From Symbiodinium natans (taxonomy: Eukaryota; Sar; Dinophyceae; Suessiales; Symbiodiniaceae), in contig CAJNDS010002735.1 of the NCBI GenBank assembly GCA_905221605.1, forward strand, positions 235,523 through 299,522: a stretch of 64,000 nt of DNA. The letters run 5' to 3'. The notes below the pieces were generated by a model. It did no database searches. It was not told where the DNA came from and worked only from the letters and a program-made list of their open reading frames with translations. This document shows, in pieces, positions 1-64,000 of this stretch. Numbering within the stretch: position 1 is the first letter of the stretch; each line of letters opens with the position of its first letter. A program made the translations under genes and the position numbers.

Positions 1-125
1 CAAAGTTGTTACATGATTGCTTTCGCAGTGTCTGGGAATCACCTGGTTGTTACTGATTGTCTGTTTGTGAGGACGACGGAGATGACGGTAGTCGTCGTCG
101 GCGCAAGGACTGGGGTTGAACAAAT
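1..125 (+). repeat. Fragment of the ~336-bp tandem repeat family
   Basis: The stretch carries the end of one unit: the TTGTTACATGA and TCTGGGAATCACCTGG landmarks followed by the GACGACGGAGATGACGG block found in every unit at 873-2,600. The block reads D-D-G-D-D-G-S-R-R-R-R-K-D-W, with one more Arg than later units. The family is then interrupted at about 126-820 by unrelated sequence. Similarity to the array is seen directly; insertion into an older array is inference. Confidence 0.75.
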
Positions 126-840
126 ACATCGCGATGAGTGGAGGCCCAATGCAAGACAGTACTGCAATGTTGAACCTGCATCCTTTCAGCTGTCGCGCGC
201 CACGTGCTCAGTCCAATTTTATCGCTAACGCGGCTAAGAAGTGCCCCTTTCTCGTGGGGGGGGGGGGCCGGGGGAGGCTGGTGGGGCATGGGGGGAGGGC
301 GTGGGGGGGGGCGGGGGGTCGTGGTGGGGGGGCGCAGCCGGGATTCTCGCATCCACCCCCTGTACCTGGGAGACTCGATACAGGTCGACTACGGGGGGTA
401 TCCATTCGGGCCATAAAAAACTCGGCCCGCGGCCCCACCCACACTGCGCTGTCTGCTTCCTGCCGGTTCGGGATCGGCATTGATGTTTGAGGGCTTCTGT
501 GCTTCGGTTTGAGAATGAAGGGGATTGCTTAGGGTTGTTCAGACTTCTAGGGTTGAGGGGTTGCTTGGGGCTCCTGGGCAGTACAAAAACAGAGAGCTGT
601 GATAATGCAGAGGACGGTTCACATTTTCTTTTGTCAGACAGAGGAATGGAGGATTCCCTATTAAAGATGTAATGGTTTCCTACCAACAATGCTTCTGAGA
701 CGCCAATGATAAACAAATGGTCGGATGACGGCACAATGAAGGACATGTAGAGTCTCGTATGTTTAGTCTGCGAGCCTACTCTGTGGACCTCAGTGCTAGT
801 GTACATTTTTCGCAACAATGCTGAAACTCATCACTGCGTC
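126..840. other. No gene seen; G-rich tract inside the repeat array
   Basis: This interruption of the 336-bp array contains a G-rich tract at about 257-333 and otherwise unremarkable sequence. The short open frames are explained by the G tract (Gly/Pro-rich). I see nothing else assignable. Confidence 0.5.
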
Positions 841-2660
841 GCATTTTCTGGGAGTCGCCTGTTGTCCATTTGTGAGGACGACGGAGATGACGGTAGTCGT
901 CGACGAAAGGACTGGGGCTGGGAACATGCCAGACATGCTGGGGAACGTCTGATGCTGCATCAGTGGACGTTCAGTACAAGGTGGCTTCGGTACAGGTATC
1001 TCGCACCCGCATTCCCTCCGTTGTTGTTCGCTTGTCAAGCTCAGCCACAGCGGCGTGCCGGCTGCAATGAGCGTTCGTCCTTCATGTCTCCTCATGCCTG
1101 TTAAGAAGGACGATGATGGATCGCGCCGACGCAAGGACTGGAGCTCGTGCAAATTTGTTACATGACTGCCTTCACATTGTCTGGGAATCACCTGGTCTGT
1201 TCATAAGGATGACGGAGATGACGGTAGTCGTCGACGAAAGGACTGGGGCTGGGAACATGCCAGACATGCTGGGGAATGTCTGATGTGCATCAGTGGACGT
1301 TCAGTACAAGGTGGCTTCGGTACAGGTATCTCGCACCCGCATTCCCTCCGTTGTTGTTCGCTTGTCAAGCTCAGCCACAGCGGCGTGCCGGCTGCAATGA
1401 GCGTTCGTCCTTCATGTCTCCTCATGCCTGTTGAGAAGGACGATGATGGATCGCGCCGACGCAAGGACTGGAGCTCGTGCAAATTTGTTACATGACTTCC
1501 TTCGCATTGTCTGGGAATCACCTGGCGCTGGTCTGTTCATGAGGATGACGGAGATGACGGTAGTCGTCGACGAAAGGACTGGGGCTGGGAACATGCCAGA
1601 CATGCTGGGGAATGTCTGATGTGCATCAGTGGACGTTCAGTACAAGGTGGCTTCGGTACAGGTATCTCGCACCCGCATTCCCTCCGTTGTTGTTCGCTTG
1701 TCAAGCTCAGCCACAGCGGCGTGCCGGCTGCAATGAGCGTTCGTCCTTCATGTCTCCTCATGCCTGTTGAGAAGGACGATGATGGATCGCGCCGACGCAA
1801 GGACTGGAGCTCGTGCAAATTTGTTACATGACTTCCTTCGCATTGTCTGGGAATCACCTGGCGCTGGTCTGTTCATGAGGATGACGGAGATGACGGTAGT
1901 CGTCGACGAAAGGACTGGGGCTGGGAACATGCCAGACATGCTGAGGAATGTCTGATGTGCATCAGTGGACGTTCAGTACAAGGTGGCTTCGGTACAGGTA
2001 TCTCGCACCCGCATTCCCTCCGTTGTTGTTGGCTTGTCAAGCTCAGCTCGGCCACAGCGGCGTGCCGGCTGCAATGGGTGTCCGTCCTTCATGCCCTTTC
2101 ATGTTTGTTGAGAAGGACGATGATGGATCGCGCCGACGCAAGGACTGGAGCTCGTGCAAATTTGTTACATGACTTCCTTCGCATTGTCTGGGAATCACCT
2201 GGCACTGGTCTGTTCATGAGGATGATGGAGATGATGGTAGTCGTCGACGAAAGGACTGGGGCTGGGAACATGCCAGACATGCTGGGGAATGTCTGATGCT
2301 ACATCAGTGGACGTTCAGTACAAGGTGGCTTCGGTACAGGTATCTCGCACCCGCATTCCCTCCGTTGTTGTTCGCTTGTCAAACTCGGCCACAGCGGCGT
2401 GCCGGCTGCAATGGGTGTTCGTCCTTCATGCCCCCTCATGCCTGTTGAGAAGGACGATGATGGATCGCGCCGACGCAAGGACTGGAGCTCGTGCATATTT
2501 GTTGCATGTCTGCCTTCGCATTGTCTGGAAATCACCTGGTCTGTTCATGAGGATGACGGAGATGACGGTAGCCGTCGACGAAAGGACTGGGGCTGCGAAC
2601 ATGCCAGACATGCTGGGGAACGGCTGATGCTGCATCAGTGGACGTTCAGTAAGGAAGGGT
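841..2660 (+). repeat. ~336-bp tandem repeat array encoding a recurrent charged peptide
   Basis: Six landmarks of the type GAGGAYGACGGAGATGACGG start at 873, 1205, 1541, 1877, 2218 and 2549, giving periods of 332, 336, 336, 341 and 331 bp. The units at 1541 and 1877 are almost identical; outer units drift. Each unit holds two diverged versions of one short coding motif, about 226 and 110 bp apart: D-D-G-D-D-G-S-R-R-R-K-D-W and K-D-D-D-G-S-R-R-R-K-D-W. The two versions use different codons for the same residues (Ser AGT in one, TCG in the other). Between the motifs lie constant blocks such as GTGGACGTTCAGTACAAGG. Either a satellite or a chain of duplicated exons; no enclosing gene is recognised. 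A further degenerate motif (E-D-D-D-S-S-R-R-R-R-K-D) lies at about 2,848-2,886. Confidence 0.85.
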
Positions 2661-2899
2661 CGGTTTAGATATTTGAAGCATACTATCTTGTCTATCTGTT
2701 GCCTACATTCCCTCAGCTTTGTGGGATCAGGGACACGAGGACTGGCTCGTGGATATTTTAAGTGCCTGTATCCCTGTTTTCCAGGGGTCGCGGAGGGAAG
2801 ATCTTTCGTCGGTCGAGAAACCCATGTCTTTGCGTCATTGATGAGTGTGGAGGACGATGATTCGTCACGACGCCGGCGCAAGGACATGGGAGTCACAAG

Positions 2900-5440
2900 C
2901 TCCCAGTCCTGCACAGCTTTGCACATCTCTGCGCAGCTTTTGGGTCAGGACTACTCCGATTGATCGGCATACAGGCCAACAACAGGCAGCCCATCAGAGC
3001 TCCCATCCCCGACCCTCTCCGACCCCTGCAACTGCAGAGTGGGATTCCCATGCACTTCTGGAGGCGGCGGATGCGTGCATCCTCCCATGTGCTGAGCGAG
3101 TTGATGCCCCGAACAGCGGGCATGCCCGGTGTATGCCCCGTGTAGACAGGGTCTGATCTGGTTCCAACCTTGAAGTCTTGCAGCAAGTTTCGGCCTAGTT
3201 TGGGCATGTCTCTGGCGCGCAGCCGAGCGAGTTGGGGCTTTTAAGGAGACCGAATTTTAGGGATGTGCTTCGCTTTACCGTAGATGCGCTCTGCCAGGCC
3301 TAGGTCTCGCGACCATAGCGACTGTAGTCTTGTCAGTGCCTTATCGGTTGTGCCCTGGCAGGGCCCCGGCACCTCCTCTTAGAGGAAGCTGCCAATGAAT
3401 TTTCTTGCAGTTTTTGGAGGGCTTCAAGTCCAGGATTTTGCACAACTGAGCCTCACCAGATTGGACGGATGCAAGTCGCAGTCGCTGTGGATCTCTGCGA
3501 TGACTTCACGCAAGGATCTCATATTTTCTCTTGGCCCACTTCTGGTCGGCAGGTTGTGCAGACGCTCCCGATGCAACATGTCAGCAGACTGCTCGTCGTG
3601 CTCGGAAGTTGTCACCACACCGAAACCCGTGGTTAATTCGTGCATAGACGCACAGCAGCGGAGTCGCAAGACGAGGCCTGATGGGTCCGAGTCCGCATCG
3701 ATGTAGCCGCCTGTGCTGATTTGATCTGATTTGTCTCAAGTTGGGCGTACCACTTGCAGCTTCCCTAGCTGTACTCTCCGATGCCAACAGCAGATTGCTT
3801 GTGGCCCGGTGCGCCACCGAAAAAGCCACGAAGCTTTGGCCTCAGCTTCAATGCCTCGAATAGGCTTCGAGACACGCCCGGAAAGCCCTCGATTCCTGAA
3901 TGTGCGTGCCAAGATGTGCCAAGGCAACACTCTGTCGGTAGAGGTACACAAGTTCTAGACCTCCTTCAGTGTCTGCAGCTCTGCTATGGCATCGCGGGCA
4001 GGTGCAGGTTGCTGCATGGGGATGTGATACTTCCGGTGCAAATGTACCGTCTCGTCCCAACGCACTTGTCTCCAGCATGATTGGGTGTCTCTTGGCAGTG
4101 GAGATGAACCTCAATGTCTTTGCATTCCGCAGTTCCATCCTGTTCTTTATGCTAGGAACATCCACCGGGATCACTGCGAGCCACAGCCTGGACAGCGAAA
4201 GACCCACATGTGCATTATTGTGCATTCTGGCAGAGCAAATTAGCAGCACTACCTGGCACTACCTCCCATTCCCAAAATTCAAACTTGAGAACTGCACATC
4301 CGAACAGAAGGTGGTCTCACACGCATGGCTACTGTGATTTTTGCACATTTCGGGGCGAGCGGCGTTGCGCTCGCTCTTCGTTATCAGCGCTGCGCTCAGG
4401 AATTCATTAGAAAGTGTATAAACTTCAGTTTCGGGGATGCCCTGCTGCAATGTTCCGTTTGCTGGCCTGCTTGTCTTCAATGTGGTTTTCATGTCTTTCT
4501 TTGTGTTCAGGCCCGTACGATAACGACTTCCTGCAGAAAGAACCCTGTCCGATACCCCATTCCAAGCAAGAAAGTACGAAATAAAGGGCAGCGGAAGTCG
4601 ACAATCGACCAGTGTGTTCGGGACACAACCACCTTAAAAAGGTACTGCATGCCCCTTCATCTGTTTTGATTGTTTAAAAGCCATATGCCCTTTTTGGATC
4701 TCCGACCCGCGGACTTGAGCATCTCTTGTCGTGTCCAGAACTCGGCCTGCGTTGCGCTGCGCCGCGAGATGTGAGGGCCTCAGCATATGCCCCAGCATGC
4801 CTATGATTCTGCCTGCTCGAATAGTCGCTGACGTGTGGATGTGTGAGGCCAACATCGTTTTCTATTTAAGGGTTGTTGGGGTCTTGGAGGGAAAGGGCCT
4901 TGTGAAGCGGTTGCCAGGCTACTTGGGCATCTCCCGCTGCCTCTGCTGCCGAAGAAATGAAATTTCCGAAAGCCCCGCGCCACAGCGGCGCTGCGCTGGC
5001 ATCAAGTGGTGCCCAGCACAAGTTTCACGAGTGCTTGATGCGTTATGCGGGGCGTGCAGCCTGATCATACACTTAACCTCCGGTGGATTTTGCTTCGAGT
5101 CTGCACAAATCTGCACAACATGGCCGTCTTCGTACCTGAATGCCTCAACGGTGCTGTGAGCGGCGTTGAAATCAGTAACGGCGCTGCGCATCTTTCGCCA
5201 GGGGTCATCCTGCCACCCATCGCCAGTTTTGTTTGCAGGAAGGTCCTTCTGCGCGGTTATCAGGGATGTGCGAGCGCAAAAACTGATTTCTCACAAGGCT
5301 GTCCTTCACAAATGGCCCTCGATGGTGAAACGAGTTAGACACTATGACTCTGACGTCTAACGTGAGAATCCTGACATGCGGAAATGGATCACATATGCGC
5401 AGCCAACCGCAGGACGCCTCTCAGAAGATCATCAGTTTTC
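2900..5440. other. No supportable gene
   Basis: Both strands carry only open frames below 145 codons, overlapping one another, with no recognisable motif. A minus-strand stretch at about 3,860-4,250 has a faint look of a decayed LINE reverse-transcriptase tail, too weak to annotate. No repeats of note. Confidence 0.4.
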
Positions 5441-5448
5441 CTAAGCCC

Positions 5449-5521
5449 TAAACCTTACCAAAACCCTAAACTTTAAACCTTGAACCCTAAGCCCTAAGCC
5501 GCCTAAGCCCTAAACCCAAAA
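5449..5521 (-). repeat. Interstitial telomere-like CCCTAAA block
   Basis: Degenerate tandem CCCTAAA/CCCTAAG words written in the C-rich orientation, interspersed with ACCTTACC and CTTTAAACC variants. The unit matches the plant/dinoflagellate-type telomere heptamer, but the block is internal and short. Confidence 0.75.
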
Positions 5522-5529
5522 CCCGCAGA

Positions 5530-8340
5530 GCTGGAGGTACTGGTTCCACCTGGCGATGCAGGTGGCATTTGCCTTCCGCGAGGCGCTCGTGGTTTCGGCG
5601 CTGAGGTGGGACTGGGCAGCTTGGGTCGCACGTACTTGGAGGGGTAATTATAACCCCAATTATGAAGGATCCCCTTTTTCATACGGACCCCAATAAGGTA
5701 CTCCTACTTTCGTACACTCCCACCCCCTGACCAGTGCCCGTGGGCTGACTTGTAATGTCAGGAGCTTCTGTTTGTTCACGCCGCGTCGTGGCTGACCATT
5801 CTGAATCTTGGCATAGTCCTGTAACATGCGATTCAAGAATGTTTTTGCACGCGATGAGCAATTTCAACTCAGCGGACAGAGTGCAAGATGCAAGGATAGC
5901 CACCCGAGAGGCAGGAATCCGGGGTACCTTTTGACGGTGGTGCCAGCAAACGGCTAGCACATGCACCAGTACAGGTTTTGCAGTTGTGCACTTGGTCAGT
6001 CAGCTTGCAGATTTCTCAGCTCGCACGGCATGTGTCGGATGTTCGCGGAAGTGGAGTCAATGCGACGCTTTGAATCGCGTCGCAGGTCTGGCTCTTCTCC
6101 GGGATCCGCGAGGGCTCCGACAAGCGGAAAGTAGCAGTGGACGGACTCCTTGACATGCTGCTACTTCCGGTGTCTCTGCATTCGGAGCAGATGTCTTTGG
6201 GTCTCTGACGTGAAGGAATTGTTTGGGAGGCGCACTGGGTTCTGGGCAGCAGATGCCGAGGTTAACATCATCTTCTTCTGTGCCGTGTGCGTTCGCGTGC
6301 TGAGACTTCAGCCAGACACGCAAATGGGAAAGATGCCCCGATGCATTGACTTGCATTGATCATTGAGGCAACGAATCCCAAACTATCCCAGGGGTTCAAT
6401 GTGCCATCACCCGTAAGTTGGCATGATTGAGTCTTTGCCAGTAGCAGCTGGGGCATCCGTCTTTTGCACCCCCGAGGATGGTTCCAGTGATCATCGAAAG
6501 TGGCGACATTTACGAAGCCTTCGCGCTGTGGTCGGTGCTTGTTCTCTTCGTCAAGGCGCGACGATTAGAGGTTTCTTTGGAGCGACGCGGCGCGGCTCTC
6601 CGAAAGCTCCTCAAGTGATACTTGAACACCCACAGAACTCATGGACTCATGGAATGTCATACAGAGGCTACAGCGTGAAAGCTGGGAAGCCTGATTTGCT
6701 CGAAGGTGGTGCAGGCTGAGATGGCGGGCAGCCACTCCAACGCCATGAGCTCGTTCAGGCTCCTTCCGAATTGAACACCCCTTGATACTTGTACCCAAAG
6801 CAACATCAACGGAGCTGACAGGTCCTTCAAGTCGATCAGCCTCCAGGGTGTCAAAGCCTGGGTCTTCATTCAGTCGGCCGCGGTAGTGTTGCCGCTTGGG
6901 CTCTGCTTTGGGCGGGGAGGGTGGGGGAAGGCGGGGAAGGCGGGGGAAGGCTGGGGGGGGGGGGCCTGCAAATCCGAGGAAGCTTATTCTTCAAGGCATC
7001 GTGGCTGTCTATGTCCCGACCTTCTGCTACTGGGCTTCGAAGTCCTGCACGAGCTGCGAGAAGCTTTATGAGGAGAGAAGGGGTTGCCTCCATGAGCACA
7101 AGTTGACAAGTGTCTGAACTGTCTGCCCTGTGAAAGGAGAACGTCGCCATTGCTCTGTCTGCTGTAACTTTCCTGCTTTGTCCCTCGCAGCAGTTCAGCT
7201 CCAATTCACATGCAGCTCTGAGAGCTGCGGACGAATTAAGAGACTCGGATTCACAGCTCAGGCTCCTTCGCCATCATGTTTGTGTTCTACTTTGAGTCTG
7301 GGTACCGGCATCACTTGGAGAAGACGGAGCCCTTGCGAGGATCTTAGAGGGTCTTGGAGTCTCAGAGATTCTCTGCGTCCTCACTGCCTCACCCGAGCTC
7401 AAAGCACAAGCCGCTGAGGTGGAAGTTCCTGGGCGTGAAAGGCCGGGGGAGACTCGAAAGATAGGCCAGAGATTCGGGTCTTCCCTCTGAAGGCATCGTG
7501 TCCGTGACCTACTTCCAGTGGCTGGTGATCTCCGCCCTCGCCTCACCATTGAAATGGACTGGCAACCAAGTCTACCTTTTCCACTGCAGCTTGGACTACC
7601 TTTGGAGGCTGCTAGGGTAGGGAAGCGAGAATCTGTGGACTGCCAGTACCCATGCGCGACGTCGACGACGCCCACCACTTGTTCCTTTCTGTCTTCCGTT
7701 TCTATGTTCGGAATCTGGTTTTTGACAGCAGCCGGGCGCATCAGCTGTGCATTCTTGTACGATGCTGAAGCCGCGCGCGATGGAAAAGCTTTAGTGGCAA
7801 GTGACACACGACCTCGGAGCGGTCGAGATACCAGAACTGTGTGCCATGGGCCTCACCCAAGCTGAGCGTGCTAGCTTCTTGGATTCTTGCAGGGCGGCTT
7901 GACACAGGCGGCGAAAGATTCTCACTGCCCAGGAGAGGAGCAAGCCCAGAGCAGGTCGAATGCAGAGAGCAACCAGCAAGAGGGTGCCGGGCATCGTTGT
8001 CGGCCGCGTGATTGGAAGGGCTCGGAGGAAGCAAGCCACAAGGGAACTTGGGTGAGGATCCTGAATCTGGGCCCTGCCCCCATGGCACGGTCAACCTAAC
8101 CCTAGAACCTCCCTTCCTTGCCAGCCCGGCTGTGTTTAAGAATTTAGCCATTCAGCCCTGCAGACCTCGAAGCGCGTCGAACCTTTATGTCGTTGCCTCT
8201 GCTCGAACATCTTGGGTCGTCCTCAAATTGCGTTGCCGCCTTGCATGCAGCTCCCTAAGGCGGCCGCCCTTAAGGAAAGTGATATATACTGCCTTAGGGT
8301 GCTCATGGATTCGCCTGCTTGGGCATGCCGGAAACCACAA
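5530..8340. other. No confident gene; one possible + strand exon near 7.2-7.5 kb
   Basis: Contains a G-rich tract at about 6,901-6,964. A + strand frame at about 7,300-7,485 reads like an exon (it includes L-A-R-I-L-E-G-L-G-V-S-E-I-L and a charged tail) but has no recognisable family. Minus-strand frames across 7,270-8,150 are Ser/Arg/Pro-rich and look like shadows of GC-rich + strand sequence. I cannot assign anything here. Confidence 0.3.
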
Positions 8341-8370
8341 GATGACTTCGGTTTTCAGTTTTAGCCAGGG

Positions 8371-8462
8371 TTTAGGATTTTTTGGGCTCAGGGGTTTAGG
8401 GGTGTAGGGTTTAGGGTTTAGGGTACGTTTGGGGTTTAGGGTGTAGGGTTTAGGGTTCAGGT
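8371..8462 (+). repeat. Interstitial telomere-like TTTAGGG block
   Basis: Runs of GGGTTTAGGG, GGTGTAGGG and GGGTTCAGG in the G-rich orientation, opposite to the block at 5.4 kb. Degeneracy and internal position argue for an old insertion or fill-in rather than a live chromosome end. Confidence 0.8.
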
Positions 8463-10600
8463 TCCGATGCTGAGGCATGCTCTACGCATTCTGGATGCCG
8501 CTGCTTGCACTGGTGCATACGTTCCTGGTCACTCGGATCGTGGGCTGAAGTGCAGACACGAAGCCTTTTTGGAAGCCGAGCTTCATGTGAGGATGGAAGG
8601 TGTTTTTTGGATAAATCGCCTGGGCTTAAGTTTTGGGGTTCATAGCGCTGAGATGTGGGAGGATTGGGGCGGGGGACAAGATGTGTTCATAGATGATGTC
8701 AAGGATGTCAACATGCCTTGCTTGGCAGATGGGATCATGCTTGCTCATGTTTCATATTCTTTAGGCCCGGGTCGGTGCTGGAACGGGCTGTCTGTAGACG
8801 AGCCGAGGCCTACCCATTTTATACTCTTCGCAACTCCGAGTCGGACTGGTTAGGGGGTTTTATTGTCATTGCCTCATGCTTTCATGGCACAAAGCTGGAA
8901 CCTGATCTTGATGCATAGTCTGATGTTGCAACTCCCAACAGTTCGGCTCAGGGAACTTCTGAACCCGATCCAGAATTTCGGCAGTTTCTCTGGCGAGGAC
9001 CTGGCTCCCTGGTTGGTGGCCTGGCTGAAGACGCTTGGGGTTGGCGAGGAGCGTGCCGAGGCCTGACAAATGCTCAGTCCGAAGCTTCGGAATCTTCCGG
9101 AGATCCCTGTCAGGAGTGTCTCACGCCTTCCACGCCCTCCCTGCCGTCGATCTCAGGAACGATTGACGGCATCAGGGCCGCAGTGTATGGGCATTTTCCC
9201 GGGTTCAGAGGAGGCTTGCAAGCTGCAGCTGCGAAAAGGGCTTTGGCACAAGAACTCCAATCCCAATGTGCTGGGCCTTTTGAGGTCGCGCAGATGTGCT
9301 CCTGGACCAGGCTTCCAGTGGAGAAGTGCGAAGCGTCAGCCGTGCCTTGGGTCTACGAGTCGGGTTTCAGTAAGGGCTTAGGTATTCTCGATCAAGGAAG
9401 GCTAGGAGTCTAGGCACAAGAAGTCCATGAGTCAAACTCTCTACGATCTCTGCTGCTGCGGCCTAGGCGTATCATCAGAGCTGCTTTCCCATCCAGCTTC
9501 TTCCAAATGGCAGCTGCTGCTCTACTTCATAGTAGCTGTGCTGTCCTGCGCGGCAGCTGGACGGCACTGAGGAGGGTGCAGAACTCAAGTGTAGTTCGAA
9601 GTTGATGAGGGCTGGTGTTGAGCTTGCCCTTAGCCGCCTAGGTTTGACTGCAAAAGCCGCAATAGCTAGAGTTGGCGGAGGCACCAGCAAACTCAGCAAC
9701 AGCCAGCACTTTGCCAGCATGCAGCGCGCAAGTCCGATCTGCAACGCTGCCAACTCCAAACCGAGGCAAGCTCCAAGGCGCTTCTGACAGTCCTCCCAGC
9801 CAGCGCAGCGCCCTTCGAGGCCGAGTTTGCACGTGAAACCGATGAAACAGGGCAGGCACAGTGTTCTGGGGCTGCCCGGGACAGGGTCTGTGGAAAGTTT
9901 GAAAGCGTCCACAGTCGAAGCAACAGTCCCTAGCTTTGCTGTGTCAGGATCCGCTCCGCAACATCTCCTGTGCAGGCCCTGTGGAGTGAGGGGACTGCGC
10001 ACTAAGAGACCCAAGGGGGCGCACCCACGACGCACGCACGCGCCAACATCCAGCAGCACCAGTGTAGCACCTCGTGTTCCCCATACACGCAGAAGTTCGG
10101 CCGTATCAGCCCTTCTGTCAGGACAGGGAGATTTGGCACACTTCCTGCTCAACCGCCAGGACATCACGGGACCCCCCCATGTCCTTTGGGGTCATGGACG
10201 TATTGCATCACTTGTGACGTTTGGGTCAGGACTTGCACTTTGCAATGCTGAATGACACGGCCGAACGATGGCATCAAACTGAGGCATTCTGCAAGAGACC
10301 TTCCTGATGTTTGTGTCCCCAAAGTCCTGCGCACAATGCTCAAAATGCTTCTCAAACTGACTGAGGTCTTCTCCGGGGGTTGCCGGTGCCTGGCTGCCCC
10401 TCTGTTCAGCCACCCCCTTGGGCTGCGCACCAGGCCTGTAAAGCCAAGGAAAGGAAGGGAGGTATAATAGAGGCCCTGCGTGATGCGCCTCCACACCGTG
10501 TCTTCTTCTGGGCAGGTCATTTCGCAGATCGCCGTCCACCTTCGGTGGGCTGCTCCGCTGAAGGTGCACTCGGGGCCGGGCAGGGTCGGGCCAACACCCA
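8463..10600. other. No confident gene; exon-like fragment near 9.16-9.4 kb
   Basis: A + strand frame at about 9,160-9,410 (with G-T-I-D-G-I-R-A-A-V-Y-G-H-F-P-G-F) reads as a plausible exon of unknown family. A 230-codon minus-strand open frame at 9,475-10,167 is Cys/Leu/Arg-rich without domain signal and is probably fortuitous. Nothing else is supportable. Confidence 0.3.
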
Positions 10601-10638
10601 ACTCATGGCGTTATGAGCCCAGCCTCAAGCCACCGTCA

Positions 10639-12014
10639 GGAGTCTACACGTGGAGTGGATCATGCAGTGCAATTTCCTGTGGAGCTCCCCCCCACCTGCC
10701 GCATGCGGTTCCACGCATGCACGCCTTTTGGCAGAAAGTCGCAGGATGTTGAGGGAAACTGGCGGCTATTTGGTGACACATCAATACCAGTTTAATACCT
10801 GTTACGGGATGGGAGTGTGTAGAAATGCGTTCGGAGCTCCACCTTTTTCAGCTTGAAGATGCTTTTTGCCTGGGACTGAGAGTGCCAAGAGCCTGCACTG
10901 GGCGATAGCGTCGGAAGAGTTTCTGGGAAGCTGGTTCAGCTGGTGGTCAGATGGGATGCGCTCCATTCTCACAAGTGATAGGGGAGGCGTGAGCAGGGCA
11001 ATCAACAATCTGTCAATGGGTGGAAGCCTGCTTATCGGGGCAGTTCACACAACCAAACCAAAAGCTCTCCTTGTTCCAATCTAAGTGAAGCCATCACTCC
11101 ATTCACAGAGTCAGCAAGCAAAACACAGCTGTGGAGAATGAAGGGTGCCAATCATGTTGGAAATGTCGGGGCCAGTCCATTCATTTCACGTGGAGCAAAC
11201 CGCAAACCAAGCACTGCTCTGAGGACATTGAGCGGCAGAACTGGACCTATGGCGTCACAATTCACTACGACTGTGCGGTGGGCTCAGCCTTAGCTTTGGC
11301 ATACGGTAAAGGGAGCTAAAGTGGGGCCACATATCAGACAAGTGATGCGCTTGACTCTCCAGCCGAAGGACAAGCCTGGATATCGTGGTGATTTGAGTGC
11401 CGTGTGCAACCTGACCGGGTCTCCCGGCGTGCGATTCCCCATACATCCAGAGAGGTAATCAGATGCCCTCAAACTCCGAAGCAAACCATAATTGGGCCTT
11501 GTCCCATGCCTTGTTCCATGCAGTCTTTGCCCAGGACCTGGGTGGTCCATGGCTCCTGCGTGGAAGTGACATGTGGCACCCCTCCCGAGGAGTCTATTCT
11601 AATCTAAGGGAGTGTGCAAGGGCATGTGGAGATGGACGTGGCGGCATGTGGCCCGTCTTTATGACGTTGCGGCCGCGGAGCTTTCACACATGCACAGTGC
11701 AGCAGCAGAATGTAGCAAAAGCGCAACAGTCATTCTGAGACACAGGCCAAGCTGCAAGCTGTTCTGGCATTAGACTTGCTTTCCCATCCGCAGGACGTCC
11801 CGCATGCTCATGCTGTCTTGGACCCCAGTCGCGGCAACGTCAGCACAGGTGCCCCAGATTGTCAGCAGATGGAGCAGGCCAGCAAAAGCACCCCGCCCTT
11901 TTGCAAGGCATGGTGGTCCGGTACCAGTGTGACGAGATGTACAACGGAACCCCTACAGCAACGTGTGGAGACGATGGCATGTACATAAAATCAGGCCCCA
12001 GCCTGCAGTGTCTG
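10639..12014 (+). CDS. Sushi (CCP) domain protein, exon fragments, copy 1
   Basis: Four separated + strand segments carry pieces of the sushi/complement-control fold, a ~60-residue extracellular module with four cysteines and a conserved Trp, used for adhesion or ligand binding. At 10,639-10,705: G-V-Y-T-W-S-G-S-C followed by C-G-A-P-P-H-L-P-H-A. At 11,236-11,290: N-W-T-Y-G-V-T-I-H-Y-D-C-A-V-G. At 11,542-11,603: G-S-C-V-E-V-T-C-G-T-P-P-E. At 11,904-12,014: V-R-Y-Q-C-D-E-M-Y-N-G-T-P-T-A-T-C-G-D-D-G. These are alternating halves of the module (C-G-x-P-P opening and Y-x-C-x-x-x-Y/F-x-G middle), so introns fall inside domains. Start, stop, signal peptide and membrane segment are not identified. 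The last segment is closely similar to one at 20,468-20,541. Family call is fairly firm; gene limits are not. Confidence 0.6.
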
Positions 12015-12354
12015 CTTGTTCTTCGACTCCACTCCCACCCTCTATGACACGAGGCCGCTGCCGTCGAGAATGCAGTGCGCCACCAGCTGTCCCGCAGCCT
12101 GGCAGAAGTAGGGCGTGCGTCTTTGCTTCCTTTCTAAAACATGCTGTGTTTTTGCCGAGGCACGCTGCTCCGAGGCACGATCGTGGTCGAACGTGCATCG
12201 AATCTCTCTTGTCGCATACCATATACGATTCAAAATGTATGGTACTGTATAGTTCGATATGTAGTGTTCTACATCGTCTGAGATCTACAATGATGTATTT
12301 GACCGATCCTGATCCCAGTGGCCCAAGCTCTGCATTTGTGCCAAGAGCACCAAG

Positions 12355-14609
12355 ATGGATCCAGACGTTGAAGTCTTGTTGAAGAAGATTGAAGAGTTGA
12401 AGAGGGAGAAGCGGGAAGAGGAGGAGACCAGGGAAAGTAGAATGACACCGAAACTTCTGACACATGCGAGAACTTTGTGCCACAAGTTCATCACACATGA
12501 CTTCTTGCTTGTGATAGGAGAAACGGAAAAGGGCCGAAAAGAGAGTGGAGCAGTCGTTTCAGTTGAAATGCAGCCACGAGGACTGACTTGAGATGATGAG
12601 CGTCCATCAGCAAGACGTGATTCATAGATTAGATAGTGGGGGTCCAAGCCTTGAAGGAGTCTAGTGAGCGAGCCAAGCAGCTCAAGTCCTTGGACGTGTG
12701 TTTCGTGCTGGATTGTACGAACTCGATGCAGCCCTTTATCGAATCGGTCAAGCAGAAGATCGCCGAAATCAACGTGCAGATTGAGATGCTTGGCTGATGT
12801 GAATGGTAGGGGGGTGCTGCCCTAGAGGGCTGTATGCTGACCCGATGGGTTGTGGCACATCAGCGGACGACAAGATTGCAGAATCATTCTTGCAGAATCA
12901 ACTGAGGAAAAGGTTGGGAAGCGGAGCCAATGTGAGGTATGCCATGGTTTGCTATCGAGATTTCGATTGTGCAGAGCATCCCGTGATCCTGCCGTTTGGC
13001 GACGTGCGTGCCTGCCAGCATTTCCTGGAAGGGGTCCGGGCAACCGGTGGTGAGGATTGGCGCTTTGACTAGACAGACCGTTCGTGCAAGTTGCTGTGAC
13101 GTTGTGGCTACAGGTAGGTTGACAGCATGTGCGACAGTGCAAATCTGGGGAGTGCCGAGGTGCGAGGATGTTCTTGCAGGGCTGGAGGCAGCCGTAAACC
13201 TCGATTGGCGAGGTCATGTGCGACTGCTATTTCTCCTGGCGCAGACGCCTAACCACGGTCCGCGTTTTCATGATAAGGCCCGGGGAGCAGGACACCAGGA
13301 AGGTCTTGTCCGAATCTTCAGTTGGGATGATCACTTTGATGTGGACACCGGCAAAGCAGACAGAGTCCTCCTCACTCTTGTCCAGAAGGATATCCACTTC
13401 CATTGCCTCGAGATTTCTGGCTCAACTTCGAAAATGTTTGAAGCCTTCCAGGAAGTCTACAACAACAAGGATGAGGGGCGCGTCATGAAGGTGCACACAA
13501 TGACTTCGGACGCAGAATCGCTGCTGTCAACAATTGTAAAGGCATCTTGGAGCTCAGTGCAGGAGACGTTCACTAGGACATCGGCATCGTGGTCCGTGGT
13601 CACTGGTCAAGAGCAACATCTGCCAGAGTTCAATGTCAGTAAAGTATCCCTTGATCCCAACATCGATTGGGAGAACATGACGGGGTGGCAGAAGTTCCAG
13701 GCCAGACTTGAGTCGGTAGAGGTACAAGATGAGCTTTGCACCAAGTTCCGGACCCACGAGACCAGAACCACGGTCCACATTGCACCAAAGCCATTCAGCC
13801 ACGGCGCCATGCGCGCTGCGTGGGCACTCTATGACGAGAGCATTAATGCAAAGCTCGTCGCGAAAAGATACATGAGACAGGATTCACGGTACAATGCCAT
13901 AGAAGTCCTAGAGGGTGACCTCCGGTCACAAGCTTTGGCTATGAGCCTGGCGGAGAAGTTCAACCGCCGCCGACCTAACGAACCACCGCTGCATTTTGTG
14001 CAGCTGCAGCTGATGCGCATTGATGTTATGGGCAAGGAGAAGCTCATGACGGTGGAGCCCTTCATTCCTGGAGAGTACCGTAAAGAAACCAACAATGCAA
14101 GCTTCGTTCGGGAGGGCTCTGACATAGCACAAGCCTTTAGCCATTTTTCCCATGATGTTACAGGCGGGGCTTGCATGGTGGTGGACATCCAAGGGGTCCG
14201 CGAATCTCTGACGGATCCACAAATCCACAGCAAGCACTCATGTTTCGGTCGCGGCAATCTCGGCACCAAAGGCTTCGATGCCTTCTTCATGGTGCATCAG
14301 TGCAACGAGGTCTGCAGGCACTTGAAGCTCAAGCCAAACCCGATGCAGCTCAGCAGCCTCGCCCACGACTTGATTGGGAGCTTGGAGGCCTGTCCGTGGA
14401 AACTTGGCGCGATTTCAGGTAGACCAATCACGAGACAGAGACATCGTAAAGCATGCTTAACTGTGCGTCGGGGTGGACCTCGGCACTGGTTTTCACACCA
14501 AGCCCTCGAAAGCATCGAGGCCTCTGAAAAAGCAATAATTCAGAAGGTCCGCGCAGCAGAAGGACATGCTCTCGGGCATGTCGGCATGACGACTTCAAGC
14601 AAACGTTAA
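12355..14609 (+). CDS. VWA domain-alpha-kinase (VwkA-like atypical Ser/Thr kinase)
   Basis: Proposed exons are 12,355-12,436, 12,649-12,792, 12,927-13,049 and 13,153 to at most 14,609; their phases agree. The start ATG opens a Lys/Glu-rich helix (M-D-P-D-V-E-V-L-L-K-K-I-E). Exon 2 carries the VWA opening strand and metal site L-D-V-C-F-V-L-D-C-T-N-S-M, with D-x-T-x-S as in alpha-kinase VWA proteins. Exon 3 gives V-R-Y-A-M-V-C-Y-R-D-F. Exon 4 starts C-E-D-V-L-A-G-L-E-A-A, completes the VWA, then enters the alpha-kinase domain at about 13,770 (P-F-S-H-G-A-M-R, then V-A-K). Diagnostic motifs follow: F-S-H-F-S-H-D-V-T-G-G, D-I-Q-G-V, L-T-D-P-Q-I-H-S, F-G-R-G-N-L-G, and zinc-site F-F-M-V-H-Q-C-N-E-V-C. 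The VWA segment A-Q-T-P-N-H-G replaces the usual A-D-A-P-x-H-G. Intron 12,793-12,926 fits GC-AG; the others are GT-AG. The C-terminal end is uncertain because a GGTAGAC donor near 14,419 could splice out the last part. Family call is strong; exact exons are inferred. Confidence 0.85.
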
Positions 14610-15598
14610 ACGGTTGGAACCCCTTCTGAAGAGAACGCTTTCAACGTGGCCTGATCCGACGCAGCTTTCTCGCGTGCCGAGTTTATCTCTGCTGGAAACT
14701 GCCTGATGCCAAGACTCTCCTGTAAAAGCCTTCGCATTCTTTCGGCAACCCCACTGTACATAGTTTACTCTTTCTTTTTCGACAAAGCCGACAAAACTTC
14801 CGGCACTGCATGTCGGCCACATTGACACTTTTTTTTGGGCCTCTCGAAACGCTGAAAAAACCGATTCCATATTTGGGGTATACCCTGTTACACTGCCTTC
14901 AAACATACTCGCGCACTCCTAGAAGTTAAAGTATGATTGAGGCGTGAAAGCTTAGTATATGTGTGTCGTGTTGACCAGCTTTGTCGCATGGCAATTCATG
15001 CAGATGCATCGAACATCGGTTTCAATCTCGAGGGATTCTGCGCTACGCTTGCCGTAGAAGTGTGGCCGACTCGCGGTGCGTGCGCTTTGTTACAAAGTGA
15101 GACGGCAATCCTAAGGCAAAAACCCCAAAGCCCCTAAACACGTAAAAGGGTTTAGGGCTAAAAGATCCATTCAGGGAGGGCTTGTCGAAATGTCCGCGAT
15201 GCTACCCTAAAAACCTAAGCCCTAACAACCCTAAAAAAAGGGCAATGGTTCTTCAGGCACGCTTCAGGTTAAGGTGAGTCGGTTCTTTCGGGTGCGTTTC
15301 GGGAAGCAAAAACAAGCATACCAGCAGGCCCCCGGGCTTCGCTTCCCAAAGCCGACAATCCCAAAACCCAAACCCCAAAACCGGAAGCACGTAAGCCCCA
15401 AAACCGAAAACGTACAATGACAAACCTTGTTTTGTGTTTTTTCTCAACTGGCGCCTTGCAGATGCTCACGTCAATGCGCTGACATTCAAGCGCTTTAGGG
15501 TTAGGGGTCAAGGGTTTAGGGTTTGGGTCGTACAGCCTTTAGACAAAGCATATGACTCCCCCAGCCAACCCCTATGGCATGCCTACCAGAAGCCTCGA
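14610..15598. other. Intergenic; telomere-like words
   Basis: No gene seen. CCCTAAA-type words occur at about 15,128-15,236 (mixed orientations, with CCCCTAAAC and GGGTTTAGGG together) and TTTAGGG words at 15,493-15,529. The remainder is unassigned. Confidence 0.55.
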
Positions 15599-15704
15599 CC
15601 ACTATGGTGTACCATAGTGTGGTATACCATAGTGGTAGATGTTTTTGCTCGACAGGGAACAGGTGGTATACCAATAGTCGACCCGTAGTTTGACCACTAT
15701 GGTG
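15599..15704. repeat. Nested inverted repeat CCACTATGGT/ACCATAGTGG
   Basis: CCACTATGGT at 15,599-15,608 pairs with ACCATAGTGG at 15,626-15,635, with an inner ACCATAGTGTGGT that can pair either way. A further CCACTATGGT copy follows at about 15,693-15,702. The first pair would form a short hairpin immediately before the C-rich tract. No terminal repeat or target duplication was found. Confidence 0.6.
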
Positions 15705-15770
15705 GGCCATAAGGGAGACCGCAAGCCAGAATTTCCAGTTGAAGGATAGGGCTCCACATGAAAGGGGAAA

Positions 15771-16057
15771 GGCCCCCCTCCCCCCCTCCCCCCCTCCCCC
15801 CCCCCCTCCCCCCCTCCCCCCGCCCCCTCCCCCCCCCCTCCCCCCTCCCCCCCCTCCCCCCCCCCCTCCCCCCCCTCCCCCCTCCCCCCCCTCCCCCCCT
15901 CCCCCCTCCCCCCCCTCCCCCCCCCCTCCCCCCCTCCCCCCCTCCCCCCCTCCCCCCCTCCACCCCCCCCCCTCCCCCCCTCCCCCCCTCCCCCTCCCCC
16001 CCTCCCCCCCTCCCCCCTCCCCCCCTCCCCCCCCTCCCCCCCCCCTCTCCTCCCCCC
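15771..16057 (+). repeat. C-rich tract, (C5-9 T)n
   Basis: Nearly 290 bases of C runs of 5-9 separated by single T, so G runs on the minus strand with potential for G-quadruplex or triplex structure. Pro-rich frames on + and Gly-rich frames on minus are trivial consequences. Length is likely unstable and hard to sequence. Confidence 0.95.
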
Positions 16058-16716
16058 CCTCTCTCCACCCTTTATTGTTTTTACAAACAACATGAGCACG
16101 GACATGCCAGTTTACACATACCCGCGGAAACCTCTCTAACAATCCATCTGCTTTAACATAGCTCACCCTCTCCTATACTTTAACTCTGAGGCTCAACAAG
16201 GCAGATATCGAACCACTTTTCGCAGCCAATTAAGGAGCATCTATCACGTCCGGAAGTCAGCCAAGCAAGCGCTGCAAAAGAACGAGCAGGATCCTGTTTG
16301 GATAGGGGGTGCAAAGCTTGCCTGGCATCCTCAGCGGAAGGTGCCGGTCGTGATTGAGTCTCGGGCATACCAACAGGTGTGTGCAATCTTTTCAGGAATC
16401 AACGTGCCATGACCTGTTTCAAGTCTTGGTGACTGAGGATGTGATGGACAACGTTGAGGTTTTTGTCAGATTTGAACGAGGCAGCCAAGATAGCAGAGCC
16501 TTGGAGTCCTGGTTGCAGACGACCGATCAAGGCAAGTTCAAGCGAGATTGGTCGGCAGATGCAAAGAACATTGCAGACGCTGGTGAAATTAACTATGTTC
16601 GGCGCTGCAAGCTGAGAATAGGACCGCGTGGTTTGAGCCAGGCGTGTGTTCCTTGTGTGCACATATGAAGACCGCTTTTGTTAGGACACTTCTTGGCCGA
16701 AATCCACCCTGTTGAG
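16058..16716. other. Upstream of the Hint gene; no clear exon
   Basis: A + strand frame at about 16,190-16,410 (G-R-Y-R-T-T-F-R-S-Q-L-R-S-I-Y-H-V) and another at 16,390-16,668 (V-T-E-D-V-M-D-N-V-E-V-F-V-R-F-E-R-G) could be 5' exons, but neither is recognised. Confidence 0.3.
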
Positions 16717-18362
16717 ATGGCATCGTGCAGCAGACAGGAAACACTAGAGCTACTTTCCCAGTGCAGTGACGACGTGGACACAACACGTTCGGTGGATTTG
16801 GTCTTCGACGGTCCGATCTTGGGCATACAGAGCGAAGCGTGGTTTCAGAGCTTCAAGAAGGTTGCCAAGAAACCAGCGAAAGATGTTCAGGTCGACGTCG
16901 ACACGCCCAAGGAAAGATCTCTCGAATGGCCTTGCGGTGGCAAGTGCGGCTCGATGGTCCAACGAGTTCTAAAGTACAATGGCAAGTTTCCGAAGTTGGT
17001 TTTTTGCCGACGGTGTTCCGCGAAGCGTCGCGCCAGCTGGCGAGCGCGGGTGTGCCGAGCATTGGGATGCAAGAAGTACGTGCAGTACAAGTTCTTTGAG
17101 TATCAAGTGCAAGGCCGTCCGGAACCCGAACTCTGCCGAGATTGCGCGCAACAGGACCACGTGGAACGGAAGCAGGAGGAGGACCCGTGGCGCATGAAGC
17201 ACTGCTTGGAGTGCAAGCAACAGGTGGAGTTCTATTTGCCAGAAGAGCCTCAGCTGTGCCAGGACTGTGCCTGTCGGGGGGTGTGCCGGCAGGGCGAGCT
17301 GGAAGACACTGATTGCAGTGATGTTGGTTCCACCGAGTCGGAGTCGGATGACGAGTGGTCCCTCATCTCTGACAGCTTGCCGCAAATAAAGAAATACCCC
17401 AATGCGAAGTGTGAGGAGTGCCAGGCACAAGTCACCGACAAAGGTCGCAAACTCACCTGCCAATCTTCGAAGCATTTCTTTTTCTTGTGTGGCACCAACG
17501 GATGCGACAAGAAGTTCGAGAAGAAATGCGAGGAACGGGCAGAGAAAAGGGGCAAAAGCGGTAAGAAAAAGATCGAATTCGCGCAGCATCGAGGCTCCTG
17601 CCCCTGCCCTACATGTGGCCTCCGCCTGCAGGAGGGCACCATCGAAAGTGAGATCCAAGCATCCTTTATTACCGATAAAGGTCCGACCTGCTTTCCATGG
17701 GGCACTTTGATGCTGCTGCCTGGAGAAGACGGGACACTCAAGCCCATCCAAAATCTTCGAAAGAATGACAAGATTGTTTGCGCACTCGGGGACAGCGTCG
17801 AGGTGAAATCGATTGAGTGCACAGAAGAGGCAAATCAGGACTGGGCATGACTGCGCATCATGGGTCCCTGAACTAGAAGAAGCTTGCAAGTTTGTTTGTC
17901 ATAGCCTTGGAAGGAGCTGATGTATTTGCAAACAGAAACTGCCCTACAGCTGCAATCAGGGCGCGTGCCAGATGTTGTTTATAGCATTAGTTTCTATCAA
18001 CTGGTCTGTTTTCTGAGGCCAGCTTGCTTGCATCCAAAGATCACAAAGTTCTTTGTCAGCGTGGCGACCGCTACCAACCTCTCCAAGCAGCAGCTCTTCG
18101 TTCTGGAGATAGTGTCCTGATCTCTGGAGGGCACCGTGAGCGGCTGCTGAGGACCGAACTTGTTCAGAAGGTGACGAAGCTGGTGGAGATCTCAGTTTTC
18201 CCCGACCATCCCCTGGTGGCATTCCCACCAACGCCTGAGGCGATCCAAAGTATGGGCAAAGAGCAGCCGCGCACAAGACGCGGTCGCAAGCCGGCTGACC
18301 AAGAGAGTTGCACGGAGAGTTGGGAGAAGCTCAGCAATCCGAGAACAGAGGATGGCTTTTGA
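16717..18362 (+). CDS. Cysteine-rich zinc-ribbon protein with Hint (hedgehog/intein) module
   Basis: Exon 1 runs from ATG 16,717 (M-A-S-C-S-R-Q-E-T) to about 17,844; the open frame also extends upstream. It contains at least three repeats of a zinc-ribbon-like pattern, two cysteines, a basic/aromatic stretch with Val, then P-x-L-C-x-D-C-A, at about 16,930-17,030, 17,055-17,150 and 17,200-17,270. An acidic linker and two more Cys clusters (C-E-E-C, C-P-C-P-T-C) follow. It ends in the Hint N-terminal block T-C-F-P-W-G-T-L-M-L-L with a downstream K-N-D-K-I-V-C-A-L-G-D. A second exon from about 18,018 gives A-S-K-D-H-K-V-L-C, matching the T-x-x-H region of Hint domains, then R-S-G-D-S-V-L-I-S and V-E-I-S-V-F-P-D-H-P-L-V-A-F. 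Intron 17,845-18,017 fits GC-AG, but about eight expected residues are missing, so a micro-exon is possible. The Asn-Cys/Ser ending of inteins is not seen, so splicing activity is doubtful. Function unknown. Confidence 0.7.
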
Positions 18363-19560
18363 CGATCGACATTGCAAAATCTGGATTTTCGAGGGGGCAT
18401 GAAGCTTTGTGCACAACCACGGTTGGTGCCAAGCGGGCCCTCGGAGGCCTGATGTGCAACTCGCAAGACAAGCATGGCAATCTTGATATGCATTCGGAAG
18501 CCACTCCTGACCACAAAGATTCTTGTAGTGATCGGGACTCCTACCTCTACCACCCCTAGACTGCACAGCCTTGTGCACGGCTACGGCCGGTGCCAGGCTT
18601 GCACCGCTTGATCAGGAAGAGCCTGGTAAGCGGGAGTCGGGGGTTTTCTGCCGCAGTGGTCGAAGCACATCTGAAATGGCCGTTCAAGGGTTCGGGTTAA
18701 GGGATGTTAAGGTTTAGGGCCTTAGGGGGCTTAGGGTGAAGCTGTGTCGTAGCAAGTAGCAAGACATCATCCATGATGATTGCCCCCATGTGCCTTGTGA
18801 TGTTTGTCAACCGCTCATGCGGCTTGGCGCATTGTGTCCGAATATGCCCGATTCCCTGTGAAGCTGGCAAGTACAACGCTAACTTTCATGTCCTGCACTA
18901 GCATGTCCGAGGAGCATCAGTAGGGGAAAGGGTGGTAGCCGCAGTACCACGTCGCAGTCTCCAGCATGACTATGCCGGCGATGTCTCGGCACTTTGCATG
19001 GACAATACATGTCAATTCTTGTCCCCATGGTTCCGTCATTGGCTAAGATGTATGGGGCCGGTCTGTCAGCGCGTTTGACTCTATATGTTTCGTAATGCAG
19101 TGGCGCTGAGCTGCTTTGATTTGTTTGCGCAGTGCAGCTTCGGTGTGCGTTGATGGAACCCGGACACTGCTCTTCTTTGGATCCTTTGCATCATGTTTGC
19201 GTGCAAAAACCGTTTCAGTGTTCAGGGTTCTGCGCGTTGCAGGGTTCGATGGTTCCTGGGCCCCCGAACGTATAGTGTACACAGCATGGCATATCACAGC
19301 GTGCTTAGTGATGGTTCAGCCTGCCGATCAGGTTCAACAACTCTGGTGTCGTTGGAGGTTGGTTCGAGGGCATGCAGTGCCCGTATGTGTGCGATCCAGG
19401 CAGGGAGAGTCGGGGAGAGTGAGAGAGCCTCAAGCGCAAAGCCTGGTCTGAGCAGTCTGCGGACCCGCACGCCGAGGCTTTCATGGCTTTGCCACGGCGG
19501 TTTGCATGGAGGTGCCAGACTCATGACGTGATGCGCATGATGCCCATAAAAATGCACGTG
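18363..19560. other. Intergenic; telomere-like block at 18,690-18,736
   Basis: No gene is supportable. Words of the TTAGGG/TTTAGGG type appear at about 18,690-18,736 (AAGGTTTAGGGCC, GGGGCTTAGGG). The other sequence has no recognised feature. Confidence 0.5.
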
Positions 19561-19571
19561 CAGACTTTCAT

Positions 19572-21945
19572 GTGCGGCAGGATGGGGGATACAATGTCTC
19601 CGGCCGGTGTGCGCCGGTCTCCTGTGGTCAGCCACCGACGCTGCCGGAGGCGTGGCATTGCGGGTCGAAGGCTGCCGAAGGCTTCCGAAGGCCTCGGGCG
19701 CGTTTTTTGGTTTTGAGAAGCTCTGACAGGCCACTGCTCGCATGGAAGACGTGAAGGCCGCTGCCAGCCAAAATTTCACTTTCGGCGTGCTGATCCGCTA
19801 CTTGTGCGACCGGCCCATGCTGCTTATCGGCAAGGGCGAGGGATGGGGAGCTCTTTTCTTTGGATCTCTCTTTGAGGGTCGCAATTTGGGATGAGGCACT
19901 GCTGGAGGGTTTAAGGCAGGAAGTTACCTTCGTCGGCTTGTCTGGATCCGCCACAGAAGCGAACGGACGCTGTTGATAATTTGGGTGCATTTCAGAAACT
20001 CTGGCATTCGGCCCTAGCAAAGGTTTCATGGAGCACTGGTGGCCAAGTGTGCCTTGGAGTTTGCGAAAAGGTTATCGTGCCTCTTGTTCCGCTTTCCCTT
20101 GTGCCTCGTGTCAGTCGAAGCTTCAAGGCAACGCCTCGAGCTCATGGGTTTTCTCCGGAAGCTGCCTCCAGGCACCAGTGCGGCTTCCTGCCTCTGATCC
20201 ATGATGAATGTGGACACTACTGTTTGAGGTCACTTGCGGAGAGGCGCCGGCGGTGCCCCATGCGCAGCCGGTGGCTGCTGCAGCTAACATGAATCTTGGC
20301 ATTTCTCAGTTTCGGTTGGGCCGAGAAGTTCTGCCACCGGAGCGCTGTGAGGGTTCCCTTGACTTAGGACGGCTGGAAGTGCTCCTTCGACCGCACTTTG
20401 TCTTCTTTTCCATCATTTCCAGGGGTAGGGCCGTCTGTACATGTCTGCACATACGCTAGTGGCACCTCCCTGTAGGTGCTGCGATACCGGTGTGACGAGT
20501 CCTACAACGGAACACCTACTGCGGCCTGTGGCTATGAGACTTGACTAAGCCCTAAGAGGCAAAGGCGATGCATGTTGCCACATTGATTCCACAACAAAGT
20601 GGTCTTCTTCAAGCAGCCGTGCACTGCCCATCCTGTCACACAAACCTGTCCCACTTCATCATGAAAATTCGGTGCAAGAAAGGGTGTAGGGATAGTGGAA
20701 GCCCTTTTCACCAGCGCTATAGCTGTGGCCAAAAGAGTTCTTGAGGGCGGCCGCACGACACAGTTTCCAACCATGCCATGTGATGTTGTCTTGTGCTAGT
20801 GCGTATGGGTGGCCGAAGGCTCTGGACATACAAAACCCAATGGCTAGACCGGCCCGAAGTGAGGCTACACTTATTGGTCTTCAAAGGCTAGAGCTTCACA
20901 AGGTACGTGGGCCTTGAGGTTGTGTGTCATAAAACCCGGTTTGGGAATGGAATTCGACATGGGATTTGACCACGATTCTCCCCTCAGGACAGCGAGTTTG
21001 TAGTCTCCGGCCGCTGTCGGCGACAGTGTGGCACGCCGCCTTCGGTGCCCGTTGGGAACTGGTGTGGAGGGTTGACGAGGGTTGTGGTTGACATACATGG
21101 CGACATATTGTGGCATATTGCGACATATCGTGACATATTGCGACATATTGTGGCATATTGACTTCAGGTGCCGCACGCCGCTCCTAGCTTCAATGATGAA
21201 TTGCTAGCTGCTGGGTGGTTGTCAGGCCCGATGATGGAAAATGATCGTGTGCTGAGTGTGTTCTTGGTTCAATGGATGCAGTTTCGTTACGGCAGGGTTT
21301 GCGGCGGACAAGGGAACCTGCTTCTTTCTATCGGCTTAGTGCTTTTTTTGCTGGAAACAGCGCAAAAAGAGCGTGGTCAGCAACCCATTCCAAGTTCTAG
21401 CGAACATGGCACGGACATGCGACGTTCAAGGATGCAAAAAGGCAGCGACTAATGATGCCTTCGTCTCGGCAGCGAAGCGGACAACGGCAGAACGTATTGG
21501 AATGAGAGGCTTAAAGAGGCGTGGAGGCTTATAGAGGCTGAAGAAGGCGTAGAGAGGTTCTAAAGGCCGAAATTCAAGGGATCCGACGAAGGAGGCTTCA
21601 AGAGGTGTGGAACCAGTCCCCAACAAATAGAAGCTTCTCCGGAATATAGAGGCTTAGAGGCTTAAACAGGCTAAATGAGGCATGGAACAAAACAGAGAAT
21701 TTCACGGAAAAGAGGCTTGCAGGCTTGACGCGGTTCTGCAGCCCACTTCCCCCCTGCCATGAGAAGTGGAATCCTGAAAGCCTGAAAGTATTGGAGCGTA
21801 AGGAGCAGAACAGCCATCATATGTGCACATATTGCATGTTGCACGCTGTACGCATAGCAGGAATGGGCGCCTCGTACCGCTGCGATCCGGGCTTTGACGG
21901 CGCTGTCACAGCTATGTGCGGTGAGGACGGGAACTTTTCAGTGCA
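19572..21945 (+). CDS. Sushi (CCP) domain protein, exon fragments, copy 2
   Basis: Five + strand segments carry sushi half-modules. At 19,572-19,655: G-Y-N-V-S-G-R-C-A-P-V-S-C-G-Q-P-P. At 19,742-19,849: F-T-F-G-V-L-I-R-Y-L-C-D, then L-L-I-G-K-G. At about 20,223-20,287: V-T-C-G-E-A-P-A-V-P-H-A. At 20,468-20,541: L-R-Y-R-C-D-E-S-Y-N-G-T-P-T-A-A-C-G. At about 21,862-21,945: S-Y-R-C-D-P-G-F-D-G-A-V-T-A-M-C-G-E-D-G. As in copy 1, opening and middle halves alternate and introns split the modules. The 20,468 segment shares most bases with 11,904-12,000, so the two clusters are probably duplicates. A hydrophobic stretch near 22,130-22,190 (A-L-I-L-A-G-L-G-V-F) might be a membrane anchor; this is a guess. 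Ends of the gene are not identified, and one long gene spanning both clusters cannot be excluded. Confidence 0.6.
21101..21160 (+). repeat. 10-bp tandem repeat, NGRCATATTG, six copies
   Basis: Six consecutive 10-mers (CGACATATTG, TGGCATATTG, CGACATATCG and variants) in perfect 10-bp register, matching one helical turn, so the CATAT steps sit on one face of the duplex. Lies within an inferred intron of the sushi gene. Confidence 0.85.
21490..21740 (+). repeat. Degenerate GAGGCTTA-type repeat
   Basis: Repeated words GAGGCTTA, GAGGCGTGGAGGCTT and AGGCTTAGAGGCTTAAA are scattered through 250 bases without a fixed period. Probably an old simple-sequence expansion inside an intron. Confidence 0.5.
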
Positions 21946-21949
21946 AGGC

Positions 21950-23680
21950 GGGGGGGGGGGGGGTGTTCCCACGGTGTTCTGCATCGCTTTGCTTCTCTCA
22001 AGAGTTTCGTGAAGCCACTGCTCCTCTCGTCTTGTGAATGTGCACAAGAGCTGGCGAACGGCAAGGCATTTGCAAGATAGCATCGGCTGTGGAGACGAAC
22101 AGACTGCGCTCTAGCATCACTGGCCTGTCAACCGCAATCGGTGTGGAGAATGCGCTGATTCTGGCTGGCCTTGGAGTCTTTGGCTGGCAGAGGTTGCTGA
22201 GCTCCACTCAGTCTACTCGTACTTTGAATTTCATGTTGGCAAGCAGCGCATTCTCAGCCAAGCAGCATCCAAGATACCGTGTCAACGCGCGAAGTGTGGG
22301 GAGCCCGGCGAACGAGATGTCGCTTGGCTGCTATCAGCGACAAGTCTCCAGTCTCATACATGCCTCCCACGGATGGCGCGACATCAAAAAACACTTGCTT
22401 GCAAGGTCGTCGCCGATCTGCCCAACAGATGCAGAGCGACCTGCATCGCATGAATGACCAGGAGGCACAATTCCTTGGATACATGGCGAGTGCTGTGGTT
22501 CTGACATGCCAAGCCATGAAGAGTCTCTCGTAAGCCGTCCGTGAGGTTCACTGGGAAATGTGAATTAGCGTGGGATGTTGAAGGTGTAGCACTGGCTGTG
22601 AACATCTCTTGATTTGGCTGCTCGCGTCCCCGAAGCATATGAAATCAGGGAACTATTTTGAGAGGTAGATTGGTCGAATTTAGAATATATAAATAAGAAA
22701 AATAAATATAAATATATAAATGTATATATATATATATATATATATATTATGTATATATCTGAACGTGTGTATATACATACATCTCTGTATATACTTATAC
22801 ATGTGTATGTGTGTTTTTGTATGTGCCTCTGTATGTAATGACAGGAGCAGGGTTTAGGGCGTTAAGGGTTGTGTTGCTCATCTTCAGGGATGTTCCGCTT
22901 TCGTCCCCATACCCTGGTAGGTCAACCCGATTCCTGGCGCCTGAATATCTCCGTTCTCCCTTAGAAAAAGTCATCCCGAAAAACTCAGCAAGGAGGGGGT
23001 GTCGGGGAGGCAGGCAAATTTAGAGTCTCTGAGGATTCGAATCTAGGGGTTTCTTGGGAAAAAAGAGAAGAGAATCATTGGGCCACGAATGGGAGCCACT
23101 GACGCCTGTACAAAGTGCCTTCGCGATCATCATTTATTGGAGTTTCATTGAAATTCAACAAGCGCGCTAAGAAGCAGAGCTACCAAACTTTTCTTGTCGT
23201 TGAATAAGTGAAGCAAGTTAATATTTGAGACAAAACATGGAGTGAACTAGCTTCTCAATATGCGAGAAATTTTTTCAAGTCCGAATGAAGTAAGGTAGTA
23301 CATTTTCTTCTGCAATGAAAGTACTGGTGCGTGCGCAAGAATGAGATAGAAGAGCGCGCCAACCCTACTGTTAAAGGACTTCCCAGAGCCCTTTATCGCT
23401 GCTACACGTTGCTGCAACAGGGTGTTGCTGTTAGACCTATTCTTTCAGGCATCTTCGGAGCAGCAGCCTGACAAATGTGCAAAGAAGCCGCGCAGGGTTC
23501 AACTGGTTGTTGCTGGAGCTCACCCTGGATGGCAGCGCCTCGTACTCAAAACCCGAAGGAACGGCCCCCGAATCGCACGAGCACATACGAGCACCACGAT
23601 CTCCGCAGAACAACCTGTTTGCCTTGGTCCTGTACAGAAGAGTTAGGCGACCCCAGCTCTGTCTCACAGCAAAAAGGTCC
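21950..23680. other. No confident gene; (TA)n tract and possible terminal exon
   Basis: A + strand frame at about 22,400-22,530 (Q-S-D-L-H-R-M-N-D-Q-E-A-Q-F-L-G-Y-M) looks exon-like and might end the upstream sushi gene. The AT-rich tract and a weak TTTAGGG word at 22,851-22,866 follow. 22,870-23,680 is unassigned and locally AT-rich at 23,100-23,350, unlike its surroundings. Confidence 0.35.
22684..22812. repeat. AT/TG-rich microsatellite
   Basis: Alternating TA dinucleotides with TATATG/TGTATG variants over about 130 bases, including a pure (TA)n core near 22,722-22,746. It is the most AT-rich point of a GC-rich window. Confidence 0.9.
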
Positions 23681-23802
23681 TGCTCGCAGTGCCAAGGGCT
23701 TTCCGCACTGCATGTCCGGGCGGCCAAAACATCAATTCTATGGAAAGCCGTTTCTCACACGAGTTCGTCGCCAAAAGGGTTGTAACCGGAGCTTTTGGCA
23801 GC

Positions 23803-24672
23803 ATGGCCGACGCCGCGTCGCAGGACTTCATGGGCCGGGTGATCGGCGCCGCTTCCCAAGGTGCCGTGGGCGCCGTGGTTGCCGCGTCCCTGAGCGCGGT
23901 GACGGAGCCTCTTGTGAACAACATGTTGGTGAACCGCGCGACGCTCGGGCAGGCGATCAAGGAGCTGGATCCCAACAAGATCAAGAGCTACCTGAACACC
24001 ACGCTTGCCACCAACTTCATCAAGTTCCCCTTCTTTGAGGCGACCAATATCATCATGCAGGGCGTGGACCTTCCCCCGACAGCACGGGGAGCCGCCTTGG
24101 GGTCGGTCTTCTGCACCATCACCCTGCCGATCACCAACTACCGATTCCGAAAGTCGATGAACCTGCCAGTGACGCCTGGCAACCTCTACCAGGCGTACCC
24201 GCCAACGGTTCTCCGGGACATCATCTACGGCATCGCGCGCAACAAGGTGTCTGCCTTCCTCATCTCCCTGAACCCCACCTTTGCGAACTCTACCATGGGG
24301 CGCGTGGTGAACATGTTCACCACTGTCGTCGCAGCATGCGTGCTGTCGGCTCCCGGCAACGAGCTTCGTGGTTACTGCCTGCAGCCTCCCGACCGCAAGC
24401 AGTCCTTCGCAGACTTCTTCCAGCCCATCAAGTTCATCCGCAGCACCTCCGTCGGTGCCGTGATCATGGGAATCAGCCTGGCGATCGGCAGCCTCGCCAC
24501 GCCGCAGGTGGAGAAGTTCGTGACGAAGCTGAGGGACTACCTCCAGAAGAACCCGGTGAGCTACATCCTGCTCATCCTCTTCTTCGTGCAGCAGATCCTC
24601 CAGATGCGCCGGCAGACAGAGCTCGTGCAGGCCGTGCAGAAGTCAGAGCAGAAGTCCCTGAAAGCCGCATAA
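23803..24672 (+). CDS. Mitochondrial-carrier-like membrane protein, tandem copy 1
   Basis: 289 codons starting M-A-D-A-A-S-Q-D-F. This start is chosen because all three tandem copies share sequence from it and not beyond. The protein is hydrophobic and has a threefold layout. Each third has a Pro-centred motif: T-E-P-L-V-N-N-M, T-L-P-I-T-N-Y-R-F-R-K and S-A-P-G-N-E-L-R-G-Y. The thirds carry G-rich helices and a P-P-T-V-L-R-D-I-I-Y-G-I-A-R-N stretch. Mitochondrial carriers have three repeats with P-x-[DE]-x-x-[KR]; here the acidic residue is lost, so the call is tentative. Length is typical of carriers (about 280-320). The tail K-S-E-Q-K-S-L-K-A-A is unique to this copy. An AG acceptor (TTTTGGCAG) lies directly before CATGG, as expected if mRNA is trans-spliced close to the start. 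Could also be an unrelated multi-pass protein. Confidence 0.85.
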   Translation: MADAASQDFMGRVIGAASQGAVGAVVAASLSAVTEPLVNNMLVNRATLGQAIKELDPNKIKSYLNTTLATNFIKFPFFEATNIIMQGVDLPPTARGAALGSVFCTITLPITNYRFRKSMNLPVTPGNLYQAYPPTVLRDIIYGIARNKVSAFLISLNPTFANSTMGRVVNMFTTVVAACVLSAPGNELRGYCLQPPDRKQSFADFFQPIKFIRSTSVGAVIMGISLAIGSLATPQVEKFVTKLRDYLQKNPVSYILLILFFVQQILQMRRQTELVQAVQKSEQKSLKAA

Positions 24673-25124
24673 GCTCGGCTGGGAGTAGCTTTCTCTTTTC
24701 GCACTTTGCAGGTGGCCTTCGCAACTTGTTACTTGTAGTGAGAGCGGTGCCTTAGCACTTTGCAAGAGCAGTCGCAGAGACTCAGAAGGACGGATGCTAG
24801 TTGCTACTATCATGAAGGCATTCTGTAGATCGCAATACTTTGAGCATCATGTTGAGAGATCACTGCGGGAGTTTCGTTTCCACAATGTCTTCATGCCCAG
24901 AAGGCGAACGGAGTTTGGCCAGCAGGAAGCTGCTGAAACAGCTCCGGAAAAAGAGGTTGCAAGTCGCAGCATCTCCAGCCCCTTGCTGCCTTCGAAGTGG
25001 GCGAACTGTCATGTCACCGATGTCTCTCATCCCGTTGGGTGGATTGCCACGGCACATCCTACTTGCAGCCGTAAGGGTCCTCAAAGAAGTGTCGCCAGCA
25101 TTTAAGAGCCATTCGTTTGGCAGC
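24673..25124. other. Spacer between copies 1 and 2
   Basis: About 450 bases with no detectable similarity to the next spacer or to the sequence upstream of copy 1. An open frame upstream of copy 2 reads in frame into it from 24,840, but nothing comparable precedes the other copies, so it is probably untranslated or an unshared exon. Confidence 0.6.
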
Positions 25125-26009
25125 ATGGCCGACGCCGCGTCGCAGGACTTCATGGGCCGGGTGATCGGCGCCGCTTCCCAAGGTGCCGTGGGCGCCGTGG
25201 TTGCCGCGTCCCTGAGCGCGGTGACGGAGCCTCTGGTGAACAACATGTTGGTGAACCGCGCGACGCTCGGGCAGGCGATCAAGGAGCTGGATCCCAACAA
25301 GATCAAGAGCTACCTGAACACCACGCTTGCCACCAACTTCATCAAGTTCCCCTTCTTTGAGGCGACCAATATCATCATGCAGGGCGTGGACCTTCCCCCG
25401 ACAGCACGGGGAGCCGCCTTGGGGTCGGTCTTCTGCACCATCACCCTGCCGATCACCAACTACCGATTCCGAAAGTCGATGAACCTGCCAGTGACGCCTG
25501 GCAACCTCTACCAGGCGTACCCGCCAACGGTTCTCCGGGACATCATCTACGGCATCGCGCGCAACAAGGTGTCTGCCTTCCTCATCTCCCTGAACCCCAC
25601 CTTTGCGAACTCTACCATGGGGCGCGTGGTGAACATGTTCACCACTGTCGTCGCAGCATGCGTGCTGTCGGCTCCCGGCAACGAGCTTCGTGGTTACTGC
25701 CTGCAGCCTCCCGACCGCAAGCAGTCCTTCGCAGACTTCTTCCAGCCCATCAAGTTCATCCGCAGCACCTCCGTCGGTGCCGTGATCATGGGAATCAGCC
25801 TGGCGATCGGCAGCCTCGCCACGCCGCAGGTGGAGAAGTTCGTGACGAAGCTGAGGGACTACCTCCAGAAGAACCCGGTGAGCTACATCCTGCTCATCCT
25901 CTTCTTCGTGCAGCAGATCCTCCAGATGCGCCGGCAGACAGAGCTCGTGCAGGCCATCGAGGGCCCCCAGAAGTCGGCTATCTCGCCCGATGCCAAGGCG
26001 AAGGCCTAG
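25125..26009 (+). CDS. Mitochondrial-carrier-like membrane protein, tandem copy 2
   Basis: 294 codons. Compared by eye with copy 1, the only coding difference before the tail is a silent change at 25,235 (CTG against CTT at 23,913). The C-terminal tail differs completely (A-I-E-G-P-Q-K-S-A-I-S-P-D-A-K-A-K-A). Identity stops abruptly just after the codons for L-V-Q-A. Upstream, TTTGGCAGCATGG is shared with copy 1 and then similarity is lost. All three copies should have the same transport or membrane role; the variable tail faces outward from the last helix and might tune targeting or turnover, which is speculation. Confidence 0.85.
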   Translation: MADAASQDFMGRVIGAASQGAVGAVVAASLSAVTEPLVNNMLVNRATLGQAIKELDPNKIKSYLNTTLATNFIKFPFFEATNIIMQGVDLPPTARGAALGSVFCTITLPITNYRFRKSMNLPVTPGNLYQAYPPTVLRDIIYGIARNKVSAFLISLNPTFANSTMGRVVNMFTTVVAACVLSAPGNELRGYCLQPPDRKQSFADFFQPIKFIRSTSVGAVIMGISLAIGSLATPQVEKFVTKLRDYLQKNPVSYILLILFFVQQILQMRRQTELVQAIEGPQKSAISPDAKAKA

Positions 26010-26421
26010 GCATGGCGACCTTTTGTGTTACTTTTGCCTCAGGCATCTTCAGGTCTGACTCGGTCTGACCTGTTTCCCCCGTGTTGTTTCGAAGTTTCAC
26101 ATCTGGAGACTGGACTGCAGCTCTTGCTGCTGAAACGGCTCCTGGGAAGAAAGGAGCTCAGAACTTGGTCATGGTACCCTGTCGCCGCCAAAGCCTTCCA
26201 TCTCCCCAGTAGCTCACAAGCTCTCAGCAGCTGCGTGCTCCATGATGGTCGATGACTAAATCGTCACCCAGAAATATCTGGATAGCTGCTTACACCATGG
26301 CAACACTTCGTGTCCAGAGTTTGTGAAATTGAATGGAGTACACATGGCTTCCGTAGCTTTTGTTCAGTTCACCTGGGCCCAGACATTGACCCGACTCGCT
26401 TTCTTCGCGTGATTAGGAAGC
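26010..26421. other. Spacer between copies 2 and 3
   Basis: About 410 bases unlike the first spacer. Contains CCGTAGCTTTTG at 26,351-26,362, which resembles the dinoflagellate spliced leader with two bases missing. The splice acceptor before copy 3 appears to be ATTAGGAAG directly upstream of CATGG. Confidence 0.5.
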
Positions 26422-27276
26422 ATGGCCGACGCCGCGTCGCAGGACTTCATGGGCCGGGTGATCGGCGCCGCTTCCCAAGGTGCCGTGGGCGCCGTGGTTG
26501 CCGCGTCCCTGAGCGCGGTGACGGAGCCTCTGGTGAACAACATGTTGGTGAACCGCGCGACGCTCGGGCAGGCGATCAAGGAGCTGGATCCCAACAAGAT
26601 CAAGAGCTACCTGAACACCACGCTTGCCACCAACTTCATCAAGTTCCCCTTCTTTGAGGCGACCAATATCATCATGCAGGGCGTGGACCTTCCCCCGACA
26701 GCACGGGGAGCCGCCTTGGGGTCGGTCTTCTGCACCATCACCCTGCCGATCACCAACTACCGATTCCGAAAGTCGATGAACCTGCCAGTGACGCCTGGCA
26801 ACCTCTACCAGGCGTACCCGCCAACGGTTCTCCGGGACATCATCTACGGCATCGCGCGCAACAAGGTGTCTGCCTTCCTCATCTCCCTGAACCCCACCTT
26901 TGCGAACTCTACCATGGGGCGCGTGGTGAACATGTTCACCACTGTCGTCGCAGCATGCGTGCTGTCGGCTCCCGGCAACGAGCTTCGTGGTTACTGCCTG
27001 CAGCCTCCCGACCGCAAGCAGTCCTTCGCAGACTTCTTCCAGCCCATCAAGTTCATCCGCAGCACCTCCGTCGGTGCCGTGATCATGGGAATCAGCCTGG
27101 CGATCGGCAGCCTCGCCACGCCGCAGGTGGAGAAGTTCGTGACGAAGCTGAGGGACTACCTCCAGAAGAACCCGGTGAGCTACATCCTGCTCATCCTCTT
27201 CTTCGTGCAGCAGATCCTCCAGATGCGCCGGCAGACAGAGCTCGTGCAGGCCGTGCAGAATGGCAGCACCAAGTGA
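26422..27276 (+). CDS. Mitochondrial-carrier-like membrane protein, tandem copy 3
   Basis: 284 codons, shortest of the three. The body matches copies 1 and 2 at the DNA level as far as I can read, sharing CTG at 26,532 with copy 2. The tail is only V-Q-N-G-S-T-K. The sequence just upstream (GTGATTAGGAAG) is not related to that of the other copies, so the shared block begins at GCATGG. The 3' flank is also unrelated. The array appears to end here: no fourth copy is found in the next several kb. Confidence 0.85.
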   Translation: MADAASQDFMGRVIGAASQGAVGAVVAASLSAVTEPLVNNMLVNRATLGQAIKELDPNKIKSYLNTTLATNFIKFPFFEATNIIMQGVDLPPTARGAALGSVFCTITLPITNYRFRKSMNLPVTPGNLYQAYPPTVLRDIIYGIARNKVSAFLISLNPTFANSTMGRVVNMFTTVVAACVLSAPGNELRGYCLQPPDRKQSFADFFQPIKFIRSTSVGAVIMGISLAIGSLATPQVEKFVTKLRDYLQKNPVSYILLILFFVQQILQMRRQTELVQAVQNGSTK

Positions 27277-28507
27277 GCCAGGTGCCAGGGCTTCACTTTT
27301 GCTTTTCGCTTGCCATCCTTGTCAGCTGTTTGTACACACGTGTTCCGATTTGCTGAGTCTGCCAATCCGTGCAGCCACCTGTGCACTCAGGAGATCGATG
27401 CCCCTTCTTCACGCTCAGTGACCTAGTTCCTGGACGTGTGGATTCAATAGCCGTTCCAAAAAAAAAAGAACTTGTTTAACGTTCCCAAGTCTGGCTGACT
27501 CGGTCTGGCAAGCCCAGCAGGGACATGTTCAAGCGCAGTGCTGCATGTCGCCATCTAATCGATCAGCCCATTTGGAGTGTTGGCCGGCAGGTTGAGATGC
27601 TGCTGAAACGCCTCCGGGTGGGAAAAGACCTGTGCAGTTCTTTGCTGAAGTAGTCGAAGTTGATGACTCTCGGTCAATGAGCTCAACACTGAACACAGCG
27701 TTGTATGCAGACTCCTCAAGTCATGGCCCTTATCGGCTGGGTCTTCCAATCTGGAAGCCCATCAGTTACTTGCATCCGACGGATGCATACCATTTCAGAC
27801 CGTAGTCCTGAACGACGTCAACGTGTGCCAGTGGGCACCCCGAAGCCTTTCACTTCACCCGGCACAGCCCGGCACTCCTGCTCGTACACAGAAGCCCCAA
27901 TGCTTCTGACTTTCGGAGCCTGGCATGGCGGCGCCCGCGATGCCGGCGAAGACTTCGGAGCCTGGCTTGGGCTCGAGGACGGTCGTGCATGCGGTGTGAT
28001 CAGCTTTTACGAAGAAACGGGCAATTCGAGACCTGTCCCCTGTAGTCAACACAGCTTACAGCTTGTGGAGCATGCTTTTGTAGCATCGAGCAGCAGGCCG
28101 CGGGCACAGCAGCCTCGGAGACTCCGGCGGTCGTTGGGCTTGCCCCGAACCTTCTTGGCCGAGGCAGCTAGACATAGTGCAGGAACTCGGCCTGGTGAGC
28201 TTGTCAGACTTCTCTGCGCCGCTTCTTGCAAGATGCAGCTGAAGGCCTCAGTGCTGGGGCTTCAGGGCCTGGCCTTACGTCGCTTCCTCCGCGCCTCCCA
28301 GCGTCGCCCGCGGCGGAGCCGCTTTGGCCATCTCAAACCCATTTTTCATGCTCGTAGGGCTGTCGAGTCTGTCGATTCCGTCGACATCTGTAGGGTTGGA
28401 CGGGGGCAGCGTCGGCATTCCCCATGGGCATCGCAGAAGCTAAGGTTTCCGCATCAACGGCTGCCGTTTCGATCGCACGAATGGCCAGGCGAAACAAGTA
28501 GCTGCGC
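27277..28507. other. Between carrier array and methyltransferase gene; no confident gene
   Basis: A + strand frame at about 27,740-27,890 (H-Q-L-L-A-S-D-G-C-I-P-F-Q-T-V-V-L-N-D-V) could be an exon, possibly 5' part of the downstream methyltransferase, but is not recognised. GC-rich frames at 27,900-28,500 overlap on both strands and are not informative. Confidence 0.3.
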
Positions 28508-31265
28508 ATGGATGCGCAGGGAGGTACAAGGGAGGTGCAGGGAGGCGCAGGGAGGCGTAGCAAGTGCACCCAGGAGTTGCTGAGACGTCTCCGGAGCGAC
28601 GGCCTTCGACCCAGTCCTGCACCTTGGTGCAGCGATGGCTTTGTGCTCGAAGAGGACAGGCCCCCGACTCTGAGCGTGCCATCTAGGAAGCATGTGAGCT
28701 CGCCAGGATGCGGGGCTGAGCCGTTCCCGAGATGCTCTCTCTGGCGGCGTTTATCTGCAGGCAGGGATCAACCGGGAACCGGAGAATGTGCGACTCTGCG
28801 CGATTCCGAGATGCTCCTGCAGGAGCTCGCCTCCATGCTGCCAGTGGAGGCAGGGCGCTTAGTGTTTAACAAAGTCGATCCGGTCCTTCGGACTGCGTTT
28901 TGAGGGAAGGCAGGTCTTTGGGCTAGGTCTTTGGGCTCATGCTGCAGACCAGTCTGGCCGTTGTTCAGCCTTCTTCTTTCACCTGCTCACAGCCAGAAGC
29001 AGTCGAATTCTGGTCATGAGAGCAAGACGTGGCATACTAGGGGCCACATTGTGTCATGCCATCTTGCCGCAACGGATCCCCAGCGCAGGTGCTGGCAGCC
29101 CACCTGCCTCCTGGCGACCTGCGCTGCGCGGACATCTGCGCTGCCCCGGGCTCGAAGGCCCGCCGCGGCGATTTTGCGGCCATTTGGGCATTTGTCACCT
29201 GTTGGTGAAGCCGCAAGCAGCCTTTAAGGAAGTGCAAGGAATCGCAAGCAGACCTCGTTCACAAGATGAACGCGCCGTTTGCAAAAGCTCAAGAATGCCG
29301 CAGTTCAAACACGACCTAGGAATCCGAAGGGCGGATGCCGAGAGACCGAGGAATCCCAAACTCGTGGCATACTTTCAGGCGTCCGAATGTAACTTGTGGA
29401 TTTAGCTGGTGTGGCGAGTATTTGATCAGCAACTGCTCGATCTCTGCCTTTGTCCCGTTGGGGCTTTGCTCTCCCCTTTTTGAATCTATGCTCTCTATAT
29501 CTCTCTATCTTTCTCGAAGCTTTCTTGTGATGTGACCTCGGTGGTGGAGATGCGAGAGGAGCTTCACGCGGAATGAGCTCACCTCAAAAGGGCTTTCAAC
29601 AAATTTGATGGAGACTCAAAGTCCCGCTGTTTCGGCTAACCGGCTGCCTTTGTGGCAGGCAACGCAACTTCTGCTTCACCTCAGAGGTTCCGAGCATGTG
29701 GGGGCTAGCAGGGACCTGCTGTTGCCAGGGTGCTCGCAGTGCTCGAACTCCCTGCGGCTCGGTTGCCGTCATCGCACCAACAAGCAGTCAGTTCGCGGAA
29801 GTTCTCGGAAGAACTTCGAAGAAGTCTGCCAGGAAGGAGCTCCCGCTGTGTGCTGGTGGCCAACGAGTTGCAGTCACAGCGCCTCGACATCTTGCGCTGC
29901 AACGTGGTTCGGCCTTTTGGCTTGAGTGGCCTGAAAAACCTCATGCACTTACCGTTGCAGATCATGGCTGCAATAATTGTCCTGGGACATCACAATGATC
30001 TCAGAGCAGACCTGGGCCTGACGACCTTAACATCCTTGCCGGTAGCCTCTCCGGGCCTTTCCGACCTATCCAAAGCCTGCGCCTCAAACCAGGAAGATCG
30101 AGCCCATGCCAGCTCAGGTCAGGTGTCGCCGAGGATTGCCTGCTGCTGCAGGACTCTGATGGACCTGCGACAGTCGCTAGCTGGGGGTAGTTGCACGTAG
30201 ATGCGTTTCGAGGCAGCTAGATGATGTCGTGGAGTGTTGGCAAGCAGTGCAACGCAGCGATTTTGCAAGGAGCCGGGGCAGCTTCTTGGGGATTTGGCGC
30301 CTGGCTGCTTTGACGCCGTGCTCCTGGATGCCCCTTGCAGTGCCGAAGGAAACCTTCGACGGCATCCCGAGGTGCAACAACGGGGGAAAGAAGGAACATT
30401 AAGATTGGAACATTTCATGCCTGGCGTTCTTGTATATGGGAAGCCGACGGCCAGCGTTGTCTTGAGGTTTTGGGCCGCATCCAGTCCGAGGACTACCACC
30501 AGAGTGTACTGGCGAACGCGGAAGTTCAGCATGCGCTCCTCCAGAGCGCGTGGAAGTTATTGCGTCCAGTCCTTAGAGTGGCCAGATGCAAGCCAGTAAT
30601 GAGGTAGCATCTGACTGCTGGTATTGCCAACTGCCTTCTCAGGTCCTGGAGGCATGCTGGTGTACTCAACCTGCACCCTGAACTCGCAGGAGCCTAGCAA
30701 CGAGCACTGTGAATCTGCGCATGGTGCCTCCCTGCCGTGAGAAGCACTGGGGTGGCTCTCTGTTTTGTTGTTGTAAAGAGTCATGCTGCGGGGTTCGCAC
30801 ATTGGTAGCTGGCCTTTCACAGAAACAAGCCTTCCCTCAAAATGGGCTTTCGGGCTGGACCCTGAGATGCTGTGGTGTCAGGAGAACGAGTCTCCTTGCC
30901 AGCGGCTGCTGCAGGAGTTCCCCTCGGCGGAGGTTGTGCATCTCAGGCAGCCCACGGCAGCCTCAATGCATCGCTCCTTCACTTGCTGGGAGGGCAGCAC
31001 CCTGTTGGAAGCTGACCCCAGCGCCCCTGCGTCGACGAAGCAGTCTGCGAGGCAGCTCGGCCTGGATGCGACGGAGGACGGCTTCCTACGCCTCTGGCCG
31101 CACAGCTTTGACACGCACGGTCGCCTGTCTGAATACATCTTGAACTCCTGGCGATCGAGCTCCTTTCCTCAGTGTTGCGCGGTTTTGCAAGGCTTCTTCG
31201 TGGCTTGCTTCCGGAAGAGTCCGGAGCCAGGCAGGGCAACGGAGAAAGGAAATGCCCAAACTTGA
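28508..31265 (+). CDS. RsmF/NSUN-type RNA m5C methyltransferase (multi-exon)
   Basis: Consecutive + strand segments follow the order of the RsmF family, SAM-dependent enzymes that methylate C5 of cytosine in rRNA. 28,563-28,849: L-R-S-D-G-L-x(5)-P-W-C-S-D-G-F-V-L-E-E, then L-L-Q-E-L-A-S-M-L-P-V-E. 29,089-29,163: H-L-P-P-G-D-L-R-C-A-D-I-C-A-A-P-G-S-K-A, the SAM-binding motif I. 29,830-29,952: V-L-V-A-N-E-L-Q-S-Q-R-L-D-I-L. 30,257-30,390: F-D-A-V-L-L-D-A-P-C-S-A-E-G with the motif IV cysteine. 30,455-30,569: H-A-L-L-Q-S-A-W-K-L-L-R-P. 30,642-30,710: G-G-M-L-V-Y-S-T-C-T-L-N with the catalytic motif VI cysteine. 30,783-31,119: includes D-G-F-L-R-L-W-P-H-S-F-D-T-H. 31,192-31,265: F-F-V-A-C-F-R-K, then stop. 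The last intron (31,120-31,191) is a clean GT-AG that joins D-T-H-G-F-F; intron 28,850-29,088 fits GC-AG. The N-terminus and possible organelle targeting peptide are not identified. Likely plastid or mitochondrial rRNA target, by inference. Confidence 0.85.
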
Positions 31266-32202
31266 CACCTCAGAGAGAGAGACGGATGAACTCACAACGA
31301 GTGGAAGGATTTGCATGATTCCGCATGGAAGCTTCTCGAAGAGTTGTCATGCTGCGATGGCAGGCATCTCATGCAGCTCCCACAGTTGTCCGCCTTTGGT
31401 CGAGTGGCTCCATCCGACAAGAGATGAAGAGATCCAGCGCATCTCGTACAATGGAGGTTGCTTTTCTATTTGTTTCGTTGTTTTCTGAGTCCTGGAGCTG
31501 CAGGGAACAGGGGAATAGGCTGCTTGAGAGGAGCAGGGACGGTAGCTGTAGGGTCCTGGGCCTAGGCATTCGCCAAGAAGCTGAATTGGGCGCCGGTGCC
31601 ACTTGCCATGCCCAGAGAGAGGTACGGATGTTCTACGTTTCTGACACAAGCTTCCACGTCGTGGTGCAGAGAGGGCACAATGTAACGCATATGTTTTGCC
31701 GATGTCTGTTGATGTCAGTTGCTTTCCGCATGTGACGCAGCAATCGTAGCATCATACTTATGGCTTCTAAGGAGTGCTCTGCCATGCCTCCCGGAAGCAA
31801 GAGAATAGTTGCGCTTGCATCTAGACGTCGCACAGCATGAGGCAGCATGTTGCCCCAACCTAGATGGGACCAGCCCGAGCGCATGATCGTCAGCAAGGAC
31901 GGCGTCTCAGCGGCAACCGGAGTTTGGTGCCCATCGAGGCAGCGCGGCCTTGAGCCTTGGCAGGAGCGGCCTTCCTGCTTCCCTGCCACCAGCTGCTCAC
32001 GGGCTTAGAAGCTCTGTTGGGGTCTGAGTTGAATGCGGACACCTTGAGCTCCTCAGTCCCCCCAGGGCAATTTTCCCAGGCTCCTTCGCTGCCCACGCCC
32101 GGGGCTCTGCCTGAACGGGCCCGGCCGCAACGCGGAGCTGCGGCTGGCCACGACCCCGCCGCATCGCTTGGACACCGAGGCCCGGCCCCTCGACAGAACA
32201 CG
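31266..32202. other. 3' flank of the methyltransferase gene; no gene seen
   Basis: Includes an open region around 31,300-31,730 with Ser-rich frames on both strands and a GC-rich stretch to 32,200. No recognised motif. Confidence 0.4.
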
Positions 32203-32290
32203 ACTTCTCTCTCTCTCTCTCTCTCTGTGTCTCTCTCTCTGAGAAAAGAGAGGAAAGCAAGAGAGAGAGAGAGAGAGAGAGAGTCCCCTC
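32203..32290. repeat. (TC)n followed by (GA)n, self-complementary
   Basis: A TC-dinucleotide run (about 32,208-32,240) is followed after GAGAAAAGAGAGGAAAGC by a GA run (about 32,260-32,281). The two arms are complementary and could form a hairpin of about 20 bp; each arm is also a polypurine/polypyrimidine mirror. Confidence 0.85.
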
Positions 32291-32379
32291 ATTTGGGGGG
32301 GGGGGTGGGCGATGGAAGGAAGGAATGAAGAGGCAGGGGGCTTCGGCTCTAATTCGCCAAGAAAGAAACAGAAGGAAGG

Positions 32380-32424
32380 CAAGCAGGCAGGGAGGGGAGG
32401 GAGGGAGGGAGGGAGGGAGGGAGG
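32380..32424. repeat. (GGGA)n microsatellite
   Basis: Tetranucleotide GGGA repeats, about ten units, 90 bases downstream of the TC/GA pair. The region is purine-rich on the + strand. Confidence 0.85.
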
Positions 32425-32948
32425 GCGGGCGGGTAAATGAAGAACATAAAACAAAGAGAGAATCCGAAGTACCTGCAGAAACGAAACAAGAAGCAATGAA
32501 GAAAGAACGCATTGGGTGGCCGTGGGGCTGGTTGGTCTGGCAGTGAGATGGAGTTCCTCGCTGTCTGTCGCAGCCTGGTGCGTTGCTGGCAGGGGGTCAG
32601 AGCCAAGGAGTGCGAAGAATGATGAGACGTTTAAGTTCTCGACTGCCCAAAGGAGTGGGCAGCGCTCAATGCCTCGCAGGGAGGAGGCGCGGACTGTGAG
32701 AGGCGCCGTGACTTTTCGGCGCGGTGCCGTGTGCGAAGGCCTTGGAGCCCTCGGGGCATTGATGGACATTCACGCTGCCAAAGGACCGGAGCTTTGCCTG
32801 CCTCACCAAACTCACTGGAGTTGTTTGCCAGGGGACGTGCGCGGAGCAGAAGCAGTTTTCCTAGACATCAGGCACTTTCAAGAGTGATCGGCGAGTTGCA
32901 TCAGGTGAGGGTTGCATTTGAAGAGAGTCTCGCTGCAGGCAGCAGCAG
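32425..32948. other. Upstream of the PPR gene; no assigned exon
   Basis: A + strand frame at 32,516-32,887 has coding-like composition (R-S-A-K-N-D-E-T-F-K-F-S-T-A-Q-R) and might be a 5' exon of the PPR gene. A frame at 32,830-32,940 with R-V-I-G-E-L-H-Q-V-R-V-A-F-E-E-S-L-A-A is also exon-like. Neither contains a clear PPR motif. Confidence 0.35.
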
Positions 32949-33623
32949 CTGAAGCCCGACTTGATTTCTTACAACACGTTGCTCAAGGTTGCTGAGAATG
33001 ACTTGCATCCTCCCATTTTATTTGCACTGGTGCGCCAAGCAGGCCTATGCAACCGCCAGAGACTGCGAGGGGGCTCTTCGCATCCTGGAATCTCTGCGGC
33101 GAGCAGCAGTGCTACCAGATATCACCAGCATGTCCACAGCCATGCAGGCTCCTATCTCCGAAGAGTCCATAGAAGTGGCCATGAAGCCATGCCAAGCTTT
33201 TGTAACCAGCACGCGCGTCTTATGCGGGAAGGCTTCAGTGGCACCTGGCAAAAGTGCGCTGGCCGAGAGCCTCTTCGCGAAGCTTCGCGGGCTGCCCAGA
33301 GCTTGTCAGAGAGGGTGCGCATGGGTGTATGGTCCGTGTACACTCTTCGAACAGATGCGAATAGCCGAATGCTGCTTGCTGGCACCCATGTCTTGGAACG
33401 TACTAGTGCACGATGTGCTAGGACAGCGTACGGTACAACCTACGTTTTTTCCGGATGAGTGAACGAACGAATCATGGAATGAGTGCCAGTCCACCAGTAC
33501 GAAAGGAGTACATGCAGAAGAAGAAGAAGAAGAGGAGAAAAGAAGAAGAAGAAAAAGAAGAAGAAGAAGAAGAAGAGAGAAGAAGAAGAAGAAGAAGAAG
33601 AAGAAGAAGAAGAAGAAGAAGAA

Positions 33624-33655
<32 letters not shown>

Positions 33656-36600
33656 AGAAGAAGAAAAAATAGTTGTTTCTGCATGTTCTTCTCACAGGAA
33701 CTCGGTAAGGGTGGAAAATAGAAGCCATAACTTTGACCTGGGGATTCAGGCCGGATAGGATGTGTGGTCTAGTTTATGCAGTAAGGGTCGTCATGTCGCA
33801 CATGTCCTCAGTTTTCCTCTGCCAGATTTGATGACCCCTCAGGCCGCTCGCAGCTTCAGCCAGATGTGAGGACGTACACCAACTTCGTACGTGCCCGGTC
33901 TGACATTGGCCGTGATCCTTCCAATAGCTGTTCTGCGAACCCGCCAAGCCCATGAGAACACATGTTCTTGTAACGCTTGGCAGCTTGCCGCAGCTTGCCC
34001 ATTCACGCACGGGACTAGGTGGTGTCTGCCCTTTGTCTGTGGAGTGGAGCGATTTCCGAGGCGCCTACGCCGCGGATTCACGACGCAAGGATGCCGAGGC
34101 AAATAGAAGCGCGTTTCCTGTGGACGAATTGAGAGCTTCTTGGCTCTAAGCGAGCCCCGAGGCGCTCCTGCTGCAAATGAAGGAGGAGGCGATCCGACCG
34201 GACGTGACATGCTACACGGCCCTGATGGACCGGACGGGGTTTGGAGTCATGATGTGCTGAGCATTCAGCTCATGGAGCATACGCACGCTCGAGAAGTGTA
34301 GTGTTCTTCAAAAGGCTTTCTTGCCTAACAATGCAGGAGGCGTAATGACAAAGGGAAACAGCGAGTGCTGAGTTGTTTAGCTTGGTGACGATGCACCCTT
34401 CGCCGGGCATGTTTTCAAGACGGGGCATAGTCGCCGCCCCTGAAGCACTGCCCAAGTAGGATTCTATCGGTAGCGGTTCGGCGCGCTTCTTGTATTGGAT
34501 GCTTGGTTGCTTTGCGAATTAGAACAGCCCTAGACCCTAACAAAGTCCCTGAGGACCTCTATGCAACGCTGAGGGACCGACAGGTGTTGACCTCAGCGTG
34601 TCGAGGTGTCTCTTTCTCGCTGTGTGTCTGATTCTTTGCCTCTACGCCTGCTTCTGTGCCTCCCGCTCTCGCTCGCCCTCTGTCCGTCTCTCGCTCGCTC
34701 GCCCTCTTTCCGTCTCTCACTCTCGCTCTCGCTCTCGCTCACCTGTGAGCTTAGGCTGCTGAAGGGCTGCTGACCAAGATGCGGCCAAATGTCGTTACCT
34801 ACGGCGCCCCTTGGCCAGACAAGGTTACGTAAAGGATTCAGACGCTCGACTAGTTTGTGATGTGGTTGGACAATGTTGGACATCATGTTGGTGCTGTCGG
34901 TGATTAGCGTCACTTGTCGCTGGTGATGGAGTTGATCTGATAAATCATAAGGTCATATCTACGTACATGAATATGTTGACATTGGAAAATAAGTATGTAT
35001 CATTTTTCTGCTATTGGATGGCTTAAGCTGATTCCAGACTTTTTGCCGTGCAATCGGTTCCTCAACATAGACACGACTCTGGGTGCTTTCCCTACCTGCC
35101 TGGAAAATGTGGCAGCAATGTGACAAAGCTAAAGAAGTATATACAGACATACGCACATACACACGTATAATGGTCATGGTTATGACCCATCCAGTAAGTA
35201 TTCTCAAAGTCTTCTGCAACACTCGCAAAAGTATTCTATTGATGTTGGGATACTCGGTTATGCCTTTTGGGTTGAGTGTCCCAAGCTCCCCTCGAAGGTG
35301 CTGCTGAAGCTATATGCGGCTGAGGGTGATGTCCAGAGTGCAGAAGCGGCGCTTCGGGACATGCGCCAAACCGCGCTGCAGCCGCAGCTCAGCTGAACTC
35401 TCGGCCCTTTGCATCAGCACACTTGCAGTTACTCTCACATACCCTGCGCCCAGGAACTTTCTTTGCTACACAGCCATATTGGGTGCCTACGCAAAGAAAG
35501 GTCATGTGCTGCGGTCGTGAATTCCACTCTTGTCTCAGGGTTGACCCCACAACCGCATGGCAAGCTGTGGTAGGTGATGTTGTCCGGGCACGGGACATGT
35601 TCAACGAACTCCGATCCAATGGTTGGCAACCCGATGTGGTCACGCAAAGCTACTCGCTGTTGAAATCTGGTTGCTGGGTGCCAAAGATAGGCGAGTCATT
35701 TACTTTGGTGCCCGCACGTGTCAAGATCTTGTGGACACTTGTTTATGACATCCAGCTACGTTTCGCACATCTTTGCAAAGGCACGCTGATCCTGGCCCAT
35801 GTCCGTGCTGGCGAACTTGACGGCGCCGAGGAAGTGTTGCAAAGGATGGCCGTCCAACACGTGCTCCCGAATGTGGCTCTGTTGGCAGAGCTTTTTCACT
35901 GCGTGACTTCTGAAAGCACTCCAGCTCCAAAACCAACACCCACGTTCTCTGGCACATTCTGCTTGTACGAACTTGCTGGCCGTCCTTGAGGATAGTCGCT
36001 AGCCGCTAGCCAAGGTCGTGTGCTATGCTACCCTTTTAGACGGCTATGCGCGCGCAGGCCAGGAGTAGGCCATTGGCTGAATCAAACAAAGTGTCTTCTT
36101 TGGAGGCGATGTGCCCAATGCCGAGCGCGTGCTGTCAGCGTTGCTTTCCCAGAGGCCAAGCTTGCAGAGTTCAGGGAAGGAGCGCGCGAACTTCCCCTTT
36201 GATCTGTGCGGGAAGGCTGCAGCCCAATGTCGTCGTGGCGTCGGCAATGGCAAAGTGCCGAGCAAACGCTGGTGACATGTCAGGCCCGGACTGTTTCACA
36301 CCTGGTTTGGTAATGTGGGTTATTCAGGCAGTTGCAAGTCCACGAGTGTTCGTTGCGGTTTCAGCCCACTTTCTTGTGCCGGCAAACGGCACGAAAGCAA
36401 TGTTGGCTCTTGATTCTCTCGGCTTCGTGCCATGTTGGGGAATTGCAGTTTGCACATCAAAGCGTTTTACCATCGCAGAGAAGCCGCCAGGAGCCACAGA
36501 GGAGCTGCGGTCCTTCCTTTCAGCTCGATTGGCGCCGAGCCAGCGCAGCTTTGGCCCTGTTCTGGCGGCGTGCGCCAGGCGGTCGGGCAGTATGTAAATG

Positions 36601-36745
36601 TCAGGAGATGAGGGCCGAAACCGCCCTCTCAGAGAGAGGTCTCTGGGTCATAAAAGAGCAAAAAGCATGCAGGACCGGCGAGGCTGCGGCGGCCGAGCGC
36701 CTCTGGGCGTTGGCAGCGGCGCAACGCTTGCAGCTGGACCGGAGA
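32949..36745 (+). CDS. Pentatricopeptide repeat (PPR) protein, many small exons
   Basis: PPR proteins bind organellar RNA through ~35-residue helical hairpins. PPR pieces recur on the + strand: P-D-L-I-S-Y-N-T-L-L-K-V (32,955-32,990); A-L-R-I-L-E-S-L-R-R-A-A-V-L-P-D-I (33,043-33,153); Q-P-D-V-R-T-Y-T-N-F-V (33,858-33,893); L-Q-M-K-E-E-A-I-R-P-D-V-T-C-Y-T-A-L-M-D (34,155-34,230); M-R-P-N-V-V-T-Y-G-A (34,770-34,803); L-Y-A-A-E-G-D-V-Q-S-A-E-A-A-L-R-D-M-R (35,300-35,395); Y-T-A-I-L-G-A-Y-A-K-K-G (35,465-35,502); V-R-A-R-D-M-F-N-E-L-R-S-N-G-W-Q-P-D-V (35,571-35,650); E-V-L-Q-R-M-A-V-Q-H-V-L-P-N-V (35,790-35,890); V-V-C-Y-A-T-L-L-D-G-Y-A-R-A-G-Q (36,017-36,066); N-A-E-R-V-L-S-A-L (36,105-36,145); L-Q-P-N-V-V-V-A-S-A-M-A-K (36,210-36,275); R-S-F-G-P-V-L-A-A-C-A-R-R (36,535-36,590); A-A-A-E-R-L-W-A-L-A-A-A-Q-R-L-Q (36,680-36,740). 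Frames shift between pieces, so introns or decay separate them. Start, stop and targeting peptide are unresolved. Confidence 0.75.
33517..33667 (+). repeat. (GAA)n trinucleotide repeat in an inferred PPR-gene intron
   Basis: About 150 bases of GAA/AGA with few interruptions, a purine strand able to form triplex DNA. Lys/Glu-rich and Leu/Ser-rich frames across it are artefacts of the repeat. Confidence 0.95.
34606..34741. repeat. Pyrimidine-rich (CTCTCG/TCTC)n tract in an inferred PPR-gene intron
   Basis: Imperfect TCTCGCTC and TCTGTGCC words over 135 bases, strongly pyrimidine on the + strand. Confidence 0.8.
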
Positions 36746-38270
36746 CCGGCGAGCCATCTGCCTTCCACCTTTTCTTCCTTTTCCTTTTTTGTGACATCGG
36801 CGCTTATGTTCTTCCTGTTCTTCATCTCCCTCGTTTGCTACTTTTTCTACTTACTTTCTTTTCACCCCCGATGCTTCCTTGCAACCGTAGAGCCCGCGTG
36901 AGGACAGCAGATGCAGCGCTGCGTTGTCACAAGCGCACGCGCGAAGTGAGAGCAAAAAACTACTTGCAGTACCTGGTGCCGATTCACCAGTATGGACAAC
37001 ATGTGTGTGTGTGTGTGTGTGTGTGCAAGTCCAATATCGGGCGATCTCGCTCATGTTCGGCCATTTGCCGCAGCTCCGTCGTTGTGCGCAGGCTCGGCAT
37101 GGGCGAAGACTGCAGGAGCCGGGACAGTCTGAGATGCAGTTCAGCCTCAACCAGTAATTGACGTGGTTCTTTCTGGTCAGAGCCCCCGTTGCTGCCTCCA
37201 TCTTGCTATTAAATCTGAGAACGTTTAGTGTCGACACCCAACTCCGCTGCTTCCCTGACTTCGGTGTCGTTTCAGGAGCAGCAGACGCACCCAGCGTTCT
37301 TCGTCCGATTGATTTATGCCACAACAGATGGTGCCGGCCTCAGTGGCTCAGGGCTCTAGCTCAGCAGGGATTGGGGTTTCAAACCCGACCGACACAAGGC
37401 CATAAAACATAAGGGCATCTGGGCCGAGGCTCAAATATCTTTACGCCGGAGTACCTGAACAGGATCCGCGAGATCGAAAAAAGGCCCAGTCTTGTTCAGG
37501 AGATTTCAGGACTTGTTCTTAAGGTTTGTGAGTCGCTACAGCTCTTTATGACACATGTCCTGTATGCATGACTCACTGTCCAGAATTCTCAACTTGCGTT
37601 TTTTTTCTACTAAACTGCTACGAGGCCTGTTGTCATTCTTGGTACAAGTCTTTACATGTTAGCGAATGGAGCTTAAAGGCTCCAGGAGATCAGTCCCATT
37701 TTTCTCCTTCGTTGCATTCTCTCTGCTGGCTTGAACAAGGGGATCTCATGATTTCTGGGCTGTAGAATTTTCGAGTCAGGGAAGGGCATGGGTCTTGAGG
37801 TACATGATGCACTGGTCTTCGTGGTTGCATGATGTGCCAGTTTGGGTGCATGTCTTCCGCTCCTATTTTGAGATATTTTTGGCTCGCCTAACATACTTCA
37901 GTCTCATTTAAGGTAGGGTGGTTGGCTCCTTTGAGGGACGCGAACAAACCTGGGGCCAAAGGCTGAGCACTGCATTCGTAGCTCTTCTTGACTGTGTGTG
38001 AGGCTCGAGGCGCTGCCTCGCTACCGGCATGTTTGCCTCAGGGCGGGAGACGGGCGCTGTGCGCGGCCCCTCTCGGATTCTCGGCAGACTTTCAGAGGAG
38101 GGTTGAGGAACCGGAGTCTGCACAGGGTTCGGCGTGAAAGGCTAGCAAGGCAAAGCATCGACGGACTTGGTAGCACTTGCTTTGGATAAGGGCTCGCCAA
38201 TTTGAACGCACTTCTGGGAATCCGGATGGGGTTGGTCAGACTTGGCGAAATTGCATAACGTGCGCATCAG
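36746..38270. other. No confident gene downstream of the PPR gene
   Basis: Contains a T-rich stretch (36,765-36,865), a (GT)n run at 37,003-37,025, and a tRNA-like sequence at 37,331-37,395. Frames near 38,000-38,200 overlap on both strands. No recognisable protein. Confidence 0.4.
37331..37395 (+). tRNA. Truncated tRNA-like sequence (pseudo-tRNA or SINE head)
   Basis: GTGCCGG at 37,331-37,337 pairs with CCGACAC at 37,389-37,395 at six of seven positions. Directly before the latter is a T-arm-like hairpin, stem TGGGG/CCCGA (four of five pairs) around loop TTTCAAA at 37,372-37,388. TGGCTCAGGG at 37,343 resembles an internal A box. Only 34 bases separate the acceptor strand from the T arm, about seven too few for a complete D arm and anticodon arm, so a functional tRNA is unlikely. 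Confidence 0.3.
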
Positions 38271-38273
38271 GCC

Positions 38274-40000
38274 GTGAACTATTTCTTTGCCAGTGTGGAT
38301 GCTAGCACAGGCAGGGTGCAGACAGCGCAGTCACTTGAAGCAGTGGGGAGTGAGATAGTGCGTCTTCCATCAAGTCATGGCGTGTCACGACAAGGCACAA
38401 TCACGCCGGATGGTCGAGGAGAACACCTTCTTCCCATTCAGGCTCATGGCGCATCATGGCAACCGTCATCGCGCGCAGCCACGCTGAATCCCACCCCTGC
38501 TGTCTCTTCTGGCCGTAGTTTGTCACGCGGCAGGCAATCTTGGCCAATCTTGGCAAGTTCAACTCCTACTTCGTGGATAGGCGACTGGGGCATTCGGGAG
38601 GTCGAACTTGATGTCTGCTGCAAACGGCAAGTGCACCAGCTACATCCAGCCACCCGCTGTTGGTGTTCGACTCCTTGGACTTCAGGTACTTCGGCGTCTC
38701 TTCGGGCCAACTGAAGAGTGCAAGGGCCCAAGGGTTCTCAGCTGTATGTGCTTGTGTGTTAGTTGATTCTTCGAGGCCCTTGAGGGGAACATTACTCGCA
38801 GCGTGCTCCGCTTCGGATTGCCCTTAAGGTGGGGGTGTGCTTGCGTCGCGGAAGTTGCGTGTTGTCGTCGTGTCACATGCTGCCACTGTAGTGAAACAAA
38901 CTGCCCCTTTCCAGGGGATTTCACGACACGGTGGCCGCTTGGACTTGCCAAAGCCCAATAAGTCCTACTAATGTTTCATTCGCCATCTTGTCCATCTTTT
39001 TCTTTTCTCAGGCCCAGGGCGAAACCTGCTAAGCCTTACCAAGCGTCTGAGGATCACCGCCAAGCGGAGATCTTCGGGGAGTTTGTCAGGGACGAGACGG
39101 GCTCTTGGCATGCTCTCGGAACTCCGACTTGACTGGTGGAGTGCTGCTTCGACATGTTACACTGCTTCGAGGCTGCGGCCCTACCTGATCGAGGCTTCCT
39201 CCCAGGCTTTGGCTGTGGTGTCTCTGAAGCAAAGTGTCCGTCAGCAGCATCCTTAAGCATCGTGCAGCTGGCCAAGCGGCTGAGCTTTAAAAGTCTTCTG
39301 TGAGATGCTGTGTGCCAGAAGCTACGCGTCTACTACTATGGGGACCAGGTGACGCAGTTGGAGGCTTGGTGAGGTATGACCACAGTTCCGTTTAGCTGAC
39401 ACACGCTCTTGACGCCTCGGCTTAGGGAGATGTGGCACAGTGCATCCAGTTGGTCAGTCAACAAGCTGTCATTCCACCTGTAAGTGCCTGCGGCAACATT
39501 GAAACGAAAGTTGTCATCCCTTGTGCAGGTTGAAGCGACAGTCTGGCACGATGCAGCCTACGCCATCGGGCTTGCGGTCTCAGTTTTCCTCCACTTCTAT
39601 TCTTTTTTTTGGGGGCAGGGGGTGGGTACTGGGAGGGGGCTCCGCGAGGAACGTCCTCGTAACTTCGAGGTCGCTGCTGTTCATCTTCATCTATTTGGTT
39701 TTCTACCTCAGGCAGGGCTCTGGCAGTCAGATGGTTCTCAAGACGACGTCGGTGGCCTCGCTTCGCGCTTCGATGTCTGTGTGCGGTGTAACAGGTCCGT
39801 CGTGCTGACCGTCATGGCCTTGTTCTGCATAGCTCTATCATTTCCCATATCGTGCGCCAGGGCGGCACGCATGGTCTTGGCATGTCTTGCTTGGCATGTC
39901 TTGCGCTCTGTCCCGGAACTGCCGACCCCAAAGCCTCAGGCTGAACGGAGATCCCACGAGCGCCATCATGTCTGCACCAGGGAAGTCTTGAACTAGAAGA
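38274..40000 (+). other. Exon-like fragments of an unknown gene
   Basis: Several + strand stretches have coding-like character without a family: N-Y-F-F-A-S-V-D-A-S-T-G-R-V-Q-T-A-Q-S (from 38,274); R-Q-A-E-I-F-G-E-F-V-R-D-E-T-G-S-W-H-A-L (39,055-39,130); G-D-V-A-Q-C-I-Q-L-V-S-Q-Q-A-V-I-P-P (39,427-39,480); V-E-A-T-V-W-H-D-A-A-Y-A-I-G (39,530-39,575). The third resembles a PPR helix, so this could be a further repeat-protein gene. The evidence is weak. Confidence 0.3.
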
Positions 40001-41261
40001 AACATGGCTACTTGAAGCGGGCACTAGGTCACTAGGTTTCTTATGCCTGGCAAGTAGACATTGCTTTTGCGCCTGATGCTGGCTGGGAAGCGGCGGGTTT
40101 TAGCCCTCGCCTGGCAGCTGCTCAGCTGCACATCGGGAAACGATGTCGGCCCTCGCTGAGGGAATGTGCGCAACAGCGACGTGTCCAGGGTGAAGGGGTC
40201 TTGCTTTCTTTCGAGGAAAGATGTGCTGGAGTTATCTAAGCGAACCGAACCGCCAGCGATAATGCGCAAGCTAAGTCGAAGTGCTCGGATATCCCAGGAC
40301 ATATGTTCCACAACATGCTAAACATGGATAGTTTAAATACCTAATTGACAACACTCTGACGAAGCGTTTGGAAAGTGCATGAGTAGATTTCTGATGCCGT
40401 GACGCCATGTTATACTTGTACTACTGCACATGCCCAGGCCTTCCATTGCCGCGACTACCCGCTCAGTGATGGGTGCCCCTTTGCTGCAAGGTGGCTGCGC
40501 ATGAAACTCCAATTTGAAGCCACGACCAGAATCAGTGAGCAAAAGCTGAGAACTCTGCCTGTCGGCTCAGTCAAAAGCAATTCACAAATCCTCTCGAGAA
40601 CGTTCTCACAGCTGCTTAGCGAAGATTTTTGTGACCCCCCTACCCGAGGCTGCAGCGCGGTCGAGTGCAGAAAGTGCCCCGGACGACGCACAGGAGAGCG
40701 GTGTTTTCGGGGGCACATGAAGCTAGGAAGACTCAGAGAAGGCGATAGAACGCGACAAAGACTGCCAGGACGACACGGCTGGCCAGCCAGCAGCGCTCCA
40801 GCGGTGGAGCCTTGGCAAAGCCTTGGCAAAGCCTTGGCGGTTGTGACGGTTGTGGTTCAAATAGGAGGAGTTTGCATCCGAACTGTCTGGAGAAGCCTCC
40901 AGGCAAAGCTACATAAAAAGACAGCTGCTCCATGCAGCAGTCGCGCCATTCTGAATCCGTTTTTGTTTGTGACCCAAATGAGATCTGACCAAAGGTGCGT
41001 TCCTGAAGTTCCAGGCCTCCGACAGCTTTTGTGCAGTCAGATGCAGCATCGGTTCATGATGTTCATGTGAGTTTGCAGGGATTTGCAGGGTGCACGTCAC
41101 TCTCTTGTAGCAGCAACGACTCCCAGATGACCGCTTTCATGTTTAATGCTTGAAGTCTGTGATCTGCAACGCCCTCAAGACATGCTAGGTCTAGGTGTCG
41201 AGCTTGTAGGAGTGCTGCTGTGTTCCGAACTTTTTGAGTAGGCTCAGAGCCAAGACACCGG

Positions 41262-41330
41262 GAAAGATCCAGTTTCAAGCCATGGCAGGCTCAGCTGCTG
41301 AGCATGCCATGGCTCGAAACTGGATCTTTC
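41262..41330. repeat. Near-perfect 69-nt palindrome (26-bp arms)
   Basis: Left arm 41,262-41,287 begins GAAAGATCCAGTTTC and ends GCCATGGCA; right arm 41,305-41,330 is its reverse complement with a single mismatch (TCAAG against TCGAG). The 17-base centre GGCTCAGCTGCTGAGCA is itself nearly palindromic, so almost the whole element can fold as one cruciform or RNA hairpin. Confidence 0.95.
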
Positions 41331-42071
41331 GAGTCTCAGAGAACACAAGAGTCACAAGACACTCTCTTCCTCACGAGCACCCGTAGGTTGTGCAGGCCAC
41401 TGCCTCTCCTTAATGCAAAGGAGGCAAGAGAAGCGTTCCACAGTCGATCACGGTCTACACACAGCACTTTTGACACTTGGCTCTCATGAGCATCCAATTG
41501 CTTTGACTGCTGTTGAGTCATGGTATACATGTATAGTATTCAATCGGAAAAGAGCAAAGCAGCTGGGCCAATCGTACTACAACTCTGCCTGGCAATCGGA
41601 TTTCAACCCCATCCTGGCCGGAATCAGGATGTTGTCATCCTGGAGACCACAACTGTCACATGCTACGTGAACAGAGCTGCAAAATTGCAAACAAAAGCAG
41701 CTTCAGGCACCTGCCCTGCCTGCCCTGTGAGGCATGGATGAGCTTGGCACCTGCGACTTGTGGCACGCGCTTCTCTCCAAAGAGGCAGAGGCTTTGTGTA
41801 GGTTGGGATGTTCCCCCTTGTACTAACAGTCCTTAGTAGGGATTAATGTCAGGTTTAGACTTTGTGTCGTTTTTCAGGAGCTACGGCTCGAAGAACTGTG
41901 AGGCGTGCCAGGTTCATCCTTGGCCTCCGTTGGAGGGAACAGCGTCCACACCATGCACACGCAAGGGCAGCTTAGGAACCACAGAGCAGTGGGTAAACGG
42001 ATTTTCTTTAAGGGCCTTGAACTGCTGGCTGTGAAGCTTGTGCCCTTAAGCCCGGACTACACCCAGCGTTT

Positions 42072-42075
<4 letters not shown>

Positions 42076-42130
<55 letters not shown>
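42076..42130 (+). repeat. (TC)n microsatellite
   Basis: About 27 uninterrupted TC dinucleotides ending TCTCTCTCCAGG. The polypyrimidine run followed by CAG looks like an extreme splice acceptor, so the sequence after 42,132 could be an exon start; this is not proven. Confidence 0.9.
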
Positions 42131-42131
<1 letters not shown>

Positions 42132-43534
42132 GGCCTTGAGGTTAAAGCCTTCAGCCTTGAGCTTGAAATCATCATCTCAGGGCTACGTGCGCCTATGCAG
42201 CTTCTCCGGTGTGCGGATACGGCGCTGGTGCTCCTGGCGGCAGCAGAAGGAGGCTTGTTTGGGTCTTAGCTGAAGGCGTGAGGGTTGATCCTGACATGGT
42301 CAGGTGTGCATGAGTCCTTGCCCCCAACCTCCTAACCTGCCACAAGGAATCTCAGTTAGCCACAGTCATTCTTCCTCCTGCGTGGACACTTCTGGGCCTG
42401 CCTTGCATTTTGTGTGCAAAGCATTCGAAAGTCCATGTCCCAACATGTTCTTTTGCGTGTTTTTTTTGCCTAGAATCTAGAATATCTAGACCCGCTTGCA
42501 AGTCTGGCAGGGTCGCCCGACCAGTGCCTCTGCTGTCTGGTGCAGTCCAGACTTCGAGGACACTCTCATTGGGGGTCACGACAGCTTTCCGCTTTATTTC
42601 TCGTCCTCAGCCAATGGAGCATTGCCAAGGCATTTTTTCGAGCGATAGACGCAAAGAGTACCGCGACAGAACCGTGTGTCAAGCTGCATGGCAGCCATGG
42701 GTGCACAAAAATTAGCAGCAGCGCTACATTCCTGACAGCTGTCCATAGTTGAGGAGGACTCTGATCCATGGGCTGCACCCGTGCCTGAGTGACTTGCTGC
42801 TGGGACAGGGTTGCTTCCTCCGGCCCCACCTACGCGTTTCAAGATAATGCTCGGTCGTGACAGCCGTAGCTAAAATCCAGACATGCTGACATGCGTCCGC
42901 GGCTCATGACTGCAAGCGGAGACCTCTAAGCGAGTGGCAGGAATGCTGCTTCTCTTCTACCCTCATTTGAAAGATTTTGAAAGACAATGTTTCTGGACAT
43001 TGTTGAGTTCCATATGAATGGCGAGTTTCTCGTTGGCTAGGGCCTCTGCCGACTGCCACCAGCAGCTGCTCCACAGGAGCAGTTTGCGCGGAGTGAAAGG
43101 GAGCAGACAGGAAGCCGATGGAAGGGGTCACACAGCAAGAGGAAAAGCATGGAGCCGTCTGCTCGTTCTGCAGGTTTGGGTGAGCTTCAGGTCGATTTTA
43201 TTCTGCACCGTTTCGTTGCTAAGCATGAAGCCGGTGCCATAAGGTTGAGAGCGTCGTGTCCACATTTCAAAAACCCAGCGCTCGCCAGGTATGCTTGCTA
43301 CTGCTTCGTGTACGGCCACGGCAAGATGATTGCGATCAACTTCTTGCAGCTTGGCCAAGCATCTGCCAGAAATTGTATTGCAGACGATCGCAGATGGTAG
43401 ACAGGCGCCCCTGAAGGTATTCTATGGGTTGGAAAGGTTAGACGGGGCAGCGACGGCCGAACATTGTGGCTTTAGCTGCTCGGATTCTTTTCTTGTTCTG
43501 ACGCGGTGATCGTGCAACTTGCATCTTCTGAGCA

Positions 43535-45208
43535 CCGTGAGAAAGCAGCATTCGTCCCTGTCCCGCCAAGCCGAGTGGCTTCGGCTGCCGTGTTAAATGG
43601 AAGTCTTCAGTTTGTATTCTCTGAGTAAGGGTCGCGCATGTTGTGCTGGCGAATGGGCATGTGGTAGCTTTTCGGCAAGTGTTGCTTTCGCCGATGCGCT
43701 GACTTCACGATGAAGAAACAACATCCGTCCCAGCCAAGCCGAGTGGCTTCGGCTGCCGTGACGAATGGAAGTCTTCAGTTTGTATTCTCTGAGCAAGGGT
43801 CGCGCATGTTGTGCTGGCGAATGGGCATGTGGTAGCTTTTCGGCAAGTGTTGCTTTCGCCGATGCGCTGACTTCACAATGAAGAAACAACATCCGTCCCA
43901 GCCAAGCCGAGTGGCTTCGGCTGCCGTGACGAATGGAAGTCTTCAGTTTGTATTCTCTGAGCAAGGGTCGCGCATGTTGTGCTAGCGAATGGGCATGTGG
44001 CAGTTTTTCGGCAAGTGTTGCTTTCGCCGATGCGCCGACGTCACGATGAAGAAACAACATCCGTCCCAGCCAAGCCGAGTGGCTTCGGCTGCCGTGATGA
44101 ATGGAAGTCTTCAGTTTGTATTCTCTGAGCAAGGGTCGCGCATGTTGTGCTGGCGAATGGGCATGTGGTAGCTTTTCGGCAAGTGTTGCTTTCGCCGATG
44201 CGCTGACTTCACGATGAAGAAACAACATCCGTCCCAGCCAAGCCGAGTGGCTTCGGCTGCCGTGATGAATGGAAGTCTTCAGTTTGTATTCTCTGAGCAA
44301 GGGTCGCGTATGTTGTGCTGGCGAATGGGCATGTGGTAGCTTTTCGGCAAGTGTTGCTTTCGCCGATGCGCTGACTTCACGATGAAGAAACAACATCCGT
44401 CCCAGCCAAGCCGAGTGGCTTCGGCTGCCGTGATGAATGGAAGTCTTCAGTTTGTATTCTCTGAGCAAGGGTCGCGCATGTTGTGCTGGCGAATGGGCAT
44501 GTGGTAGCTTTTCGGCAAGTGTTGCTTTCGCCGATGCGCTGACTTCACGATGAAGAAACAACATCCGTCCCAGCCAAGCCGAGTGGCTTCGGCTGCCGTG
44601 ACGAATGGAAGTCTTCAGTTTGTGTTCTCTGAGCAAGGGTCGCGCATGTTGTGCTGGAGAATGGGCATGTGGTAGCTTTTCGGCAAGTGTTGCTTTCGCC
44701 GATGCGCTGACTTCACGATGAAGAAACAACATCCGTCCCAGCCAAGCCGAGTGGCTTCGGCTGCCGTGACGAATGGAAGTCTTCAGTTTGTATTCTCTGA
44801 GGAAGGGTCGCGCATGTTGTGCTGGCGAATGGGCATGTGGTAGCTTTTCGGCAAGTGTTGCTTTCGCCGATGCGCCGACGTCACGATGAAGAAACAACAT
44901 CCGTCCCAGCCAAGCCGAGTGGCTTCGGCTGCCGTGACGAATGGAAGTCTTCAGTTTGTATTCTCTGAGCAAGGGTCGCGCATGTTGTGCTGGCGAATGG
45001 GCATGTGGTAGCTTTTCGGCAAGTGTTGCTTTCGCCGATGCGCTGACTTCACGATGAAGAAACAACATCCGTCCCAGCCAAGCCGAGTGGCTTCGGCTGC
45101 CGTGACGAATGGAAGTCTTCAGGTTGCATTCTGTGAATATGGTTCGCGCATGAAGTGCCGGCGAATGGGTATGTGGTAACGATTCGGCCAGTGTCGCTTT
45201 CGCTGGTC
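43535..45208. repeat. 168-bp satellite, about ten copies
   Basis: The landmark GTGGCTTCGGCTGCCGTG recurs ten times at ~168-bp spacing. Inner copies differ at only a few positions each; the first (from about 43,535) and last (to about 45,208) are more diverged, typical of unequal exchange. Because 168 is 3 x 56, one minus-strand frame stays open for 491 codons (43,593-45,068) with a 56-residue unit starting M-L-F-L-H-R-E-V-S-A-S-A-K. The frame has no known domain and opposes all recognised genes, so I treat it as a satellite, not a CDS. Variants between copies include CGCTGACTTC/CGCCGACGTC and TGATGAA/TGACGAA. Confidence 0.95.
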
Positions 45209-46871
45209 ATGAGCCGAAGTGTTTGGTTGATGTTGTGTGGCTTTGTTAGGCCGTATGGCTGACGTGCTCTTTTTGTTCTCCGCATTGTGCCACACCATGA
45301 GGAGTCGCCTGGGTTTTAGTCAAATCGGTTTCAGGCACAGTGAAGCTGCGCAAATCTTTTTGCTTCTGTTGATTGTCGACACCGGCCGACATTAGCTGCC
45401 AAGCGTTGCATTGGTTCCTGATGTGTAGACGAATGCTTATAGTGATGCTCTCCAGCGCCTTTTTGGGTAGCCAAGGTCGTTTTTCGTCGTGCTTGGAGTG
45501 GGTGCCGCCCTCGTGGATTCCTGGATGCTGACGTGGAAGGTGTGCGCAGAGCCCTGCTGACAGGTGCCGATGATGTATTCGTGTTGCATGACGCTGGCTC
45601 CTCATACTTGAGTTGTCCTAAAGTCTTTAGGTTCTTTCTGGAAGCTTCTGGAAAGCTACGTTTGCCTGAAACAAGGTGTGGGTCCTCTCGCGGGTAGGCT
45701 GCTCAGAGCGATGGACTGTTGGGTGACACACAGCCGTGTGACAATGCAATATGATTCGGCCTGCCCTCCTCTGAGACCCCTATGCCCTAAGCAAAGCACA
45801 GTAACTAGACGTGACGAGCGTGAAGATAACGTCGCTGGCCCAGAGACCCAGAGACCCAACCGTGGCCCTGCCCAGCGCCACGGCACGGGGGAGATGGCCC
45901 TGGCGCGGCGGCTGTGGCTCGACACAAATTTGCAGCTTTCCCTTGGTTGGAAGGTGTCTGGATGGATTCTTCTATTTGTTTAACACTGATGTTTAAACGA
46001 TGCACGTCGTCCGCCTCGGCCCGGCCCACTGGAGGAACCTAGGGTTGAGGGTTTTAGGATCGACGTAGTTGCAAAGATTGTGTTGAGAAGGTCCGTAGCC
46101 CGCCCCCCCTTACCCCGTTCCCCGCTGCGGCCGGCCCGGCGCTTTCAAAGGAGGGGAATAAGGGACTCTTGCAGGGGTTTCTGACGTTGAGGGGTGTTTC
46201 CCTCCTGGCGAAGAGGTGGTCGATGTACTGCAAAGCCGGAATGGCGATCTTTGCTACTTCTGTCGGGGCCCCAGAGCTACTCAGTGAGCGCGGATTGATT
46301 GCACAATCCAGAGGCCACCACCGCCGCATCCTTCTTCGCCAACCTGGCAAGGCCCTGCACACGAATGCTGACAGAGAGGATTGGGGGATTGGGCGCGTAG
46401 ACAGCCTGGTGCCCAGTTCCATCGGCCCGCTGCGGCAGTTCGGCTTCTTCATGGGTGCCTGCATCACAGCAACTTGGCGCGGCAAGCTTTGAAATCCAAG
46501 AAGCGAGGCTCCAGCTTGGTATTAGAAACAGAAAGCACGCAAGCCAATGAAACCCCAGCTCGGCGCATTGCTAGGCCAAGTGCAACCGCCCGAAGGATTC
46601 CGTATGAGTCCATGTGGTGCAAAAAACGTGTCGGTTTGTTGCTGAAGCAAGTGGGCCCTGGGCCTCTGCTTCATGCACTTTATCTACCACCATGTATCCC
46701 TCACGTCCATTGCCTGCCGGGAGCTATGCAGCGTGCAAGAGGCTTCTCAGCTCCGCTGACTGTACCAACTCACAGTACAGCTATGTTAATTGTAAACGCT
46801 TGCGCGCGCCGCCTCGGCAGCCGGGCCGGCCCCAGGACAGGAAAGGAGGAAGAGGGTTTCGCAAAAAAAGG
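45209..46871. other. Mostly unassigned; exon-like frame at 46,169-46,492
   Basis: A 107-codon + strand frame at 46,169-46,492 has balanced composition, including L-V-P-S-S-I-G-P-L-R-Q-F-G-F-F-M-G-A. That vaguely recalls the first helix of HECT ubiquitin ligases, but no other HECT motif follows, so no function is given. 45,209-46,168 shows nothing assignable. Confidence 0.35.
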
Positions 46872-47013
46872 GAGGGGGGGGGGGGTGGGGGGGGTGGGGG
46901 GGGTGGGGGGGTGGGGTGTGGGGGTGGGGTGGGGGGGGGGGGTGGGGGGGGGGGGGGGGGGTGGGGGGGGGGGGGGGGGGGGGGTGGGGGGGGGGGGGGG
47001 TGGGGGGGGGGGT
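46872..47013 (+). repeat. G-rich tract (G-runs separated by T)
   Basis: About 140 bases of G runs interrupted by single T or TGTG, with a second short run at about 47,108-47,125. It is the inverse composition of the tract at 15.77 kb and a potential multi-quadruplex region. Gly- and Pro-rich frames across it are artefacts. Confidence 0.95.
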
Positions 47014-47129
47014 TTTTGAGGCACTCCCCCTGTAGGAGCCACCCAAAGCGGGACCCTCCACGGCACCGGTTTGCAGCTCCTCCAAGAAATTGGGGGGGGT
47101 CCCCACAGGGCGGGGGGGGGGGGGGTGGC

Positions 47130-48410
47130 GTCAGAAAATTTGGCATGGGGGGAAGGGTTGGGTTAGGAGGAAGGAGGCCCGATCCGGGTCTGCTTGTTCC
47201 AGACGCTCTCGGCAGGAAGCCGAGGCGAATGTGGTCTCCAAGGTGAACTGGGTCCTGGTCGCGGTCATGCAACTGGGCCGGGAAGGGCTTTCAGCTTTCC
47301 GGCATTTCTGCTCTAGACACCATGTCATCGGACTCATGGAGTTACGGCACTTTGTTGTGATTGCCTGATTGCTGGAACGGATCGAACCAAAAACCAGCAG
47401 AGGTATCCACTTATATTGGTGAACTACGAGCGGTCCACTTGCAAAGGTATCTTGGCTCTTAGAGCACGCAGATCACTAGGGTTATACCTGTCCTCCATTT
47501 CCAGCATGCTCTGCTGTGGACGCCCCAAGGCGCTCTGCTTGAAGCGGAGCAATCTTCGCCCATGGAGGCAGGTCCAGCAAGCCAAGCAGAAGCATGACCT
47601 GGGACGGCCTTGAAACAGCAAACCGCTTGGCATTGACTTGTGCATGGCACACGCCGTGCGCGTGTCTCTGCCATCCAATCGCGAACCTTGACGTGCGAGA
47701 CCACCGAAACAAAGGGGTTTAGTTCATGTTTTGGGTTCAACGTGAGATTCAAGAAGCGAGTCGAAGAAACATAGTCACGACATTCTCCTGGCCCGGTCTC
47801 CTGTCTGCAGAGAGTCCCGCCGAGTCACTGGATTGCCCGTCCCCAGAGAATCCGCAGAGAATCCTGGTGAGTATTTTTCTGCAGCTCCCACCCCAAAAAA
47901 CCCCCACGGAGAGTCCCGTGCAGAGCTGCCCTCCAGGTAAACCACCCAGTATCCCTGGAGTGCCTGCCCACGGAGAATTTTCATTGGGAGAATCCTGGGA
48001 GTATCCCTGGCGCGCCCACCCACAGAGAATTTCTCTTCCTAAACCCTAAACCCTAAACACCAGGAGCAGCTGGTCGACAACCAGGGATCAGACGTGGACG
48101 TGGAGGAGCGCAGGGCCTTTCACCAGCTCATTCTCTGCAGGATCCCCACGCCCAATTAATGTATAACGAGGGTACCTGTACTTCGGGAGAGAATCGGTCC
48201 ACCAAGGCAAAAATGTATAACGAGGGTGGTGGTGATGTTGATGTTGGAGTTGCCGATGTTGCAGGGGTTCAAGCTGCGACATTGCCCTTGCAAGATGCAG
48301 ATATGTTTCAGCAACGCCTGGAAGACAGTCGCACGTGCAAGAACGACAGACACATGTAGAAGTGCATCATAATCCATGCCTCACTCCGCATCCGTGCCGG
48401 TTCCCTGTTC
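47130..48410. other. No confident gene; short exon-like frame and telomere-like words
   Basis: A + strand frame at about 47,215-47,368 (V-V-S-K-V-N-W-V-L-V-A-V-M-Q-L-G-R-E-G-L) is exon-like but unknown. 47,800-48,030 carries repeated CAGAGAATCC/GGAGAATCCTGG words. CCCTAAACCCTAAAC sits at 48,039-48,060. Confidence 0.35.
48039..48060 (-). repeat. Short telomere-like CCCTAAA block
   Basis: Three CCCTAAA-type heptamers in the C-rich orientation. Same family of words as the blocks at 5.4, 8.4, 15.1 and 18.7 kb. Confidence 0.75.
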
Positions 48411-49092
48411 GATACGGGCAACACGAGCAGACAGTCTCATTGGATCTCAGCTCCAGGCTCCAGGCCTTGGTCTTCTGAGGTACATCCCCAACATTGTAGA
48501 AGGGAGGCGGGGAATGTATGGGGGGGGGGGGTCCGTCATACATTCTGCGGCTCCCGGAGATGGGTCCAGATGCCGTAAGGTCGCAGCTCTGGGAGGTACA
48601 TGCCTAGCTTGGTGGGTAGATACGGGCAACACGAGCAGACAGTCTCATTGGTGTAGTAGGGAGGCGGGGAATGTATGGGGGGGGGGGTGTCCGTCATACA
48701 TTCTGCGGCTCCCGATGCAGCTCCATGAAATAGGCCCCCTGTCGCCCATGTCCCAATATCTCAGTTGTAGGAGGCAGCCCCTGGATTTCTGGGGAGCTTT
48801 CATTTCTCCGGGCCTTAGCAGATCCCCGCAGCAGACCACGTGCCCAAGCAACTTCTCATAGAGATTCACACTTTGTCACCAACTCTTTTGCCTACTCAGG
48901 CATCGTAGCTCGTAGTTCCGTTATTAGGTGCTCTTCCCAACTCACGCCTGAAAGGCCCACGGGGGGAACGGCCTTTTCAGTGATGACTAGCGACCGAAGA
49001 GCACAAAGGCAAAAAACGATCACATGTCTTTAGGGTTCGTTATGCATTTCTCCTGGCCTGTTAAACCCAGGAAATTAATGTATAACGAGGGT
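48158..49092 (+). repeat. Three dispersed copies of AATGTATAACGAGGGT
   Basis: The exact 16-mer occurs at 48,158-48,173, 48,212-48,227 and 49,077-49,092, two of them preceded by TTAATG context. Flanks are unrelated, so this is a dispersed motif rather than a tandem repeat. Function unknown. Confidence 0.8.
48411..48714 (+). repeat. Two-copy repeat with G-tract hairpins
   Basis: Unit 1 (48,411-48,556) and unit 2 (48,619-48,714) share GATACGGGCAACACGAGCAG... at their starts and GGGAGGCGGGGAATGTATG...CATACATTCTGCGG at their ends. Unit 2 lacks about 51 bases found in unit 1 after CATTGG; the gap is bounded by CATTG repeats. In each unit an inverted pair GAATGTATG/CATACATTC flanks a run of 10-11 G, giving a stem with a G-tract loop. 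Confidence 0.85.
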
Positions 49093-52000
49093 AGGGGGTC
49101 GTAAGTAGGAGTTAGGCGTAGGGATTCTGCAGGCACTACATGGGGGTTTACGACAATACGGGGCCCCTAATCGAGTCCCCCTAACTTCGAAAAAAGCGAG
49201 CTTCAGTGGCTCGATCGCTGCCAGTCTGGGTAGGGTTGACAAGCGTGAATTTAACGCCAGTTCTTCCGAGACATTGCATCGCCAAGACGATGCAGCGCCT
49301 TTTGCCCGCAAACTCCAGACCCGACGAGACCCGACGGCGTCCCTTCCTCCCTTGAGGACGTTTCCGGCTCTTCTCCAGGCGGTTCGACGATCATTTCCTA
49401 GGGTTTGCGAGCTGTGAAGATTTGAAAGCTTGAAGTTTCAGAGGTTTGAGAGCTTCGAAGTCTTTGCATGGCTTTTGGAAGGGCTTTTGGAGTGCGGGTT
49501 TGATCAGTTTGCTGCATGCATTGTTGCAACATGCAGGCTTGTGGTTGAGGTTCGGATGGCTTTCTCCGGGTCTGACATGTCCAAGGAGCGGTTTTGGTTT
49601 GTGAGGGCAGCCGGGCTTCGGCCTTCTGCCTTTTGTGCCGAACCCGCGTTGAGGGCTTCGGCCTGCCGTGCCGAACCGCGTTTCTTAGTCCCGGGCTTCG
49701 GTGTTATCTTGACTTCTCATTGAGCAAATCGTGCCAGGTCCGTCGCCAGACGTCGTCCGGCGAGCCTCCTCCAAGGTGGCAGCTCACTCGAGCTTGCACT
49801 ACATGTGTTTTCTTGCGGCATGACAGGTCGCAAATCTGAGTCTCTCTCTTAAGAATCCGGCGCGATGCGGTTCTCCCGACCAGGGCATGCTCAGCGGAGG
49901 CGGCCTTGCATTCAAGGCACGCAGCGCCAAAAAGTTTGGGCCCAAAGGGCCTTGCTCAGGGTTTTATGACTGACAAGCTCTGTCCAGATCCTGGCGCTTG
50001 GCATCAGTTTGCTGGGTGCCAGCGTTCGGGGCTCAGAGGTTCAAAAGGGCCACTCTTGTTTGAGAATGTTTGAGAATCTCCTTGAGAGTCTTCTCACAGA
50101 GTGACCGGGTCCAGGGAAGCGTGTTCGCTCTCCAATCGGCTGCCGGGGGCTTACAGCCAAGGTGCATGATCAGGAGCAGACTTGATGGGCTTGATTCAGG
50201 ATTGTCGGAAGGAAGGAAGAGTCATGACAAGGATTGACCAACATACCGCGTTGATCCAGATCTAAACCATGACATGTAAATTGTGTCGAAGAGATCAGGG
50301 GCCTCAACACATCTCAACCGCAGTTTATGGGATACCGTTCATGCACTTTGTTCATCAGGGATGGGCACCGGATGAGTGCTGTTATTAACATGGCGAGAGG
50401 CTGCGAATGGTTTCCTTGTGATCGGTGGATCGCTTGTCCGTGGGGGGTGAAGGTGCCGTGTACAAGGATGTGAAAGGACGCGAGAGCTGAAAGAACATGA
50501 ACTTGATCTCTCTATTGACTGCCGCCCATTCTGGATCGGCGGTGGCAAGATGCGGCAAGCCTGTGAGCTTCCCTGAGGTTCGCAACCTGCGCCCTTCGAA
50601 CGGTTTGCCCAAGTTCTTCCCACAGGACGCCGGAAGAGAGCTACTTGCAGCTGCAGTCCTCTCCAGGATTGAAATCGACCGCCATTGCAACCAGCTGCAA
50701 CTTGACAGGACAGCAACCTTGGTGGCTTGCAGGAGCTTCAAATGTGACTCGGCAGCCATGATGCACAACCTTTACTGGGAAGATAGGTTGTGAAGTTGTG
50801 AATCGACTTGCTTCAAGCCGCTGTCCAATGTCCAATTAGTTCTAGCCCGGCATCAGGCGACTCTGAGTGAGAGTCTTTAAGTTTCGAGCCGCACTTGAAG
50901 GCGGTTCGGCAACGAGACCAGCATCGCTTCGATGGACACGGGGGCCTGATTGCGTCATTGCAAATTGCAGCCGGCAAGTCTGAGGTATCCCACTGGCAGC
51001 ATAGCCTAGCTGTTCTGAATCGGTGGGTTTCTGCCAGATCAGGAGCTCAAGATGTGCCACGGCACGGCGCAGGCCGCCGGGGTTCCATGTGACGGAGGGC
51101 GTGGGCCTCAAGAGGCCTCAAGGTGCATGGGAAGCATGTTGGGGCCACGAGTTCATGTCATGGTTTAGGGGCTTAGCGATGTTTGGGGATGTTTTGGGGA
51201 TGTTTCGGGGATGTTTGGGGATGTTTAGGGACGCTTCCCCAAGGCCAAAGCAGGAGCCGGCGGAGCCCCCACCTCTCCACTTGCCAGGAGCCCAGGCCTT
51301 GTATGGTTTGCTCGGAAATAGGGGGTACCCTTTTTGGGGGTCCCTTTAAGGGATTTTTATTCTATGTGGGGTAGAAGAGGGGCACCCCTACTTTGGGCAA
51401 TACCCGCATGCCATCTTTTCCTTCTTGTTTTTGGACTTCCTCTTTAGCGCTCGTTTCGTCAATGTTTGCTTCTTGCTCTTGTGATCCTGCCTCTCTGCTT
51501 TGGCTTGTCTTGGCATTCTGAGGCCCGGCCACTTCCCCAGCTCCCCTCCCACGACCACACACTGGACACCGCCGCAACCTCATCTCAAAGCCTCAGCTGC
51601 CTGCGAAGATTAAGCTCATGGCTCCATGAGCCGAGAAACCTGGTATAGCCGAGCGGCGAGATGACACGCCCAGGTCATGGCCACAGCGTCCGCACCCACC
51701 GACACATTCATCGTACCCACAACCGCACCCGCCACGTCCTAAGAGCTGCGCACCCCCCTCAGATGTGGCTCTGGCGCTTGAGAGCTGTTGCTCTTTCGGT
51801 GTCGCAGACGGTTGTGTGCAGGGCTTGCGGACTCTGAGTTTCCAGGGAGGGGACCCAGGACCACCATGACACCGACAAGACAGCCCGTTCCTGGAACCTC
51901 CAGAAGGCCGAGTCGAGTGCTCTCAGCGTGCTAGACTTCATCTTGGTCAGACTCAGGATCTTCTTCAATAACATGACCAAATTCAGAATCGGGATCCTCC

Positions 52001-53015
52001 TGAAGGATTTCATGTCCTTTAGAATCTTTAAAATATTTGCGTGCTCTGAGAGTGCTCTCTTTGAAGATTTCTCGGCCCCCGATGCTGGGGGTCAACTTCC
52101 CATGCCCCCCATGCCCCCGAGGCCCCCAAAGCCTGCGCCAGCGCGGCCCTCGCCCCCGGCACCGGTGACCGGCTAAGCTTTCACTTCAAGTTAGTAGATA
52201 AGAAATCATAATATGTGTATAGGGAGGCAACGTCGTACTTTAAGACAATATGTAGGGAACACTCCAGGCTGCCAGTCACTTCGACCTGGCGCTGAAGGCA
52301 CGGAGTGTTTTCATCAGACCTTTGTCTTCCTCTGCTGCAACCAAGAGTGATATTTTCCTTCATGTGCCTTGGACGGGCTGACTTGATATCCACGCTAGTG
52401 CTTGCTGCATGGCGGCTGCTTTGCCTCGCCTTTTCTGTTACTTCACCCTGTCCATGTGGTATACGCATTCACAGTTCAGGTCAAGGGCCACTCGTATGCC
52501 GACATCAAGGACGCATGTCCGGCTTATCCTGGTAGGAACGCCGACTCCGCATAGGAAGCTGAAGCCTTTCAATCGATGGCCTCATGGCTTCTCAGGAATT
52601 TGAGGATGTCGTGCACGCTGGGAGCTCAGGTAAGCTGTGCGGGGTGCCTTTGGCGCCAGTGCCGTGTGGAACAGGAGCAGATCGTGACTGGCTTGCGACT
52701 GCAGCCTGACGACGTCAGCTTGGACATTATCAAGGTACATGTCCGGTGATCTTGCAACTACTTGCATGGTTGCAAGACAGTGGTCAGTTCTGGGAGGTGA
52801 TCGACGGTCGTCGACTGCAAGAGGGTCAGTATGAGGCCTTGACACTCGCTTGTTGCTTGTTGTGTTTGTGCATGTGCTTAAGACCTTCCTTAGCCAGGTA
52901 ATGTTGCACTTCAAGCACGCCACCCCAGAAAAGGACGGAGATGGAAAGAGCAGGCAGTGTAAACCATAGTGTGCGGCAAGTGCCACAAGTTCTAGGGCAG
53001 AAAGAAGGGAACATG
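48720..53015. other. No confident gene
   Basis: A GGGGATGTTT-type short tandem repeat lies at about 51,177-51,232. A Pro-rich frame ends at 52,176 (P-M-P-P-M-P-P-R-P-P-K-P-A). A frame at 50,497-50,793 (+) is coding-like but unrecognised. Everything else is unassigned. Confidence 0.4.
51177..51232 (+). repeat. ~11-bp GGGGATGTTT tandem repeat
   Basis: Five successive units of GGGGATGTTT with 0-2 extra bases each. Weakly reminiscent of TTTAGGG, and the last unit actually reads TTTAGGGA. Confidence 0.75.
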
Positions 53016-53017
53016 TA

Positions 53018-53874
53018 GGGAGAGCCTGCCCACGCAGCGAGGAGCGCCAGATCCGACAGTATCTGCATGAACACGGGGAGATGCTTTCCCTGCTCGGCGC
53101 AGAGCTGGAAGAGGTGCGCCGGACAGCAGCAATGACTGAACAGATGGCTGCAGATGTCTGCAGAGCCGCTTTTGATGCCCAGGCTTCGGCGACTGCCAGG
53201 CGCGCGCTCTTCTCGGATTACTGCTGCACGCACAAGATAAGTATCGGGTCGTTTGCTGCGCTCGTGCTTCGCTCGTGCTTCGCTCGTGCTTCGCTCGTGC
53301 TTCGCTCGTGCTTCGCTCGTGCTTCGCTCGTGCTTCGCTCGTGCTTCGCTCGTGCTTCGCGCGTGCTTCGCTCGTGCTTCGCTCGTGCTTCGCTCGTGCT
53401 TCGCTCGTGCTTCGCTCGTGCTTCGCTCGTGCTTCGCTCGTGCTTCGCTCGTGCTTCGCTCGTGCTTCGCTCGTGCTTCGCTCGTGCTTCGCTCGTGCTT
53501 CGCTCGTGCTTCGCTCGCCGGCGCAGTCTAGCCCCAGCTGCCAAAGCAAAGAAGCTGCTCCTTGTCAGGACGACGCACCCTGGGACGTCAACGCTGCGAC
53601 CGCAGATGCCAACACGTATGCCCTCGCACACAACTCTGCCCAGTATGCACCGACCAACGCCACCACCACCCAGACACAGTCAAACAACATCACGGACGCA
53701 GCCAGAGCATCATCAGCCTACCACCGTTCCATCAACACAGTCGACGCTGACTACCTTGGCGTCAACCATGCCCACGACGACAACACTGAAACCTGCAACT
53801 GCACCGCACGCACCGCACTAAGTTCAATGCAGCGGTTGACATTGTACGCAGCAGTCGTAGCTCATCGCTGTTAA
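53018..53874 (+). CDS. Possible exon with coiled coil, 11-bp repeat and Thr-rich tail
   Basis: The frame open from 53,018 begins with a credible helical region rich in Glu, Gln and Ala (E-E-R-Q-I-R-Q-Y-L-H-E-H-G-E-M-L-S-L-L-G, then E-L-E-E-V-R-R-T-A-A-M-T-E-Q-M). It runs to about 53,240, where an intron or the repeat begins. If translated through, the 11-bp repeat adds the unit V-L-R-S-C-F-A-R-A-S-L, then a Thr/Pro-rich mucin-like tail to 53,821 in this frame. Other frames through the repeat end at 53,531 and 53,874. No family recognised. The helical part may be a true exon; whether the repeat is translated is unknown. Confidence 0.35.
53259..53511. repeat. 23-copy 11-bp repeat CGCTCGTGCTT
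   Basis: Exactly 23 consecutive 11-mers, 22 identical and one (about 53,358) reading CGCGCGTGCTT. Because 11 is not a multiple of 3, each reading frame cycles through the same peptide: 11 residues on the + strand in all three frames (V-L-R-S-C-F-A-R-A-S-L) and 11 on the minus strand (K-H-E-R-S-T-S-E-A-R-A), with no stop in any. Confidence 0.97.
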
Positions 53875-56800
53875 GCCCACAATGTCAGAGCTCTCCTCCC
53901 AGGCAAGCACAGCAGCCTCCACGTCCAGGCCAGAATCCGAGTTTCCGTGAAATGGGGAAGAGGTGAAGGTTGAAGTGGGTTGAGGGGGGGGTCGCTCGCT
54001 CAAGCTTCCCCTCGCCGCTCGCAGCTGCTCGCCTTCCTAGGCCAGCCACCACTTTGCCTGCACTGAGCTCAACTGATCTCAACTTGGGTCACGTCGAGGC
54101 GTTTTCGAGCTGCATGAGAGCTGCTGGTTGCGGCGAGGTGCTCCACCTCCAGCCACGAGGAATGCCTCACGACCGTCTGGCACCGTGAATAGTCATCCTG
54201 AGTCATCAGCCCATCTCAGGCTGCTGTGGAGTGATGAGTGACGATGTTCGTTGTGTGGCATCGTGCTGTAGGTCAGGCAGTCATCCACGTTCTGCTGGGC
54301 GTTCGGAAGGCAGGATGAGATGGCCGTTAAACGTTTCACATTGTGAAATTCAGCGGGCTGACTCAGTCGCCTCTCGACAGTGTGAGGTCAGTGGCAGCAG
54401 CTATGCCTACGAGATGGATCCCACCTTCGACCTTTCCCGACGCGAGGAGCGCTTCACCGTTTGGTCGCATGACCTAGACCCTCGCGAGCAGTCGCAAGAG
54501 CCAGAGGCGCAGCTCGCGGTCGTCGAGTTCTGTCGGCGCCTGCGTTGGGAAGCGAAGCTCAAGGCAAGAATCGGAATATGCCAGAGACGCTAGAGCTGAG
54601 AGCGGGATCGGACGGTGTGCTTGAGCTCCAAGACGACTGTGGGCCCTAGGTTGTGAAGGGGCAGTGGAACTGCTGGCCTTCCATGCTGAAAGCAGCTCGC
54701 ATGCACTTTGGATTTACAGAGTCGCACAGGGTTCCGAAGAGCGCTCCGAGTTCTCGGAGCTCCTTCTGTTCCTTACCCTTCCCTTTTCTTGGAGAGAGAG
54801 AGGGCGGGCAAGTGCGCTGAGGATTTCCTACAGTGGCTGACCCAGCTTCCTGTAGTGGCAGGTCCGGTGCATGTGAGCTACGTCCCAAACAAAATGCTCG
54901 TACCTGCCGGCCAATCCTCCTCCTCCTCCTCCTGCAACACGTTCTCTGTTCCAGACTCTGGAACTAGAGACGTCAGGTTCATCAGGCTGCTGTTTCCGCT
55001 GACTTGCTGAATCAATTAGCTGGCCTTGCGCAGTCCTTGCTGCTTCCTGAGGCACAGAGGCGAGCAGTTCCCCACATATGCAATCTGGCCGGCTGTGCAA
55101 AGGTTTCTGGCGCAGGCCCGAAGAGCCTCCACACACTTCGCTTGGACTTGTAGCAGTGGCAGCACAGGCACCAAGCGAGGCGGACCACATGGGCCTGGCA
55201 CCATCCTCGGCAGCCATCTTCTCCGGCGGAGATTCTATAAAGGGTGCTGCTACTCCGGTCCCTTTGGATGCTGTCTTTGTCACAACGAGGCAGATGACGG
55301 CAGCGTGGCGTGGCCGGGAGCCCTCCAACAAGATGTTCTGAGATTATCCTCATGACTTCTTGCTCTTATTAAATACTGCTGATATCTCCAGAATACACCC
55401 ATATGGCGGCGAGCGGTTGGCACAGGTCAGAATGATTCATCAGTCTGTGCGGAGTTCTGTTGACAAGTGACATACACGGACAAGCTCAAACAAGGTTGAT
55501 GCGTCGTCAGGCTCAGGCAAATGTACTGGTACCTTTATGTATTGATAGTGTGCAGATCAGATCGTGCTCGGTTGCTACCCAAAGCTGCAAGACAGACCTT
55601 GCCGGCAGCGCCAACAGAATGGTCTCACATAAGTTCAATGGATTTTGCTAAGAAGGAAGTTGTCCCTGCAAATTCACACCCTTGCCCTTGCCAGAATTCC
55701 AGAGGGTGTGGAAGGAAATTTCAAGCTCAGGGTCCAGTTGGACTACCGCGTGGAGTTTGACATCTGGAGCTCTGGTCGCCAGGTGCAGCCTTTGCCTCAG
55801 CGCTTTGCTAGGCAACCTTCGGTTTTGCGTGTCCGTGTGTCCGGCGCTGTCCCAGCATACCCCGACGGGGGAATCGGGATCCCAAAGTGAGCTGGACATC
55901 CTTCGTCCATAGTCGGGTCTCATACAACTCGAGTTATTTGAAGGCGAAGGCTCCGAAGCCCTTCTGAAGTGCAATGAATCTCCGTATGCCGCCACGCAGT
56001 CTACCTGCGTAGCATCAATGTTGTATAGGCTCCTTGTAAAAGAGTTGGTGAGTGTTTGTCTTGGGCGTCCTTTCGGGGATACTAGCAACACAGACCCTCT
56101 TCTGAAGATCGCCGCGGGGAGCGGTTTTAGAAGCATCCGGCACGTTGCGGACCCCTCTCGCATTCTTGCGGAGCTCTTCAGAATTGGGACCTATTCACAG
56201 TATCTCTATAATGAACTCCCGTGGACTGCAGGCCCTACATGGACCTCTGGGCTGCCCACTTAGAGCTCCATGCCGTGTGCCCAGCCCTCTGCAGACGTCT
56301 GTCTGGTTCTCTGAGGAGGACACCGCCACGCGCGTCTTCCGTGAAGTCACAGCGAAATATCGAGGTCAGCGGGATGCTTCGTTCTTGCATTGACTCAACC
56401 TCTTTCTGTCAAAGGGCAAGTTGTGGCTGATGTTGCCAATAACATGTCATATTTGAAGGGTAACCTGCAGCGTGGTGACTCCGACCATGTGCACGTGCTC
56501 ACGCAGCAGCAGCACCCGACAACACGCAGATGACACACACCCTAGCTTTATCCTTCAATCTTCGAGAAGGGCAGGGAAGAATGTCTTCCAGCAACAGTAG
56601 TTTCTGAAGGGATGCCAGTCTGCGGCTCATGGCCAGCCTCAGCGCTCGCCAGCTGCTGAACTCGTTACAGTTTGGAATTTGCGTGATCGCCTCCCATCTA
56701 CATTTGTGCCGTGTGCTAGGCACTTTTCAAGGCTTCGTTAAGGAAGGCAGAGATCCGATTTGTGAAAAGCTCCAACCTCTGAGGACATCCGCGCCGTGCG

Positions 56801-59630
56801 CAAAGCCGCAGGCGGGTCTGGCTTGCATCCTGGAGATGCAGTCAAAAAGCTGCAGGAGGGGGTCGAGACAGCTAGACCGTTAGACCAGACGAATTTGGGA
56901 GACAGGTTGACTCGAAAGAAGAGTCTTTAAAAGGTGTCAAAGTACGCAGGACCTCGGCTTGAATGTCATTCTGGTGGTGTATGATGATGGCGAAGACGGC
57001 GAAGAGGCCTCTTCCAGAGCGGGAAGTCGGGTGCGTGCTTTGTTCCTCTCTGTATTGCCATAGCAAGCAAGCTTCATGTTTCCTAATCGCTCCATCACCC
57101 TCATTCTCCGAGCAGCCACCTCAGATGATCATCCTCAGCTGACTGGGTAGCTGTCTTGGCCCAAAGTTTGGGGCCCAAAGATTTGCGCAGGGTCTCCCAC
57201 CGTTTCGGTGTTCCCCGAGTGTTTTGAATGTGGCCAACCCCCTGCTCTTTTGGAGTACTTTGGAAAGATACTGGAGGTTCTGCGTAAACCATGCTGCAAT
57301 CGGTGGAAACGAGGCGTAACCTGTGTATAGCAGAATAGGAGACCTCACTGTCCTACACTTGTCCACTATATATGTCCTACACCTACAGGCAAGCCATCCT
57401 GGGATTCGTGTTGACAAGCTGCTGCTCCACCGTGCCGCCTTGGACGATGGTGCGGAGGCAATCGTTGTTGGGGATGTTGGGGTCAGAGAGGCCCAGAGAG
57501 GCCCCAAGCAACGTCCCTAGGGCCCTACGCAGGTCATTCGAGTGGCGGCCGAGCAGCCGAGCGGCAAAGCTATGAGCTTGTGGTTTTTCCCCACTTCACG
57601 TCTCTGCACTAAGCCCTACCAGGCCAAGGTTGAATAGAATCAAGGGTTGTGTCAGCTATTGGCATCTATGTCGTGTTATCTGAAGTCGTTTCGTCCATCT
57701 GCCTCGGGGCACGTTTCAAGAAACCCACCGGAAATGACGAGTGATCTCCGACGGACCAGTGCAAGGATATGAGCATCGCTGTGCAAATGGCGCTTTCTGC
57801 CGCGTCGTGTGAGGCAGACCATAATTAAAGGCCTCAGGCATCCACCGCAAATGCAAACTCGTTGGCAGCTCAACCCCACGCATGTCCGAAGTGCAGCTCC
57901 AGCAACGCCAAGGCAGTATGGACCGCGCCAACAACCACAGCTGCAAGAAAACATGTATGTATGTTTTGGAGTGGCAGGGAACGGTGCATACGTGATTCTG
58001 TGGCATGCATCTCTTCCCGAAATCAGCTCAAGCCTCTGCTCCAATTCTTGCCCACACCACCTGCTCGACTCGTTCATGGCGTTCTGCAGACAACGCTTTT
58101 GACGGTTCAGCTCCGGGGGAAGAAAGGTAACGCCAAAGGAGTGAGCACTGGCTATGATGAAACAGCGGCATGCGAGCTCTGGGCATCCAACGTTAGTTTG
58201 TTAGAGAATGTACGGATAATGTACGAGATACAAAGGTACGAATGCGCCTTCGCTGTGCCGGCGAGGGCTGGTGAGGCTTTGCTTTAGAGCCGGACGATCC
58301 TCGTGACATGATAGCGTCTGATAGCATGTGGAGTCTCGTATGCCTGCAGGCATCGTGGCCATGGACCCTGCAGATGCCATACAGGCCTACTGCATGGCAA
58401 ACTCTGTGCTCCGTGAGTCTTTGAGTCTGCTGTGAAGTGTGCCAGTATGTGCGTCAGCAGCTACACTGCATTGAAGTGGTGTCGGTGTGCAACCTAGCCT
58501 CTCTGATCGGCGGGTGTGTCTTACCACGAATCCACATACTCGTATCAAGCAGATGCGAGCTGTGAAATGGCGCCACCTCGCCTCGGGCATCTGGCAAAAG
58601 CTGGGCGGCCCGTGAAGGATCTCTTCGAATGGGATGAAGCCCAAGAAGCCCAAGCCCAGGTGGGGAGCCAGAAGAGGCCCCGGGGGGGAGGTCTCGGTGT
58701 TAGCTGCAACATCGGCCTGCCCTGGCTGCCGACACACCGTCCCGCGGCATTCCTGGCACATCCTGCCACATCCGCATCCTGCCATCCTGGAACTGATTCG
58801 CTTTCCGAATGCCACATGGCCCACGTGGTTGCCTGCGAATGTTTTGCAGGTTGTTGCCATTGTCCTGGATCTTGGCCCCAATGCTGCTGTCGTTTTTTCA
58901 GAACTGCACGCTTGCCCATTTCCCGGCCCATCGTGCTTCCAATCTAGCAATCATCATCAACAACAGTTCCACACCCCCGTGTTGCGGTCACGATCTCCAT
59001 CCACACATACGGTCGACTGCTCCAAGCTAGCCCGCACTATGCTTTGACTTGAGATCTGCATGGCGCTATATTTGCACTAGTGGGTCGCCAGTGCGTGCCT
59101 GCAGCTCCGAACCGCGTCAGATTGGTGCTCTGTCTAAGATTCGTTGTCTATGGTGGTCTCTGGGTTTCCGCAAATCTGACGGCGTTCCGCTTCCGTCAGC
59201 GCGGAGCCTAGCTGTGGGCAATCCAGACGCCTCTTGGCCTTTCGCCAGAAAGGCACCTGGACCTGGAGTTGCGAGATGTTGCGGGATGTTGTGAGGCCCA
59301 TGAGGCCCATGGCAGCCGTCACCAGGCCAGTATGGTCAGATGCCAATCCGCCGCTACCCTCACTTGAAGTGTCCTTGCGGAAGATGACAGGAACCCTTTG
59401 TGGATTGGGTGGCTCCTTCTTTACTTCCAGCTCGCTTTGAATATCTCTCAATACTCAGACAGCAGTCCACCGCAGCAAAAAAGGTGCTTGTCGCTTGCCA
59501 ACACGAGAGCACAGTGACCTGCAGAGGCTCTGGGCTCAATCAGCTGCTCCCCTGTGCGAGGCCGTCCATTTCAACTCATTCACGCCATCCATGCGCTCGT
59601 GATTTCTGTTGGGTTGTGCTTGTCAATGCT
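53875..59630. other. Exon-like fragments of unknown genes
   Basis: Stretches with coding character on +: S-Y-A-Y-E-M-D-P-T-F-D-L-S-R-R-E-E-R-F-T (about 54,393-54,570); D-F-L-Q-W-L-T-Q-L-P-V-V-A-G-P-V-H-V-S-Y (54,820-54,915); P-E-G-V-E-G-N-F-K-L-R-V-Q-L-D-Y-R-V-E-F (55,695-55,887); D-P-L-L-K-I-A-A-G-S-G-F-R-S-I-R-H-V-A-D (56,095-56,200); W-F-S-E-E-D-T-A-T-R-V-F-R-E-V-T-A-K-Y-R (56,310-56,380); V-V-A-I-V-L-D-L-G-P-N-A-A-V-V-F-S-E-L (58,850-58,910). None belongs to a family I can name. They may come from one or more genes with long introns. Confidence 0.3.
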
Positions 59631-59639
59631 GAGCAAAGG

Positions 59640-60399
59640 AGTTGAGCACTTGACCAGTTTGAGTCGGGAAGCGGAAGCCGGCATGCATCAAGTTCGCTTG
59701 GCTCAGCCTCGCAAGCAGGTCCACTTCACCGTTGAAGCCAGCGGGAGTTTCACTGCAAGGTGGCTACGTTGTCATGCCCAGGCGTAGGGTCTTTTTGAGA
59801 GTGCCCCTGGTGCTTGCAGGCTTCCTGAGGCACTGAAGAAGCATCTGCGAAAGCTGCGCTTCCAGAAGCTCCCGGAGGCCTGCGGGTCCGCATGACATGA
59901 TGCCTTTGATGGGTCAAAGGCCTCTTGAAGAGATGGATAGCCTGCTGGCGCGCAACATCAACAGCCCCACGAGCGCCATTGGTACTCCCTCCCAATACCT
60001 CAGCCACGCACAAAAAGCCCTTGTGCAAGGAGGTTTGCGCCAGGCACCCATACAGAAGACGTTGGGTTTGGGGGCTTTTCCCATGGTTGCAAGGCAGAGT
60101 GCGGGGAACGGGCCAGTCGAGTGCAGGTGAGAACGAAGCAGCCTCAGCCCCAAGACTTTAAGGCGGGAAATGTCCACACGTTCGCGAGAGCTGCAACGTC
60201 TCAACTAAAAGTGCGGTTCATTGCGGCTCCACTCCCCTTTCTCGGTGAGGAGCCCCTGCAATGGGATTCGGGCCAGGCCTGCATCCTGACCGTGTCACGA
60301 GGCCGCTTTGGGGTTTCACCGATGGATTCACCTCAACGCCAGGCCTCCCCCCCCGTCCACCCTCAATTTGTCTCCAGTCCGGTGGTCATTCAAGTGTAA
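59640..60399 (+). CDS. Probable exons of an unknown protein
   Basis: Two adjoining + strand segments have convincing coding composition. About 59,900-60,120 contains M-P-L-M-G-Q-R-P-L-E-E-M-D-S-L-L-A-R and L-S-H-A-Q-K-A-L-V-Q-G-G-L-R-Q-A. A frame at about 60,130-60,399 contains N-V-H-T-F-A-R-A-A-T-S-Q-L-K-V-R-F-I-A-A. A preceding piece near 59,820-59,890 (R-L-P-E-A-L-K-K-H-L-R-K-L-R-F-Q-K-L-P) may join them. No domain is recognised, and splice joints are not certain. Confidence 0.35.
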
Positions 60400-62815
60400 G
60401 TGGAGGCGAGCGCCAGGAATGGCTGCTGTGCATCGGCGAGCTGGGAGAGTCCACGTGACTTGACTTCAGAACTTCAGAATGCTTCTGGGGGGCTTTCTTG
60501 GAGGAGCTGGGATGAGCTGAGGCTGCTGCAGGAAGCCTCGCACCTGGCCTACTTCCTCCTGGAAACCCATGGAGGCGATTCATGGAGCGAGCGCCGCGCC
60601 CCCAGATGCTCCCAGCTATTTCCCCAAGATTCCTAAGTCCTGGTGAGCCGTTTTCCAGCTCTCTGAGCCTCCAAAAGGTGAGGATGACCCCTGCATCACC
60701 GAAGCGCTCTGCGAGATCGGTGGCCCGGCCGAGGGAAGCAGTCTTTAAGTGACTTTGCAAGCATCCCCTCCTGAGGGCATCCGATGTCTTCAAGTCATAG
60801 GTTGCCGTAGACTCACCATTAGCTGGTTGCAGCCCCTCGGCTGCAATTCTGAACACGTCCAGCTCAACCTTTCCCGTTGTCTAGCGGGCCGCACTTGCTC
60901 CTTTCATCTCCCATGCAATCATGCACTTAGCAGACAGGGGGTTTGTCAAGGTGGTCGTCTTCGCCGGACCCACCAGAGATGAAAGGAAAAGTCACCAAAC
61001 TGAAAATGGAACCTTGCGAAACAAGCCCGGTAACCCCGTTGGATTGGAAACACGCCAGCATTACAGCTGGGCGCGTTCAGCTTCTTGCAGTTATAGACTA
61101 GTTATACCAAGTAAGCAAGCTCAGCAAGCATCCCGGGCCGCAGCGAGGTAGCATGAACAGCTTGAGCAGTTGGAAGCTTCTTTCGACTTGTGTCATGTTT
61201 CTGCCTACGAAGTCAGGAAATAGTTTCAAACATTATCCGACCTTTCGGCCTACAACTGTGGGGTCGACCAAGTCACTAAGTACATCGTTCGGCATCGGGA
61301 GCTGCCTTGGCTTTGCATTGCATGCATAGCCGCGCATTGTCTTACGCTCTAGAAACCCTCTGGGCTGGAGACGCGCGCACAAGAATCTCGCAGTGCCTGT
61401 CTGGACGATGCCTCTCTGTCATGTCGTGTGTATCCAACCAGGTGTCTACAACAGGTGCCTACGCAGGTGGGTAAGGTTTGGTAGTTGCGCCCATCTGGGG
61501 GGTGCCCCCTGTTGCAGCGTCTAAGGCGGTGACTGGGGCGGGAGTCGCTCCACTCTGCTCACAGCGGCTTGTGGACCACATGCGGGGCTGCTTGACTTTC
61601 GTGAAAGATTCAGGGCTTCGTTTCGGTTCGATAAGGTTTCGGTGTTCGTCTTTGGGTTGTGCTGAGGTGTGGCTTGGAGCCTACTTGTAAGAATCGAGCA
61701 ATTCCTGGTAGTTCCTCTCGCAACATACAGGCTGTAGATGTACACAAGCTAGGCAAGGTACATGTTCATGTTACAAGTGGCCTTCCTGAGCGCCGATGAC
61801 AAGAGGGGTGGCTCCAACATTCTTGGGTTGGTCAACAGTGCCACCTCCAAGTGGCCGTTGTGCGCTTGTTTTGTTCATCTGAGGCTCCGCGGCTTGGGCA
61901 TTGGCAGCAACAAGAAGCAGCGGCAGCGCGCCGCGCTTCTGGCGCTGGCACGGCGTGTGCGAGTATACAGGGTTATTTGGCCCATGTGCTTGAATGATTT
62001 TGAATGCTAGAAGCCGGCATACCTGTGGACATCAGATATTTTGCTAATGGGCGCTGTCGGCCGATGTGAAGGCGTGTTTCTGTCACAGGTTTGCCGTAGC
62101 GCCTCAGCCATGAAATGGCTCACTTGAACGGTCCACGTAAGTGTGCTGATGTGCCGGATACAAGGGGCCGGTGCTTTTTGAGTGTGCGACGCCTTGCAGG
62201 CAGCTACGGCCTTTGCCCAGTGGGCGGGCGAGGATGGAACCGGAATTGCAACTTGCGCTCCTGAGGCTGGCCTCCTGCGTAGAAAATGCCGGGGGCCTTT
62301 TTGGAGGATTTCGGAAGCAGTTTCGTACCTGTCTTTCAGGCCTACTTATGTCCTCGAGGCAATAGTTCTCTCTGTCTTACTTGTTGCTTTCATGTCTTTG
62401 CCTAGGCCATATCCGCATATCTCAGAAGTCGGAGGCAGTACAAGATGAACATATCCCCACCGACGTCCACCGATATCCACTTCGGTCCTGCCTTTCTCAC
62501 ATTCTAGGACAGAAAGTCTTTTTTTGGATCATTACATTTCTGGTATCTTCGCGTCTTACATCTCACAACTTTTGGCGCGGCGCAAAAAAAACAGCCTCAA
62601 AGCTAAACGTCTTAGAGTAGGAGGTCAGGTAAATGTAGGAAAGCCAGGCAGGTGCAGCCGAATCGTTTCTTTTGACCAGCTCCCGCGGTCGAATCCGGGT
62701 CATGGTGTTGTGACCAGTTTGTGGGTCCAACTGTGTTTTCTGGGCCCAACTGTGATGACCGTCCCGGCTGCTTTCCATTTGTCGGATCACCAATGGTGCC
62801 ATTAAGCTGCATGGA
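60400..62815. other. Mostly unassigned; one dsRBD-like exon at 61,763-62,010
   Basis: The + strand frame ending at 62,010 carries R-G-L-G-I-G-S-N-K-K-Q-R-Q-R-A-A-L-L-A-L-A. This resembles the last helix of double-stranded-RNA-binding folds (G-x-G-x-S/N-K-K-x-x-x-x-x-A-A-x-x-A-L), often found at the ends of dinoflagellate proteins. The rest of the domain is not visible. Other sequence in this span is unassigned. Confidence 0.35.
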
Positions 62816-62824
62816 CGTGCTGCC

Positions 62825-63010
62825 TACTGGTAACATGGACGTAGTCATCGCGTGGGCATGGATGTTTTGGCCACTCGCACGCACTGTTAACATGGGCGTA
62901 ATCATAGCGCGGGCATGGATGCTCTGGCCATTCATACGCACGGTCACGTGGACTCAATCATCGTGTGAACATGGATGCTCTGGCCATTCGCACATATTGC
63001 CACGCACTGG
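62825..63010. repeat. ~57-bp tandem repeat, three to four copies
   Basis: Units share ACATGGRCGTARTCATMGCG and GGCATGGATGYTCTGGCCA and recur at about 57-bp spacing from 62,835. 57 is divisible by 3, so a minus-strand frame stays open with a 19-residue unit (T-V-R-M-N-G-Q-S-I-H-A-R-A-M). Copies are diverged. Confidence 0.8.
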
Positions 63011-64000
63011 TAACATGGGCCTACTCGCGAGCAGGAAAGCGAGGATGTGCATGTGAGTGAGTGAGGGTGGTTGTTTATTTCCGCGCAAGCCTACGTCTTT
63101 CGGACGACGGGTTAAATCTGATCGTTTTGTCTGACAGTACAGACTATCCATTGTTTCCGCCCCCCTGGCAAACTTGGAAAGACACCGCTTCCAGCGTCAA
63201 CAAAAGCTTTGCTACAAGGCTGCTTGTTGCCAGGGTTGGAAATCTAGTGCGTGTGCAATGGTAATGAAAGAATTTGCAAGACAAACGCAGAACGGATAAA
63301 CACTAACCTAGGTTTACTTGGTTCGATTCTTCTTGTACAAGAACGTCATGGTACAGGAAAGACCAGACCTCCCAGGCGGCTGCAGCTTTCAAGTCCCTGG
63401 CGAACATTGTCCGGGAACGGCTGCAGGAAGGGATAAAAGGAGGGCCGCGATGCCTCCCTGCCGATGTGCCACAGCTTGACATCTCACCGTGAAAGTCCTC
63501 GGAGCAATCCTACGACAGATGCTTTTATATAGATTGACTTCCGCTTCTGGAAGCTTCCTGACGTCACAGGTTCCGAGCGCTTCCTGGGAACGCCTCTGCC
63601 ATGGCCCAAACGCTGTACCTGTGAAGCTATGGAACTTCGAGAGTTCAGCCGAATGTTGCTGGTGAGGCCTTTGTCTGATCTCTTCCAGCGGGCAGAGGTT
63701 CTTCAATTTCTTCATCATTGGCTGTGGCATCAAGGCGCAGGTTGAGCCGCTCTCGAGCCGCTCTGTCGCAGGCGGAGAACCGCGTGGTGAACTCGGCACT
63801 GTCCTCGTGGATCGTCAGTGTCGCCTGTGTCCACCACTTACACAGTCAGCATTCATCAGTGTGTACCAGAGCAGTTCTGAAACGAACAATTTGGAGGCTT
63901 TGGTTGCCCTCGGTGCCTTCACGCGCAGTCTCTGGCTTTCAGTGGGCTTGCCTACATTTAATCTTGCATCCAAGTGCCGTTTAGCTCTTATTGGGGTCGT
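63011..64000. other. No confident gene at the window end
   Basis: A + strand frame near 63,700-64,000 could be an exon running off the window (N-N-L-E-A-L-V-A-L-G-A-F-T-R-S-L-W), but there is no recognised motif. Confidence 0.35.

Follow-up and report, generated by a model that had tools for sequence, protein, structure and literature searches.

Three direct, same-strand copies of one gene lie within 3.5 kb of the 64,000-nucleotide stretch of DNA analysed here (the window), with coding cores that are identical save at a single silent site and with spacers that resemble each other no more than shuffled sequence does. Very probably, the array arose by tandem duplication of a whole unit, followed by erosion of the flanks and C-terminal tails and by gene conversion of the constrained coding core. 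The window has no N and belongs to a dinoflagellate nuclear genome; the host is assigned on the basis of 205 exact spliced-leader copies in the genome, as compared to none in a reversed control. Each copy is a single-exon open reading frame, and all three C-terminal tails continue in frame up to their own stops, so that separate exons are not required to account for the tails (Table 1).

Table 1. Features of the three-copy array, in positions of the window
Feature	Positions	Strand	Basis
Gene copy 1, single exon, 289 aa, stop TAA	23803..24672	+	ORF
Gene copy 2, single exon, 294 aa, stop TAG	25125..26009	+	ORF
Gene copy 3, single exon, 284 aa, stop TGA	26422..27276	+	ORF
Identity tract, copy 1 (23794-24633 with copy 2; 23800-24641 with copy 3)	23794..24641	+	
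Identity tract, copy 2 (from 25122 with copy 3)	25116..25955	+	
Identity tract, copy 3 (to 27252 with copy 2)	26419..27260	+	
Sole mismatch within the tracts, silent: copy 1 has CTT, the other copies (25235, 26532) CTG	23913	+	
Divergent C-terminal tail, copy 1: VQKSEQKSLKAA	24634..24669	+	
Divergent C-terminal tail, copy 2: IEGPQKSAISPDAKAKA	25956..26006	+	
Divergent C-terminal tail, copy 3: VQNGSTK	27253..27273	+	
Spliced-leader-like CCGGAGC--TTTTGGC directly before AGC-ATG of copy 1; possible retroposition relict	23786..23799	+	
Spliced-leader-like AGCCATtcgTTTGGC directly before AGC-ATG of copy 2	25107..25121	+	
Spliced-leader-like CCGTAGC--TTTTG, ~60-71 nt before the ATG of copy 3; weak	26351..26362	+	
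3' block in spacer 1, 256 nt past the stop; core GCTGCTGAAACNNCTCC	24928..24947	+	
3' block in spacer 2, 116 nt past the stop	26125..26144	+	
3' block downstream of copy 3, 322 nt past the stop	27598..27617	+	
CTGACTCGGTCTG, shared with 27495-27507 in matching order; weaker second trace of common ancestry of the spacers	26055..26067	+	BLAST E 0.019

A whole-genome protein search returned six matches, comprising the three array genes and three stretches of divergent paralogs with 38-53% identity. The paralog match on C2053 is split into several exon-like pieces in different frames, and the array copies are intronless; the split match suggests that this paralog contains introns, with intron gain in the paralog as an alternative. 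The array product is probably a membrane protein. It contains P-x(4)-R-like stretches, which we take to resemble the mitochondrial carrier motif. A carrier identity was, however, not supported by Pfam, by a PDB sequence search or by a repeat test. For the three copies and the three paralog pieces, Pfam listed no carrier family up to an E value of 10, with the HMMER filters dropping most matches above about 0.1. The best PDB sequence matches, neither of them a carrier, had E values of 0.88 and 0.61, and three homologous repeats were not supported, the pairwise scores being reached by 62, 135 and 259 of 1000 shuffles. A single-sequence AlphaFold2 model (mean pLDDT 41) was too poor for fold comparison. 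An RNA family search gave no family over threshold, and in viral contigs three stretches matched a pattern, with no relatives among them.

Copies 1 and 2 share 840 nt and copies 1 and 3 share 842 nt, each pair with one mismatch, while copies 2 and 3 share 834 nt with none. Third codon positions differ at 1, 1 and 0 of 277 sites (pairs 1/2, 1/3 and 2/3) and first and second positions at none, with at most one silent difference in ~206 synonymous sites between copies. The near-complete coding identity broken at one silent site, as claimed in the sequence-only reading, was thus borne out (834-842 shared bases, CTT/CTG at 23913), with small corrections to its edges. Three-way identity starts at AGCATGG instead of GCATGG, copies 1 and 2 being identical already from TTTGGCAGCATGG, and the proposed end after L-V-Q-A holds for the pairs involving copy 2, with the tract of copies 1 and 3 extending 8 bases further.

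Purifying selection combined with codon preference might in principle maintain such identity without any exchange between copies, given that the codons are biased (third-position GC 0.877, effective codon number ~38). However, independent codon draws from the gene's own usage lead to ~112 differing codons of 277, whereas 0 or 1 were observed. The homogenisation of silent sites exceeds the codon-bias expectation, leaving selection alone a negligible probability; on these figures codon bias by itself is rejected, unless silent sites are subject to a second, near-total constraint. Alternatively, truly different copies may have been rendered identical by short-read correction, which could erase true differences between near-identical copies, or the array may have been mis-assembled. 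The S. natans CCMP2548 assembly, if that is the source, is a short- plus long-read hybrid according to the cited part of its description (PMC8045281). We nevertheless regard an artefact as improbable, as one silent difference and pair-specific tract edges survive, the copies have three different tails and stops, the window is free of N, and spacers 1 and 2 each occupy a single place in the genome.

Outside of the coding regions, spacers 1 and 2 were 39.7% identical when aligned globally, as compared to a mean of 41.9 and a maximum of 45.8 in 30 shuffles; global alignments of the 3' regions were dominated by end gaps and uninformative. Over the 400 bases upstream, the score for copies 1 and 2 was below chance (reached by 470 of 500 shuffles) and that for copies 1 and 3 borderline (27 of 500); for copies 2 and 3 it was reached by none of 500 shuffles, but this match falls inside stretches with the spacer block. 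The 3' flanks of all three copies contain the same 20-base block, in which the three agree at 16 of 20 columns; none of 200 shuffle sets went above 12, and the pairwise BLAST E values are 1.4e-4, 4.4e-4 and 0.002. The notion that the copies are unrelated outside of their coding parts therefore stands for the spacers as a whole, which align at the shuffled level, and fails at this block. In the 759-Mb genome the block core has nine matches, three of them in the array (the reversed control pattern has eight), and an origin of the block as a dispersed repeat was rejected on these counts. Because the block is common to the three 3' flanks and its core is rare genome-wide, the flanks of the array probably descend from one duplicated unit, although the block could be kept by function instead of as a neutral remnant. 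The premise that tandem duplication carries flanks along holds here, the flanks seemingly having been carried and having decayed afterwards, with the 3' block remaining.

This common descent argues against the idea, raised in the sequence-only reading, that a coding cassette was inserted into different 3' contexts. In addition, a genome search with spacers 1 and 2 found, at its sensitivity, no second site for either of them, and retroposed copies would be expected to have tail codons and a 3' UTR in common. It is thus highly improbable that a cassette of coding sequence alone was recently inserted into unrelated places, or that one mRNA was retroposed locally into such places three times independently, even though the intronless state of the copies as opposed to the split paralog match, the spliced-leader-like stretches ahead of copies 1 and 2, and the tendency of dinoflagellate retrogenes to land near their parents, as described in the cited part of a review (PMC6050394), would be in line with such an origin. 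The stretches ahead of copies 1 and 2 have a joint leader score reached by 1 of 20000 random pairs, or by 497 of 20000 if the shared TTTGGC is granted, for a leader cut to 16 bases post hoc; with this 16-base leader, chosen after the alignments, the 61 other GC-ATGG sites in the window all score lower. Directly before the ATG of copy 3 the leader score is at chance (fraction 0.958 of random windows), and spliced-leader ends with up to two mismatches have nine matches in the window at a chance level of 8.5. The founder of the array may have been a retroposed, trans-spliced mRNA.

Of the 28 interior-spacer pairs measured in PCP (peridinin-protein) and rhodopsin arrays of this genome, 25 are alike at a level of 96.5% or more, and the studied array is therefore extreme, its total spacer decay being unusual. 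The PCP sample consisted of 11 stretches, with L029 and L038 outside the spacer comparison; L039 was likewise left unused, and the row for rhodopsin copies 4 and 5 was left out, its register being off by one codon. Actin arrays were profiled as well but stand outside the 28 pairs, because four of their ten unit pairs are interrupted or unlike over long stretches; in the other six the likeness covers most of the unit and takes in non-coding parts. Partial stages occur in this genome as well, as judged from PCP array L033 (third-position divergence 9/816 versus 93/1004 between exons; spacers 75-91%) and from rhodopsin copies 5 and 6 on C2053, which have four differences over ~830 core bases and a diverged N-terminus.

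That the exons of L033 match around a diverged stretch between them would also be consistent with homogenisation templated by cDNA of the trans-spliced mRNA instead of by a neighbouring DNA copy, as would the start of the three-way identity at AGC-ATG, a possible trans-splice acceptor, the intronless state of the array genes and the passage through mRNA suggested by the spliced-leader-like stretches. However, copies 1 and 2 are identical for 6 bases upstream of the putative acceptor AG, in three of nine PCP arrays the between-exon stretch is less diverged than third positions, and the likeness of the six actin unit pairs across non-coding parts is as predicted by DNA exchange or recent duplication. 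We therefore consider a cDNA template very unlikely, and there is but a slim chance that only the mature-message part was copied from reverse-transcribed, trans-spliced mRNA, with the tract starting at the putative acceptor.

Based on these results, we favor duplication followed by coding-confined conversion. Each of the three units would have been duplicated together with its flanks. The flanks and the C-terminal tail codons, being weakly constrained, would then have drifted past alignability, save for one block 116-322 nt past the stops, while purifying selection would have kept the protein core similar. This similarity would let the copies pair, allowing inter-copy gene conversion that erases silent differences as well. 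The tract would end at the limit of homology, which would explain why its edges lie near the AG preceding the start codon and a few codons short of the stops. Gene conversion restricted to coding DNA is thus the best explanation; as the gene has a single exon here, the confinement to one exon proposed before amounts to confinement within the conserved coding stretch. From three sequences with one variable site, we infer conversion over other homogenising processes, and likewise its timing; judged by its spacers, the array would be old.

Coding-confined concerted evolution is a known process, of which the array is a clean new case. In the accounts drawn on here it is known from the Drosophila amylase (Amy) genes, which likewise are linked duplicates with homogenised coding sequences and independently evolving flanks; Amy copies are palindromic, however, while the array consists of three direct repeats with a nearly total contrast, and the Amy case is a between-species comparison, while the array is known here from one genome. 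In Leishmania, also a trans-splicing protist, beta-tubulin coding regions are conserved and evolve in concert, with non-coding parts distinctive for each locus, as stated in the cited portion of the source (PMC1533823), but these loci lie on three chromosomes and the array in one place. The tandem array Tb61 of Trypanosoma brucei, another trans-splicing protist, has UTRs of three unrelated types, yet the passages cited describe coding regions as typically more variable, naming only histone arrays as having more variable non-coding parts (PMC1855330). Tandem single-exon blocks of dinoflagellates are similarly described, in the parts cited, as same-strand and intronless or intron-poor, often with short spacers (PMC7245778, PMC10522408, PMC2488372). 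Within Amphidinium actin clusters, as far as the source cited for them extends, and in most measured PCP and rhodopsin pairs, spacers are alike, whereas those of the studied array are unlike. Dinoflagellate retrogenes, as portrayed in the cited sections (PMC6050394, PMC12014239), resemble the array in intronless coding sequence and perhaps in the degenerate spliced-leader-like stretch, here just upstream of copies 1 and 2; the putative relict of the array is degenerate, however, and its limits were chosen post hoc.

The spacers make the units of the array look old, and the coding sequence makes them look young. To judge selection, a study of eight isolates of this group calculated silent divergence inside tandem blocks, according to its cited part (PMC10522408); silent divergence alone would date an array such as this one as recent. 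A comparison of spacer with silent divergence, as made here for 28 interior-spacer pairs from two other gene families, tells recent duplication apart from homogenisation and could be extended to the whole genome. Were copying of the mature message to hold, introns and flanks would be ignored, and the copies would each retain an individual tail, 3' UTR and control region. The three products of the array have a common core but differ in their C-terminal tails, and their genes differ in the 3' flanks. For copies of this kind in trypanosomatids, the passages cited link differences between 3' UTRs to differences in regulation (PMC1855330).

The window sits at the end of contig C2423 (genome, 759.4 Mb in 2543 contigs) and carries three single-exon genes in tandem, copies 1–3, whose identity tracts span 840 nt between copies 1 and 2 (one difference), 842 nt between copies 1 and 3 (one difference) and 834 nt between copies 2 and 3 (no difference). 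The sole variable site within the tracts is silent (CTT/CTG), so that the sequence-only reading, by which about 840 bases are alike bar one silent site, held. Its limits for the identity, from GCATGG to the codons for L-V-Q-A, proved right at the end for pairs that include copy 2 (copies 1 and 3 match for 8 more bases) and required adjustment at the start, as the three-way tract begins at AGC-ATG and copies 1 and 2 already match 6 nt earlier. Past L-V-Q-A, behind a final hydrophobic stretch (NPVSYILLILFFVQQILQM), copies 1, 2 and 3 have 12, 17 and 7 divergent codons, giving the tails VQKSEQKSLKAA, IEGPQKSAISPDAKAKA and VQNGSTK, respectively.

Features of the window, in window coordinates
Feature	Position	Strand	Remarks
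Copy 1 gene	23803-24672	+	single-exon
Copy 2 gene	25125-26009	+	single-exon
Copy 3 gene	26422-27276	+	single-exon
Ten A, then G	27458-27468		181 bases past copy 3 stop
336-base unit x5.3	873-2651		95% identity; stops in all six frames
Alpha-kinase domain frame	12987-14606		540 codons, open; Pfam PF02816, E 6e-45
168-base unit x9.8	43560-45203		96% alike
Putative ORF in 168-base repeat	43596-45206	-	one frame open for 537 aa, as 56-aa repeat
Open frame	52970-53818		sub-threshold MPAB_Lcp_cat match, E 0.0018
11-base unit TGCTTCGCTCG x24	53254-53517		98%; within frame 52970-53818

Four hydrophobic regions with modest peaks (1.42–1.67) suggest that the product is a membrane protein without a family match. 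No Pfam family scored above cut-off for the three copies (weak matches were DUF443, E 0.017, for copy 1 and WDR72, E 0.27, for copy 2, with none for copy 3), and searches for a significant PDB sequence relative and for a viral relative returned none. A single-sequence structure model (mean pLDDT 41) was left unused.

Of about 206 synonymous sites between copies, none or one differs, yet spacers 1 and 2 align at 39.7% identity, compared to a mean of 41.9% for 30 shuffles. The gene is codon-biased (GC3 0.877, effective codon number about 38); however, bias alone was rejected as the cause of the silent identity, since about 112 of 277 codons would be expected to differ between independent draws from the gene's codon usage. 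Silent identity beyond codon bias, together with spacers at shuffled level, therefore indicates that the coding parts were made alike recently and the spacers were not. Gene conversion limited by homology would explain the tract edges, as judged from three sequences with one variable site: eroded tails and flanks would cease to pair, and conversion would stop there. The sequence-only reading had proposed conversion confined to one exon, or insertion of a coding cassette into different 3' contexts. Confinement to coding sequence fits the edges, while "one exon" here amounts to single-exon genes with a tract that excludes the tail codons.

The flanks had also been called unalignable, which agrees with the spacer identity and is qualified by a 20-base block common to all 3' flanks, starting 256, 116 and 322 nt past the stops of copies 1, 2 and 3. 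Sixteen of its columns are three-way identical (maximum 12 in 200 sets of dinucleotide shuffles; pairwise BLAST E = 1.4e-4, 4.4e-4 and 0.002). The block core GCTGCTGAAACNNCTCC has nine genome matches, three of them the focal flanks (reversed control, eight); because this pattern was taken from the flanks themselves, the count shows only that the block is not a dispersed repeat, a source that we thus rejected, and significance rests on the shuffle test. AAAAAG, AAAG and AAAAG runs come after the block in the three flanks. As these resemble the dinoflagellate poly-A sites described as AAAAG/C (PMC2488372), the block may sit close to where the transcripts end. The longer A-run past copy 3 is possibly a poly-A site or a retroposition trace. 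Spacer 2 and the region past copy 3 also have a 13-mer in common, in the same order (BLAST E 0.019), and a genome search with spacers 1 and 2 found no second match for either. Upstream of the genes, where common descent was also looked for, 470, 27 and 0 of 500 shuffles matched the score for copies 1-2, 1-3 and 2-3, respectively, and the 2-3 match came from stretches with the spacer block.

We compared other array-forming families of this genome. The peridinin-protein (PCP) search gave 125 matches, from which 11 array stretches were taken and 20 interior-spacer pairs measured in nine; 18 of these pairs are at least 96.5% identical, and the other two, both in array L033 (contig C1789, ~450-457 kb), are 74.9% and 90.7% identical. 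Rhodopsin (20 matches in all) gave at least 97.3% for seven of eight pairs in two arrays and 73.3% for one. Spacers are thus kept in 25 of 28 pairs and in none are they as low as in the focal pair, in a non-random sample of different families picked as known array-formers. L033 is a milder form of the focal pattern, with third positions diverged by ~1% (9/816), the stretch between exons by 9% (93/1004) and spacers 75–91% identical. The between-exon stretch, probably an intron from the coordinates of two domain matches, contains stops in the frame of the first domain in eight of nine PCP arrays. Its divergence exceeds that of third positions in six of nine arrays and falls below it in three, which counts against a general exon effect. 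In the rhodopsin array on contig C2053 (~177.9-189.8 kb; L040 and L041), seven copies carry one type of N-terminal extension in copies 1–5 and another in 6–7 (sense order). Copies 5 and 6 differ at four positions over ~830 bases of core and have different N-termini, placing a similarity edge inside the coding sequence. L033 and these two rhodopsin copies represent intermediate stages between alike and decayed units. Ten actin unit pairs were compared (89 family matches): in six the two units resemble each other along most of their length, and in the other four, all on contig C1557, the similarity is broken or missing for long distances.

A retrogene founder is plausible. The genome holds two divergent paralog loci; on C2053 the match is split into several pieces in several frames with sequence between them, a pattern as in an intron-bearing gene, while the array genes are intronless. 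In stretch L008, an intron-like interval of a divergent paralog (~5315 down to 4100, - strand) has CAGGCC at both ends; like repeats are described for some dinoflagellate introns (PMC2488372). Twenty-one bases of the dinoflagellate spliced leader have 205 exact genome copies (reversed control, 0), which marks the host as a dinoflagellate; for S. natans CCMP2548, a short- plus long-read assembly (PMC8045281) and 244 putative spliced-leader sequences are reported. Leader-like stretches directly precede AGC-ATG in copies 1 and 2. Among 20000 random pairs with common last six bases, 1 equalled the joint score of these copies, or 497 of 20000 if the shared TTTGGC is granted, and none of the 61 further GC-ATGG sites of the window equalled copy 2. 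Counting against a leader relict, the query had been shortened to its first 16 bases after alignments had been viewed; taken singly, copies 1, 2 and 3 gave fractions of 0.0068, 0.026 and 0.958 among random 40-base windows, and the sole match of copy 3, a weak one, lies ~70 bases upstream.

In T. brucei arrays, by contrast, variation is typically greater in coding sequence, with histone arrays the named exception (PMC1855330), and Amphidinium actin clusters conserve spacers and introns within a cluster (PMC2488372). Gene conversion also figures as a likely cause of tandem arrays in a review of dinoflagellate genomes (PMC11453091). None of the top titles and abstract openings listed deals with homogenisation confined to coding sequence in an array of a dinoflagellate; this covers part of the literature, and we claim no absence. 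The focal array is genuine and clear-cut, a somewhat extreme instance of a process already known, and does not represent a new kind of system. Its use lies in showing a case that would be misjudged from silent divergence alone.
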